A DNA stretch of 64,000 nt. Source: Cyanodermella asteris. Taxonomy: Eukaryota; Ascomycota; Lecanoromycetes; Ostropales; Stictidaceae. The stretch spans positions 1,654,519 through 1,718,518 of the forward strand of contig UYJD01000006.1 in the NCBI GenBank assembly GCA_900618795.1. The letters are read 5' to 3'. Made by a program: the position numbers and the translations under genes. Below the pieces are notes generated by a model that was given only the letters and a program-made list of their open reading frames with translations, was not told the origin of the DNA and did no database searches. Of this stretch, positions 1 to 64,000 are shown one piece after another (within the stretch, counting starts at the first letter, position 1; the number at the start of each line of letters is the position of its first letter).

Positions 1-1127
1 ACAGGAGGACTTTCCGGCGGCCATGTACGTCTGTTAAGATTTAGTTGGGCTTCAAGCCTCCACGCGAAGTAGGCGTAGTCTATGGCTGTCGGGCTTGACA
101 CGTTGAGCCAGCGCACAGAAGCGCGCTCGAGGCGTTGACAGCTCGTCGGCCAATTCTCGGTGTTCGCATTACCGATCCGAAATTGTGCTCATAGCCAAAT
201 GCTTCGAATAGTGATAACGTAGTGTCACGGAAATGTGATAAGTAACAGTCGCGCAATTTGGAGTGTTGCATGGTCTCGAATCTCTCCGTCTACAATTTCA
301 AGCAGCATTTGCTTCCTGACAAGCATTTATTTGAAGAAGGACATCATTGCAAGACCTAGATGATGCTCCTTCAGCCTTGTCGATGTCTTGGCGGCGACTT
401 TGCCGCAAGTTGCCGGCGCCCAAAGAAAGAAAGACACGTAGTCGCGGGCTCCGAGTTGCAAACACCATCAATTTCCAAGAGGTCCGACAATTATCTATGC
501 ATCAAAAATGCCGCTGGGACTTTTGCCGACCAATTATGTCTTGACTCTGACGGTTTTTCTCGGCGACTTCACGAATTTTGTTTGTTGAACCGCCGCTGTC
601 ACCTGACTAAGCTGTTCACTTGCCGAGATTGTTCAGCCGGGTATGACTTCTGCATTACCTTATTCAACATTCAACTAGACAATTCCTTGATAGCGAGAGC
701 AGCTGACTGTGCACTGCACTTTCGTGCAATGTCGTGTCAAGTTTCGCGTTTCGAAGCCCCCGCGCATAACGCAGCGCTTCGCGGCACGAAGCAGAACTTA
801 AAACCTTGTGTCAAGCGCCGAAAATGTGTTTGGGAGCCTCAGACCATCCAACATGGTCTACGGTAAGACGCGTCTGAAGCCTCAGCTCAGCCCAAGCAGC
901 TAAGCGCCCTCGCAGTCCAATGCATACGTCTCCACTGCGCTCCGGCAACCATTCAGAGAAGCAGCTGGTTGGCAACAGCCATGTCGATCCGTTGTCAGCC
1001 TCACCAAGCTGAGCTTCTTCTGTTGGGTTAGGGCCCCCCTTTCCATATAGCTTTCCTTGCGTCGGTCTCGCTGCGGTCTGCTCACCCTTCTCTTCTCTTC
1101 TCTTCTCTTTCGAAGATAGACCTCTAT
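1..1127. other. Intergenic, no gene supported
   Basis: I see no supported gene here. A 168-codon open frame from 360 to 866 on the plus strand begins with ATG, but it is Cys-rich, low in complexity and matches no family I know. A short pyrimidine pentamer run (TCTTC repeats, about 1088-1110) lies just before the first gene and probably belongs to its promoter or 5' leader. Confidence 0.6.
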
Positions 1128-1172
1128 ATGTTTATCTCCTCGATTCCAGCCGGGCCATTATCATCCAAAAAA

Positions 1173-2394
1173 ATGAGAGTCGCCGTTGCTTTCAGCATCA
1201 CCGCTCTGATTGAAAGCGCCATCGCGTTCGCTGTCTCACCGGCCGTCACGATGGCCGCCATGCAGCCCGGCATAACACCGGGACCCAAACTCGACTTCGA
1301 TCTCCTCCGTCGTCGACCACCGTTGAGGGCTCGCGTGGCAACGCCAGACGAAAGCACTTGCGACTACTTCAGTGGCGATGCTGGTACGTTCGGAACCCGG
1401 CCATCGAAACTCAGATTACGCCGTGAACTTGTCTAACCTCTGATCTTTCCTCTCTCACAGCGCAACCTTATATCTGCGATCCGGGAATGCACTGTGCCTC
1501 GCAGACTTTTACTATAGACAACGAGGTATCCTCCCTCTGGGCTTGTCAGGACCCCTCCGAAACGGATCCTTCGTACCCGACGACGTGCCTGGATTCTTCG
1601 GCGTACTCTTCGCTCACGGCCGTCAGCTCGACGCCAGGTGACGGCACCGCGTGGTGGTAAGATCCTCGCAAACCCTCTCCTTCGCCGTCGAAACATCGTC
1701 TCGACGTCAAAAATCCGGCTTTCCGGACTCGGCGGGCTGACTTGATGTGCGCAGCTTTGCCGTGACGGCGGCCCTGTGTATACAGTATAAATTAGGCGAC
1801 TACATCTCCTGGGCCTGCGACTCCACGAGCACGGATCAGACGCTCGTCTTGACCGCCTCGACGACTCTCCCGACAACGACAACCCAAAGTGCGGCCCCGG
1901 CTACCGTTACGGTCCCACCTCCCTCGGCCACGAGCAGCAGCAGCCGCTCGCCGACGAGCTCGCCGACGGACTCCCCGCCTGCATCTTCTGGCCTGTCGAC
2001 CGGCGCGAAAGCCGGCATCGGCGTCGGCGTCGGCGTTGGCATCCCCGCTGCCGCCGCCGTCTTTGGTCTCGGCTTCTTCCTCTACCGCAGACATCAGAAG
2101 AACAAGTACGGCAAGGTACGGGCTAGCATCGTGCCGCACACTCCGGGTACGCCGGGTATGTCGGAGGGGGGAGCGGGAGGATACAGAGATGATGTTGGTG
2201 GCGGATGGCAAGCTGGCTATGGGGCGCCGGGTGAGATCAAGTTGGGGGCCGTTCCCGCCGCTGCGAGTGCGAAGGGTGCTTCGTCTGGCCCGGTGGAGGA
2301 CGGGGCACAGAACATTGTTGTCGGAGAGCTGGATGGAACGAGTGCAGGTCATGGCCAGGGAAATAGCCAGAGCCATGTAATGGAACTGGAGTAG
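1173..2394 (+). CDS. Cys-rich, single-pass membrane surface protein
   Basis: Predicted type I membrane protein of about 348 residues; no specific function recognised. Exons 1173-1383, 1461-1656 and 1755-2394 join in frame (introns 1384-1460 and 1657-1754). The N-terminus beginning MRVAVAFSITAL is a plausible signal peptide; an in-frame ATG also exists at 1128, but it would bury that signal. The ectodomain has about eight cysteines (residues ~60-160). It is followed by a Ser/Thr/Pro-rich stalk likely to be O-glycosylated, a Gly/Val/Ala-rich membrane segment (~228-250) ending in YRRHQKNK (stop-transfer), and a Gly-rich cytoplasmic tail. This layout is common among fungal wall-sensor-like and WSC/Mid2-like proteins, but the cysteine pattern is not a clear WSC domain. 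It is convergent with the Clr5-domain gene. The fold of the ectodomain is unknown to me. Confidence 0.75.
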
Positions 2395-2910
2395 TGGGCG
2401 TGACCGTGCAAGCGCTGACATGGTGATATTGCCGGACCGATGTTCGAGATTTGGTATCTGTCGAATTAATGCTCAAGCTCAGCCCAGTGAACACCATTTC
2501 TACCATTTGGTTGGGCTTAGGCCTTTTTTTCAGACGTGGCTTGGGTGTGAAGCCATCTACAAATGGGCCGTGTGAGCAGGAGGGCATCAAACGATCGCCG
2601 CACACAAGTTGAAGATGAAATTGGCCCATTTTAAGCTCGCGAATACGCGGACGGATTTCGCTATGCCAAGACCCACACAGCCTCGTCTGTTCCCGAAAAC
2701 AATGACGGGAAAAATTCATTGTACAAAGCCCCAAGAGTCGGCATGCTTTCGTTCCCTCTATCTTTTGTTTATTGCTTTTCAGCAACCACGTTTCTTCGCA
2801 ATCTCACTCTTGCCATGTCCACGCCGGCGACCATTCGCCCGTACTGCCAAGTTGATCGTCACCAAACTTTGTGTCGCTCGATAGCTCGAGCTTCCATACC
2901 GTTGACTGTG
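2395..2910. other. Intergenic between convergent genes
   Basis: The 516-bp region separates the 3' ends of two converging genes. Overlapping open frames are present, but none has protein-like composition. Probably 3' UTRs and terminators; no defined element seen. Confidence 0.5.
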
Positions 2911-4846
2911 TCATTCCATCGGCCATCTCGTTGGCTCAACAAGTCCAACCGATAAGGGATCGAGATTTCCGACTTGATCTGGCAGCCAGTTCAGATAAGT
3001 GCCACGAGCTCTTGCGTCGTCTTTCTCCTTGCTGTTGGCCTGGGGCTCGTCGGCAGCTTTCGGATCGTATTGATCGACATGATTGTGGACAGCGTAGGCT
3101 TGAGCACGGTCAAAAGCTCGATCGTGGACGACTGGTTGATTGATAAGGCTTGTATCGTCGGCTGGGGTATCGAATTCTGCGTCGGTTGTGTCCAGATCGA
3201 GCAGATACCTCTCGGTTTCAGGCTCATGATTATCATTGGCAACTTGTGGTGTGAGATTCCGAGAGATCATTGCTTTTGCAAGAGAACAATCGGTGCGCTT
3301 GTTCTTGATGTCCTTCAAAAGCTGGAACTTATCATGAATCCGTGCACATCGTGTTGCATGTTCAGGGTAGCCTGCACGTCGCAGTTCACCTTCAAGAGGC
3401 CGCAGCTGATACTGGATATCATCATAATAGCAGTCGCGAACAGCACCACAGCCAAGTCGATCATAGATCTTGAGGTACCAGGACAGATCATCTGTAGCCT
3501 CATTAAGCCTTCCCAGGTATATGTTAATACGAACGAGGTATATCCGGGCCCAGACTAATAGTGACGTGCGATCCTTAAAATCGGCGCTCAGACGTAGCGT
3601 CTCCTCGACAGCCCGCTCAGCCATAAGTTTACCAGCATGCAAGTCCCCTGTCTTGACGTAGACATGGGCGAGTTGCAAGCGAGCATCGACTATCCAGTCA
3701 TGATGCGCAGGAAAGGCCCCCTCATAAGCCGCCAAAAAGCTCTTCCAACCTGCTTTTTCCATGTTCGGTCCACGCAGAGAGAGGAAGGCGTAAACGTACT
3801 TGTATCGAGCGCAAACAACATCCGGATGGGATGGCTCAAGAGCGTCAGACAAGCCGTCATAGCGGATCTGACCTGCGCACAAGAGTAGATCAATAAGAGA
3901 GTAACTGCCAACGCGCGACAGCTGCTGTAGGAAAAGGTAGAAAGGATGGTTTTTGGGATGGTACTTCTCGTATGCTTTGGCAAGTTTCATCGTGATAAGT
4001 TGAGCCATCTCGATATTTAGACAGACGATTAAAGATAGCAATCCAGTTAGACGTGTTGAAATCCAAAAATTTTCGAGCATAGCTATCATGTCTAAAGAAG
4101 CGATCAATCTGCGTAGATAATGCTGAGTTCTTGGGGGACCTTCAATACACCCTGACAGGGACATCGAACAGTCCTGTATTTCGTTAGGACGTGAGAGAAA
4201 GAGGACATCTTCCACAAGTTCGCAGTCCTGCAGGGACGTGTCGTCCGTTGGTTTCCAACCCGTTGTGACATGCTGGTAAATCCAATATAAAGCTTGTTGG
4301 GTTTGCCGATAGACCATGGGCAGACTGGGACTGGAGCAGAGAGGCGCGGATCGTTTGGAGGGTGTCAGAGCGCGAACTCGTGATGCCGGTTCTCCTTCCT
4401 CGGCTCCGTGTGGTTCGCGTCGAGGTCGTCGCCGTTTCTTGGACCGCTTGAGCTGAGATCGGGTGACCGTTCGGCTTCCAATCTGGACTGATGCCGTGAC
4501 CTCCCCATCGACTGCGCTTTCGGTACGACTCAGCGCAGCGTCGACTTCGTGGGGCTTGAGGTACTTGGGTTGTTCCCACTGCTTGAAATGGTCCTTGTAC
4601 ATTTTTGGCCTGGTGACAGAGACGTCAGGAATCCTTCCAGGACAGTTTCTGAAGCAGCAATACAAACGTTGGTCTAAAATCATGCAGCTCCGTCATGATC
4701 TTCATGAGGTTCTTCAGGGTGTGTTCCTGATACAGCTGACAGAGCTGCTCGCGATGACGCTCCCAGCGCTCTCGGGAATAGCGAGAAAATGTGGACGATG
4801 GCTGCGGCGCTGGGGTCATGGCGCAGTCAAAGTTGGTTGTTGTCAT
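2911..4846 (-). CDS. Clr5-domain protein with helical repeat region
   Basis: About 625 residues in two exons: 4668-4846 and 2911-4609, with a 58-nt intron (4610-4667). Splicing joins LHDFRPT to PKMYKDHFKQW and completes an N-terminal Clr5 domain (residues ~25-80): RWERHREQLCQLYQEHTLK, then the KMYKDHFKQW signature. The domain is named after S. pombe Clr5, a silencing factor, and is often N-terminal in filamentous-fungal proteins with helical repeats. The rest (~150-500) is a long alpha-helical region resembling TPR-type repeats (for example DARLQLAHVYVKTGDLHAGK and a second unit about 40 residues on), then an acidic tail. The start at 4846 is the first ATG; the frame stays open upstream to 5140 but only from GTG. 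A chromatin or scaffold role is inference from the domain. Confidence 0.8.
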
Positions 4847-4941
4847 CCTGAAATTATCAAAACTGCGACAAGGATGATGAGAAGTTGAGAGTCGAGCTGG
4901 GAAAAGAAGCCACCTTATATAGACATGACTGAACGGATTGG

Positions 4942-5067
4942 GGCAAAACGGTACTTCCGTCTCGACGAGGCTCCGGAACGAGACAGCCTCGAGCCAGACG
5001 AAAGTACCGTTCGCCTGATTTACGTACCTACGGGATCGGACTAGCGCGACGAAAGTACGATTTGCCT
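4942..5067. repeat. Three copies of a ~20-bp motif upstream of the Clr5-domain gene
   Basis: Consensus GACGRAAGTACCGTTYGCC occurs at 4995-5017 and 5045-5067 on the plus strand and in inverted orientation at 4942-4964, with 2-4 mismatches between copies. All three lie 95-220 bp upstream of the ATG of the minus-strand Clr5-domain gene. They could be binding sites for a regulator or the remains of a local duplication. Observed directly; function inferred. Confidence 0.6.
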
Positions 5068-6164
5068 GTTGTGCCTGTCCACGCAATCCGATTGGCACGA
5101 CAGAAGCACCTGAACACCCACGCGTCAAAGGGATCCTCACTCACCGAGAACAGACTGGCCAACAACAAATCACAGGTCCCCACGAAAGCAGGCCGAAAGT
5201 ATCGTCAGCACACTGCCAGGCGTTCAGCCTCGCAGCCTCGCCGCTTCCACACACCCACACCACCTCGATCGAGCCACAGCGGCATCATGCTTCCCCAACC
5301 ACTCACGGCCAAGATGTCGGGAGACCGAGACGGAAAGATCGCTGATCAACTACGACGAGCAGATTTCCATGTCTGTCTATGCACGAATAATTGCAAGTAA
5401 CTTTCTTCCTCGGCGAGACCCCTCGGACTGGAACCACAGAAAGCTGCATGCGATAGTTCCGTTCGGTGTCGAGACCGCTCGTCGATCGGCATAGGTCGCT
5501 GCCTGCACGCCGGACGCATGCAGAGGTGGAGAGTTGGGGTGTAGGTCGGCTTGTGCTTGGAAAGGGTGGAGGTGAGGTTGACTTGCGCTTCCGTTGTTGG
5601 CTGGTGGTCCGAGCTCGAGGTACCTCAGCTCACTCACGGCCATGAGTCTGATTGACCAGCCAGCGCGTTCCGCATCTTTCAGCACAGGTACAAACGAGAC
5701 GACTTGTCTCCGGCCGCGACGTCAAATTCTACTCTCCTACTCATGCTGAGACGGAAATGCTCTTCAATTCATGAATCATGGGAGAGGTTGCCAACCTCCC
5801 TAAGCAGTTTTTCATTCCCGGCTAATCGAATTCTGTAATAAGACATTGTCGAAAACAAAGCACCAATCCACTATTTTAACAGCGTCGCTCACACCCCCTG
5901 CCAACTCACGTGGGTTACCAATCTTCATCTGCGAGCTGCCGAAAAGGAATGACCTGTCGAGAATGGGCGCGGTCTCAGCGACCAATCGAAAACGGCGGAC
6001 AGCAGCGACGGAGAGCTTTCAAAAAGAAGGCGACCGGTCGATGCTGTCTATCTTGCCGATACCGATAAAGACTGAGTTGCCTGTCAAATTCACGCTGCAT
6101 CACTTCAAAGTCCTGTGTATAATGGAACCACGGTCGGTCAGGGTTCCACGTCTGCTGAGGAGTA

Positions 6165-6545
6165 TACAGACGGGGAGAAATATGCTGTCCAGAAGGACCA
6201 TACTGTCGAGAACGAGTAGACAGTCGAGGATGAGTATACTGTCCAGGAGGAACATATTGTCCAGAAGGAGAAGGAGTATCCTGTTCAGGAACAGTATGCT
6301 GTCGAAAACGGGCATACTCTCTCAGAGCATACTGTAGAGATGGTATACTCTGTCGAGAAGGTGTGCTTCGGCGAGGAAGAGCATGCCGTCCAGAAAGAAC
6401 ATGCTGCATAGATGGTATATCCTGCCCAAAGGGGGAATTCTGCCGAAAATGAGTATCCCGTCGGCAGGAGGTATTTTACCGCGAAGCAGCATTCCAGTGA
6501 GAAGGTATATTCGGCCGACAAGGGATGAGCTGCCCGGACGCATTG
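6165..6545. repeat. Degenerate 18-bp minisatellite (about 20 units)
   Basis: Read on the minus strand, units of about 18 bp follow one another, such as ACCTTCTCGACAGAGTAT, GTTCCTCCTGGACAGTAT and GGTCCTTCTGGACAGCAT, most ending in a TAT/TAC/CAT triplet. Because 18 is a multiple of three, stretches stay open. One 435-nt minus-strand frame (5975-6409, ATG start) reads as GQY-P-P-like hexapeptide repeats, but the frame shifts between blocks. The array ends about 35 bp from the stop codon of the Iec3 gene, so it lies in its probable 3' UTR or is the relic of a repeat-protein gene. No expressed product is claimed. Confidence 0.65.
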
Positions 6546-6580
6546 TTCTGCCGCCTAGTGTCATCCGACTCTACGTGCCC

Positions 6581-7804
6581 CTAATCAGCCGCAGCATCCA
6601 CATCCGTCGCGATCACACTGGCCAGTCCACTCCCCCTCTCAGACTTTTCGCCGACGCTCATTTTCTTCTTCTTCCTTCCACTTCCACCCTTTGGTCGATA
6701 TGCACCGTCTTCTTCGGCGGCTGCTCTCTTCCTCCCCCTGCCGGGACCGCTGGGGGTTGTTGCGTCGACAGCCATGGTCACGACGGTCCCGTCATCGTCC
6801 AGAACTTCATTGTATTCGTGCTTGGCTCCGACGCTGGCTCTCTTGGGCATGACTTTCGTCGGCGCTGCCTTGGGGCCTCGTTCCTTCTTGCCGCCATCTG
6901 CGCCTTGTCCGGCTGCTGCGCCCACGCCAGAGGGCCCGTCACCGGCCCCTCCACCCTTGTCCTTATCTCCGTTTTGTTCTAGCAGCTCAGGATTGTTTCT
7001 CTTCAGCCAGTTGTATACACTCACGGGGTTCTTTGCCGCTGCCGCAGTGGGATCGCGCGCGCTCCAAGGACCAACCGGAGCATGAATGCGATTTGTACTC
7101 TCGTTGAAAGAGTTTGGTTCGTGAGCATCGATGGCTGCGAGATACTCATCCTCGTGTGCAGGTGACAAATATCCCGCCGACTCGTCGTCAAAGTAGTCTT
7201 CAAAGTTCTTGCGACTGAGAGGATCAGTGGGGAGGTCTATCCGCCGACTATGCGGTACTGCGGCTTCGAGATTGGAAAGCTTGCGGAGGGGGTCGTATGC
7301 GAGGGAGTCTTCGAGTTCGACGGAATCGTCGATCTGAGATGTAAGGATGGGATGTGAGGAGGCAGACGCAACGGGGGAACGGATGTCGTAGCGGAGCTTC
7401 GTGAGAAGGTTTGGTGCCTTGTTGATCTCGTACAAAATGTCCAGAAGCTGGCTGGAAAGGTGTCAGTCAGGAGTATCCCCTCTTGCTTGATGTTGGCGTG
7501 CTGCTCATTTGTGCCGTGCAGTACATACTCATTCTCTTCTTGTAGTCGCCGTGCAACACGTTTTGACCTTTGTTCCTTCTCGAACTCGTTGTTGTTTGTT
7601 GTCATCAATTGTTGAAACTTGTGTCGCTGCTTGTAGTACTTCTTCCTGCGCTGGTTTTAGCTTCTTCCCACCCACGTGCCTAGCTCGACAGCCGTACCTC
7701 CATGACTTGTGCTTGTGTGGTTGTGATGGTGCGGTCGGCTCTGGCTTGATGGCTTCTGTGTCAGACGGCGGCATTTGCGGTGGCCCGACCACCGGTGTCG
7801 CCAT
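6581..7804 (-). CDS. iec3: INO80 chromatin-remodelling complex subunit Iec3
   Basis: About 364 residues in three exons: 7698-7804, 7529-7645 and 6581-7451. Introns of 52 and 77 nt have GT/AG ends and keep the frame. Splicing creates the family core KSWRKKYYKQRHKFQQLM, then a coiled coil (NEFEKEQRSKRVARRLQEEN) joined to DQLLDILYEIN, the conserved Iec3-type helical region (residues ~33-95) known from the S. pombe INO80 complex. The rest is disordered: a Gly/Lys-rich segment, basic patches KKKKKMS and GRGRKRAAA, and a short acidic end, as expected of a nuclear protein. It would act as a fungal-specific accessory subunit of the nucleosome remodeller. The degenerate minisatellite lies just beyond its stop codon. 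The family call rests on the N-terminal core only. Confidence 0.85.
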
Positions 7805-8798
7805 TATCGCGACACTAGCAGGGTTGCAGAGCTGCTCAGATCAAACAATGAGACGCTTGTCGCGCCAAACCGCGGTCGGAATGTGCTAAGGGATGGGCAA
7901 GAGGTGCTGTTTGAGCAAGTGTGGGAAGGAGAGCAGTAGGCCTAGGGAGCAGATGTAGCGCGATGGCTGGCTGACGTGATGGCAAGCGATGATGGAGAAG
8001 AGTGAGTACGGTGGGAGGACGGTAGGAGGAATCTGGTACTGGTGCGTGAGGCTCAAGATCGAACAGCTGGATGCATGGCATGAGCTTCCTGATCGGAGTA
8101 GCTGGCCGCTTCAGCCGCCAAGACTACGTAACTCGGAGGCGCAAAGGTTGGTAGCCGACGGTTTGGCGACGTCGAGTCTGAACACATATCGTAGATTGGT
8201 CATGGTAAGAAAGGATAGCTGGTACTGATGCTGCTCATTCACATGAAACAGAACACCTATCGTGACAGGAATAGTCTGCCAGTGAGACCGTCTACATGAG
8301 CATTTACCAGTGAGGCCCCACCAACAAAAACAATGGCAGCAACAGATTTCTCGGGAACAATAGATTCGTTTCATAATGAGCTCGGCTTTGCGTTAGACTG
8401 CAACTGTGCACGTCGAAATAAGCTCTTGCTTCTTGGAGGCTTCTCAAGGCTTCCAGAGGCAGCGGTTTCGTCACATCGGAGACAGCGGGCTAATCGCCGC
8501 TGATTTGCCTGCTTGAGCAGCACAGCACAGCACAGCAAAGCGGGATGTGAGCCGAACCTTCCAGAGAAAACATTCTTTTGGTCCACTCACTCACTCCCAT
8601 CTTTGTGACCATTCTCCCATCCTCCACCACAAAAGACTGCTTGTTGTCCCCCTGCAGCCTACGACTCGCCTCCTCCCATATAACCAACGTTCCTTTACTC
8701 TCCCGCCCGCAGCCCCCCTGCAATCCCTCTCTCGATCGCTGTCCGACCCCGCGAAAAGCTAGCAAACACCCAACACAAATCCGCAAAACTCAGACACC
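7805..8798. other. Divergent promoter region, iec3 / hsp88
   Basis: About 1 kb between the divergently read iec3 and hsp88 genes. The hsp88-proximal half is pyrimidine-rich and carries CCCCT (the stress-response element core on the minus strand) near 8648 and 8713, and a short CACAG repeat at about 8518-8537. No canonical heat-shock element (three alternating GAA/TTC units at 2-bp spacing) was found by eye. No coding region is supported. Confidence 0.5.
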
Positions 8799-11281
8799 AT
8801 GAGTGTCGTGGGCGTTGATCTCGGAACGCTCAACACTGTCATTGCTGTCGCCCGTAACCGTGGCGTCGATGTCATCACAAACGAGGTTTCCAACAGGGCC
8901 ACGCCCTCGTTGGTAGGCTTCGGGCCCAAGAACAGATACCTTGGAGAGGCGGCCAAGACGCAGGAGATTTCCAACCTCAAGAACACCGTCGGCTCGCTCA
9001 AGCGCCTCGCAGGTCGATCGCCCACCGATCCAGATGTCGAGATCGAGAAGCAGTTCGTCTCTGCGCCCTTGATCGACATCGCCGGCCAGGTTGGCGCAGA
9101 AGTCAACTACCTGGGTAAGAAGGAGCAGTTCACCGCCACACAGCTGGTTGGCATGTACTTGGGCAAGATCAAGCAGACAGCGTCGAACGAGCTCAAGCTC
9201 CCCGTTAGTGATATCGTCGTCAGTGTGCCCGCCTGGTTTACCGATGCGCAGCGCCGCGCTCTCCTCGACGCTGGCGAGATTGCTGGCCTCAAGATCCTCC
9301 GCCTGATCAACGACACCACCGCTGCAGCTTTGGGCTGGGGTATCACCAAGACGGACTTGCCCACACCTGAAGAGAAGCCGAGAAGGGTCTGCTTTGTCGA
9401 CATTGGGTACAGCAGCTACACTGCCAGCGTGGTCGAGTTCAAGAAGGGTGAATTGGCCGTCAAGTCTACAGCTTACGACAGACACTTTGGAGGACGCGAT
9501 TTTGACAAGGCCATCATCGACCACTTTGCCAAGGAGTTCCAGACCAAGTACAAGATCGACATCAACAGCAACCCCAAGGCTCGCCTACGCTTAGCTGTTG
9601 CTGCCGAGAAGCTCAAGAAGATTCTGTCCGCAAACGCCCAGGCACCCATCAGCGTCGAGTCGATCATGAACGATGTTGATGTCTCCGGCGCGATGAAGCG
9701 CGACGAGCTGGAGGAGCTTGTCAAGCCTCTCCTCGACCGCTCTGTGGTTCCTCTGGAACAGGCTCTCGCAGAAGCGAAGCTTAAGCCGGAGGACATTGAT
9801 ACTATTGAGCTGACGGGTGCCTGCACGCGTGTGCCGGCTCTCAAAGAGCGTATCAATCAGTTCTTTGGCAAGCCCTTGTCTTTCACTCTGAACCAGGATG
9901 AGGCTGTCGCTCGTGGTTGCGCTTTCGCCTGCGCCATCATTTCGCCAGTCTTCCGTGTCCGTGACTTTAGCATCCACGACATTGTCAACTACCCGATCGA
10001 GTTCAAGTGGGAGAAGTCGCCGGATATTCCGGACGAGGATACGCAGTTGACCGTCTTTAACAAGGGTGGTATCATGCCCAGCACCAAGATCCTCACTTTC
10101 TACCGGAAACAGCCGTTTGACCTCGAGGCACGATATGCCAAGCCCGAACTACTCCCCGGCGGAGTCAACCCTTGGATCGGTCGCTTCTCAGTCAAGGGCG
10201 TGAAGCCGGACGCCAAGAACGACTTCATGGTCTGCAAGCTCAAGGCCCGCGTCAACTTACACGGCATCCTCAACCTGGAAACCGGGTACGCCGTCGAAGA
10301 TGTTGAAGTCGAAGAACCCATTCCTGATGAGGGTGAGAAGAAGGAAGGTGATGTAAGTTTCCACTCTCGTATAGTTCGTCGTTTGCCTGTGTTCCCCCGT
10401 GCTGCTACCGTTCATGGAGAAGAGGAGCTCATGCTCTTTTCCCCGCCGCAGATGAAACGAGGCATTTCGAAAGCCTTTGATTCAATGCGTCAAGGCATCA
10501 AGCGCACGTTTTCGGGCAAAGAGAACGACAACACGGCCGCCGGGCAGTCGGGAACTCAAGAGACGCAAGAACTAACCGGTGATGATCAGGCCATGGATAC
10601 GAAAGAGGACGGTGCACCGGCAGAGGATGACAAGAAGACAGACGCTGCCCCCAAGACTCGCAAGGTCAAGAAGCAGGTTCGCAAGGGTGAGCTTCCGATC
10701 GTTTCCGGAACAGCATCGATGGACGACACAATCAAGTCGGCGGCTAGCGAGCGTGAGAACGCCATGTTCATGGAGGACAAGCTCGTCGCAGACACCGAAG
10801 ACAAGAAGAATGAGTTGGAGTCATACATTTACGAGCTACGAGGAAAGATTGAGGAACAGTACGCCGAATTCGCCTCGGACGAGGAGAAGGACAAGCTGCG
10901 AGCCAAGTTGACAGATAGCGAGGTGAGTCGAAGCTGCTGCATTTCATTACAGGTGATGTACTAACAGAACTGTAGGACTGGCTTTACGAGGACGGTGAAG
11001 ACGCATCAAAAGCCGCATACATCGCCAAGATGGACGAGATCCGCTTCATCGCCGGCCCCATCGTCGGTCGCTACCAGGAGAAGCTCGACAACGAGCGCAT
11101 CGCCCGCGAAGAAGCCGAGGCGAAGAAGCGCGCAGAATTCGAGGCAGCAAAGGCAAAGGCCGAGGAGGAGGCCAAGGCAAAGGAGGCTGCTGCCGCACCA
11201 CCCGCCGCCGACGCCAAGGACACGGAGATGAAGGATGCGCCAGCTGAGCAGCCTCAAGCTGACGTTGAGGAGATGGACTAG
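8799..11281 (+). CDS. hsp88: Hsp110-type chaperone / Hsp70 nucleotide exchange factor (Hsp88, Sse1 homologue)
   Basis: Cytosolic Hsp110-family protein that acts as exchange factor for Hsp70 and holds unfolded proteins. Predicted exons 8799-10352, 10590-10922 and 10976-11281 give 730 residues, close to Neurospora Hsp88 and yeast Sse1. The start [20 protein letters not shown] is the Hsp110 version of the Hsp70 ATPase N-terminus. The nucleotide-binding domain spans ~1-385, then the beta domain, an acidic loop (~515-555), the [13 protein letters not shown] segment typical of the family, and a helical lid. The tail is Ala/Glu/Lys-rich and ends VEEMD. The first intron (237 nt; donor GTAAGT at 10353, branch ACTAAC at 10571, acceptor at 10589) is a multiple of three without stops, so retention would add 79 residues to the acidic loop. 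An internal acceptor at 10451 is also usable. The second intron has 53 nt. Confidence 0.95.
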
Positions 11282-12103
11282 AGAGTGTTTTTGCGAGAAC
11301 GAACGTTTGCATTTATGATACAAGCTTGCTGGCATTAGATCGAGAAGTCGATCGGGGAATCATGCTACAAAAAGATGTGGGAACGGTGGATGCAAATGTG
11401 CGTTTGGAACTGGAACAGCGAGCAATATTCGAATAGAGCTGCAGGAATTGATAGAGCGAAACGATGTCATGATGTTCTTTAAGGCTTGACAGGCATGTGA
11501 CTGGAAACAATGCGTGCATGCACCAAATTGACGTTCGTGAAATGTGGTGACAGAATTGGATTGTCGAATTTATACTCAGCTCAAAAATGGTCACACGCAT
11601 TTGGAAAATCGGGGAAAATGTGCCAAAGTTTTCTTTCTTTTCTTCTCTCTCTTCTCTCTCTTCTTTTTATTCTTTTATCTGTGCTCTAATTTTTTTCTTT
11701 CTTTTTAATAAAATGAGTAGATACGACGGTTCCTCAAGCTGCATGGCGCGCTGGTACGCATCTCTAGGGATCAAAGAAATAATCGTATCTGCGTAAAGAT
11801 TCGGAGCTCGAGTTGACAGAATTTCACGTCGTTGCACACAAAATTGGCCGAGGCGGGCGCGGCTGCCACAGCAACGCGCATTATGTCAGCCCGCGACTCG
11901 ACACAGCATCATCGACGAAGAACTGTCTTCCTGTTCCTCACGTACCTATTCTGCATCTCGTCTTTGAGAGCTCGGGCTATCTGTGTTCTAACGAGATACT
12001 CTGCTACGGAGATGAAAGCGTGAATTTGAATCTCGATACCTCTATCTGACTGCTATCCAGAGTCAGAATTAAGTCTAGCTTGTCAAAGCTCCACATTCTC
12101 AAT
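11282..12103. other. Intergenic, convergent 3' ends
   Basis: This lies between the hsp88 stop and the 3' end of the minus-strand nucleotidyltransferase gene. It contains a pyrimidine-rich tract (about 11628-11705, CTCTTCT repeats running into T-rich DNA) that could be a terminator or low-complexity spacer. No gene seen. Confidence 0.5.
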
Positions 12104-13048
12104 TCACAGGCACTTTGCCGCCAAAAGCTCTAGCAAAGCATCCGTACTCCTCTTGTTGAGGCTTTCTTCGGTGAGTCGTAGTGATTTTGTCAAGTCCCAG
12201 CGAATATTCGTCGAACTGATCTGTACGTCCGGTGTGGTGCCGCTGCGCAAGTACTGGAGGTAATAACCTCGCTTGTCTGTACCTATTTGTTCTCGTCCCG
12301 TGCATGTCCACAGAATCGCTTGGGGTAAATCTGGCGAGTTCTTAGTTTCTGCTCACAGTAGCGTTAGCAATGTCCGACGAACTTATCGCTTCAGCGGCTC
12401 GCTGCAGTGCTGAAGCTATTTCGCTATGAGTTACCTACCATAAGCTCTGGTACGCGACCATTTTCCAAAACCTTCCCATTGGATAGGCATGCCGTCGGGT
12501 AAAAAGTGTTCTGGCATTTGTCTCGCCCTGTCCGATATCACAATCCTTGTGAAAGGATACGGTGGGTTTGCCAACGGGTCGTGTAGCTTGAGATTGTCCG
12601 GACCGACCAGATTCGCCAGTATCACCTTGTAGCCGTCGGCCGCGGTTAAACGCACCAGAACATCAAGACATTTCTTGAAGGGGAACCACGTGGTCGTCCA
12701 CACCCAGATCTTAGATCTGGGTACAACCGGCAACTTCTTCCACAACTCGGCTCGGCGCGATTGCGGTAGAAAGAAGTCGGGGCAGCTATTGGCTATCTTA
12801 TGACGAAGGTGATAGCCTTCGCTGGGAAGGACCACGATTGCCTTTGTCTTCAGTTCTGGGCGCAGGCCGGAGAGCAGCACGTCGATGTGACCACGATGAG
12901 GTGGGTTGAACGACCCTCCATAAACGAGCAGGAGATTCTCGCGGTCCTCGTCGAGCGTCGCCGATATATCTGCAAAGGCTTCAATATCAGCTGCTGAGGT
13001 CACGAAAGCTTCCTCATATGCAAGTTCGAGGTAAGATTTCAAAGACAT
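12104..13048 (-). CDS. HIGH-motif nucleotidyltransferase (NMNAT/cytidylyltransferase-like)
   Basis: About 284 residues in two exons, 12439-13048 and 12104-12348, with a 90-nt intron (donor GTAGGT). The Rossmann-type nucleotidyltransferase motif is clear: VYGGSFNPPHRGHID (residues ~42-56, with T/HxGH-like HRGH). The spliced second exon restores the other family signature, SSTNIRWDL (ISSTxxR type), preceded by YYLQYLRSG. The family includes NMN adenylyltransferases, yeast Pof1-like proteins and cytidylyltransferases; substrate cannot be told from sequence. The open frame runs 30 codons further upstream but begins with GTG, so the ATG at 13048 is chosen. Its neighbour on the same strand is a CDP-alcohol phosphatidyltransferase. 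A CDP-activated intermediate linking the two would make chemical sense but is speculation. Confidence 0.8.
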
Positions 13049-13939
13049 GTCACGAGATTTCCTAGGGTCTGCCAGCGGTTGGTTTGGTATTTGAACTGAA
13101 AAGAGAAGCAGGTCGTGCTGGTTCCCTATGTATGCCACGGAAACGGAACGCTGAGACGGAGTTGCGGAGAGGGTGCCTTCGACCGGTCATGAAGGTAGGA
13201 AACCGGCTGAGTAGCCGACAAGTCGCAGTTGCCCGACGATGCAGCTGCTCACCCGTTTCACAGGAGTACGATTGTAACTCGCTGCCGTCAGCTCCAAACA
13301 TCATCGACGTAGACAACGATCATACGCTGAGAACACAAGCTTTTAAAGATCATTGACGCAGGGTCCCAGACTTCAATTTGAATCCATACTTAGGTACTCA
13401 GGAAGCGGTGTGTAAGAAATTCAGCCGGCACTTGAGTATCGATCAGTGGTATGGCTCCAGGAAGGAACCAAAAATTTCTCGGTCTTGTGTCCAGGAGAAT
13501 GCAAGATCGGCTCGGCCCTGCAGCTGCTGAGCCTCTGTGAGATGCTGAGAGCGTTGCATTCTCGCATTTACAGAAATTGATCGCGTGACTCAAGCTACAT
13601 CAAGGCTTGGCCAATAATCAGGCCGCGGCTTGTGTTGGCTCACCGATTTGGCAGGGAAGTGATTGCCGCAATCTTACTGAACATACGGATGTTCTAGCTG
13701 TGTTACCTGTAAAGACCAGAGGTTTGATTGATAACAAACCCGCTGGCCGAAATTTTACAGTCACTTTGAGCTATTTTTCGTGTGCTATCAGACTCCAAGG
13801 TCATATTCTTGTTGGCATTCTATCGATTGATCCATCTTCTCGTCCTACCCAGTGTTGCATACCCTCATACTCCAACTCTGTGTTCCACGATCCCCTTCAA
13901 GGTGGACTGGGATCAAGTGCCAGTGAAAACTCCGTGCCG
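13049..13939. other. Intergenic, no gene supported
   Basis: About 0.9 kb upstream of the nucleotidyltransferase start and downstream of the phosphatidyltransferase-like gene (both minus strand). Only short overlapping open frames without protein-like composition. Presumably promoter plus the neighbour's 3' UTR. Confidence 0.45.
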
Positions 13940-14889
13940 TCAAGCGGTCTGCATTTTTGCCATCCAGCAGCCAGCGAAAACCACCGCCGTCAGGGCTGGA
14001 ATCACCAGGGCAAGATCAGCTGTAAATCTCAGCCTCCTGCTTATCATGCCAGTGCTGAGAACAAATACAGCCACCATGGGCAGATGAAACCCATATCCCG
14101 TGTCTGCGCCAACCAGGCCTGATAAAACCCTAGATGGAACCCAGTTCATCCACTCGGAGATTGCTACCGCGGTTGCAAGAATCAATGCAGCGTATGCTGT
14201 CGACAAACCTTCTTGGTAAAGGGCCTTGCCGTCAGCGCCCTTGGGTACTAGCTGCGCCACGACGTTGAACCTAGCAAGTCGAGACACGCCGCAAACGGTC
14301 CAGAATCCGAGAACGACCTGATCGATCGCGGTTTGAAATCCAACGGAGTAGAGCATAACGGCTGGCGCCAGCACAAACGTCACCTTGGCTTGCGTAAGTC
14401 TACCTGAATTGTCACTCAGGGGGCTCAAATGCACGAACCAGATCAGAAAGACTGTCAAGTTCTTGGCCCCACTCAGAGCACTCGTTTCTCATCCTGGCCA
14501 CAATCCCGTCAAATCGGTCGAATTCGTACCCAAGGAAGATCAAAACGTATGCAGTGACAAATCTCTGCTGCATGGAGAAAAACATCGAGGTCACTGAAAA
14601 GGTCAGAATAATCGTGCGGGTGAATTCGCACTGGGTATAATTGTCTTGCCTCCGCAAAAAGCTTGTTCTGAGTTAGTGTCTGTCATCCGAGAGCCCTTTT
14701 GAGAGAGAGAGAGAGAGGGGAGGGGTGGTTGGTCGCCCACTGACGCACCGTTTGAGAGAGTCAGATAGTCTGCCACGCGCAGTCGTCTTTTCGGTGTTGT
14801 CAGCTGAAGGCTTTCTCGAGGAATGTACAGATCGCAAACCTAATCATGTCAAATGCAGCAACCTCGTGTGCCGCCATTTTTTGAGCCAT
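13940..14889 (-). CDS. Divergent phosphatidylserine-synthase-like CDP-alcohol phosphatidyltransferase
   Basis: Membrane enzyme of the CDP-alcohol phosphatidyltransferase family, which transfers a phosphatidyl group from CDP-diacylglycerol. Exons read as 14840-14889, 14749-14786, ~14644 (or 14593)-14439 and 14383-13940. The catalytic motif is complete: DRFDGIVAR, eight residues, then GQELDSLSD, matching D-x2-DG-x2-AR-x8-G-x3-D-x3-D. Splicing of the small upstream exons gives FDMIRRLRVADYLTLSN, which aligns with the conserved MIR..xLADxxTxxN segment before the first helix of fungal serine-type enzymes (Cho1). Hydrophobic segments follow. It looks shorter and more diverged than a housekeeping Cho1 and is probably a paralogue, so serine as acceptor is uncertain. 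The third exon's 5' border is ambiguous between two acceptors (14644 or 14593). It is divergent from the ATP-grasp gene. Confidence 0.75.
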
Positions 14890-16250
14890 TGGAGTGTTCA
14901 GAGTCTCAATTATTGATCAGTGCAGAGTGGTTCGAAAGAATCTTGCAGCGCCCTCCGTCTCTTCAAAGCGAACTCACTCTTTTATAGTAATAAGCGGCCG
15001 TAGAAATCTTACCGTCCACCTTCGATCTTCACTCTTTCCACGACTGCAAGCCGGTGGATGGGCGTATCTTCATACCCTCGTACCGCCCGCGGTCTGTACA
15101 GGTTGAAATGATGGAAACAGCGGCGAATAGCGCTCCATGTCAAGTCACATTCTCTGCTCAGCGTGCATCATGCCTCGGTTCGAGGACGAACAACAAGTAG
15201 CAACTGTGTATGTCGGAAGCCACGCAATTATTGCCCGGTCCAGGAAGCGCCGCTGATTAGCCTAGTGTGGATTAGAGCGGTGAATGCCAACCAACGCTTA
15301 TGGCGGCTGCGTGTTGTGAAAGGAAGCCCCGCTGATTAGCGCAGTGTGGATTAGGGTGGTGAGATGCCAATCAACGCTTAAGGCGGCTGCGTGTTGTGAA
15401 AGGCATGCGACACTTGACTCTTTTAGGAAATCCCGCTGATAAGCATAGCATTTAACCAAGGCGGTGAAATGGCAATCAACGCCCTGTACGACAAGAGTTA
15501 CGAGATCGTCTGGAGCGTGCGAAGTCGGATTCTCAGCTGAGAGTGGTGCAACAGTCCCTCTCAAAGACGAGGACGGGTAATCATCGGGCACAGCCGCGAG
15601 TCGATCTCCGACCTCCTGTAAGCGCTAGGCGAAGCTGGAAGTATCACGGTGACCCACAATACCGCGTACCAGCCGTCCCATTGCGCTCAGACCCTTCGCA
15701 GCGTGATAAGAAGCGCCTTCGCCAGCCAACAAGACGCGCGTTGTTCGATGGATGCAACATGAATTGTGGATCAAAGTTTTGCCCGTCAGCATAGTGATCA
15801 CTAATGAAACCCTACAGAGCCGCCACGATGTACAGACAGGGCTAGAGATCGAACCTGTCAGATCAGAGTGCACTCGGCTCGTTCATGCTTGGGTACTCTA
15901 CGTCGGCCTCGGTTTCTGCCAGAAATCATCCCAAGCCAGCTGTGAGCGGTGTGTGCAGTAGCAGGTCTGGAAGACAAACGCCGTATATATGCAGTCGAAT
16001 TAGGTCGAGGCTCGGGGTAATCACGGATCCTATTTGTGCTGCTCTCAGTCTCGAGTCTACTGGAGTCACTTGTTCAGATCAAACTTTCACGCATTGTAGT
16101 CCAACATCTCAGCGACGAGAATGAATGGAATGTCGAAATGCTCTTTTTTGAGCGAATCTTTCAACATTAGACTACCAGAAACTTCAGGTGAGCATTGTGA
16201 ATCACAAATGCTTTGGAACTTTGCGAACTGACCACAAAACAGCCATCACC
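14890..16250. other. Divergent intergenic region with tandem repeat
   Basis: It separates the phosphatidyltransferase-like gene (minus) from the ATP-grasp gene (plus). It contains a 79-bp tandem repeat (15243-15484, listed separately). No coding region is supported; the open frame starting at 16188 begins with GTG, and the first ATG in that frame is at 16251. Confidence 0.5.
15243..15484. repeat. Tandem repeat, ~79-bp unit, 2-3 copies
   Basis: The unit begins GGAAGCSCCGCTGATTAG and contains AGTGTGGATTAG, GATGCCAAYCAACGCTTA and GGCGGCTGCGTGTTGTGAA. Copies 1 (from 15243) and 2 (from 15322) are nearly identical; copy 3 (from 15426) is diverged and separated by about 25 extra bases. The repeat sits midway between two divergent genes. 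Seen directly; origin and function unknown. Confidence 0.8.
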
Positions 16251-18164
16251 ATGATACAATGTCAATGGAGACTATCCGAGTCGAGTCAAACCAACGAAAA
16301 GCCATGTTATTTCAAGTGTCTTCACTTGGTAGTGAAAAATCTCTCTCCAACCACTGAGGGCTGCCATGGTACTCTGAATGGTGAGCTGAGCCGTGCTTCG
16401 ACCACCGTCAGTCCAGCGCTCGAAGCCATCATCCAGTCAGTCTGGACGAGCTCAACAGCAAGTCCTCCAAACGAGACGTTCTTCACGGTGGTACTTGCTC
16501 CCTGTGCTGGTTATCCTTGCCGGAAGGATATACTGCAGTTGAGCATGCAACATGTCGAGGACTTCCAGAGCATCATCTCTTTTCCAAGTTCTAGAGATCA
16601 GCTTCGAGCGCCGCCTGCGGACGGAACTAGCTCTTTGCTTGATATGGTACCATCTTCACCAGGAGCCCTCCTCTTAAAACCATCGGAAAAGTCACACGAG
16701 GAAGCATTCGCTGGGGCTGAGGCTGTGGTTCGCCAACGGCTTTCTTTCGGTTGGGTCCTTCCTGGTACATGCAAGACCCGAAAAGTTGCTGTGATTGGTG
16801 GGCGGCCAAAGTATGATATGGAAAAGGACTCGTGGGGATCCCGAGGCCCTTTCACCGCTGCTCGAGCTCTGGGATTATCAATTCTCGTCATTGACAAACC
16901 AGGTCACTGGCTTGAGGGTAGCGAATATGCCCACCTACGTGACGATTTCGTCGCGGTTGATATGACAAGCAACAACGGACTACCTGATCGACTTGTACAG
17001 GAAGTCCATGGCAAGGGCATTGATGGTATTCTCACTTTCTCAGACGAGCATGTGATCGCTACGGCGGTTGCGGCAGAACGCCTGGGCTTGCCGACCGAAT
17101 CGTCTGAAGCGATCCTGCAGGCCCACTACAAGGACGAAACACGCAGGCTTCTGAATGATGGCAGCATGCAGCATCTGCGCCTCTCAAGTGCGCAGCAACT
17201 CGATGATCCGGCAACGGCGCCCAGCATCAAGGGACTGCGCTTCCCTGCAATCGTGAAGCCTTGTCGGGGAGGTGCTTCTCGAGGCGTGAAGAAAGTGACA
17301 GATGAAGCAACTTTGAGAGAGGCCATTGGCATGATGGAGAAGCAGGATCTCGCGCAGCATGGCGTCCTCATCGAAACTTATGTCGATGGCCCTGAAGTCG
17401 ATGCCAATTTTGTGCTTTGGAACGGGGAGATTACGTTTCTCGAAGTTTCTGATGATTTTCCATGTGGCGGCGACTCTGGCAACGCAACTCTTGCAGACGA
17501 CTTCGTGGAGACACTCATGGTATACCCAAGCCGTCTGCCAACGGAAGAGATTGAGGATCTACGCGAAACTCTGCTACAAAATCTTCTCAAGCTTGGATTC
17601 CGCTCTGGAGTGTTCCATGTCGAGGCCAGGATCCTAAACTCGTCAATGAATTACGAGGGTTCTGACGGCATACTGGATCTCGAACAGCAGCCGCAAGCAG
17701 ATACAGGACGTCCGCAAGCTGTGTTGATTGAGGTCAACGCCCGTCCACCAGGTCTGCAAGCAGTATTTGCTACGCTTGACACATATGGGGTGGACTTCTG
17801 TGCACTCCACTTCCTCCGTGCTCTGAACGACGAGACTCGTTTCAGGGCGCTCTCAAGACCTTTGCACTGTATCCCTGGGTATTGGTGTGGCGACGTACAG
17901 ATCCCAATTCATCGTGCCAACATCTGGGTGCCACATGACTTCTTTGAGAGGGTCCTGAAGCTGGTTCCAGACATCGCACCTAACGTGTCGTGTGCTGAGC
18001 TTTTCACCCCTCCTGGGACCATGCTTTCGCCGCGTGGGGGTACGGGCTTTGTAGCTTACTTTCTCGTGACGTCCAAGCAAAGCAGGAGACACGTACTCGA
18101 AATGTCTGACACTCTTCGGAAGGCGTCCAGGCAGGTTCTGGAAACTGTGTCAGCGCTAAAGTAA
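16251..18164 (+). CDS. ATP-grasp ligase (carnosine-synthase-like, PF13535 type)
   Basis: Predicted 637-residue single-exon carboxylate-amine ligase. ATP-grasp enzymes join a carboxylate to an amine or thiol through an acyl phosphate, for example making dipeptides. Visible features, in order: an N-terminal region of the CARNS1/BL00235 type; a pre-ATP-grasp domain (VAVIGGRPKYD, ~residue 190); FSDEHVIATAVAAERLGLP; ATP-binding lysine and Gly-rich loop FPAIVKPCRGGASRGVKK (~330); ETYVDGPEVDANFVL; and the metal-binding EVNARPPG (~495), where Glu and Asn bind Mg2+. All key residues appear present. The start is the first ATG in the frame, in a CACCATGA context. The next gene downstream on the same strand is a POT peptide transporter, suggesting that a small peptide is made and moved. 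The substrate cannot be predicted. Confidence 0.85.
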   Translation: MIQCQWRLSESSQTNEKPCYFKCLHLVVKNLSPTTEGCHGTLNGELSRASTTVSPALEAIIQSVWTSSTASPPNETFFTVVLAPCAGYPCRKDILQLSMQHVEDFQSIISFPSSRDQLRAPPADGTSSLLDMVPSSPGALLLKPSEKSHEEAFAGAEAVVRQRLSFGWVLPGTCKTRKVAVIGGRPKYDMEKDSWGSRGPFTAARALGLSILVIDKPGHWLEGSEYAHLRDDFVAVDMTSNNGLPDRLVQEVHGKGIDGILTFSDEHVIATAVAAERLGLPTESSEAILQAHYKDETRRLLNDGSMQHLRLSSAQQLDDPATAPSIKGLRFPAIVKPCRGGASRGVKKVTDEATLREAIGMMEKQDLAQHGVLIETYVDGPEVDANFVLWNGEITFLEVSDDFPCGGDSGNATLADDFVETLMVYPSRLPTEEIEDLRETLLQNLLKLGFRSGVFHVEARILNSSMNYEGSDGILDLEQQPQADTGRPQAVLIEVNARPPGLQAVFATLDTYGVDFCALHFLRALNDETRFRALSRPLHCIPGYWCGDVQIPIHRANIWVPHDFFERVLKLVPDIAPNVSCAELFTPPGTMLSPRGGTGFVAYFLVTSKQSRRHVLEMSDTLRKASRQVLETVSALK

Positions 18165-18557
18165 TGATCAGGAATAGGGATAGGAAGAGGAAGAGGGGTG
18201 CTGTTGGTAAACGGAGCGACACGGCTGTGCGTGTGTCGGCCGCCGCAAGACTTCATCGGGATTCGCTAGCCCCGGCTTTCTGTAATTTATGACGATTCCC
18301 AACACAGCAATAATACATCCAGTGGGCACGACTCTGTCAGCGATCGACATTTGTGGCTTCAAGGTTTCGCTGTCCGCTGCGTTAAACCTGTGTTGATCAC
18401 GGAGTATACTGTAGCTGAAGGCCAGGTGGGACAGCGATCATCAAGCAATATAGCCACAATATGAGGGAACCGAGATGTCTCCCTGCTTACTTCAATGCAT
18501 TTTGTGCAAAGCCCGCACTCGCGATTCTTTCTGTACTTCTCGGAAGCAAGTAGAAGC
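18165..18557. other. Short intergenic spacer, ligase to transporter
   Basis: About 390 bp between two genes on the same strand; it must hold the terminator of the ligase and the promoter of the transporter. The transporter frame is open upstream to an ATG at 18495, so the true start could lie there. No other feature seen. Confidence 0.5.
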
Positions 18558-20502
18558 ATGTCCGACATTCTCGGCCGACGCAAGGCAACGGAAAATGAAA
18601 TCAAAACTCTGCCGCACGTGGTAGACTCGCTGCCAGCCGCCACATGGATCGCTCTCGGAGCAAGCGCACTGGAGCGGTGCACCTACTATGCTGTCACCAC
18701 CCCCTGGCGTAAGTGACAAACAGCCAAGGCCCTGGAAGAAGCTTGTCGTTATCTTGTTCAATTCGCTAACGACAGACAGAGAATTACATGCAGCATGCAC
18801 CTGGCGACACAGCCGTTCCAGGGGCTCTGGGACTCGGACAGTCGACTGCGACACGGATCTCCAACATCTTCACGTTCTTCACATTTATAGCGCCGATCCC
18901 GTTCGCTATCCTGTCAGACTGCTGGCTCGGGCGGTACAAGACCCTGTGCTTGAGCGTTTGGTATAGCGCCCCCTTAGCTTTGACTGACCCAAAGGCTGAA
19001 TTTGAGCAGCTTCAGCGGCATCGCCTGCGCCATCATGTTCGGAACGGCTCTGCCAAGCGTGGAGAGCGAACAGGTGAAATTGGCCGGACTGATTCTTGCC
19101 ATGGTATTCTTGGGGCTCGGCACTGGCGGCGTCAAGGCTACAGTATCTCCTTTCATAGGCAAGTCTGGGCGGTGCATATGGTCTACTATTTCCGCAATGC
19201 TGACCCGTCGATCTTCAGGAGATCAATACCAGAGCTCGTCTGACTATATGGTGACTGAGCAAAATGGCAAGTCGGTCGTCATTGACCGCGGGTTAACAAT
19301 GCAGTATATATACAATGTCTCATTCTGGTAAGCGATCATGATCAACAATCAACTGGGGTCTGACATGGCTTTGGCTGCTCATTACTCTTCCAGGTTCACC
19401 AACATTGCGAGTCTGTCTCTACTTGCGTCCACGTTTCTCGAAAGGAAGGTCGGATTCTGGGCGGCTTATCTCGTTCCCTTGTGTTCGATCTGGGCGTTGA
19501 TCCCGACTCTCTTGCTGTGTCACAAGCACGTTGGTATGTGACAGTAAAAGTAGCACGTGAGCAATTATGAAAGCTAACCTCCGGCAGTCAAGCTCGTACC
19601 TCAGGGCAACATTCTTCCTCATGCATTTCAAGTAATCGGACTGTCTGTCAGCAACAAGTTTACTATGGACGCAGCCAGACCTGCGTTCCAAGCGGAGAAG
19701 AACGGCAGGACAGTGCCATGGGATGACTCGTTTGTCTCAGAAATCAGAAGAGGTCTTCGAGCCTGCTCAGTGATGTCAGTCACAGCCACAACAGGCGCCC
19801 TCCAGAACGAATACATGCTGACATTATTAACTCAGGGCTTGTTTCATTCCCTTTAACCTCTGTATGAATCAGATCGTCAACAACCTCGTGTCCCAGGCCG
19901 GCCAGATGCAGCTGGGAGGATTCCCGAACGACGCGATCCAGGTTCTCAGCCCAGCTGCGTGTGTCTTGTTGGGCCCGGTCATTCAGAAAGGCCTCTATCC
20001 ACTTCTCCGCAGAGCCGGAGTGCGATTCGGACCAATAGCTCGAATCGACGCTGCATTTGTCGTCATGGGAGTCGGGATGGCATTCGCGACTGGCGTCCAG
20101 AAGCTGATTTACTCCGCCGGGCCCTGCTACGAGCATCCTCTTGCTTGCCCGGGTTCTCAAGACGGCTCGATACCGAACCAGATTAGTGTCTGGGTGCAGA
20201 GTCCCGTCTACTTTATCATCGCCGTCGCCGAGATCATGGGCTTCGCCACGCTGTCAGAGTATAGCTACTCGGAGGCGCCCAAAAGTACGCGCTCGCTGGT
20301 TCAAGCCCTCTCGCAGCTGAGCGCAGGTATCGAATCGGGCCTTGGGATCGCTCTCTCTCCGCTCGCAGTCGATCCAAAGCTGGTCTGGTTCTACACAGGC
20401 CTGGCCATCGCGACGAGTCTATGTGCGCTGGGCTTCTTCGTAATATTCCGGAGCTATGATAGAAATCTCGAGGAGGAAGAACCCTCAGAAGAGGACTCAT
20501 AG
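18558..20502 (+). CDS. POT/PTR2-family proton-coupled oligopeptide transporter
   Basis: Plasma-membrane (or vacuolar) symporter of di- and tripeptides, major facilitator superfamily. Seven exons were traced: 18558-18708, 18780-18960, 19010-19158, 19219-19327, 19394-19533, 19588-19774 and 19836-20502, giving about 527 residues. Spliced family motifs: ERCTYYAVTTPWQNYMQ (the ExxxYY-type helix 1), GALGLGQSTATR, FLGLGTGGVKATVSPFIGDQY (FxxxxGTGGxK), YIYNVSFWFTNIASL, and NQIVNNLVSQAGQM. About 10-12 hydrophobic helices are present, with an acidic C-terminus. Intron 3 (19159-19218) uses a GC donor (GCAAGT) with an ordinary CAG acceptor; all other introns are GT-AG, most with CTGAC or CTAAC branch sites. 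It follows the ATP-grasp ligase on the same strand. An upstream ATG at 18495 would add 21 residues. Confidence 0.9.
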
Positions 20503-22216
20503 AGGACTCAGTGACATCCGTTGTGCATCACGACGAGTTCGTCTATTTTGCTAGAGTACGGATCTGGCCCGTCACAATTAGTTCTCATGGCAATAAGCAC
20601 AAGCAAAAGTGACTGAGAACAACAAATATCTTTACTATGCGTCGACTATTCTCGCGACACCTTTTGACCTGATGTTTGTTTTGGCCCGGGGTTTTCCAAT
20701 GCACTCCCGATCTTACAGCGCATGCAGACTCAAAATGGATCGCACAACCTAGTATTATACTCTAAATGTGGCAAATCAGGTTCACTCGACTACTGACGGT
20801 CGCGAATCGATGGATTTATCCATTTTTGTTTTGTTGTTGGTTCTAATCTTCGTGTTTCTCGATCGGCAGTCCCACGCCAGTTTGTCTCTACGTCTGTTTG
20901 TGGATCTAATGTGATGTTTGTGACTTTGGTCAGGCATTCGATCGGAACACGGTTTACCGCTGCGCTCGTATATAGTCTACCAAAGTAGTCTTACGTACCT
21001 GCAGTGACTGTCAGAGAAGGCCTCGGAAGCCAGACGTCCACATAGACGGTGGACATGCTTGGATTTACACTTGCTTTCCCGGAAGTACTTGCCATCCTTC
21101 CAAAAAGTGTACGCACCTCAAACCCATCTTCGGCAAACCACTCTCATATACGAGGTCGAGACTCGAGTTGATGTCTACCGCAGCTGGTGCAGGCTCGACT
21201 ATATGTCGTGAATCCATAGCATTGGCTGAGTTTGGAGTAAAAGCAATGCCTTTCGTCTCGCGCCTAGGAGGCAGCTGACGTCTTCGCCACTGTCCCTTCG
21301 CCAGGACTTGATCCAGAGTGTCCGCCAAATTTGGAGCCGAGATGATGTATCAAGACCACACCGCTCTGAGCAACAGTGCTGATTGACGACGGCTTGTTAG
21401 AGCGTTTGCTTGGAGATGTGTACAGCAAGGCAGCCCGAATCATTGGCTCACGATTCAGCAGAAGGGGGGACGGGACGGCCGCAGCTAGTAGTCGCAGACG
21501 CAGCCCGGTGGTGGTGAACCAATCACCTTGGCGTGGCCACCTCTAAGCGTTCGCAGTTCGTTCTTTGCGTAAATTACAACCAGGACCCAAGTTGTATACG
21601 ACGCTGAGACCTTTTTTTTTGGTGGTCTGCAGAACGGCCGGTGAGAAGGGCGCGGAAAGCAGCGCTCCTATATAAAGCCGAAAACGGCCCCCCATTTCAC
21701 GAAGACGTAGTAAACGCTCCGCGCTGTTTCGACCTTGTACGGGCAAGTTCGGCCAACCCCGACAAACTAGTTCGGTACTCTACACTTGCAGGCTTGGGAT
21801 TGATAAAACATTTCGAAACAAAAGTCAGTGGACAGATTCTGATGTATGCACAAGTCTGACAATTGTCCCATGTACAGAAAGGTATATATATTGTCTGCTC
21901 ACGGGAGGCGAGTCCCATCTTTATCCATGGGCTCTGTTGCCCACCTGGATTCGCTTCTCAAGCAAAGGTATTTATCGAACGCCCGGCGCCAGTACATGCA
22001 TAAAAAGTTCCCTCCAAGAAACACATGTAGTGCTCCGCGAGGCGAGACACGCGCAGGGAGCCCGGTGAAAATCTTGATGCAACCGTTCGCAATCGGACTT
22101 GGACCGACTGCAGGCATATAGGTCTATCTTGACTCTGAGGAGACCCCTGCATCCTTCTACTCTATGTTTTTCCTCCGCCATCCGAGTCTCAGATCCCCAT
22201 AAGCCATTCCCCATCC
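20503..22216. other. Long intergenic region, no gene supported
   Basis: About 1.7 kb between the transporter and the sed5 stop codon. Open frames are short and not protein-like. I saw no tRNA, repeat array or mobile element. Confidence 0.5.
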
Positions 22217-23275
22217 TCACCCGCTCACCAGCACCCAAAGCAAGAAGAAAATCATCAACACGCCCATCATCTTGGCAATCAACCACCGGTTCCCACTCAT
22301 CCGATTCCAATACTTCAACAACTCCCTCTGCGCCCCCTCCACATTCTCCACCGTATCGATCGTATCCTCGTCGATCCGCTGAATCATCTCCCCCTGTTGG
22401 CTTACCATGCTCGCAAGTTGACCAAATATACCCCCTAACTCGTTGATCGTGCGCTCGATCGCCTCGATCGCCTCGCCCCGCTGCTGGATATACGCATTTT
22501 GTGCGGGTGCCGCTTCTTCCATGAGGAGGAGTTGCTGGTCGGTGGCCGGCCCCGTGGAGGAAGGCCGCATTAGCGCGCTGGACCCCGGGTCGAGATTCAG
22601 GACGTCGGCGGAGGAGGAGTAGCCGGGTTTGGGTGTCTGGCTGCGGCGGGGCGTGTTGTAGAGGGGCGAGGCGGATGTTTCGGGCGCTTGCTGGGTGTGC
22701 ATTGTCGCGGCGCCGGAGACGCTGCTGACGAAGTTCTCTTGCCGTGAGCGGCTGGCTTGAATGTTTTTCGTGCGCACCTCGAGCGTCTCTTTAAAGTTGG
22801 CGCCTACGCTCGCGAGTTTACCTTGTAATAACACCACGACATTCTTCTCGTGTTCGCCCTCCTGATCCGCGCCCTTGCCACCTTTTGCGCCGCCCGCCGG
22901 ATGCGCCGCGTTGCTCAGTGTTTGTAATCCCGAGATCTGGTTGTTCAGAGATGAGAGATCTTGCTTGACGACAAAGGTCAGCTCGGCTATCTCGACGGGT
23001 CTGTCGTCGAAGAGCGTTTTCCGCCTTGCGAGCTGCGCGAGGCGTTCGAGTTTCTCCATCGTTCCCGTGATGCCCCGGCCTATTTCTGCGGCTTTCCTTG
23101 CGAATTCGGTGCGCGCTTGTCGGGGATTCGAGGGCGAGCCGTTGGCGGCGTGCCGTTCGGTGGCTGTGAGGAGGGATTGTCGTTGGCCAGCGGGTTTGCG
23201 GGCGTTGGCGCGCTTTTGCGCTTGTTGGAGGACGGCGCGGAACTCGGGGGTTCGGTCTTGTATGGAGGCGGCCAT
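22217..23275 (-). CDS. sed5: Syntaxin-5 / Sed5, Golgi Qa-SNARE
   Basis: Integral-membrane t-SNARE for ER-to-Golgi and intra-Golgi fusion; 352 residues in one exon. The N-terminal peptide SIQDRTPEF is the conserved Sly1 (SM protein)-binding motif of Sed5/syntaxin-5. An Habc-like helical region (~45-190) is followed by a linker and the SNARE helix (~260-320) with the zero-layer glutamine in the MVSQQGEMIQRID stretch. The tail anchor WLIAKMMGVLMIFFLLWVLVSG ends the protein. Length and order match the family. It is divergent from the long disordered-protein gene across 1.15 kb. Confidence 0.95.
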   Translation of the reverse strand: MAASIQDRTPEFRAVLQQAQKRANARKPAGQRQSLLTATERHAANGSPSNPRQARTEFARKAAEIGRGITGTMEKLERLAQLARRKTLFDDRPVEIAELTFVVKQDLSSLNNQISGLQTLSNAAHPAGGAKGGKGADQEGEHEKNVVVLLQGKLASVGANFKETLEVRTKNIQASRSRQENFVSSVSGAATMHTQQAPETSASPLYNTPRRSQTPKPGYSSSADVLNLDPGSSALMRPSSTGPATDQQLLLMEEAAPAQNAYIQQRGEAIEAIERTINELGGIFGQLASMVSQQGEMIQRIDEDTIDTVENVEGAQRELLKYWNRMSGNRWLIAKMMGVLMIFFLLWVLVSG

Positions 23276-24423
23276 GGTGAAGGTATGTGATGAGAGGAAG
23301 GGCAGGAGTGCCTGGGTTTAGGGACGTCCTGGTTGGCAGTTTTGGCAAAAGTGTGTTGGAGGGAAACTGGTATACGCCGTAGTTGGCAATTAGATTGTTA
23401 TTACGCCCAGCTCCTAATTCGTGTGTGGTGTCAGATCCACGATAGGCCTCCTGCTAGTATCGCAAGCCAAGATCGATGCGCTCTCCTCTCCGCCCTCGCG
23501 TCGACTGCTGGATCAGGTCGCTGGTTGCTGGATGCGAATACGAGACTGTGTCAAGTGCTGACGTGGTGGTGTACAAGTGGCGCCTTTGTCTAGGTCATTC
23601 TTAGATATGCGAGCAGGATAGCGTCGAAGCAAGAAGAGGCAGAAAGGTTTCAAAGGCAAATCTATGGTAGAAGCAGTCGGAATGAGCGTCGTGAAGATGG
23701 AGATGTCAGCGTAGAGTGGGAGAAAAGGTTGGATCTGGGACGAGGATGCGTCAGGAGAAGCGATCTGGGCTTTGCGCCACAGAGGTTGTTTGCGCCACAC
23801 TTTGACCCCGTTGCTGTCATTGTGTGGCTGGAGCGCCGTTTCCTGCTTTGGCTGCCGTCGATAAAGTGTGATTTAGCTGCAGCAGCCAAGACTCGGGCAG
23901 CCTCATCTCACATCGCCCCAAACGACTCCTCTTCTCCAGTCATCACCACCACTCCCGACGCCCTCCCTCCTCTCCTGCTTTACGATACCCCGGGGCCTGA
24001 CGTCGGCTGGCAATCGACCGCCCCTTGCCCTTATCTTAATACTTCTACTGCATCTTGCTTCGTCCTGCATTAATCGTGACCGTCCTCTCTCACGCTCGCT
24101 CCGCCCCTTGTGCGACACGCAGCACTCCCTTGAGACACACGCTTTTATCGACGTATCTTTGCATCACTCTTGACCTATAGCGCCATTCTACATCGCGACC
24201 GATCTGCGCCATCCTTGTTGTTGCGGTCGCTCTGTTCTGTCACCCATTCGTTTACATTCACTCGCTCGACCTTGACATGACGACGCGGCCTTGATCTTTG
24301 ACCACCATCCCCCGCCACGGCTGATCGGCGCCGTGCTGCAGCTGCGGCTCTCGTGCAGCCTGGAAAGCCCTCCCTTCAACATCTTCGCGTTGACGGTACT
24401 TCAGGTCGACCTGTTTTGTCACT
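23276..24423. other. Divergent promoter region
   Basis: 1.15 kb between the starts of sed5 (minus) and the long disordered-protein gene (plus). Short open frames only; CT-rich near the plus-strand gene. No defined element recognised. Confidence 0.5.
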
Positions 24424-27400
24424 ATGGCGTCGAACAACCAGCAGCCCTCGTTCAAGACGAACGTCAATCGCATGAAGACGAAGAGATGGGTTGAGGCAAA
24501 ATCATATTCCTACGACGGCGATGACTGGGGTGAAGCCGACGAATATGATGAGTACGACGGCTACGATGATCCCGCGCCTGCTCCGGCACCAGCGGCAGGT
24601 GGCTCAAGGCAACCCGGCGCCGGATATCCTCAGGATCCGCGACAACAGATGGCTCCATTCACAGGCGCGCCTCCACAGCCTGCGTATATCCAGCAGCAAC
24701 CCAGGAGTGGCTCACCCGGCCGACCACCGTTTGCCCAGGATCCCAGAGATCGCTCAGGCTCATTCGATCACGGAGACGAACGGCGCAATTTCTCTGGACC
24801 TCCCGTCCCTGGATCCCCTACTGTAGCACCGCTTCGGACCGCATATGGATCCGCGCCGCGGAATCAGTCACCGATGGGCCGAGGACAGACCAGGACCCCT
24901 GCGTCCCCTCCGTACGCTCAGCAAGCATTCGTTGGTGGGAGACCTAGCGGAGAATATCAGATGCGCGGCGCGTCCGGGCCTCTGCCACCCCCAGGTGCCC
25001 CGTTTGCAGGTCAAGACAATTCTGGAAGAACGTGGTCGATGGGCAGCCAAGGTTCAATAGCGCTGGCACAACGTCGCGACTATCCCCAAGGACCATCCCA
25101 AGGCCAACAGCCACCGGGCCAAGTCCGACCTCCACGTAAAAGCAGCATGGGACAGGCCAGCGCTCCATCGCTGGCAGTTTTGCAGCATGCGGCTCGCTCG
25201 GCGCAGGAACCAGATGCGCAGCTCGACTCTACCCCAACTGCACCATCAGGGACAGAGTCTCCCACACCAAAGATCATTCGGCCTGCTGACATCTACAAAC
25301 GCATTGCAGAGGAAAAGGAACGTGAACGCATGTCCCAGGAATCTGGCCGCCCAAGTATGAGTGATATCATGCGTGACAAGGAGAGCGAGGCCCCCGACAG
25401 TTCTAGTTCAGCTTTGCGACCCAGAAAGACGACGCTGGATACCGTGGCCGAGCGGAAGAGCGAATATGGCCTAGAAGGCCCTCTCAGCAAGGGCTCCGCT
25501 CCAGCCGCGTCAGCGCCTCAAGTTGCAGCCGCAAACATGACTGAAGAGCACAAAAGATTCTCGACAAGTCCACAGCTTCCCGACTTTGAATCTGGCTTCG
25601 GCGACGACTGGATGAGCGGTTTCGGACCTACTGCGACGCAGCAGTCGAGCGTCGCAGCGGTTCAGCGACAGGCCCAGGCCAGCACAACGGCGAGAGAGGC
25701 CGACATTGCTCCAGGCACTACCAGTGCAGAACTGAAACACAAACCTTCTGATGGTTTCAGATCTATTGTCCATCAGGCCTTTGATGAACCTGTGATAGCG
25801 AATACACCGGTAGGATCCGAGGTAGCTAGAAGTGATACGACCAGCACAAATGCGATCAGTCCCATTGTCAGCCGAAATTCTAGCAAAGAGCAGGCCAAGG
25901 GTGCAGAGCTTCGAGCGGTCAACATGGGCGCCATTGCCGAGGAAGGAAATATTGGGGCTCCATACGAAGACGGTCGACAGAGCGTACCTAAACAAATTGA
26001 CGGGAAAGCCCAACCTACTGATGACCTTCCTCCAGGTTTCATACCTGGTCATCGTCGCAATACAAGTGTTCCGAGCCCGGGAAATAGTCCGGCTAGACAG
26101 CCAAAGCTCGAAGTACGGAACACGCCCCAGGATGAAGAAGGAGTAGAATTTGCAACAGCAACCCCCATCGAAGAAAGGGAAAGCCGCCAAAGAGCTGCAA
26201 GTGTGGCGAAGGCCTCTCAAATCCAAAACGTTGTCGAGACTCTAGCTCAGCAGGCTCGTGAGAGATCGGATTCTCAAACATCTCCTGTCCGGGGAGAGTC
26301 ACCTACTAAAGGCCGTGTACGAGACCTAGTTGGAAAAGCCGAGAGCGCTAGCAGTAGCCGACGTGGTTCGGCATCGTCTCAAACTGGTGGTTTGCGTCCA
26401 AGTCAAGACCGTGCTGATAGTTTCAGACCACAGTTACCAGGAGGTTGGAATTCCTACGTCACTAACCCGATGAGCCCTTCTCCGGACCGAGGCGTATCTC
26501 CACGACCGGAGCCCATGAAATCACCGAGTTCCGGCACGACTGAAGATGTTCGACCGTCTCATCTCCCTGGTGTAGCCGTCAACCCGACGCTGCTTGGTCA
26601 TGGAGGCGCTTCGCCAACAGCCGACTCGGCCACTCCTAATATGGCAACAGAAGGGATAGACATTGAGCCAACAACTCGGAAGCGGTCTCTTGCTCAGAAT
26701 GAAGCAGGTGACCCAATCGATCCTGGCAAAGATCCTCTTGCGGCTGTCAAGGCCGCAGGAGCTGCTCTCGCCGGAGCAGTAACAGCAGCAACAGGACTCG
26801 ATGATCGTAAAGCCAACGAGCCGACGTCGGATCGATACGGGACGCCGCGTGGGCAGCATGGAATCGAGACAGGCGGCACGACAATGTTTCCGGAGGCAAC
26901 TCGCCCTGCGATGCCCCCCAGTGTTGATTCTACCGCCACCAGTATTCTGCAGACACCGAGGGGATACAGCCCGAACAGAACGTCAGAAGAGCCTTCGGAA
27001 GATGACATTCCTGCGGTTGCTCCTCTCAGACAGAAGGGTCCTGGTACACCTGGCTCGCCCACCACATCGTCTGCATTACCGGAAGCAGGACAGTTCTCTC
27101 CGACTCAATTGCCCGGTCTTACTGGTGCGTCTCGTGACACCTCCGTGGATGAGCACGACAGGCACATGCGCGATATTGTCAGACAGTTGACTCCAAATCC
27201 GCCCGGCTCTGAGCCACAAGCAAGTCACCCATCCACTCCAACACCGCCTCAGGCGTTTCCTACCGTCCAACAATCACCCATGCAGCAGCCTCCCCCCGCG
27301 AATGCTCCTGCCCTACCATCTGCTCGACAAGGGAAACAGAAGACCTTGAAGCACAAATTCAGCTGGGAAGCCGACTCGGAAGACGAAGAGGAGATCGCTC

Positions 27401-28293
27401 CCGCACCGGCAGCTCAAGCTGTACCCACGGCCCAGACACACGCCGCGCCCGCGCCCGTGACACCTCAGTCATCTGCTCCGATCATTGTTCCAACTCAGAC
27501 GATCACAACTGTTAAGAGCTCACCTGTTCCTGAACTCGACTCGTCGCCATCAACATTTCAGCACGGCTTCATGAGCCCTGCTAACCCTGCAGCTAAGCCT
27601 GAGGGGCCCGCCGCGCTCGAGCTTCCAGCGATCAGGACATCGTCTGATGCGGAGGACTCTAGACAGGTATCTGAATTGTCGGTTGGCACATCTCCAAAGA
27701 CAGACCGGCCATCTGTGGATGGAGAACAACTCAAGTCTCCACCGCCTCCTACGGTGCTGTCAAAAAATGATGTCTCGCCAATGTCTCCGTCAGACGACTC
27801 TCGCTCCGTCGAACATCAACAGTTCCAGCCGCCAAGCCAAGGCGCCAGACAGCGCGGCCAGACACTTTCTGGCACTCAGGGCCAGGTTCCAGCCTTCAGA
27901 GAGATTCTGGCCATGAAATCACCTGAAGACAGACTTCGTGTATATCGCACCACTCAGGACACATTCTCAAATATGAACACTGGACTGAGCAACTGGATAC
28001 AGGTCATGGGAGAGAAGCACCCTGAACATAGGCCATTGCTACAGACCGCTGGTAACTTTACGGCTCCCACGCCCGGTTTGCCGGCTGCGCCACGTCCTCA
28101 GGCCGGCGCGTCCACCACATCGGGCTCAGGATCTGGCTTCATTGGCCTGAGGAAAGCCGGTGCGGCAGCAGCACCATCCATGGGCGAAGCAGGAGCAGTT
28201 CTCAAGTCAGCCGGTCGGGACACGAAGAAATTGGCCAAGGGACTATTTGCGAAGGGGCGAAGCAAGTTTGGACGAGACAAGGTAGATAACTGA
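24424..28293 (+). CDS. Long disordered fungal protein, N-terminal part / short isoform
   Basis: 1289 codons in one open frame. The first ~45 residues (NRMKTKRWVEAKSYSYDGDD, then GEADEYDEYDGY) form a conserved N-terminus I recall from many Pezizomycotina proteins of unknown function. Most of the rest is Ser/Pro/Gln-rich and disordered. Near the end is a helical patch (residues ~1165-1205: AFREILAMKSPEDRLRVYRT and GLSNWIQVMGEKHPEH), then a basic end GLFAKGRSKFGRDK. Reading through the splice donor at 28282 adds VDN and a stop, giving a 1289-residue form. Splicing 28282-28598 (317 nt) instead continues into the next 1165 codons. Both forms are plausible: the KVDN-type ending looks natural, and the downstream frame has no start codon of its own. 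Function unknown; candidate actin- or membrane-associated scaffold only by style. Confidence 0.8.
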   Translation: MASNNQQPSFKTNVNRMKTKRWVEAKSYSYDGDDWGEADEYDEYDGYDDPAPAPAPAAGGSRQPGAGYPQDPRQQMAPFTGAPPQPAYIQQQPRSGSPGRPPFAQDPRDRSGSFDHGDERRNFSGPPVPGSPTVAPLRTAYGSAPRNQSPMGRGQTRTPASPPYAQQAFVGGRPSGEYQMRGASGPLPPPGAPFAGQDNSGRTWSMGSQGSIALAQRRDYPQGPSQGQQPPGQVRPPRKSSMGQASAPSLAVLQHAARSAQEPDAQLDSTPTAPSGTESPTPKIIRPADIYKRIAEEKERERMSQESGRPSMSDIMRDKESEAPDSSSSALRPRKTTLDTVAERKSEYGLEGPLSKGSAPAASAPQVAAANMTEEHKRFSTSPQLPDFESGFGDDWMSGFGPTATQQSSVAAVQRQAQASTTAREADIAPGTTSAELKHKPSDGFRSIVHQAFDEPVIANTPVGSEVARSDTTSTNAISPIVSRNSSKEQAKGAELRAVNMGAIAEEGNIGAPYEDGRQSVPKQIDGKAQPTDDLPPGFIPGHRRNTSVPSPGNSPARQPKLEVRNTPQDEEGVEFATATPIEERESRQRAASVAKASQIQNVVETLAQQARERSDSQTSPVRGESPTKGRVRDLVGKAESASSSRRGSASSQTGGLRPSQDRADSFRPQLPGGWNSYVTNPMSPSPDRGVSPRPEPMKSPSSGTTEDVRPSHLPGVAVNPTLLGHGGASPTADSATPNMATEGIDIEPTTRKRSLAQNEAGDPIDPGKDPLAAVKAAGAALAGAVTAATGLDDRKANEPTSDRYGTPRGQHGIETGGTTMFPEATRPAMPPSVDSTATSILQTPRGYSPNRTSEEPSEDDIPAVAPLRQKGPGTPGSPTTSSALPEAGQFSPTQLPGLTGASRDTSVDEHDRHMRDIVRQLTPNPPGSEPQASHPSTPTPPQAFPTVQQSPMQQPPPANAPALPSARQGKQKTLKHKFSWEADSEDEEEIAPAPAAQAVPTAQTHAAPAPVTPQSSAPIIVPTQTITTVKSSPVPELDSSPSTFQHGFMSPANPAAKPEGPAALELPAIRTSSDAEDSRQVSELSVGTSPKTDRPSVDGEQLKSPPPPTVLSKNDVSPMSPSDDSRSVEHQQFQPPSQGARQRGQTLSGTQGQVPAFREILAMKSPEDRLRVYRTTQDTFSNMNTGLSNWIQVMGEKHPEHRPLLQTAGNFTAPTPGLPAAPRPQAGASTTSGSGSGFIGLRKAGAAAAPSMGEAGAVLKSAGRDTKKLAKGLFAKGRSKFGRDKVDN

Positions 28294-28598
28294 TTTTTTC
28301 ATTTGTTATAACGCTCCTATCTACACCTGTGCCACTAATGTTGGATTCGCATGCGCTGTTATACTGGTCATGGATACTGTCGAAAGGCATCGAGGGACAA
28401 TATGGCAAGTCACTAGCTTCTTGAAGCATCTTGCCATATTTGTCTGGGAAACTTTGTGCTGAAGGGCGATGATCTTTGTGTGCGATACGCGTTTGTTGGC
28501 GCGTGGGATGTACATAATGCATGCGATGAAATCAGGTCACATCAGTTTTGTCTCCACCCATGTCGTATCGGTCGTGATGTTGATCTTTCGTGTTGCAG
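28282..28598 (+). promoter_or_regulatory. Alternative last intron / 3' UTR with perfect hairpin
   Basis: A 317-nt segment, far longer than the 50-60 nt usual here, with donor GTAGAT at 28282 and acceptor TTGCAG at 28593-28598. If unspliced, the upstream frame stops after three codons. Inside, 28399-28409 (AATATGGCAAG) and 28430-28440 (CTTGCCATATT) are perfectly complementary over 11 bp and enclose a smaller palindrome, GCTTCTTGAAGC (28416-28427). This could form a strong RNA stem-loop affecting splice choice, 3' processing or stability. Structure observed; regulation inferred. Confidence 0.55.
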
Positions 28599-31500
28599 GG
28601 TTCGTCCAAGCTCGCGTCTTTCTCGAATTCTCCGCAACAATACCAGCCCGTTCGCCCCGGGGTAACGGCTTCGCCTCAAGCCAAAACCGAGGTCCAGTAC
28701 ATCCCGTATAGGTCTGGCCAGCAGGCGATCGCCCAAGCGGCACCCCAAGCTGTTCGTATGGGCCCTCATCAAACTCATGTGGTTGGAAACAGTGCCATCC
28801 CTGCTCCGAATCCTGCCCCGGTCGATTCTGCGCAGCCGCCACCGGCGCCCACATCTCATGCGGCGCACCACGCGGTAAACCAGAAGTCGTTGCCGGATAT
28901 TCCCCTCGACTCACCCGCAGCAGGCGTAGCGCGTCGACCCTCTGATGTATCAGATCTCACCCGCAGTAGCGTCGATGAAGATCGCATGGGAGAGATCCCC
29001 ATCGTACTGCCACCCGCACCCGAGTCACCTCCCAAAGCCAAAGCACCGCTCAGGCAGCGATTGACCATCCATCAGAAGGACATCACCCCATTCGAAGTAA
29101 GCTTCCCAAAGGACCTGTTGGACAGCGAGACCTTCACAGCGCATCACGTTGAGGACGAAAATATTCCACCTATACCTTCCGTTCTGGATGCCGGGAAGCC
29201 CGGCACGACGACAGAGGACGAAGTCATTCCCGATCACACGACACCAACGCAAACCAAGTTTCCCCAGCGCACACAATCTCTGTCGGCGGGTCGCACACTA
29301 GACCCGGGTGTCGAAAACTTCAACACCACGCCATCCTGGCTGAACTGGGATCCCGCCAGCTCTCCAGCTCCATCCAACTTTTTCGGCCACAGCTCGCCAA
29401 GCAACAAATCGACGAAATCCTCGCCTTCGAACGTCAAGAGCAAGCGCGCATCCCTGCAAATTTCCCTGCAGTCTCCCGAACGCAAGACGACCTTGGCGGG
29501 GGCCAAGCCGATTGAAGAAGACGATGAAGTTGCAGCTTCCGAGGACCTAGCTCCCGACGTCGCCGTTGCCGGTGCGGAAGATCGGCCGTTTTCGTTCATT
29601 AAATTCGGTGATCGGCCTGAGGCCGATTTTAGTTTGAATGAGGTTGCGTATAGGGTGTCGAGTCGCCGGTCCTCGGTCGTCACTGAGTCAACGGGAGAGC
29701 ATATTTCATCGAGGGCCTCTACAAGAGATGGTGCGCTTGATGAAGAGTTTGATGAGAGCTCAGATGAAGAGGGCAGTAAGCCACTGCCTGAGCTTCCGCG
29801 TGCTGCTGCTGAGGCTAAGAGGGTTGCGATGGGGGGCGCCGGATCTACCACTATTACGCCTCTTCCAGGACCAGACAAGACTGTTGATGCCGGGCGATCA
29901 GCGATGGGGAGCGGGCAATACGCAACCATGCCGGCTCGTCAGGGCCCGAAAGTGTCACTCTTCCCCCAGGCAAGGAGCCGGCCTGGTACGAGTGAAAGAC
30001 AGGAGAGCGGTCCCCATGGAGATTTCGGCCCTCCACGTGCGCAGAATCAACCGCAGCACGAGGTATCTGAGAGCATGCCAGTTTCCGGTGCGAAAGCACC
30101 AAGGCATCGCAGGACTTTCTCGGGCGCAAACCTGCTACAGCGTGCCCTGACTGCGGGCATGAACACTCTGGAGGGGCCAAAGCGCGACAGGAACGTCGTC
30201 AAGGCAGAAAAGACTGACAAGCAGCGGCGTCGTTTTTCCAATCTAAACATACTTGCGAAGCCAAAGCCCGCTCGGAGGGTGCCTATCGAAGACCCCACGC
30301 CCCCCGGGACAAGCAGGATTCCGCAAGGATCGATTGTGGGCGGACTTGGTGACCTGGCGACTACTGCTCAACCTTTTTATGATTATCCCCCTCGAGGACA
30401 ATCGTTGCAGCGCCCGAATCTACCGGATCCCATCCACGTCGCCCCAATCGAGGGATACTACAGTCCTGAAGGAGACGCGACGCAATTTCCTGCTCCGCTG
30501 TCTTCTCCGATTCCTCCGACACATATTGCCAGTCAATATAATGACTTGCACATTGGGGCCATGTCACTAACCAGCACGATGCCAGTCCCGTCGACAAGTC
30601 AGCATATGCCTACTGACATGCAGAAAAGAAGTCCTGAGCCAGGCCGTTACGAAAATCGAATCAACTCAAGCGCCTTTAATGAGTCGAATGACGTCGTGCG
30701 CCAAGCAATGTACACGCAGCAGACGCAAAACTATAGCGCGCCGCGTTTGCTGCAACAACAAGCGCTCTTACCGGCCCAGGCGCACTCTCCGAACTTAAGT
30801 CAACCACCAACTGCACAAGGATCTGCTCGGCATCAAGCACGACTTCCACAATGGAGTCAGTCTACACCCCCTGCCGTGAGCGATCGGACTTTGCCTGCAT
30901 CCCGTCCCTCGCCGCATTCCCCACCCGCCAACAGTCCGCCAACAGCGCAACTTCCTCGGGTACCTCGTGTCGCTCAGAAACTTCAACGCGAGGTGACTCT
31001 CCGTCAAGGTCTCGATTCTCCTCATCGTTCCATTGATCCTGAGCAGCTTGTTCCAGTAGATAATGCCAACACCGTCTCGTCATTGGACCTTCCTCTCGAC
31101 CGCCGCCCCTTGGACGCGTTTCCGCGCCCACCAAGCAAGTCGTCCAACGCATCTGTTTCCGGGCTTTTACCCGACAATCGCTCTTCAGCTTCTGGACCTC
31201 ACATCTCGCCGAGTCTATCCGTAGCAACTACACACCGCTCTCGCGGCCCGAGTCTATCGGTTGACACCAACTTGGCGAATAGTGTGAGCGAAGGGAGGAA
31301 AAGCGGAATGAGTCAGGCTAGCCAGGCGCAGAGTCAACGACGCCCATCGAACGTTGCTCTTAGTGCTGGCCCAGGCGGAAGTCAGGGCAACAGCAATGAG
31401 GCCAGCAAGAATGCAGGCTCCAGTAACGTTGAATTGGTCGGCAACGTTGATGCCAAGGCGAATCCGCGCTCTGCCCAGCACACTTCAGGCCAAGCGACGC

Positions 31501-32093
31501 CATTCAGCGAAGATGACTTACCTTCCGGTCTTTCCGCCCTACAGCACTCTCTGGCTCGCCATACTGCAGAATCGTCTCCAATACCCGCACGCGCTCTGCC
31601 TCCTCAACATCCCCGCAGTCCTCAAGGTCTTGGACTCAAGATGCCGCCGGCAGCAGCAGCAAATACTACTACCGACAAAAAACACGCGGCAGAGACACCA
31701 CTTGACAGAGCCAGCCCCACGGCAACTGCCAGGAATATGACTATACAGCCCGCAACATTACGGAGAATGAGGCAGAGAGAAATCGAGCTGGGAGGCGAGA
31801 CGAGACTGAGCAGCCCTATGGGCCCCGATGGGGCTCTCGACATCATGCCCATGCCAAAACTGGACACTGCAATCTTTGCTCCCGCCAGCGCCAAGGGCGA
31901 GAAAGAACTTGAGACGAACACGGGCGCGTCAAAAAAGGGACCTGTCGAGGAAGAAGACGGAGACGGAGAAAGAAAGGGTCTTGGTCGGCTGGAGATCCCG
32001 GCGAGGGACGCAGAGGACGATACGGAGGAAAAGATCGTGATGACCGCGACCAGTTTCCCAGGTCAGGAATGGAACCCGTACGAGGGGTTTTGA
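28599..32093 (+). CDS. Long disordered fungal protein, C-terminal exon
   Basis: An open frame of 1164 codons plus stop that begins right after a splice acceptor (GTGTTGCAG). Its first ATG lies only about 50 codons in, so I read it as the last exon of the gene starting at 24424 (phase 0 join FGRDK to GSSKLASF), making a protein of about 2450 residues. Sequence is almost wholly disordered, rich in Ser, Pro, Gln and Ala. It has a somewhat conserved-looking block RQRLTIHQKDITPFEVSFPKDL (~150-170 of the exon) broken from the next by acidic linkers. Another feature is RHRRTFSGANLLQRAL (possible phosphorylation site RRTFS). The end is ATSFPGQEWNPYEGF. An independent gene with its own promoter in the 317-nt gap is the alternative. 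Confidence 0.7.
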   Translation, partial: GSSKLASFSNSPQQYQPVRPGVTASPQAKTEVQYIPYRSGQQAIAQAAPQAVRMGPHQTHVVGNSAIPAPNPAPVDSAQPPPAPTSHAAHHAVNQKSLPDIPLDSPAAGVARRPSDVSDLTRSSVDEDRMGEIPIVLPPAPESPPKAKAPLRQRLTIHQKDITPFEVSFPKDLLDSETFTAHHVEDENIPPIPSVLDAGKPGTTTEDEVIPDHTTPTQTKFPQRTQSLSAGRTLDPGVENFNTTPSWLNWDPASSPAPSNFFGHSSPSNKSTKSSPSNVKSKRASLQISLQSPERKTTLAGAKPIEEDDEVAASEDLAPDVAVAGAEDRPFSFIKFGDRPEADFSLNEVAYRVSSRRSSVVTESTGEHISSRASTRDGALDEEFDESSDEEGSKPLPELPRAAAEAKRVAMGGAGSTTITPLPGPDKTVDAGRSAMGSGQYATMPARQGPKVSLFPQARSRPGTSERQESGPHGDFGPPRAQNQPQHEVSESMPVSGAKAPRHRRTFSGANLLQRALTAGMNTLEGPKRDRNVVKAEKTDKQRRRFSNLNILAKPKPARRVPIEDPTPPGTSRIPQGSIVGGLGDLATTAQPFYDYPPRGQSLQRPNLPDPIHVAPIEGYYSPEGDATQFPAPLSSPIPPTHIASQYNDLHIGAMSLTSTMPVPSTSQHMPTDMQKRSPEPGRYENRINSSAFNESNDVVRQAMYTQQTQNYSAPRLLQQQALLPAQAHSPNLSQPPTAQGSARHQARLPQWSQSTPPAVSDRTLPASRPSPHSPPANSPPTAQLPRVPRVAQKLQREVTLRQGLDSPHRSIDPEQLVPVDNANTVSSLDLPLDRRPLDAFPRPPSKSSNASVSGLLPDNRSSASGPHISPSLSVATTHRSRGPSLSVDTNLANSVSEGRKSGMSQASQAQSQRRPSNVALSAGPGGSQGNSNEASKNAGSSNVELVGNVDAKANPRSAQHTSGQATPFSEDDLPSGLSALQHSLARHTAESSPIPARALPPQHPRSPQGLGLKMPPAAAANTTTDKKHAAETPLDRASPTATARNMTIQPATLRRMRQREIELGGETRLSSPMGPDGALDIMPMPKLDTAIFAPASAKGEKELETNTGASKKGPVEEEDGDGERKGLGRLEIPARDAEDDTEEKIVMTATSFPGQEWNPYEGF

Positions 32094-33178
32094 AACCCCG
32101 TCGACCCTCTTCGCGACCCGCCAAAACGCCGCTCAATTTTCCGCGGGTGACTTCTCCCACGTGTTCGGGACAGCCGAATTTGGCGTCTCGGGTCGGAGAA
32201 AAAAAAGAGGACGATTAATTATGACTGGTTACGATTGTGCATATTCGTTGCGCCGCGCATATGCGAATACCCCAACGCACGTATTGATTATTTCATAGCT
32301 TTTTTTCTTCTCCCCCGGGCTTTTTTGGGACCGGGGTCTTGGAAGTTCGGACTTGCATGTTCATGGGCTTGGCTTTCACATAGCATTTTGAGCGTACTCG
32401 TTTCGCATTGAGGGAATTGATGATTTTGTCCCCGGTTTGGGCGACTTTGCACATCTAGGTTGTACTTGTCTGTCGCTTGTGCTCGCCGGAGATCTTTCGT
32501 TGTATCGCCGATGTGATGACAGGATGACAGCAATCCTGATGACGGGGGTAGTTGTAGGGAATGCGGGCCCTCACTTGCATATTACCCGAACGGGTGGGCG
32601 GCCTTGGCGTGCGGACTGGACCCCCTCCGCTTCACGACATATATAGCTCACTTTACATATACCTGCACGCAATGTTGCAATCGATCGATAATGCGAATGT
32701 GGTAGATTTTTGTTCTTGAAGTAACGGATGTAGGTGTTCTATTCTAATTCTCGTCCTGGAGAAGCACCATCGACGCCACTTGATCGTCTTCGGGAAAGGT
32801 CACGTGCCCGCGGCAACGTGCCCGTGGCAATGTGCCCCTCACAATCGGGTCGGTTCTTCGTTTATACCGCGCGGATGTTCATTTTGTCTGCTTGACTGCA
32901 GGCGGAGACGAACGTGAGCATTACTTCTATATAGTACTGTGGCAAGTCGGCTGTGACATTCGTCTGTTCTACCTACAGCTCGGTGACTGTGCTTGCTACG
33001 CACCTCTTCCCATGAGACGATCATGGTAATGTCGGTGGGCAGCAAGTCTGCCGGACAGGTCACAATGGTGAGAAAGTCTCTCTCTATACCTTCTCCAGCA
33101 TTAGTTCATCGATCGAGTCTGCAATCTCGACGAAACTTCTCTTATCAATTCGAAGCACATAATGTCCAACCTTCCTTG
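32094..33178. other. Intergenic, no gene supported
   Basis: The 1.1 kb after the long gene includes A-rich (GGAGAAAAAAAAGAGG, ~32196) and T-rich tracts compatible with 3' processing signals. No coding sequence seen. Confidence 0.5.
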
Positions 33179-34110
33179 TCAGTAACGAACACCATGGTCC
33201 GCCGGTCTTCGAGCCGGTTCCGGAACCTGGATCGGTAGCGCAAGGCACTCCGACCCCGTGACGGGAGCAGAATCGACATCCACAGTCTTCCGAACCAGAA
33301 TCCCGCCGACCCCCGGTCGAGCGGTTTCGTCTTGCCCGTTCCAGGTTCGGAATCCCGTATCCGGTAGCTCGCTCATCTTCCTACCCGGCGGTACCGGCCT
33401 GTCGTGGCCTATGAGCCTTCGGTCCGTCGACGGAAAAAGCGCTTCGTGGCTGGCTGCGAAACCGAAGCGTCGGGCGTCGGGACTGTCGCTTCTATCGTGG
33501 GTCCCGTCTCGGCGTCCCAGCGCTACCACCTCTGCGTGGTAGCCTGTCGCGGCGAAGAATAGCGCGCGATGAGACCGTCGGCGGGCGGACAGCGAGGAGC
33601 CCCGGCTCAGCCATTGATTGATGCGCACGAAGAGGGGGCGGAGATTCACCAAGCAGGCTGAGCAAAAGTACATGCCCGCTTCGACGACCGTCCAAGCAAG
33701 AAGATCGGAAAGGACCTCTAAACGCCAGAAAAGGTCAGTCTGGGACACTTTTTCCTGCTTCTCCTTTCCCTTCCCGCACGCTTTCGATCGCTGTTGTTGG
33801 TCTTTGCGCGTGCTTACTTAAATGTGTTGTCCGATTCTCGCCCGGCAAAGTCCTCGTAGAAACGACTTGTTCGGACCGTGGAAGCGACGAGTCCGATGCC
33901 GCCGGTCAGAAACACGAAGGCGATGCCGAGCTTGCGTGCTTTTGTGGTTTTGAGTTTGTAGACGGTCTCGATTGGGAGAAGCAGGATAGCCAGATCGGCG
34001 ACGATGTTGGGATAGTTGGCGACTTTGTACCATAGCCACTGATCGATACAGTAGCCTGGCTGATGCTTATTCCACCCGTAGCTGACCAGAAGGCATTGCA
34101 CCTGGTTCAC
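33179..34110 (-). pseudogene. Fungal rhodopsin-like integral membrane protein, 5'-truncated remnant
   Basis: Two blocks match the fungal rhodopsin-like integral membrane family (PF20684). Block 33814-34110 encodes FVNQVQCLLVSYGWNKHQPG, then IDQWLWYKVANYPNIVADL, AILLLPIETVYKL and IAFVFLTGGIGLVASTVR. Block 33179-~33730 encodes LSDLLAWTVVEAGMYFCSAC and LRPLF, then a polar tail with GGILVRKTVDVDS. The first four or so membrane helices are missing: upstream DNA to 34373 has stops and frame changes. At the expected intron after SDNTF the donor GTAAGC leaves a phase that no acceptor nearby fits. I therefore call it a broken gene, although a misjudged splice could rescue the internal join. A second, better preserved member lies at 38795-39885. 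Confidence 0.65.
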
Positions 34111-34734
34111 GAAGCTCGCAGGCCATGATCGCGATTCTCCACACCTTCAACCACGGCCCACAAAACTGCCAAAGCCCCGACAGACGACAAGACGCCCGAA
34201 GCGTGGCGGCTCCCACCTTGATTACACGTCTTCTGTCGAATGGCATCGAGGCTGGCGACTGAAAACTCAATCGAGATTGTGAAGCCCTGCGCGGGCAGCA
34301 CATCCTCGACCCGGTCGCAGCACGGCGACCTACTTGCGTCTCGCCAACACAACGAATGCCAATTGACGTGCATTTTCTCCTACACGATCATCGGACCTTG
34401 ACTCTCAGCTGCAAGACCGTCCATCTTCATCCGCCTGGGATCCGATGACCTTTCGAAGCGCCGCCAGGCCCACCCGCACACCAGTACCGACGAGTGTATG
34501 TATGTACTCCTCTTATCAGCACACCCACTCGAAATGCGAGGGCGATGCAGCCGGCCCATTATTACGCCACGTCTCAACAGAGATTCTTGCCTGCTATCGT
34601 CTCCTTCAATCGCCAGATCTTCTTTGCTTTCCTTCGCTTCGTCTGTACTTGTTTCCGTCACTGCTGCCATCTCTACTCTAACAAGCTCGTTTTCCCAATA
34701 TTCGCCTTCTGTTATTTCCAAGTTCTGGCTCACA
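34111..34734. other. Gap between two gene remnants
   Basis: It separates the 5' edge of the minus-strand rhodopsin-like remnant from the plus-strand transporter fragment. It may hold unrecognisable 5' sequence of the former. No intact gene seen. Confidence 0.45.
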
Positions 34735-35133
34735 ATGACCGATGATATCACTTCCAAGCCGGTCTCAGGCTCGCGCTCTGGTTCAGACGCTGCGACGGCC
34801 TTTGGGCCGGGCGCCGAGCCTGTGGTGAGCCAAAAGGCTGCGTCCCCACCTGGAATCGACGAAAAAGCACCGCCGGCAAACATAGGTCCTTCTCCACCTC
34901 CGGACGGAGGGCTTGCCGCATGGCTTCAATGTGCGAGCGGCTCCGCTATCTTCTTCAACACCTGGGGTCTATCGAGCTCCTTCGGCGTCTTTCAGGCCTA
35001 CTACAGCTCCGGTCAACTCGTCGCTCGACCCGACTCTGACATATCATGGATCGGTACCGTCCAGTCATCATGCATCATGCGGGGCTCGGTTTATTCGGGC
35101 CCTATCTTCGACTGGAATACCTCAACTAGCTGA
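34735..35133 (+). pseudogene. Monocarboxylate-transporter-like MFS protein, 5' fragment
   Basis: The 132 codons match only the N-terminus of fungal monocarboxylate (MCH/MCT-like) permeases: a disordered cytosolic head, then PDGGLAAWLQCASGSAIFFN, TWGLSSSFGVFQAYYSS and SDISWIGTVQSSC. The hallmark is the PDGG-W start of helix 1. Family members have about 400-500 residues and 12 helices; here the frame ends in helix 2 (GPIFDWNTSTS and stop) and no later helices were found in the next 270 bp on any frame. It is therefore a truncated, non-functional copy. Neighbours on both sides are also decayed or accessory genes. Confidence 0.75.
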
Positions 35134-35403
35134 GCTGGAACTGGGGCAGTGATGGTAAGCGGGGCAGCACTCGAAACTCTTTCGAGGCCATATAAACTAA
35201 AGTTGGCAGTAACCTCAATCGACTCAATGATACCGCTGCGAAGAGCTTGCACAAATAGCTTCTCGCGTTGAAAAGTAGTGTCGAATTCACTGTGATACAG
35301 GAATGAATAGGCGGCGCATACGGGAAGTCGGAAGGCCCTTGCATGCTAGTGTTTTACTTGTAAATCTATACATCTGTAGCCTGCTGTATCAATGCTGTCG
35401 AGA

Positions 35404-36420
35404 TCAAGCTCTGAAATGGCCTATGAGTTCGAGATACTGCCCGATTGTATCTTCAACCATCTGAGCGTACGTCTTCATTTTGATCTTGCATCTCCGAAGC
35501 GTGTCAGTGGCGTCGTAAGTGACCAGGAGGCTCGGTTGTCCCCCCTGCCGGAGAACACCGCTTGCAACTGATTGAGGGAAAGCTGCAGCAACGATCCTCC
35601 AAGCGTCGTTATACACTACTGGCTGAGATATTGCAAGGTCGACATTGCTTCCGTTCGGGACGACCTCTTCGCTCAAGGCACAAATGTGCACATTGGCAAC
35701 ATCATCGATATGAGCTGCTCCAGCTAGCCTGGGAGGGAGCAACTGCTCTCCCAACAGAGTCACCAAGAGAAGGCGATTACTCCCCTTCAATACGCTATCT
35801 GCCGTCGCGAATAGATTTGCACCGTGAACGAAGCCGGGAATCACATTGATGATGTCGAAGTGTGGCGCCGGCTGTAGACGGAAAGTATCAATCCAGTTTA
35901 AAGTGAGGATCTTGCTGTATCTGTATGCTGTGAAAAAGTCCAAATCTGCCGCCAAGTCCTCCGCAGATGGGTCTGGCACGCGGCTGCTTGCTGTGATGGG
36001 TGTTTCGGGTGGTGGGTACGGTGTGTTTGCAATAAGTGAAGAAGTGATGACGACTCGCTTCACCGTTGTCGCGGCAAGAGAATCCTGCAGTAGAGTCTGA
36101 GTCCCCTCGACAGCTGGTTCGATTATGTCTTTGACCGGATCATCGGTAGGGAATGGCAGTGGCGAGGCCGTATGAATGACATGAGTGATGTCTTGCAGAG
36201 CCTGCAGGTAAGCACCCTTTGCGACAATATCTGGAACCGTGACGGTCTCGATCGTCGCAGCAAAAGGCTTGATGTGGTCGTTGTTCAACACCTTCTGGGC
36301 CTTTTCTGGCGTGCGTGTTGTGATCCTCACCTTCCAACCTGCATTCAAGGCATCGAGGAGGACCTTGAAGCCGATAAATCCTGTGACGCCAGTGATGAGA
36401 AGGGTACCTCGCGCAGCCAT
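35404..36420 (-). CDS. NAD(P)-dependent extended SDR reductase (dihydroflavonol-4-reductase / Gre2-like)
   Basis: Single-exon, 338-residue cytosolic oxidoreductase of the extended short-chain dehydrogenase family, which reduces ketone or aldehyde groups. The Rossmann motif TGVTGFIG lies at residues 11-18 (TGxxGxxG); ITTRTPEK follows beta-2; HTASPLPF is the family's cofactor loop; ITSSLIAN carries the catalytic Ser; YRYSK (~165) is the catalytic YxxxK; NVIPGFVHG and HIDDVANVH follow. All catalytic residues are present and length is normal, so the gene looks intact, unlike most of its neighbours. Gre2-like and cinnamoyl-CoA-reductase-like enzymes cannot be separated by eye. A role in a small-molecule pathway with the adjoining P450 is possible but unproven. 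Confidence 0.85.
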   Translation of the reverse strand: MAARGTLLITGVTGFIGFKVLLDALNAGWKVRITTRTPEKAQKVLNNDHIKPFAATIETVTVPDIVAKGAYLQALQDITHVIHTASPLPFPTDDPVKDIIEPAVEGTQTLLQDSLAATTVKRVVITSSLIANTPYPPPETPITASSRVPDPSAEDLAADLDFFTAYRYSKILTLNWIDTFRLQPAPHFDIINVIPGFVHGANLFATADSVLKGSNRLLLVTLLGEQLLPPRLAGAAHIDDVANVHICALSEEVVPNGSNVDLAISQPVVYNDAWRIVAAAFPQSVASGVLRQGGQPSLLVTYDATDTLRRCKIKMKTYAQMVEDTIGQYLELIGHFRA

Positions 36421-36902
36421 TGTGATGAGTTCCTTAAATACATACGCCAGGAAATTGGGAGATTCCTTCTGACCTTATGCACCGTCAAAGCAAGCGTAGT
36501 ACACGAAACGTGGGCTGCGTGTGAGGTCGCTACAGCGAAATCCCAACATCCGTGACCCTGCTTCAGGCCACACGGCCTCCAAACAAGCGGCGCATGGCAT
36601 CACTGCCCAAGTCTTCATATCTGATGGTCCCAGGCCGGGCCCACATTGGTTGACCGAGCTGAAGCTGATCCGCTCCGTCGAGGCCTGTTCCACCCTCAAA
36701 CCGTCAAAGAAAGAAAAAATCGCGCATGTATACGTACAGGCCCGCCGGCAGACCATCGACCTCGTGGCCAGCTGAAAAGATCTTCCTTGGTTGGAGGTGA
36801 ATCACCTTAAGCTCAAATCCTAGCTTGTACAATTCCTGAACACTTTAATCTTTCAAGGGCCGAATTTGCTTCTCGTTGCCGTGCTACTTGCGAGATAATA
36901 GC
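36421..36902. other. Intergenic, reductase to P450 relic
   Basis: The 480 bp are divergent between the reductase start and the P450 relic; a shared promoter is possible. No other feature recognised. Confidence 0.45.
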
Positions 36903-38724
36903 ATGCAATCATTTTTCCTGTTTCTGGCCTGCAGCATTTTTGCTCCAATTTCTCCGAGTCCTATTCATCAGATGGCGTGCTCACCTGAGCGCGATACCCG
37001 GTCCTTTCCTTGCCAGTTTTAGTAATCTCTGGAAGGTAAGGGCCGCCTACTATGGTGAAATTCACACAAGGTCCATCGAGGCGCACCGGCGCTACGGACC
37101 TATTGTGCGCATTGGCCTTAATCACGTCTCGTGCGCAAGTACAGAGGCAGCGCAGACAATATATGGTGGTAGAGACGCTTTTGCAAAGGTAGAAAAATTG
37201 ATATACGAGCTGTGGTGCATACAAATCGAACTGACCCGGCTTCAGAGCGACTTCTACAAAGTCACCAGCCCGGTGCACATAGGCAAACCGCTCCTACAGT
37301 TGTTCTCGGCCCAGGACCTAATCTACCATGCAAAGTTGAAGAAGCATACAGCCGCAATATACACAAAGTCCTCAGTTCAGAGATTTGAGCATCATATCGA
37401 TGAATGCTTGCAGATGTTCCTTGGATAAATATATCGTCATTGCAAGTCTGGCACTGCGGCACTTGACATGTCGATGCTACTGCACCTGTATGCCTTCGAC
37501 TCGCTTTGCTCAATCAATGTTTCCAAGAAGTTTGGGTTTCTCGAAACCGGCAAAGATGTCAGCCGACTTATCGCAAAGTCTGACCAGATCATGTCACGTT
37601 TTGGACTGGTTAATACTGCTAGGCTTCATGTTTCGAGCAAATATGCTGACAGTCGCGAATGTGCAGTACTCTCAATCTTCTGTGACGCAGCAAATGAACG
37701 CTTGGCTCAAATGGCTGCAAGGGCTTGACAAGAAGAATCCGCTTTTGGCAGTGAGTGTAATCATTCGCAGACTCAGCGCCGTGCTCTAAAGATCGGCCAG
37801 TACACGATCGCGAACGTTGAAGAGCGGCAAGGAAAGCCTAGCCAAAAGGTCGACATGCTAAGCTCCTTCCTCGCGGTGCATAACGGCGCCCCGGATAAGC
37901 TAGCCTTAAGAGAGGTGATCGGTTCCGTTCACATCAATTTGTCATTCGCTCAATCCGCATCTTAATCGACCAATGCTGACGGAATCCAGAATGGCTGGTC
38001 ACGATGCCGTTGCCACGATTCAGCGGGCTGCCTTTTACTACCTCACGCGCAGTCCAACTGCCACGCTCAGGCTCCAGAAGGAAGTCCGAGTGCTCGCAGC
38101 AGACATGGACCCGGAGCAGCTATTGCGCTTCAAAGACCTGTCCCAGCTCTCTTACCTGTGGGTCGGATTCGACCGGATGACAAATCTAGCTTGCTGGCTT
38201 CTGTAGGGATGCAGTCATTCGCGAGTCAACGCGCATACATCCAAACGTCGGCATGATTCTCGAGCGGGTCGTCCCAAAAGACGGCGCTTGGATCAGCGGC
38301 TTCTACTGCCCAGAAGGCACAATTGTAGGGTGCAACGCCTGGGTTCTGCATTGAGATGAGCAGATCTTCGGCGCCGGCGTGGATGCTTTCAGGCCCGAGA
38401 GGTGGCTCGGGGGCCCAGATGAACAGATTGCCGTGATGAAGCGAAATTTGTTCACTGTGCGTAAACAGCCAACCCCGGTCTGCAATTGTCACTGACGACG
38501 ATCCGTGACAGTTCGGGACGGGACCGCGACAATGCATAGGCAAGAAAGTTGTCTGGCTCCAAATGACGAAGGTCACAGCCGAGTTCTATCGACGGTTCGA
38601 TGCAAGACCGGCAGATCCGAAACGGAAATGGAAAGTTGACGGATCGTGGGCCACGACCCAGACTGACATGGATATGTTCGTCGAATTATCAGGAGATTCT
38701 GCAGATGCCGGAACAACGAGCTGA
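36903..38724 (+). pseudogene. Cytochrome P450 pseudogene
   Basis: Almost the full length of a microsomal-type P450 can be followed. Blocks in order: hydrophobic anchor from the ATG at 36903; AIPGPFLASFSNLWK with HRRYGPIVRIG; an intron after GRDAFAK (acceptor at about 37244); AALDMSMLLHLYAFDSL; MAGHDAVATIQRAAFYYL (I-helix, AGxDT changed to AGHDA); ESTR (ExxR) and FRPERWL; and, after a 57-nt intron, heme loop FGTGPRQCIGK with the Cys ligand. Damage seen: the anchor and body lie in different frames (about 36937), TAA at 37426-37428, a frame change near 37605, and TGA at 38352-38354 (expected Arg, CGA-to-TGA). Introns still have good signals, so decay is recent. Without these lesions it would resemble fungal pisatin-demethylase-type P450s, a loose placement. 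Confidence 0.8.
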
Positions 38725-38794
38725 AGAGGACTCGAATAGCTCATATAGACAATGAGGGGCGTCACTCATGCATCTTGTACTTTCGCAGTAGTGA

Positions 38795-39885
38795 CTAACA
38801 CAGGTCATCGCTTGTCACCCTGGCTCTCATTGTCAGGTCCAGTCCCCCCGTCCCCCCAGCGAAGTCGGCTTTGCCCCGCCGGATTGGTGAACGACTTCCA
38901 ATCTCCCGCGCCCGCAGGCGGGCGTGCATCCAGCCAGAGATTTCTTTCAAGACCGGACCCAGACCGACAAGACAGGCAGCGCAAAAGTACATTCCACACT
39001 CGATCATCGTCCAGGTCAGGAGCTCCGACAGCGATCCTGGTACGTGTCAGCTGCAACTTGTTTCAAGCATAGCGGGACACTTTACCAATAGGGTCCGAGA
39101 AGTCCGCGGTGAAGAACTTATATGTCCGTATAGAGGAGGCAATAAGTCCGATGCTACCGGTCAAGAAAACTATCGCAATACCTGCCTTGCGAAGGGCGGA
39201 AACCTGTATACACCAAACGATATCGATCGGCAGGATCATAATCGCAACATCCGCAATGATATTCGGGATGTTTGACAGTCGCCACCAAATGACAGCGTCG
39301 AAACATCGCCCCCCCCCTTGATGCTTTTGTCCCAGATGTAGGGAAGCGGAATGCATTCAAACTGAGCAGCAACTAGAGTCGCGACACAATTGCCCACAAT
39401 GAAGCCGAGAACTATCCAGCTGAAAATTCTTTGCCGCCGCTGGATGAAGATCCGAAGATAGAGCAGCACGATCGAAGTGCGGGATAGACAGTTTGACGGG
39501 ACGTAGAACCAGGTCAGGAGGTATACCAGCTTCAGAGCAGTTGGGAGCTTTTCGATCACTGTCGCTGTGTGATGGCCTGTGCCACCCAGTGGTATCGATA
39601 CTGCTCATAGGCATTAGCGGCTGAAGCCACGGCCTCGATGATTTAAAGGGCAGGCTGCTCACCTAGACAAACAACTGCAAGCCCCACGAGAAGGAGCCAG
39701 GACAGTGGTAAAACCATGTCATCCCAGCCTCTTCCAGCTTTCGAGAGATGTCGTGCGTACACGCGTAGCACAGATAAGGCTGTTGCAAATACTAAGATGA
39801 TGACTGATGCGGCAACAAGCCCACCGCCATGGTACTCGTCCAAAGCCGCTGGCGAAGTGTTGTTGTTGGCCTCGCGAGGTATCAT
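38795..39885 (-). CDS. Fungal rhodopsin-like integral membrane protein, frame broken at a G9 run
   Basis: Seven-helix-type membrane protein of family PF20684 (function unknown, often near secondary-metabolism genes). Exons 39663-39885, 39086-39600 and 38795-39036; introns of 62 and 49 nt. Blocks: GRGWDDMVLPLSWLLLVGLA, WFYVPSNCLSRTSIVLLYLR, QFECIPLPYIWD, then CFDAVIWWRLSNIPNIIADV, IVFLTGSIGLIASSIRTYKF, and WTMIECGMYFCAACL. The exons sum to 980 nt, one short of a multiple of three. The break is at a run of nine G (minus strand; C9 at 39309-39317): DKSIKGG and CFDAVIWW are in different frames, and one extra G would restore a 326-residue protein. This may be a sequencing or assembly error, a fixed mutation, or slippage. 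It is listed as CDS because everything else is intact. Confidence 0.7.
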
Positions 39886-40783
39886 CCTGTCGACTCGGCT
39901 GCCCAAATGTTGAAGCCACAAAGGATTCTGAAGACGATGGCGCAACAAGTACAACGAGGGAATGCGATGATGTGCTCAATGCTCGAACTGAATGAGGGCT
40001 GTACATATAAACCGCTCAGCCAGCTTGCTCCAGGGAGGTACGGATGGATCAGGGCTCGAATCACTGCCAACAAATAGCACATGAGATGTGCAGACCGCAA
40101 GCAATATCACATACTTATGTGGGTACATCGATGCAAATTGGTGCACATATCGAGAGCTGCGAGTGTGGAATTAGACGCTCATTGGAGTCCATCAGGCCTG
40201 TTTCGTGACCGTTCGCTGCATTATTGCATCAAAAACTCGTAGCCACTGCGATGCTGGCGGCCAGATGACGAATGGAGGAAAGGGCTGCTCATTGGCCTCT
40301 GCACTTCTGCATTCGTCGCACTCTCCGCTGGCGGTCGTCTTCGTGACCGCCAGTAAATCATTTCCCAATACATCGCGAGGCTGAACTCGACCCCGTACAC
40401 AGCCTCAGCTCTCGCACGGCTGGATGCTTTAGGCACTGTTTTCGAACCGACTACTAGCCTTACTTGGTGCATGTCTCAGCCGCGCAAAGATAATTCGGAA
40501 GCGCGCTTTGAACGATAAGAGATCGCCACAATTAGAGTCAGTTAGTGGTTGCATCCTGGTTTGCACAAGGTACTGCGGTTCAAAGTGGTATCAGGCTCCT
40601 TGATGTCGCGTCTGGCTTACGATCACACTCCAAATTTGAGTTCTTTGATCAGCGCGAAGAATCGTGTGCCTGTCATCAGAGACCTTGCGCAGTCAAGCCG
40701 GGATCCTTCTTCGAACGCCAATTTGAGCGCCTGCGCTCATGAACATCAGATAGCTTACTATAAGAGGTACCTAGAGCTGATTC
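39886..40783. other. Intergenic, no gene supported
   Basis: About 0.9 kb. A minus-strand frame at 40221-40472 (83 aa, ATG start) is not similar to anything I recognise and is too short to support. No repeat or RNA gene seen. Confidence 0.45.
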
Positions 40784-41725
40784 CTACACGTCGTACAGAC
40801 GCTCTGCGTTTCCTCTGAAAAAGTTGTCACGAAGTTGCTGGTCTGTTCCGCACCAGTCCAGACACAAGTCCACCCAGGGCCTGATTTCTGTATCCTCAAA
40901 TCTCGTGTGAGGCCAATCGCTAGCAAAGACAGCGGCCCTTCCGTCACGACAAGCCAACAACTCTCTGACCGGCACCTCGAGCTGCTGCCACTCACCCGCC
41001 TCTAGGAAGCGATAAGGAGCACTGACCTTGACAAAAACCTGTTCGCTCGCTAACATGTCTTTGAGTGCAGTCCACGATGCATTGTCGCGGATCTGCGGCC
41101 CGATCAGGGATTTGTCGGGTGATCCCATGTGATCGATGCAGATCTTGGCTTCCAGATCGCCCACGATCTCGCGAAGGACTTGCATGTAGGAAAACTCGGC
41201 GTAGATGTGGATAGCCCACGTCTTGAGAGGCTTAATCACACCATCAATTTTCTCGAGAAAGGCGCGCAGCTCATCGAGGGACGGCTCGGATCCGACTGAC
41301 TTGAGATTGACGCGGACGCCGCGGACGCCGGTCTTGTGCCATTCCTCAAGGGTCTCGAGCTTGATCGTTACGTAGTCAACAACTACCACCCCTCGACCGT
41401 GTCGAGGCGTGACTTGTCCCAGGCACCACAACAAGCAAGAGTTGTCCGTGCCATAAGTTGATGGCTGGACAAATACGAGATTGGGAACCGAGAGTCGGGC
41501 AGCGTTTGTTTGAGCTCCCTCGAGAGTCGACGTGTGAGGTTTGTAGTTGGCGCTGCTCTTGGCCGGAGGAAACATCTCGAGATTTGTGACGTGCATGTGT
41601 GTGTCCCAGGCGCCCGGGGGCACAGCATATTGTGACTTTTGCCGGGTACTCATTGTCGTTGCGGTCTGGTAGATACGTACTGGTACTGAGGAACGAAGGA
41701 GACGAGTATATGGAGAAGCAAACAT
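40784..41725 (-). CDS. Amidohydrolase (2-pyrone-4,6-dicarboxylate-hydrolase-like, PF04909)
   Basis: About 313 residues, one exon, TIM-barrel amidohydrolase superfamily. Landmarks: WDTHMHV (HxH metal ligands on strand 1), VFVQPSTYGTDN, GVRGVRVNL, WAIHIYAEF, ICIDHMGSPD (His of strand 6) and VFASDWPHTRFED (the catalytic Asp of strand 8). The pattern fits LigI-like lactonases and related Amidohydro_2 enzymes that open lactone or anhydride rings in aromatic breakdown; the exact substrate is unknown. The frame extends two codons upstream but only from TTG, so the ATG at 41725 is used. An internal ATG 24 codons later (MSTRQKS) may be the true start, since the first 24 residues look like a possible mitochondrial leader. 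It is divergent from the uL1 gene. Confidence 0.85.
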   Translation of the reverse strand: MFASPYTRLLRSSVPVRIYQTATTMSTRQKSQYAVPPGAWDTHMHVTNLEMFPPAKSSANYKPHTSTLEGAQTNAARLSVPNLVFVQPSTYGTDNSCLLWCLGQVTPRHGRGVVVVDYVTIKLETLEEWHKTGVRGVRVNLKSVGSEPSLDELRAFLEKIDGVIKPLKTWAIHIYAEFSYMQVLREIVGDLEAKICIDHMGSPDKSLIGPQIRDNASWTALKDMLASEQVFVKVSAPYRFLEAGEWQQLEVPVRELLACRDGRAAVFASDWPHTRFEDTEIRPWVDLCLDWCGTDQQLRDNFFRGNAERLYDV

Positions 41726-42358
41726 GATCAAAGTGGAGTTGGAGAGGAGTGTCTGACGAAACTATGGTCGGAGTTGTGGTGTCTCCGTGGACCTCAAACG
41801 AATCCTATTGCGGCGAGTTTCCGAGGCCAAATTCCGGGTAGGCATTCGTGGCCAAGCAGGAAGAGAACAAGCTGAAAACACCGTGCGAAGACACGTTGAA
41901 GTGTTCAATGCACTTGTGAGGATATGCCGCTATCACGAAGCTGCACCTACTCTCTCCGAGTAAAGCCCGAGGACAGGCGTGATGATCACCGCTCGGCCGA
42001 AACCATCCTCGACTAGGTCAATTCATTGGTCGGCGAAGTCTCGAAAGCAAGTTACGCATGCAACTGGAAGGAGACATCGTCTCTGAAGATCGCCTGAACA
42101 GCTTAAATCCCACCAAGAACGCGGTCGGTCCAAAAGCTTGCGTAGGATGCATTCAGTCAGATGGGGTCTTCGGCTCAAAGTCCGGCTCGGACTCGGCTGC
42201 CGGTCGAGAGTTAGGGCAGCCGTCGACTAGCGCCTTGGCACTTCACTGCGGTCAAACTTCGATCGACCAGCGGCAAAAGATCTCTTCCTTGAATCAAGAA
42301 ACCCGCGGCAAAGCCAACACCATAGGACCCCAAAGTTCTCTGGAAGACAGATAGCATC
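41726..42358. other. Divergent promoter, amidohydrolase / uL1
   Basis: The 630 bp between divergent genes. No coding sequence and no element I can name with confidence. Confidence 0.5.
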
Positions 42359-43348
42359 ATGTCGAAGGTACGTCGCGGTTTCTCCAGAACAAAATGAAAC
42401 TTGAAACTAATCGCCCGGCAGATCACTGTCGGTCAGTTACCGCAAACCACTCCCGTGTCTCTCTAGTCGCCTAGCCCTCTGTCTGAAGTTGGCCTTCCAC
42501 TGCGCAATAGCAGCTGAATCGAGGATATGCTTTTGCATTTCCATGAAGCGTGCAACCAGCACACTGGTGGAAGGTCTGCTTCAGATCGCATGGGCAGAAC
42601 CAAAGAGCATGGAATACATAACTTGAAATGCGGACTGAAAATACTGACTCCACATAGCCGGCGTTCGTGGCAACGTCAAGGAACTCCTCGAGTACTCCAC
42701 CGAGACCAAGAAGCGCAACTTCCTCGAGACCGTCGAGCTCCAGATCGGCCTCAAGAACTATGACCCCCAGCGTGACAAGCGTTTCTCCGGAACCGTCAGA
42801 CTGCCGCAAGTTCCCCGCCCAGGCATGAGCATCTGGTAAGTCGAGGGCCCTCACGGTCAACGAATTGCCGACTGACGAGTATCTCTCCCAGCGTCCTCGG
42901 TGACCAGCACGATATCGATCGTGCCAAGCACCACGGCGTCGACGCCATGTCTTCGGACGATTTGAAGAAGCTCAACAAGAACAAGAAGCTGATCAAGAAG
43001 CTCGCACGCAAGTACGATGCCTTTGTCGCCTCGGACGCCCTCATCAAGCAGATCCCGCGTCTCCTGGGTCCCGGTCTGTCCAAGGCCGGTAAGTTCCCGA
43101 CCCCGGTCTCTCACAACGAGGATCTCGCCGCCAAGATCACAGAGGTCAAGTCCACCATCAAGTTCCAGTTGAAGAAGGTGCTCTGCATGGGCGTTGCTGT
43201 CGGCAACGTCGAGATGAGCGAGGAGGAGCTGGTTGGAAACACCATGTTGGCCATCAACTACCTTGTCTCTTTGTTGAAGAAGGGCTGGCAGAACGTTGGC
43301 TCGCTCACCCTGAAGGCTACCATGAGCCCTCCCAAGCGTCTTTACTAG
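42359..43348 (+). CDS. rpl1: 60S ribosomal protein uL1 (L10a)
   Basis: Cytosolic large-subunit protein of the L1 stalk, 217 residues, the normal length. Four exons: 42359-42367 (9 nt: MSK), 42422-42431 (10 nt), 42658-42835 and 42892-43348. They splice to [20 protein letters not shown] and then the family sequence [20 protein letters not shown]. Further marks are [55 protein letters not shown] and [18 protein letters not shown] at the end. The first two exons carry only about six codons between them. Intron 2 (42432-42657, 226 nt) is about four times the usual size. It contains ACCAGCACACTGGT, a 5-bp hairpin, but no clear snoRNA C or D boxes. Expression as a housekeeping ribosomal gene is expected. 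Confidence 0.95.
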
Positions 43349-43839
43349 ATGCTTTGGTGGCTGTTGATTGGTCTGACGTGTGAAGGCGACATGAAGTCAT
43401 GAACCTGATGTTGACATGCCGAGCGGCTGTTCTAATGTTGGCAAAATGAAATATCATGCTCCGAATTGACTACGCAATGAATATCGTGATTCGTTAGTTG
43501 TAGACGCTATTGACGGCGATTTTGGGCAATACCAGCTCTAGCTCTATAGTTCCATAATTTCACATGGCTGTATCGTGATCGCTTTTGATACGACAACCCT
43601 TTGACCGCGTGCCTCAAGCTCAAATACCCCACGCAAAGTCATGCCATGATTCTCAAAGCTTTTCCGCCTCACCTGCTTGTCCCAATTCGAAGCCGACTCT
43701 CCCGTCGCGCCGCCAAGTCCCGACACCACCCGGATTCAAAGTCTGCGAGGTCACCGTCATGATCACACTAGCAGCATCACCGACGAAACGGGCAAGCCAC
43801 GCCATAATATTCCGTCCAGCCACAAATATTCCGCGGTCG
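43349..43839. other. Intergenic after uL1
   Basis: It holds the uL1 3' UTR. A plus-strand open frame continuing from 43677 starts with TTG, and the GTACGC at 43938 with the acceptor at 43987 would splice it to a protein-like stretch (YSGFKTLVDVPVNGS). With no ATG and no family, I do not call it. Confidence 0.4.
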
Positions 43840-44340
43840 CTAGCCCTCAAGCACGCAATCCGGGTTCCCCTTACTCACGAATCTCGAGACCCGCAAGGGT
43901 TCCTTCGCAGCCCCAGCCGGCGCCATCCGGCCAACAGGTACGCTGCGGCCGCCAAATCCCCTCGCAGGCACAGGCCGGCGCCGCCAGTACAGTGGCTTCA
44001 AGACCCTCGTCGACGTCCCCGTGAACGGCAGCGCTTCCGCCAGCGAGCTTCTCGACCGGTGCGACGTAATAATCAGCTCGGTCGAGCGCCATACGCTGGC
44101 TCTCGGATTGGTCTTGAGCGGGCGGTTTGTTGGGATCTGGCACCAGATGCTGGCGCGCAGGTCTGGGTCGCGGAGGTCGTATGCCTCTTCGATCGCAGAC
44201 TCGGGCAGTAAGAGGTTTTCTGCACGCAAGATCCGGGTGTGATCCGAGCGGCAGCCGGCCAGCAATCCGCGCGCTTCGCCAGCTTCGCGGCGCTCAAATA
44301 GCGCCATGCTGGGGACTTCGAGCAGGCGTACCGCGTGCAT
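43840..44340 (-). CDS. Hypothetical ORF next to gle1 (low confidence)
   Basis: 166 codons from a true ATG, only six bases downstream of the gle1 stop on the same strand. Third codon positions look strongly G/C through most of its length (estimated by eye), and parts read like protein (AENLLLPESAIEEAYDLRDP), but no domain is recognised. The spacing is too tight for a normal independent gene, so this may be gle1 3' UTR in GC-rich DNA, or a chance frame. A competing plus-strand frame in the same interval is also GC3-rich, which weakens both. Confidence 0.25.
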   Translation of the reverse strand: MHAVRLLEVPSMALFERREAGEARGLLAGCRSDHTRILRAENLLLPESAIEEAYDLRDPDLRASIWCQIPTNRPLKTNPRASVWRSTELIITSHRSRSSLAEALPFTGTSTRVLKPLYWRRRPVPARGFGGRSVPVGRMAPAGAAKEPLRVSRFVSKGNPDCVLEG

Positions 44341-44346
44341 GGCATC

Positions 44347-46038
44347 CTAATCCAACTGCAGCATATCATCCGAAGCCAGCTTCTCCCTAATCAAGCTCAA
44401 TTGGCGGACGGCGGCCGTCTGCTTCACTACCTTTCGCGGGAAATCCACCAGCGCGTGCCGGAGCATCAGCGTCGCCGGCTCGCCAAAGGCCTCTACGACG
44501 CGCGGGACGTGATATTCGATCATCGAGCGGACGATATGGGCGTGCGAGTCGACAATCTCCTCCGAAGACAGGTTCGTGATCAGCGCCATGGCGTTCCAGT
44601 AGTGCCACGGCGGATAAGGGTTCTTGAGCGCGCGCGACTTGGTGTAGTTGCGCAGCGTGATGGAGGCGAAGACGGCGGCGCTGCCTTGCATTTGTTGTTC
44701 GTGGGTTTGTGTCGGTACCCAGCCGGATTTGTCGCCGTTGTGGTCGCGGGCTTGCTTCCAGCCCAAGCGGCGGCGGCCCTCCGAGCTGGTTTCCGACCCG
44801 TTGATGCCGAAAAGCGGGGGACAGTCGCGGTGGAGTCTGGCGATGAGGATGTCGATCAATGAGCCGTGGTTGAAGGACCAGTCGTCCGAGCCCAGGAAGG
44901 TTGCGGCGAACACGCCATACGAATTTGCCATTGCGGGTTTTGCTGTGCCTTCGGTGATGGTTTGGGCGAGCAGTTTCTTGCAGAAGATGTTGACAAAGTA
45001 GATGAAAATGGCACGGACCTGAGTCTGTGGCGACGAAGGTGGCGGATTAAACAGGAATTTCGTGACATCGACCGTGGGTTCAGGTACCATGTCGGTGGCC
45101 TGCTTGAAAGACTCCTTGATCTTGGCCACTTGAAGCTTGTTGTCCTTTGGCTCTAGTTTGAGTTGGCCAAAGCGGACTCGAATGTCGTTTCTCGTCTGCC
45201 GCATGGCATCCTTGAGGGGCTTGTTGGTCGCGGACTGTTCTTTCATCCACTTCCTGAAGTCTTTGAGATTCTGGTGTATCTCAAGGTATCTCTCGTGCTC
45301 TGCTTCCCTCACCGGCGAGGCTGAAGTTGTCTTCAGGGCCCAACTCGTCTCTGATCTGTCGGGTGCGGCGTTATTCGGGACTGGAGTCGGTCGGGCTTGG
45401 GCTTGGACTTGTGAATTGGTGGCCGCCGCAGCAGCAGCGGCCATTCGCTCCTTTGCCCTGTCTGCAATGTCCTTTTGTCTCTGCCTCTGTGCTTCCGCCT
45501 CCTCCTGTTGCTTCCGTGCATTTGCAGCCGCCTCCTCATCCCTCCGTTTCGCTGCAGCCGCGGCGGCTGCTTCTCGCTGCTTCGCTTCTTCCGCCGCTCG
45601 GGCCTTTCGTTCTTCCGCCTCACGTCGTATTCGTTCTTCTTCCTGCAGCTGTCTCTGTGCCTCCTCTGCCGCCGCTCTTTCCTGCTGGTCACGTTCCCGT
45701 TGTAGCTCTGCGACACGGCGCTGCTCCCTAAGCTGCTGGCCCTCGCGTTCGATCGCCAGCTTCAATTCTTCCTGCTGCCTCACAGCTTCCGCAACTTGTC
45801 TTATCCGGTCGTGCTCAGCACTCGAGGCAGCCAAGGCCTGCCTGTGGGCTGCGGCGCGACGCTCGGCATCCTCGTCCAATCGAGCCTGGAAGCTGGCTTG
45901 CTCCTGGAATTGTAATCGCGCAAGCTCCCTGATGAGCTGGTCCGATGGAGAAGCGGGTATTTCGTGGCCCCAATGGCTTCCTTGAGCGCTAGAATTGGAT
46001 CTCGAGCCTTGACGAGCCCCTCGGGGCGTTGTATTCAT
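44347..46038 (-). CDS. gle1: mRNA export factor Gle1
   Basis: Nuclear-pore mRNA export factor that, with inositol hexakisphosphate, activates the DEAD-box ATPase Dbp5 on the cytoplasmic face. About 563 residues, one exon. Order: short disordered head; long coiled coil rich in Glu, Arg, Gln and Ala (~45-210, e.g. RQQEELKLAIEREGQQLREQ), as in all Gle1 proteins; linker; then the Gle1 helical (HEAT-like) domain (~260-555) with FRKWMKEQSATNKPLKDAMR, SYGVFAATFLGSDDW and the conserved PYPPWHYWNAMALITN region. The frame is open 30 codons further up but from TTG; the first ATG is at 46038. An upstream spliced exon cannot be excluded. Confidence 0.9.
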   Translation of the reverse strand: MNTTPRGARQGSRSNSSAQGSHWGHEIPASPSDQLIRELARLQFQEQASFQARLDEDAERRAAAHRQALAASSAEHDRIRQVAEAVRQQEELKLAIEREGQQLREQRRVAELQRERDQQERAAAEEAQRQLQEEERIRREAEERKARAAEEAKQREAAAAAAAKRRDEEAAANARKQQEEAEAQRQRQKDIADRAKERMAAAAAAATNSQVQAQARPTPVPNNAAPDRSETSWALKTTSASPVREAEHERYLEIHQNLKDFRKWMKEQSATNKPLKDAMRQTRNDIRVRFGQLKLEPKDNKLQVAKIKESFKQATDMVPEPTVDVTKFLFNPPPSSPQTQVRAIFIYFVNIFCKKLLAQTITEGTAKPAMANSYGVFAATFLGSDDWSFNHGSLIDILIARLHRDCPPLFGINGSETSSEGRRRLGWKQARDHNGDKSGWVPTQTHEQQMQGSAAVFASITLRNYTKSRALKNPYPPWHYWNAMALITNLSSEEIVDSHAHIVRSMIEYHVPRVVEAFGEPATLMLRHALVDFPRKVVKQTAAVRQLSLIREKLASDDMLQLD

Positions 46039-48626
46039 GGCTTTGGAAAGTTGGTCAAGAATCGGAAGCACCGTTTGATGCCCGGACTGAGTATGGCCGT
46101 TGCATGAAGGGCTGGAAGTTTGCGCCAAGGTCAGGGGAGGCGCGAGAAAGCTTTGGGCGTGGAAGTGAAGCTGTCAAGAAAGGTCGGACGGTGCTGTGCA
46201 AAAGTGCCGCTGACGGTGTTTCGGTGATGGAGAAGAGCGGACGGCGAACAAATGGCGATCAAACGTCGGTGGCTGAGCAGTGAGGGTGCGTAGCGGTGAA
46301 AGTTGATACGCTCAGTTGTTTTCCAATAGCGGGCTGGTGAGAGAAAGGCAGACGATAGAGCAGCTTGAGATGGGCAGCTTCCCTCCATCGAGCGGCAGTG
46401 GAGGACGCGATTCAAGGTCTTGGCGCGACTCACAGCGGCAGCGAGCGTGCCTTACCGGGCGCTGCTTCGGGTTTAGCGTCATTCAGCGTATACTGCCGAT
46501 ATCCCTGGCTACTACTAGTATGCAGCTGGCCAACCAAGTGAACAGCTGTGTCCTAAGCAAGTACGTAGATGAAATCGACATCAATATCGCGATGGCTGTA
46601 TCATGGACTTGCTAGAAACACGATTGACCAACGACGTAGCGGTAGAGACTTCTTCCCATCCGCCTTGTGTTCTCCGCTGTAGTAGTGCCCCCTTCAGCCT
46701 CTGATTCTACGCCGGAACAACACCCGCAATATTGCATCACAATCTTTCGTGAATGGCTTCCCTCCTCACAAGACCGTGCTTTGTGCTAGGAAGCAGTTGG
46801 AACTTTCATCAGAACCCTGATGCCTGTGAGTACAGTGCGCAAGCAGTGGGTGTCATTGTTGGGTGTCAAAAGTACTTGTGCCCAGTCGAAGTCCATAAAA
46901 TCAATCCTTCGCATTAAAATAAGACGACTCAGACCAGCATACGAAGCGATCAGAAATCTTTCAACGGATTCCAGGTTCGATTGTGCAATGCCTTTATTCT
47001 CACCACGAAACTGTCAATTAGACCCTTGCAGCATTGTGGTTTATGCACTATACCACGAGTACTGCTTCAGCTGGGCGATGCTGCATATTGGATCGCAGTT
47101 GCTTGGCTTTGCAAATGAGCCTGCATGCGGGCTCGAGGTGAAAAAAAAAGGTGGCACAGCAAAATACTAGATGATGGACGCTAGGGGTGGACTTTAGTGA
47201 GCGTACCCGCTATTAAGGGTACTTGGCAGATGGCTTCAGTTGATACCTCCAGGGGTAATCAGCGGACTGCCCCCGCGGTCCGCCCAGCTATCGACGATAC
47301 TCTTGGCGGGCCAGTTCCAGCGCTGTCAATAGGTTAGTAGTAGCTGACCCGCCCCGTCATCAACCATGAGCTGTGAGTTTCGAGGCTGAGCAATCTTCAT
47401 TTGTGAGAGATTCGTCGCCGTCGTCGTCAGACTCAGACCCTGCCAAATTCATGCCATTCTAGTGATACACCCTAAACACCGCGAAACCCTGAACGCACAA
47501 TGGCAGTCTCACGTTGGCACAGAAAACGACCATCGCCATGCGAGACCATGGGACGAAACTAGGGCGACAAGCTTGCAGCTCTGCTCGGTGCTCGATGCAA
47601 CGCTGGAGTCAGCTAGATGCCCCGTTGCTGACGCCGGGCATCAAGTTACCTCGTGTCTACTGCGCTGAGGCCATGGCATCAGCAAGCGTGGTTCGACGTG
47701 CCCAGTTACCATGCAATGGACGAAATATTTGTAGGAATAAAACATTGGCATTTTAGTAGAACGATGTGCAGAGTAGGACAATTTGGCAATTTAACGACAT
47801 GCTTCCTCGCAGCGATAACTTGAACAGGTTGCGACCATGCAAAGTCGGCCTCTGCATTATTCCGGCATTTCAGCGCTGAGGCAGGTGTCTGCCAGCTGAC
47901 GAACGAGGCAAGATAGACGACCAGTATCGCTCGAGAGTCAAGGCTGCACGGCTGATCAGCTGCGAGCTGGAGTCATGCAAGGCCACTAATAGGTAGAGTA
48001 CAGTGAAGGTCAGCGCAAGCCGTCTGCGTCGACGTTGCCCGCAGCGTTGCTTTCAGCGCTGCAGAAGGGAAGGCGCGGCGCAACGCAAGTGAAGGCGAAG
48101 GCAGCGGCACAAGCACAGGCACAAGCACGACGAACAAGCGTCCCCACCATCCCGTGCCGTTCAAAGCTCCCTCTCTCCCTCTGCCATCACATCACATCAC
48201 ATCACTCTCCCTCTCCACCCATCGTCGTCTCTCCCACTACTCCTTACGACTCCCTCGCACAGTCCTTCCTCTCGCTGTACAGCACCCATCGAGGCCAGGT
48301 CGCTCCTTTGCCTGCCCCGTCTGCCTGCCGCTTCTCGCACGACAGCCGCCCTCACGGCTATTCGCAGCTGGCTTCTTCGACAAGCCATCAGACTGACTCT
48401 CCACTGTCCTTGAGTCGACCGCGTCGGAGCTCGGTTGTCTGCCCTGCAGTGCCCACACTGATCGGTGCTGCGATTTGACTTCTTTCTCTCCCTAATCGCC
48501 AAGTTCGGACAAGTGCGCTTGTCGACGAGCCCGTCCGAGGCCCCCAACGCAAGCAAGCTCCGGTTGCGAGCATCTCCTTCAGATACCACTCCACCCAACA
48601 ACCACTCGATTGCATCGCCATCGACC
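46039..48626. other. Long divergent intergenic region, gle1 / ssd1
   Basis: About 2.6 kb. It includes four tandem CATCA units (48184-48203) and CT-rich DNA just before ssd1, which probably form part of a long 5' leader, as is usual for ssd1 homologues. A 116-codon ATG frame at 46820-47170 and other short frames look non-coding. No tRNA, repeat family or mobile element was recognised. Confidence 0.5.
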
Positions 48627-51600
48627 ATGGACGGACAGCAGCCACCGGGCGGCGTTCCAGGCCCTGCCGGCCGCAGGCTACACATTGCCCATCGTCGTAG
48701 CCCGTCAGAAATGACGCCGATGATAAGTAAGTCGTCCCTGCTTGGATATCGAGACTTGCACACTAACGCGACTGCTACAGTGGAACAGTTGGCGCTACAG
48801 CAGCAGATTGAGCTTCTCCAGCAACAGCAGCAGCAGATTGCTGCCACGCACCAGCAGTACGTCAATATGGGCATGATTCCTCAACAGCAGCAGCTGCCAA
48901 GCATCGTCATGCCCGGACAGCAAGGTCAGGGCCAGCCTCAAATGGCCCAAGGAATCCCTCAATTCCAATTCCCTCCCCAAATGCAACAACAGCAGCAGCA
49001 ACAAGGCGGAATGGGCGGCCTCAATCAGTCCGCACATCGCCGTAATCAGTCGGCAATGCCCAACATGGGCAATTTGAACCTCGGTGGCCCACCCCCTGCT
49101 CCCTCATCAGGCGCAGCAGGTAGCAATCTCGAATACACTGGCGGCCAACAGCAGCCTCAACAAGGCCAAAGAGGTGGGCGCAGCGGTGGCGGAGGACACC
49201 AGCGTAGACACTCGCTTGCCTTACCGGAAGCCAAGAAGGCCGCCGAACTCGCTCAGTCTAAACGTGCTACATCAGGCTTCCAGTTTCCTATTCCGGGCGC
49301 CGGCGGTGCTTCCCCTGGAGGCCAGCCTGCTAGCCCTGGCGAAGGCGACGACAAGCCAGCTGGCCAACCCGGTCAGTCCGCAACGCTTGGCGTAAGGGCT
49401 GGCAACCGTATGCTGGGTGGCCATGGTCGGAGTCAGAGCATGGCTGTCGGTGGACGTGGTATGGCTCAAGGCCGTGGTGGTGGAAACTTTCAATTCCCGC
49501 CTCCCATGGCAACGAACGATGCAGGCGCCTCGGGATCCCAGCGAGGTGGCCACGGCCGCAGCGCCTCGCGCAACTTTGACGGGAACTGGAGACAGCCCCA
49601 AGATCAAGGTGGCGACGGCCAGCAGCCAATGGGCAACTTTTCCTCGACCGTGAATCCGCAAGCACCTGCGTTCCAGCCTGGACACCGAGCGAGGCCGTCC
49701 ATGAACCAGTCGATCAGCGGCATGGGCGCCTTCCAATTCCCCGGTGGCCAGCAGATGATGCTGAATCCGCAGCAACAGCAAATGCTCCAAATGCAGAGCA
49801 TGTTCCAGAACGGACAGCTCAACCCCATGCAGCTTCAACAGCTACAGGCCCTCCAGGCAGCTGGCCTCTCACCTCAGCAGATCTTTGGCAACTTGACTCC
49901 CGGCCAACAGCAGGGTGGCCAGGGTCAGAACCAGCAGCAGAGGAAGACGCTTTTCACTCCTTACCTCCCTCAGGCTAGCCTACCTGCCCTCCTGGGTGAC
50001 GGTCAGCTTGTGCAAGGTGTTCTGCGTGTCAACAAGAAGAACCGCAGCGACGCATACGTCACCTGTCCTGAGCTTGATGCCGATATCTTCATTTGCGGTA
50101 GTAAAGACCGTAACCGTGCACTCGAGGGCGATTTGGTCGCAATCGAGCTCCTGGATGTCGACGAGGTGTGGGGTCAAAAGAAAGAGAAGGAAGAGAAAAA
50201 GAAGCGCAAGGATATTACGGACACTCGCAGCAGCGGCTTGGACAAGTCGAACTCTACACACGAAGGCCAGGCCAATGGCGAAGGTGGATTGAAGCGCCGT
50301 GGTAGCTTGAGACAGCGCCCGACGCAGAAGAAGAATGACGATGTCGAAGTCGAAGGCCAGAGCTTACTTCTGATGGAAGAGGAGGAGATCAACGATGAGG
50401 CCAAGCCGCTCTACGCTGGTCACGTCGTGGCCGTCATCGAGCGCATTCCTGGTCAAATGTTCTCCGGTACTTTAGGTTTGCTGCGCCCGAGCAGCCAGGC
50501 CACCAAGGAGAAGCAAGAAGCCGAGCGAGCTCAGCGGGACGGTAGCACCGGCCGCCACTCGCAGGACCGCCAGCAGGACAAACCCAAGATCGTCTGGTTC
50601 AAGCCGACCGATAAGCGTGTTCCCCTCATTGCCATTCCGACTGAACAGGCCCCCCGCGACTTTGTCGAGCGACACCAGGAGTACGCTAACCGAATCTTCG
50701 TCGCTTGCATCAAGCGCTGGCCCATCACCTCTCTCCACCCGTTTGGCACTCTCATTGAACAGCTGGGTGAGATGGGTGATCTCAAGGTCGAGACTGATGC
50801 CCTTCTTCGCGACAACAACTTTGGACCCGACGACTTTTCCGATGCCGTCATGAAGAACATTGGCTTCGATGACTGGTCTGTCAGCAAGGAGAGCGAGGAA
50901 GCGATCGCGAAGCGTCGTGATTTCCGCAGCGAGACCACCTTCACCATTGACCCCACTGGTACAGAGGCGCTTGACGATGCTTTGCACATCAAGGCTCTCG
51001 ACAATGGCGTCTTCGAAATCGGTGTTCACGTTGCCGATGCCGCTCACTTTATCAAGGCGAACAGCCTAGTCGACCGCGAAGCCAAGAAACGTGGCACCGG
51101 TGTGTTCCTCATGACTCGTGCTGTGAACATGCTGCCAGCCCGATTGGCCAACGACATCTGCTCCCTCAGCCCGAAAGAGGACCGATTCACCGTTTCGGTC
51201 GTGTTCCATGTCGACGGTAAGACTGGCAAAATTGACAACGAGAAGACCTGGATTGGCAAGTCATTGATCAACAGCTCCGGTCGCGTTACATACGACCAGG
51301 TCGACTCCGTCATTGCTGGGAAGGATGCCAGACTGGAAGGCGCTTCTGCCAAGGACGTCAACACGTTAATGGACATTGCCCAGAAGCTCCGCCAGGCTAG
51401 ATATGGTGTTGAAACCGGGAACATTCCTTCGCTCCGTTTGCTCTACCAGCTCGACGACGAGAACGTTCCAGTTGAGTCAAACATATTCAACACTTCGCCG
51501 GCTCACAACATCATTGAGGAGCTCAGCTATCTGGCTAATTCAGAAGTTGCCAAGAAGATCTACGCGGCTCTGCCTGACAAGGCACTCATCCGTCGCCATG

Positions 51601-52794
51601 CCACTCCAAAGGCTGGACGTCTTCAGACGTTTGGCGAGCGTATGACAAAGGCGGGCTATGGGATTGACACCACGAGCAGTGGTACTCTTCAGAACAGCCT
51701 TTTCATGATCGAGGACGCCGGCATGCGCCAGGGTATGGAGGCACTCTTGGTCAAGACCATGTCTCGTGCCAAATATGTTGTGCCTTCGCTCATTACGCCA
51801 GATCAGGCGCCACACTTTGCGCTCAATCTGCCCGTCTACACCCACTTCACTAACCCAAGCCGTCGCTACGCCGACATCGTCGTGCATCGCCAGCTTGAGG
51901 CTGTCCTGAACGCCCCTGAAGGCGCACAAGCTGATTTCCCGGACGACGCCGAGAGCCTCAGCAAGCTTGTTGACCAGTGCAATACGAAGAAAGACAGTGC
52001 TCAAGCTGCTCAGGAGCAGAGTGTTCACATTGAGGCTTGCCGGGCTATTGACAAGAAACGGGTCGCTCTTGGTGCTGACCTGATCACCGAGGGTATTGTC
52101 ATTTGTGTTTACGAAAGCGCCTTCGATGTTCTGATCCCAGAATACGGGTTCGAGAAGCGTGTGCACTGTGATCAGCTTCCTCTTCACAAAGCCGAGTTCC
52201 GCAAGGATGCACGTGTGCTTGAGCTGTATTGGGAGAAGGGCGTCAGCTCCTCCGCGTACATACCTGAGGATGAGCGCGTCAAGAAGACTGGCAGCAAGCG
52301 CTACGGCAACCACCCTTCGGCTGCCGAGGCAAAGGCCGCCGATGATGCTCACCGCAAGATTGACAGCCACGCTATCAGCACTGACGATGTTGACGCCTTG
52401 TTCGAGGATGACGATGACGCAGCGAGCGAAATTACCGAAGCTACGGCAGGAGTCAGTCTCAACCCACCAGAGCAGACACAGAGCGTCCCGCAGAGCCCCA
52501 GACGCAACAGCCAAGAGGGTCTTCCTCGTACTCGCAGTGAGGTTGTCATCAGAGACGGAAAGACCGCTGAGAGCACAACCGACATCAAGTCCAAGTACAT
52601 GAGCTGGTTCAAGCTCCGAGAGGAGGATGGTTCATACATCCAGGACGTCACTGAGATGACGCGAGTCCCGATTATCTTAAAGACGGATCTGACCAAGAGC
52701 CCTCCGTAAGTGAATTCTCGATACGAATATGTTGACAAGGCTAACGATTGACAGATGCTTGACCATTCGCTCGGTGAACCCCTACGCTCTGTAG
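48627..52794 (+). CDS. ssd1: Ssd1/GUL-1 RNA-binding translational regulator (inactive RNase II fold)
   Basis: Cytoplasmic mRNA-binding protein that controls translation of cell-wall mRNAs under the NDR kinase Cbk1/COT1. Exons 48627-48726, 48781-52705 and 52755-52794 give 1354 residues. The N-terminal third is Gln/Gly-rich with HxRxxS sites for NDR kinases (HRRSPS, HRRNQS, HQRRHS, HGRSQS, HGRSAS). Cold-shock-like domains (~420-660) begin TLFTPYLPQASLPALLGDGQ; the RNB domain (~745-1090) follows, then an S1-like region. In the RNB motif IDPTGTEALDDALH, one of the four catalytic acidic positions of RNase II is Ala (TEA versus TED), as expected for non-nucleolytic Ssd1. The last, tiny exon gives CLTIRSVNPYAL. 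Intron 1 (48727-48780, 54 nt) is a stop-free multiple of three. The ATG at 48627 is chosen; the in-frame stretch upstream (from 48465) looks like leader. Confidence 0.95.
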
Positions 52795-53610
52795 GATGGG
52801 CCCGGGTGTGCCGTAGCGGACACTTTGCTATCCTTGCCATCGAACGTGCCTGAGGCGGAAGCTCGGGTACGGAGGAACGGACATATTGGAGGACCCTACT
52901 GGAAGTGAGTCTACGAGGAATCAGATTGTGAACTGTGGTGGACATTAGGGATCGGAGCGTCAGATTTCAGCAGATGATACAATGTGAAGCATCTGTCTGA
53001 TTGTGGCCAGTATCCAAGGCGAAGGTGTGATGAATGCAAGCGGCGAAAGAGAAGTGAGCACAGCCGGCGAAAGCATAGCAAGAGTAGTTGTTACTGTTTT
53101 ATTAGTATCTAGAATGTAATAGAACGACGACATGACTTCGAGCTCAAATGAGGACAGCTTCTCGCACAAGTGAGCTGCAAAGACTTGGCTTTTGGCCATG
53201 AGTCTCCGTCCGATGGTTCGGCGATTGAACATCCCCCACGACTAGATTCTGAACGCATACCAAGAATGTTTCACTGGTAACCCTGCAAAGCATCGGCCTC
53301 AAACAGATCACGTGAGGGAAAGCGCGAAAGCTCTTGGCGGAGCTGAGCTCCGGGCCGCCGCCACAGATCCAAAAATTATTTGCCATTGCGTCCGGAGCCG
53401 AGCGGCGAGCGGCATTAGCACTCGACCCAACCCACTCCCTTGGAACTGTCCACTACATAATCCCAACAAGGCCGTCTAGACAGCTCCAGGCATAACCGGA
53501 TTCGTTTCTTCTTTTCCCGGTCACCTACTCTCCATCGAGCCGACTTTCCCATTCCCTCTCTTCTCTCTAATTATCCCTTTCACTTTACACCCACCCACTC
53601 CCCAAAAACC
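52795..53610. other. Intergenic, ssd1 to sas10
   Basis: The 0.8 kb hold the ssd1 3' UTR and the sas10 promoter; a pyrimidine-rich tract precedes the sas10 ATG. No gene seen. Confidence 0.5.
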
Positions 53611-55704
53611 ATGGCCAAGAAACGCAAAGCCTCCGCCTCCGCCTCCGCCGCCGCCGCCGCGGCGAAAGGCTGGAGAGATCCCACACAGACGCTGGACAAC
53701 CACTACTCCGACCGGCGGTACGAGATGAACGTCCGATCGTGGGAGGATGTCGCCGACTCGCAAGACGAGTGGGATCTGCAGCGGGACGAGATCGCGATCG
53801 ATGAAGGGCCGGCGAGGAAGAGGGCGCGCAAGGCGAGGGAGGAGGCGCTGGCGCTGGAGGATAGTGAGGAGGAGGTTTTGGGGGTTGACAGCGATGTGGA
53901 CGACGAGGATGAGGTAGAAGAGGAGGGAGAAGGAGGAGGTGCTGAGGGAGACGAGGGAGACGAGGATAAGATGGAAGACGAAGAGGATGAAGAGGGCTGG
54001 GGCGCAGACGAGGCTTACGGCGCGGATGTAGCGGAGAATGAAGAGGATGCGAGGGAGATTGAACGGGAGGCGATAAGGTTGCAGAAGAAGCGGTTGCAAG
54101 GCATGACGGATGCGGACTTTGGGTTCGATGAGGCGGAGTGGATGAATGCCGACAAGGACGCCGACGCCGATGCGGATGCAGACGGTCTACAGGGCATGGG
54201 CTCTGGGTCGCATGTTGAGAAGTTACCTGACTTCATCGATACGGACGGCATTTCGGAGGAAGAACGGCATCGGATCCTCAGCGCACGATACCCGGAATTC
54301 GCGCCTTTGCGAAAGGAGTTTTTGGCGCTGGAGCCGGTTGCGGAGGAGATGGAGCCTGTGGCTTCTGCGGCGATGGAGAAGTTAGAGGAGGACTGGGAGG
54401 CTGCAAAGCGGAAGGGCGTCGACTCGGATAGGAGCGTTTTGCCGGGGGTGGTAGCGAAGTATCATGCTTTGACGGGCTATCTGGCTACGATTGCGATGTA
54501 TTTTGCAATCTTGACGAGCCCGGCTGCGGAAGCGGACGGTGGTGAGAGGGTTATGCCGTTGGACCCGAAGACTTTGCGGGAGCATTCGGTTATGGATGCT
54601 TTGGTTAGGACTAGGGCACTTTGGGAGAGGGTGCGAGATATGGACGTCGACGACAGCGATGCGATCGAGCACGAGGATGAAGTTAGCGTCAACGGCGATG
54701 GTAGTGATGAAGTTTCATTCTACACACCCATGCAATCTCCGATTGAGAAGTCGAAGCACGCCACAGCTGTTGCAGCTCAGCCCGAGTCTGTTCCTTCGAA
54801 GATCAGGACAAAATCCAAGACCAAAGCCCTTACGCCGGCCGAAAAAGCCGCCCTCAAAGCACGTGCCGAGAAGACCGCTCGCCGCGACGCTCAGCTCCGC
54901 AAACTTGACGAAGACATGGCCGCCTTAACAAAGACCATCACCTCAAGACGTACAAAACTCACGAAACCAACAGCAAATGCAGCGGCCATTGCCGACAACG
55001 ACTCCGACTTTGGCGACGAAACCACTCTCACAGCCCACGAAGCCGCAGAGAAAGCTAAACGGAAAAAGTCTCTCCGATTCTACACGTCGCAAATCGCACA
55101 AAAGGTCAACAAGCGCGATGTGGCATTGCAAAATGGTGGTGGAGATGCAGATCTCCCTTATCGCGAACGCCTCAAAGACCGCGTCGCGCGCCTCAACGCC
55201 GAAGCCGAAGCTCGCGGTAAAAAGAAGGGAACCGCGGACCACGATCTGGGCTCCGACTCAGGTAACGACTCTGACGACCGCCTTGCTAAGGAGATCCGCT
55301 CCTCAGCCACCGCGCACGACGATGATGACAACGACGAAGAAGAAGACTACTACCAGACCATCGCCTCCGCCAGCGCAGCAAAGAAACAAACCAACGCCCT
55401 CCGCCGCGCCGCCCAAAAGGAGGCCGCACTGCTCGGCGGCGGCGCGGCGGTCCGCGAAGTGGAGACGGTGGGACCCGACGGGAAGAGGGCGATTGGGTAT
55501 ACGATTGAGAAGAACAAGGGGCTGATGCCGCATCGGAAGAAGGCGGTCAGGAATCCGAGGGTTAAGAAGAAGGAGGCTTTCGAGAAGAAGAAGAAGAAGT
55601 TGGGCAGTGTTAGGCAGGTTTGGAAGGGAGGGGAGGGAAGGGGGGGATATGGGGGCGAATTGACGGGTATCAAGAGTGGGTTGGTGAGGGCTGTCAAGTT
55701 GTAG
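53611..55704 (+). CDS. sas10: Sas10/Utp3, small-subunit processome component
   Basis: Nucleolar protein of the U3 snoRNP / SSU processome, needed for 18S rRNA maturation; 697 residues in one exon. Basic start MAKKRK, a very acidic region (~85-140, long Glu/Asp runs), LQGMTDADFGFDEAEW, the Sas10/Utp3/C1D homology (~215-310; SARYPEFAPLRKEF and KYHALTGYLATIAMYF), a Lys/Arg-rich linker, and the conserved C-terminal Sas10 domain (~615-697). The latter has GPDGKRAIGYTIEKNKGLMP, HRKKAVRNPRVKKKEAF and GYGGELTGIKSGL. The order and end are diagnostic. No intron is needed. The GC-rich acidic segment is of low complexity and may vary in length between strains. Confidence 0.95.
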   Translation: MAKKRKASASASAAAAAAKGWRDPTQTLDNHYSDRRYEMNVRSWEDVADSQDEWDLQRDEIAIDEGPARKRARKAREEALALEDSEEEVLGVDSDVDDEDEVEEEGEGGGAEGDEGDEDKMEDEEDEEGWGADEAYGADVAENEEDAREIEREAIRLQKKRLQGMTDADFGFDEAEWMNADKDADADADADGLQGMGSGSHVEKLPDFIDTDGISEEERHRILSARYPEFAPLRKEFLALEPVAEEMEPVASAAMEKLEEDWEAAKRKGVDSDRSVLPGVVAKYHALTGYLATIAMYFAILTSPAAEADGGERVMPLDPKTLREHSVMDALVRTRALWERVRDMDVDDSDAIEHEDEVSVNGDGSDEVSFYTPMQSPIEKSKHATAVAAQPESVPSKIRTKSKTKALTPAEKAALKARAEKTARRDAQLRKLDEDMAALTKTITSRRTKLTKPTANAAAIADNDSDFGDETTLTAHEAAEKAKRKKSLRFYTSQIAQKVNKRDVALQNGGGDADLPYRERLKDRVARLNAEAEARGKKKGTADHDLGSDSGNDSDDRLAKEIRSSATAHDDDDNDEEEDYYQTIASASAAKKQTNALRRAAQKEAALLGGGAAVREVETVGPDGKRAIGYTIEKNKGLMPHRKKAVRNPRVKKKEAFEKKKKKLGSVRQVWKGGEGRGGYGGELTGIKSGLVRAVKL

Positions 55705-56503
55705 GTTGTTTGTTGGATCTGGTTATGGGGTGGATGCTTTCGGTACTGCTCGAGGTGAGTCTCAGAGTATTTGCCACAAAAGTCACGCCTGTACCTGCTC
55801 TCTCATCTTAGTGTTCTTACATGCTTGTGTGGAGATGGAGGAATACCATGACGCAGCATGCCAAATACGATGTGTGCAACGATCGATCTCATCGGACATA
55901 AAATGGTGACTGAGGTTGATGGGAAGAAGTCCCAAAAATCACGTGCCGTGAATGCGCTGCTCAGCTCCTTTCCCACGACCTAGCTCGCAACTATGGTTGC
56001 TTCCAACGTCCGCAAAAGCATCGCAAATTATTTAACCCTAGGCAGGCTTGTATCATTGCCCAACGGTCCACTGTGTGGCGAACAACGAAAACGTGTTGTA
56101 TGAGGGCCCTCGCCCAGCTTATCATTCAGTCTTGAAATGCCGCAAGACGATGCGATACCTCCGAAACGCTCATCTCGCCACAAAGCCTGAGACTGCGGTA
56201 TCAATGTCCTGTTTTCTGTTTTCGAAAATCGTTCCTGCTGTACGTTCCCGTTTTTTGGGTTTGACTTTTTGTGAATATCGCGGCTTTTCGCTGGCAACTA
56301 CTACTTTATCTGCAGGGCGCTAATGTCGGCTTATCGGAGGTTGTCGGATTTTGCAGCCTTGTGCTGCTCCGCTTCTTCAGCCTTGCGCTCGGGACTCGAA
56401 GAAATCAAGGCGTTGAGCAAAGATGAATACGTACATGACTCGTTCATCTTACTGATTCGTTCGTTCTCTTTTTGCTTTTTCACATGCGATCTGATCAGCC
56501 ATC
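55705..56503. other. Intergenic upstream of the composite regulator
   Basis: 0.8 kb between sas10 and the composite transcription factor gene. Short ATG frames only; nothing recognised. Confidence 0.5.
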
Positions 56504-59019
56504 ATGTCCTCGAGCAATCAATCTGCAGGCGTTAGGTGAGTTGAAGACTCAAGGGCCCCACGAAGGGTCGCATCTGACAATAGTTCAGATATGCGTGCCC
56601 AGATCCAACGTGCAACAGGTCGTTCGCTCGAGCGGCCGATCTGTCGCGCCATCTCAGCACAGTGCATCGACAGGATAATAATACGCTCATCGAGTGCGAA
56701 TTCAAATGGTGTGGCAGAACCGGAGATCGTGGCTTCGTCCGTCCGGACCACTACTGGGACCACGTCCGAGAAGTACATCAACAAGATATCGCCATGCGCA
56801 GATTTGCAGGGGGCTCGCGGGCAACGTCTCAGAGGAAGGTATCACCGGGCAATCGACAAAATGATACGGCTTTCGCAAAGGCGCAGGCTGATTCACTGAT
56901 CGACTGCGAATTTGGATGGGGGATAAATGATCGGTACCAGGGCCATGCAGACCAAGACATCATGGACGAGTCTTGGCTTGCGTCTTTATCAGAAAATCAA
57001 GTTGCTAAGGCCAGGCGGCGGAAGCAGAACCGCGATGCACGGATACGCTACCGCGAGCGAAAGCAGGCGGTTCAGCAGGATATGAAGCAACATCCCGAGC
57101 AGGAAGAAAAAAGTCTTAACGAATATCCTTCAGAGGCCACGCCTACTAGCTCAGGCAAGGCCCGGAAAGTCACAGGCTCAGGGGTGTCCCAAAAGGAGCC
57201 TATTGTTGTTGGTTCTTGCGAGTTTTGTCGACAGCTGGGATTACGCTGTTCAGGAACATATCCAACGTGCGCGATGTGCTCCAAGTCCCGGAGTTACTGT
57301 TCTTTTCAAGATAGTGAGCGGCCCACTATACCGAATGCTCCAACGGAGGCAACTTCGAAACTGGCATCGGCAGGTGTAGAGATAGAATTGCCACAGCGTC
57401 TGTATCAGGCAAACAATGGAGACGATGATGCTAACGATGACGAACACAACGAATATGGCTACGATTCTGACTTTGAGGTTAACTGGCTTCCCGATATGCT
57501 CCATCGCATGAGCGACGGTTGGGATAAGGCCCCACCAGACAGCGTTGCCAATTCGGACGTCGACGGCAACACTCCGCGTGGAAAAAGAGAAACTAATCGT
57601 GATGCTTCAAAGGGAGTTTCCGAATCAAAATCCAGTAACAAATTTCCTGGCCTGGGTCCGGATTTCAATCTACACTACAAGGGGCCGCAACCTGTATCCC
57701 AATTCAAGGACGTTGGCGAGTCGATACCAACTCTGGCAATTACCACTCCGCTCAGCGCCGGACATACGCTCGATGTTGAAGACATTCTCCCAGCCGACCA
57801 GAATATCACGTATCAAGCTTCGAATGCACCAGAGATCCAATTTAAGTCATCGGATGCCGAAAGCGTGGACGGCAATGACATCAATTTTCGAGATCTTGCC
57901 GACTTCAGGCCGGCACCAATAGCCAGACAGGCACAAGCTACTTCAGTCAGCGACTTTGCGCGAGGTGGAACAGCGCTTACTTATTCGATTGCAGCGCCGG
58001 TGTTGCATCCATTGGTGCCTCGAGGTTCCCACTCACACTTTGAGCATACTGCATGGAAAGATTTCTTTCGTGTAACGGACTCAGCGGAGATCGAGACTGA
58101 TCTGGGTCTGAGCTCCAAGGAGATGCGATATGACACCGAGCCAAGAGATAGTGCGTCCGACGCGCGAGAAAAATCTCAGCGCACCTCTTCGAGCGGTGCC
58201 TCGAAAGCTTCTGTCGAGCGCGAATCTCCGCATCCGTATGTGGGCTCTCAACACCACAGCGCCCGATATGGAGATGACTCGACGATTACTGAGAGACCTC
58301 CTGTTGTCGAAGTTGAAGCAGGCAGTTCGAACAAATCCACACCCCCAATTGATCACTCCAACTTGACAGACGAAGGGGAAAATGAGCGCCGCGCCATAGT
58401 GGACGCACTCAGAAGATGCATACTGAGCGTTCCAGCGGCAGATGTAGACCATTGCAAGCTCATGAGGGAAGCTTCGTCCTACATCCAGTACCTCGAGAGT
58501 CACCGTCGTACCCAGGAAGCAGAACTTAGAGATATGGCACTTGTTCCGACTCCTCGGTCTATGATATTAGAGACGACGAACGATGAAGCGTCCAAGGAAA
58601 GTGACGTTAATGCCCAAATCCGAACGGACCAAGCCATCGGTGGCGGGACTTTATTTCCGTTGTACTCTCCACAAGCGTTGCCCTATCCGACGGTGGTAGC
58701 ACCAGACTATGCACTCTTCCCTGCAGCTCTGGAACGGGACAAAGCCTTCAATCTCGTAAGTGAAACATCGGATGCGAGAACCATTCACGATCGTTCGACG
58801 CAAACCATGTTCAGCGATGAGCATTCATCACAATCTATACAGGAACATCAAGCAAAGAGTCACGACTGCACGACAGTGGTTGTGAACGACTGCGGGTTCA
58901 GCTCCAGTGTGGGTGAGACCAGGAAAGGATCGTGGACAATCTATGAAGCTTCAAATGTTTCATTGAAGGATCGGCTGCAACTCCAGGCTGAGAAGTACAC
59001 ATCGTGCGAATGGAACTAG
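56504..59019 (+). CDS. Composite transcription factor: two C2H2 fingers, bZIP-like basic region, Zn2Cys6 cluster, HLH-like segment
   Basis: Predicted nuclear regulator of about 820 residues. Exon 1, 56504-56535 (MSSSNQSAGV), splices over a 53-nt intron (branch CTGAC, acceptor TTCAG at 56588) to exon 2, 56589-59019. The join completes finger 1: C14-x4-C19-x12-H32-x4-H37 with RSFARAADLSRHLSTVH. Finger 2 is C47-x4-C52-x16-H69-x4-H74. A basic region (~149-169, ARRRKQNRDARIRYRERK) fits the bZIP rule N-x2-A-x3-Y-R, but no leucine heptad follows. A full Zn2Cys6 cluster is C221-x2-C224-x6-C231-x6-C238-x2-C241-x6-C248. Acidic/Ser-rich stretches follow, then an HLH-like pair (~609-652; RRAIVDALRRCILSVP, loop, KLMREASSYIQYLES). 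The first two types and Zn2Cys6 are clear; the bZIP and HLH readings are inference. Target genes unknown. Confidence 0.8.
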
Positions 59020-59355
59020 TGGCCTCTGCAAAATCCCCGCTTGATCCCGCGCCCCGGGCATCTAGGACTGTCTTATCGATGTCAGGCAAGTAATCGTTTT
59101 ATGACTAACACGGAATCCATTTAATCAAAGCATTAGGGCTGCACGAGCACAGCTTACTTCGAGGTTCTCGAGGAAGTAGCTCGTCACTTAGCACCAAGTC
59201 AATGGCTGAAGGACGATTTCCAAGCTGCCACCAGTACCCCGTCAAATGGGCCACCAACCGCAAATGAAGAAGGAGCTCGCCGATTAGCATCGAGTCGATT
59301 ACCGAAGGACAGTCTCCAGGACACCAACAGTCATCCGCCAGGCGGTTCATCAACC
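59020..59355. other. Spacer with in-frame, protein-like extension
   Basis: The frame of the next gene is open upstream from 59356 back to a TAG at about 59134 and reads protein-like (YFEVLEEVARHLAPSQWLKD), but has no ATG. A spliced upstream exon is likely; candidate start ATG at about 59080 (donor GTAATC) gives a wrong phase, so the first exon is not resolved. Confidence 0.4.
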
Positions 59356-60159
59356 ATGACCGAGGAAGGATCAGTGGGAAGTGCAGCCTTATATTCCGGC
59401 ACCTCATCAAGTCAAAACAGGATCGTTGCCCGAGCGCCAACGAACAGATCAGCAAGTCAGCCTCGAGGCAACCAAGTCATCACCTCAAATCCCTCCAATA
59501 ATCCAACGCCATCATCCAGAACCGTAAGTTCTTCAACACATATTCTTCTCTGCTACGGCAGCCTCCCACCCAAGTACAGAACCATCAAAGTTCAAAACGG
59601 ATATCGAGACCGCCTCCTCATGCGCGGCATCCGAACCCACCTTCGTGACATGATGGGCTGGTTCAAATTCTACTTTTACTGGGAAGGTTTCGGGTGGCGC
59701 GAATTTCTCGAATTTCGTCGTCTCAACAAACACTATCTCGAGAAACTCCGCCCCGGAGTCCCCGACCCAGCAGATGAAGCATACGTCTTCGATCCACAGC
59801 CCCCCAAACACAACCCGCCGATTTCGAGACAGGGCTGGCGGATGCGGTATTATCACTGCAAGTGTGTGGAAGGAAACGATATGACGGTCCGGCAGATACC
59901 GAAACGCAAGTTGGGGTTCTTTGATTCAATGAATGATGATGAGGTGGTGGTGTATGGTTTGGATATACAGCTGCAGCCTTTGCTTTGGCGGGTACTGGTC
60001 TGGCAAGCGGTGATACTTGCGGGGCCGCTGGCGTTTTGGATTTATTGGTTGACGACTCACGATGGGGACTGGCAGAACGCGACTGCTTTGATGCTTGTTA
60101 CGATTGCTCTGATGGAATCATCTTTCTTGATTCCATTGAACGGACATTTCAGAAATTGA
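59356..60159 (+). CDS. Uncharacterised fungal protein with C-terminal two-helix membrane region
   Basis: 267 codons from the ATG at 59356. A Ser/Asn-rich disordered head is followed by a globular domain of a kind I recall from uncharacterised filamentous-fungal proteins: ILLCYGSLPPKYRTIKV, then MRGIRTHLRDMMGWFKFYFY, EFLEFRRLNKHYLEKLRPG, a Trp/His-rich stretch RQGWRMRYYHCKC, and KRKLGFFDSM. Two membrane helices end the protein (~residues 213-235, LVWQAVILAGPLAFWIYWL, and ~243-262, TALMLVTIALMESSFLIPL). No catalytic motif is visible. The N-terminus is probably longer (see the preceding spacer). It sits tail-to-tail with mdm1, 35 bp apart. Function unknown. Confidence 0.7.
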   Translation: MTEEGSVGSAALYSGTSSSQNRIVARAPTNRSASQPRGNQVITSNPSNNPTPSSRTVSSSTHILLCYGSLPPKYRTIKVQNGYRDRLLMRGIRTHLRDMMGWFKFYFYWEGFGWREFLEFRRLNKHYLEKLRPGVPDPADEAYVFDPQPPKHNPPISRQGWRMRYYHCKCVEGNDMTVRQIPKRKLGFFDSMNDDEVVVYGLDIQLQPLLWRVLVWQAVILAGPLAFWIYWLTTHDGDWQNATALMLVTIALMESSFLIPLNGHFRN

Positions 60160-60194
60160 GCACAATATCTTGACCCTAGCGTCATTACAGGGTC

Positions 60195-63100
60195 TTACAT
60201 TCGCCCTACCTCATTCGCCATCTCCGGCCATATCACCACCACAATCTCATCCAGCAATCTAAACGCCAAATGCGCATTCAATCTCTCATTGTTCGCAGCC
60301 GCAAAGATCCTCCTCGCCGCCCTCTTCGCATTCTCCCTACCAACCACATTGCCCGCCAGCTCAGGGATAAGGTGCGCCAGTGTCACGCTCGCTTCCTTTC
60401 GACTTGACTTCTTCTCAGCCGCTGTCCTAGGCAGCCTGTCTTTTCTCAGCCCAGAACCGTCGTCCATCCACAAGGACTGCTTGGCGATATCGATGTACTT
60501 GAGCACGCTCTCCTCGCCCACGAGAGAGTTGGCTATGTCGCGGATCTTGCGCTCGATTGTACCGCCGAGGAGTTGGTGTAGGACGACGACGACGGCGCGG
60601 CCGCGTAGGTAGTTCTGAGAGCGGTTGAGCTCGAAGGTCTCGAGGAAAAGGTCGGAGATCGGTTTGACGAACGGTTCGAGCTGAGCGTCAGCGGCTTCGA
60701 AGGCGTCGAGCTCGGCCTGGGCTTCGCGAGCGCGTGCGACGTGAGTGTTGATATTCCCGGCACTGATTGGCATGTCGTTAGGCATTCCACCGGGTACGCC
60801 TCCCGTGGGCGTTGTGACCGATGGCGTATCGTAGACTTGTGCCGTGGCAGCAGAGATCAAGTTTTGACCAGCGGCGGTCAACTGATCGAGCACCGGGATA
60901 TTACCCAGGAACTCATCCATTCCGTCCGTCACGGAGTTGTACAAACGAGTGACAATGTCCGCTCTATTGCCATCCGCATCTGGTGCGTTGTCCGTGGAGA
61001 TGATGGCTTGCTGCGACAAGAAAGCGCGCAGATCACGAGATTGGCAGACATCTGGCATACGAAGAATGTCACGCAGATAGTTCTGAAGCGATATCCTACG
61101 CTTGGAGAGAAAGTCCCGTTGCAGCTTCATCATAATGCGCCGGCGTGGGAATTCCAGCTCTCGCACCGCAGGATACACATTTCGAAGACGTTGATGCAGT
61201 TCGTGGAATTCCGAATAACGACGAGCAATGGTCCAGGAGGCGGCAGACATGTTCTCTCCTGTTTGTCTGCGAACCTGGACGACGTACATCGCAAACTCCT
61301 GGCCATCCTGCTCTTTGTCAACAATGACGGATTTGATCTCGATAGTAGCGCGACCGTAGAGACTGTTATCACTTTCCTGGACAATGTACTGTTGTCGCTG
61401 CAATTCTTTGCGTCGAATTTCGCGCTGCAGGCTTTCTTTCGAATTGCGCAGGACTCTCAGTTCCGCGACGTTGTTCGTAAGCTCGGCCTTCCGATTGAGA
61501 GTGTCAATGACGTTCTCTTGAGTGACAAGCTTGTCAATGTCTCTGGTAAGCGCGGTGATTGCTTCAGCTAGGCCAAGGTCACCTGGTGCGGCTTGATGTA
61601 TTTCGTCCTCCGGGGATTTGCTCACGGCAGGCGATGCTGGCTCTTCCTGTTCGTCTTCCTTGAATTTTGGCTCATCTCCAAATAGGTCGTCATCCTTAAA
61701 GACGCCAATGCGAGACGATGTGTTGACAAGTCCCAGCGATGCAAGGTCCGGTCTGCCATGCTTGCCTATAGCAGGGGAGCTGGTGCGGATGATCTCACCC
61801 GAGTTTCGAGCTGACTGGCCGTCGTCACCGAAGAGAAGTGCTCGCGACGGTTCGATCACTGATTCTTGTAGACTCTCTGGATCCTGTCCCTCGTTTGCCA
61901 TAATATCATCCAGCGCTGCCTGCATGGCATTCACGACGTTCGGATCGTCCCCGGCTGTTTGAGGTGCCAAGTCATCATAGTCGTCGAGACTTGCGACAGA
62001 CTGCCCCATAGCTTCAGGCTCGACTTCATCGTCAAAGAGAGGCTTCGAAGCTGCCAAAGGATCTTCGAATGATACTCGCGATTTGTAAGGACCGCCATCG
62101 CCTTTTTTGCGCATGCCTTCCAGATTCGTCGCAGATACTGCATTCCGCGTGAGCGCTTCTGTTGGTCTTACTGCACGTTGACACTCAGATCGAGATAGCT
62201 TGGTAGGTGAGTCCAACGAATTTCGCTCAGATTCGGTGCGCTGGAGCTTCGAGACAGCCATGTCTGAATTTGCCTTCGAGGTCTTGGCAGCAGCCTCTGC
62301 TGCTGTGACAAACTTGTACCAGAGATCTGAATCGCGGAATTGCGGGAAGTATTTCTCTTTCATTTCCTCGAATATCAGCGTCTGCGAACGTAGAATGGCG
62401 CTCCTTGCTCGCTGGTATTGCACCGGAGTGGCATTCTTGCCTGCTTTGAGAAATGTCCGAACGGCTTCTCGGGACTGTGTAGGTATTCGCAGTTCTAGTC
62501 TTGACAAGTAGCCTTGGTTGATCTGAGCAATGTCTTGTCGGTCTGAGTCTGACCATTTCAGCGAAGATTCCGCGACTTTGTGACCCTCAATGAAGTCATC
62601 CTCGAGCGGGTTGCGAAATCCATCCACTACAACGTAGAACTGCACCAGTGTCATTAGGCCGAGCCGATCCATAAACTCCATGAAATAAGATAGACCCGAC
62701 GCACTGTAGAGAACGTCCTTCAACCGCATCACTGAAGGGTCAAACTTCTCTTCAGGCTTGGTCTTCAACTCGGGCGCTGGAGGGACATCGGAGGCGCTTC
62801 CAATATTATTGAGTAGCCCAACCTGCTGGTCGAGAAAGCGCTTGCTCGTCTCCAATCTTGCGACATATATTGGGTCGTTAACACCGGCGTCGATGGCCCG
62901 TTTCAATTGGCTCGCGACCTCGCTCCGGACACGTCGTACTTCGGACAAGTTATTGCATTTTCGGATGGCTCTGATATATCGTTCGAACTTGCGTTCGTCG
63001 TCCCCTGGTGTGAGTCTGGGTATCGTCCGAGGGGCTGTCTTTGTTGACTTTGGCGATGCATGTGTATCGAGGGCTTTCCGCAGCTTCTGCACGCTCTTGC

Positions 63101-63983
63101 GGTCTTGAAGCACTGTCCGGCCGTAACCTTCCACGACCTGATTCCATGTGTCCGGGCTGGCGAGCAAAGCCATGATGGGAACGAGTACAGCACAAGATAC
63201 GATCTCTTGGACAAGCACACGCACTGCTTTGCTTGCGATGAATGATGCGGGGAGGACCTTCGGCAATATTTTCTGCACCAAGCGTCGCATGTATTCCTGT
63301 TGTACCAGTTTCGTGTCTGAGAATGTGAGTGACGCCGCAGGGTGAAGTTTTCCATCCTTGTACTTGGATGCAATCGCCAGGTCTAACTCCTCCGACTCGG
63401 TGACGCTCCGATTGAGATCCCTACCCCTCACAGCAACCTCCGCCTCATGAAACTGCCGCAGATGTGTGGTAATGATTGGCACGAACTTGGAAACGCCAAC
63501 TTTGATCAAGTCCTGATCCGCGAGCCGGCCTCGAATTGTATAGAATGCACCTTTGATCGCTCTATCTATCTCGTTCACGAAGTTCGGAGTTTGGCTGATG
63601 TTCGAATACCATGTTGTGACGAAATCGCGGTACACCCAAGCAAGCACCTTGTCAACGCTCTCCGAGACGGCAGGGAGATCTGGCCATAGTTGCTTTTTCC
63701 TATACTCAGTGCTATCCCTTAACCAAGTCGTCGCCTCCTGCCACGCCTGCGGGCTTGCGAACGCTGCGCCCACAGTTGCATCCTGTATATAATTGTCCTC
63801 CTCTTCGTGCCTACTATTCGACCCAATGACAGCCAAGATTCCAACAACAGCACTGATGACCCCCGCGACGAAGGCATATGGCAGAAGATGTATCCGTGGA
63901 AGCCAGTAGGTAAGGTAGCCCCAGACAACGTAGCTGAGCGGGATGCCGGCGGCGATGATGATCTGAAGGCGTGTCAGAGCCAT
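60195..63983 (-). CDS. mdm1: Sorting nexin Mdm1 (PXA-RGS-PX-Nexin_C), ER-vacuole tether
   Basis: ER-anchored tether of the SNX13/14/25 family; in yeast Mdm1 links ER to vacuole at sites of lipid-droplet formation. 1262 residues, one exon, complete within the window. Two N-terminal membrane helices (~5-50; LQIIIAAGIPLSYVVWGYL and AFVAGVISAVVGILAV), PXA domain (~95-285), RGS-like domain (~420-560; LKDVLYSASGLSYFMEFMDR), a disordered acidic linker with EDP/DDYDDL patches, a coiled coil (~815-860, KAELTNNVAELRVLRNSKES), PX domain (~885-1000; ARRYSEFHELHQRLRNVYP with the RRYSEF phosphoinositide-binding start, and PRRRIMMKLQRDFLSKRR), and a C-terminal nexin domain (~1125-1250). Domain order and length match the family. 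Its start lies 17 bp from the window end, so the promoter is outside. Confidence 0.95.
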   Translation of the reverse strand: MALTRLQIIIAAGIPLSYVVWGYLTYWLPRIHLLPYAFVAGVISAVVGILAVIGSNSRHEEEDNYIQDATVGAAFASPQAWQEATTWLRDSTEYRKKQLWPDLPAVSESVDKVLAWVYRDFVTTWYSNISQTPNFVNEIDRAIKGAFYTIRGRLADQDLIKVGVSKFVPIITTHLRQFHEAEVAVRGRDLNRSVTESEELDLAIASKYKDGKLHPAASLTFSDTKLVQQEYMRRLVQKILPKVLPASFIASKAVRVLVQEIVSCAVLVPIMALLASPDTWNQVVEGYGRTVLQDRKSVQKLRKALDTHASPKSTKTAPRTIPRLTPGDDERKFERYIRAIRKCNNLSEVRRVRSEVASQLKRAIDAGVNDPIYVARLETSKRFLDQQVGLLNNIGSASDVPPAPELKTKPEEKFDPSVMRLKDVLYSASGLSYFMEFMDRLGLMTLVQFYVVVDGFRNPLEDDFIEGHKVAESSLKWSDSDRQDIAQINQGYLSRLELRIPTQSREAVRTFLKAGKNATPVQYQRARSAILRSQTLIFEEMKEKYFPQFRDSDLWYKFVTAAEAAAKTSKANSDMAVSKLQRTESERNSLDSPTKLSRSECQRAVRPTEALTRNAVSATNLEGMRKKGDGGPYKSRVSFEDPLAASKPLFDDEVEPEAMGQSVASLDDYDDLAPQTAGDDPNVVNAMQAALDDIMANEGQDPESLQESVIEPSRALLFGDDGQSARNSGEIIRTSSPAIGKHGRPDLASLGLVNTSSRIGVFKDDDLFGDEPKFKEDEQEEPASPAVSKSPEDEIHQAAPGDLGLAEAITALTRDIDKLVTQENVIDTLNRKAELTNNVAELRVLRNSKESLQREIRRKELQRQQYIVQESDNSLYGRATIEIKSVIVDKEQDGQEFAMYVVQVRRQTGENMSAASWTIARRYSEFHELHQRLRNVYPAVRELEFPRRRIMMKLQRDFLSKRRISLQNYLRDILRMPDVCQSRDLRAFLSQQAIISTDNAPDADGNRADIVTRLYNSVTDGMDEFLGNIPVLDQLTAAGQNLISAATAQVYDTPSVTTPTGGVPGGMPNDMPISAGNINTHVARAREAQAELDAFEAADAQLEPFVKPISDLFLETFELNRSQNYLRGRAVVVVLHQLLGGTIERKIRDIANSLVGEESVLKYIDIAKQSLWMDDGSGLRKDRLPRTAAEKKSSRKEASVTLAHLIPELAGNVVGRENAKRAARRIFAAANNERLNAHLAFRLLDEIVVVIWPEMANEVGRM

Positions 63984-64000
63984 GCTCTGATCGTGTGCGT

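Follow-up and report, generated by a model that had tools for sequence, protein, structure and literature searches.

Whole-gene duplication is regarded as the main route by which fungi enlarge their sets of regulators, and dual-specificity factors show that domains recombine too. In a survey of 191 fungal genomes (Shelest 2017, PMC5415576), the combinations counted include a Zn cluster with C2H2 fingers (140 genomes), the same pair with a homeodomain (64 genomes), bZIP with HLH (22 genomes), a Zn cluster with bZIP (10 genomes), and bZIP with C2H2 (9 genomes); the survey's table takes in only types present in at least five genomes. Stepwise decay of one module in dual factors is described in the same source. 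For M. oryzae, 49 of 495 factors are given as having more than one DNA-binding domain (PMC3675110). The Cmr1/Pig1 type of dual factor, with nine representatives in A. nidulans, is described as having two C2H2 fingers and then a Zn cluster, all N-terminal and tightly placed (PMC5415576). SKN-1 of C. elegans, which features a CNC motif and an N-terminal arm, is reported to bind as a monomer through a basic region that lacks a zipper (PMC9756947).

The gene discussed here lies in a 64,000-nucleotide stretch of the Cyanodermella asteris genome (contig UYJD01000006.1, positions 1,654,519 to 1,718,518), which we call the window. As read from the sequence, it combines a pair of intact zinc fingers with three further modules, worn or incomplete, of other DNA-binding families: a basic region of bZIP type, a Zn2Cys6 cluster, and a helical hairpin resembling an HLH. 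All four had been named in the original prediction. The C2H2 pair, the basic region, and the cluster are sound, and the HLH-like element, for which the evidence consists of a two-block score, an AlphaFold hairpin, and weak matches to Max, is probable. C2H2 and Zn2Cys6 domains are thus present in one protein, as in the definition of a dual-specificity factor (PMC5415576), and the gene seems best read as a further variant among the known dual-specificity fungal factors.

The original prediction had also supposed that fungal factors mostly carry one domain type and that C2H2 with Zn2Cys6, though known, is uncommon. Factors with several domain types are a regular part of fungal genomes, and this pairing is common, being present in 140 of the 191 genomes of the survey (PMC5415576). 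The prediction had further called the combination, to its knowledge, undescribed. The full set is absent from the survey's table of types found in at least five genomes (PMC5415576), and our searches of the open-licence PMC literature turned up no protein described as uniting C2H2, bZIP, Zn cluster, and HLH; the same table does list pairings of bZIP with other domains. Like the Cmr1/Pig1 type, the window protein has two C2H2 fingers and then a Zn cluster toward its N terminus, a likeness in the order of domains as described. Unlike that type, it has about 147 residues, the basic region among them, between fingers and cluster, lacks equivalents of Lys17 and Lys18 in the cluster, and carries an added HLH-like hairpin. 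What it has in common with SKN-1 is a basic region without a zipper, which is an analogy of mechanism and not a family claim.

Gene structure

The coordinates of the gene, its modules, and the related loci are collected in Table 1. The four modules lie in one continuous exon, as originally predicted, within a frame that is open from 56584 to 59019 on the + strand (811 codons, with a TAG stop at 59017-59019) and in which the C2H2 ligands and the six cysteines are all kept. Given the base composition of the frame itself, the chance of 810 stop-free codons is about 6e-17. Exon 1 joins exon 2 in frame to give a predicted spliced protein of 820 amino acids, for which a search of ncbifam returned no family. 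Residue numbers of the hairpin refer to P0001, the 810-residue translation of exon 2 from 56587. The predicted gene start, which coincides with the first base of the region singled out in the original prediction, is supported by the ATG at 56504, by the 53-nt GT-AG intron, and by a paralog, L008, in which an intron of the same phase occupies the corresponding position and has its first 11 bases identical to those of intron 1. The exon 1 of L008 is similar as well (MSSNNGSND..) and precedes its C2H2 exon.

Table 1. Features of the regulator gene in window positions, followed by related loci in their own coordinates
Feature	Position	Strand	Description	Basis
Exon 1	56504-56535	+	Starts with ATG; 10 codons (MSSSNQSAGV) and the first 2 nt (AG) of an Arg codon	Sequence; predicted
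Intron 1	56536-56588	+	53 nt, GT-AG, GTGAGTTGAAG...TTCAG, phase 2	Sequence; predicted
Exon 2	56589-59019	+	Single open frame up to TAG	
C2H2 finger 1	56596-56667	+	C-X4-C-X12-H-X4-H, ligands intact	
C2H2 finger 2	56695-56778	+	Ligands intact; 16 residues from second Cys to first His, longer than usual	
Stretch homologous to bZIP gene G000:C5:1734290	56986-57090	+	105 bp; identity drops on both sides	
bZIP-type basic region	57007-57063	+	KARRRKQNRDARIRYRERK; no leucine zipper after it	
Zn2Cys6 cluster	57217-57300	+	C-X2-C-X6-C-X6-C-X2-C-X6-C, six cysteines intact	
Probable HLH-like helical hairpin	58378-58548	+	Helix 1 about P0001 598-616, helix 2 about 623-654; without basic part	
ORF2	59137-60159	+	340 aa, directly downstream; no ATG before 59356	
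L008	3370-3700 of L008 (locus on G000:C15)	-	Small intact gene, about 98 codons, two-finger C2H2 module only	
L009	3293-3520	+	Copy of two-finger module, 65% identity, short frame	
L012	About 2230-2481	+	Weaker two-finger copy, stop inside match	
L088	G000:C6:1684960-1685160		Zn2Cys6 cluster, CRDRGVAC, Gly at loop position 18	

The sequence gives no sign that the four modules are split between transcripts, which agrees with what had been proposed. The further claim, that the arrangement is not a gene-fusion artefact, holds as far as the assembly is concerned; as to origin, a natural mosaic is likely, with one part matching a C2H2 gene and another a bZIP gene. Beyond its own genome the protein found no relatives in collections of viral and prokaryote contigs, which are poor ground for fungal genes.

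The C2H2 finger pair

Finger 1 scores below the cut-off of the Pfam zf-C2H2 model (PF00096; E 0.0024, 18.7 bits against 25.2), and the paralogous finger of L008 scores above it, at 28.6 bits. In the PDB, finger 1 matches the Zif268 variant 1a1i (E 9.4e-4), whose peptide is the "RADR" variant. The reading positions are R-A-D-R in finger 1 and R-x-D-H in finger 2, which, under the zinc-finger code, would point to a G-rich site of nGG-GC(A/G) type.

The finger pair is 74% identical in protein sequence to L008 and 65% identical to L009, and finger 2, with its long internal spacing, is conserved in both. Between the window gene and L008, synonymous sites in the pair are saturated (pS 0.85) and nonsynonymous differences are few (pN 0.16), which together mean that the C2H2 module has long been under constraint in one lineage or both. 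L008 has exon 1 and intron 1 in common with the window gene, along with the finger pair; it differs from it in ending after about 98 residues, without basic region, cluster, or hairpin. Of all the modules, the C2H2 pair alone looks fully equipped for DNA reading. L009 and L012 are possibly relics of the two-finger module.

The basic region and a bZIP gene 23 kb away

The basic region stays under the cut-off of Pfam bZIP_1 (PF00170; 27.6 bits), both in a search with the whole protein (E 0.11, 13.1 bits) and with the basic segment alone (E 0.0045, 17.5 bits); the segment also has a weak match to Sas10 (E 0.064). Its own genome is more telling. With 51% identity (E 2.8e-10), the basic region matches an ORF at G000:C5:1734290 (L010 1816-3108), which exceeds the Pfam cut-offs of both bZIP_1 and bZIP_2 and has a basic region of the same LSExQxAKAxRxxQNRDAxxRxREKK type. 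This bZIP gene lies about 23 kb downstream of the window gene on the same contig; for a 28.5-Mb genome, simple arithmetic puts the chance of a homologue falling within 23 kb on either side at about 0.16%.

The similarity extends to the DNA, at 78.2% identity over 101 bp, with 80 of the 105 bases of the core matching. It ends sharply on both sides: successive 30-base blocks of the left flank have 5, 5, and 9 matches, with 18 in the one reaching into the core; those of the right flank have 13, 12, 9, and 7. Over the 35 codons compared with the bZIP gene, dN is 0.215 and dS is 0.665, a dN/dS of about 0.3. A bZIP profile built from 11 of the 16 matches in the same genome (13 were extracted, two with an in-frame stop were dropped, and three weak ones were left out) gives the basic region 18.6 bits; the highest score among 4000 shuffles is 6.9 bits. 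Leaving the neighbour gene out of the profile changes the values to 12.9 bits for the basic region and 6.8 bits for the highest shuffle.

By homology, then, the basic region is a genuine bZIP descendant. The simplest account would be that a short piece was copied, in either direction, between the window gene and the bZIP gene, given the 78.2% DNA identity with its abrupt edges, the closeness of the two genes, and a profile score above that of every shuffle. The original prediction had hung on homology to bZIP and HLH domains: the first is found here, and the second, discussed below, is borderline.

The descendant is incomplete. The bZIP gene has a zipper; the window protein has none and otherwise shows no homology to that gene. 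Directly after the basic region, where a leucine zipper was looked for, homology to the neighbour ends at about 57090, and there are prolines and no heptads. AlphaFold draws a helix at residues 136-168 despite the missing zipper, within an N-terminal model that is poor (mean pLDDT 43.9); for the same reason, no predicted fold supports the fingers or the cluster. The Asn-X7-Arg signature is kept (NRDARIRYR). Four residues past the signature Asn stands an Arg, at a position that is Ala or Gln in 13 of 13 bZIPs of this genome, and for this reason the basic region may not read a bZIP site.

The Zn2Cys6 cluster

The Zn2Cys6 cluster is over the cut-off of Pfam Zn_clus (PF00172; E 7e-5, 23.3 bits against 21). 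Its spacing, 2-6-6-2-6, fits the pattern CX2CX6CX5-12CX2CX6-8C, and GAL4 and LAC9 align to it with E values of about 6e-4. GAL4 reads CGG through two loop lysines, Lys17 and Lys18. In the alignment, the first loop of the window cluster, RQLGLR, places Leu-Gly opposite them.

We compared the loop with Zn clusters of the same genome, examining 50 of 103 (the best 30 and 20 weaker ones), of which 46 fit the pattern (30 and 16, respectively). At position 18, 45 of the 46 carry K, R, or H (30/30 of the best, 15/16 of the weaker), and the remaining one, L088, carries Gly. At position 17 the residue is basic in 34 and non-basic in 12 of the 46, so that position 18 alone is telling; every one of the 46 has a basic residue at one or both of these positions. 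The cluster of the window protein probably folds, and its usual CGG reading is doubtful, with Leu-Gly in place of Lys17-Lys18.

The HLH-like hairpin

The hairpin is the weakest-supported of the four modules. The Pfam HLH model, at E values up to 10, has no match in the whole protein, in an 87-aa segment, or in a 94-aa segment, and across the whole genome at the same threshold it has 10 places, the hairpin not among them. Foldseek returned no PDB matches for the hairpin model. A single-sequence AlphaFold prediction has two helices here (P0001 595-613 and 620-651), with pLDDT blocks of 86-93 in the helices, a mean of 72.5, and a pTM of 0.32. Among PDB sequences the segment has 13 matches at E values up to 10; a leucine-rich repeat protein heads the list (E 0.36), and seven are Max (E 0.42-0.58), none of these Max matches being significant.

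A two-block bHLH score was built from bHLH domains of the same genome only, using six of the eight near-full ones (L024 and L025 were excluded because they are incomplete or atypical where the blocks begin or end; L023 and L026, which are short, had been set aside before and are not among the eight). It peaks exactly at the hairpin with a value of 19.6, to which helix 2 contributes 15.5. One of 2000 whole-protein shuffles attains that value, as does one of 2000 block shuffles; none of the other ORFs in the window with a length of 150 aa or more, 75 in number, does so. The value lies under those of all six true bHLH domains when each is left out (22.1-38.0). A profile from HLH domains of the same genome gives 3.9 bits on helix 2 only, a value equalled or exceeded by 6 of 4000 shuffles, and a core-trimmed version gives 4.5 bits, again on helix 2 only, with a best shuffle of 4.4. 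A regular expression for the hairpin matches 0 of 20000 shuffles and has four hits across the six-frame translation (364,512 residues), of which three are true bHLHs; this result is weak, since the pattern was fitted to a protein already seen, includes a Cys, and matches only three of the eight true controls.

The spacing of core hydrophobic residues in the hairpin appears to resemble that of a bHLH core, as in Max and other bHLH-zip proteins. It differs from them in having no basic part: the His/Glu/Arg E-box contacts before helix 1, looked for by eye against Max and the bHLHs of the same genome, are absent, and an acidic DEGENE stands there instead. The hairpin is probably a non-basic, HLH-like dimer element and not a bHLH.

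Interpretation of the probable mosaic

Apart from the C2H2 pair, the modules mostly look impaired for reading DNA. Four DNA readers in one protein are not supported, given the missing zipper, the missing Lys17 and Lys18 equivalents, and an HLH without a basic part. We propose instead, as a reading with about an even chance of being correct, an 820-residue nuclear regulator assembled from parts of other regulator genes, in which the C2H2 pair would read DNA and the hairpin would dimerise. Exon 1, intron 1, and the finger pair are paralogous to a family of small genes of this genome that encode two fingers. Some 105 bp with the bZIP basic region would derive from the bZIP gene now 23 kb off, the zipper having been left behind. 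The Zn2Cys6 cluster would come next in this assembly, and the putative HLH-like hairpin lies close to the C terminus.

In such a protein the C2H2 pair would be the main DNA reader. The zipper-less basic region may make phosphate or half-site contacts and serve in nuclear import, as in monomeric SKN-1, and the protein would presumably be located in the nucleus. The Zn cluster would be folded on two zincs with its usual CGG-reading lysines lost. If the hairpin does dimerise, two C2H2 units would come to sit on paired sites.

An alternative, which we think rather unlikely, is an ordinary C2H2 and Zn2Cys6 dual-specificity factor whose basic stretch is only a nuclear localization signal (NLS) of bZIP descent and whose hairpin is a chance amphipathic helical pair, so that no module besides fingers and cluster would bind DNA or mediate dimerisation. 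The cluster is the one module above its Pfam cut-off, the order of two C2H2 fingers and then one Zn cluster is that described for the nine A. nidulans factors (PMC5415576), and neither Pfam nor Foldseek detects an HLH. Such a factor would, however, have to accommodate 35 codons of bZIP homology, longer than a simple NLS, with the signature Asn and Arg kept and a dN/dS of about 0.3, as well as an HLH-like score reached by only 2 of 4000 shuffles. Its cluster would be unusual in lacking both contact residues, and its fingers and cluster, about 147 residues apart, are not tightly placed.

The losses in the basic region and the hairpin are exactly complementary, one being without a zipper and the other without a basic part. 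This would suit a C2H2-led four-module protein in which the two act as one dimeric reader: the hairpin as dimer interface, the distant and locally copied basic region as DNA contact, and the fingers extending recognition to a composite site. If true, complementary halves of two classical families would have been rebuilt into one reader in one protein. We consider this improbable, as about 440 residues of mostly disordered-looking composition lie between the two, the HLH identity is unproven given the negative Pfam and Foldseek searches, and the basic region has its unusual Arg. It is equally improbable that the gene is a decaying or rarely expressed mosaic whose later modules have no function, a reading in line with the contact residues gone from three of the four modules, the short or stop-bearing C2H2 copies L009 and L012, the loss of domains described in C2H2 and Zn cluster factors (PMC5415576), and the null expression reported for the dual factor AN3391 (PMC8396895), but at odds with a stop-free frame of 811 codons (random chance 6e-17), with all the zinc ligands in place in both the fingers (Cys/His) and the cluster (Cys), and with strong constraint on the C2H2 module.

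If the regulator was assembled from parts, the true bZIP gene that probably supplied one of its modules still lies only 23 kb away, with recognisable DNA identity. Because this probable donor and a single-module relative of the N-terminal part with the same first intron are both present, the steps of mosaic formation should be directly comparable across related species, and the question of which modules still read DNA after such formation is open to simple binding tests.

Neighboring frames

ORF2 is single copy in the genome, and no Pfam family is above cut-off in it. Two in-frame donor-acceptor pairs would connect the regulator to ORF2, one from 58756 (GTAAGTG) to 59137 and the other from 58913 (GTGAGAC) to 59153, and the regulator gene could continue into it. 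Against this count the own ATG of ORF2 at 59356 and a noncoding-like repeat of 66 bp in its 5' part, where the differences fall 4, 8, and 7 times on the three codon positions and thus carry no coding signature. The four modules would be unaffected by such splicing, since both donors lie beyond the hairpin. On the other side of the regulator, the upstream gene at 53461-55704 (+) is a Sas10/Utp3 ribosome-biogenesis factor, with Pfam matches to Sas10 (E 1.5e-27) and Sas10_Utp3 (E 7e-8).
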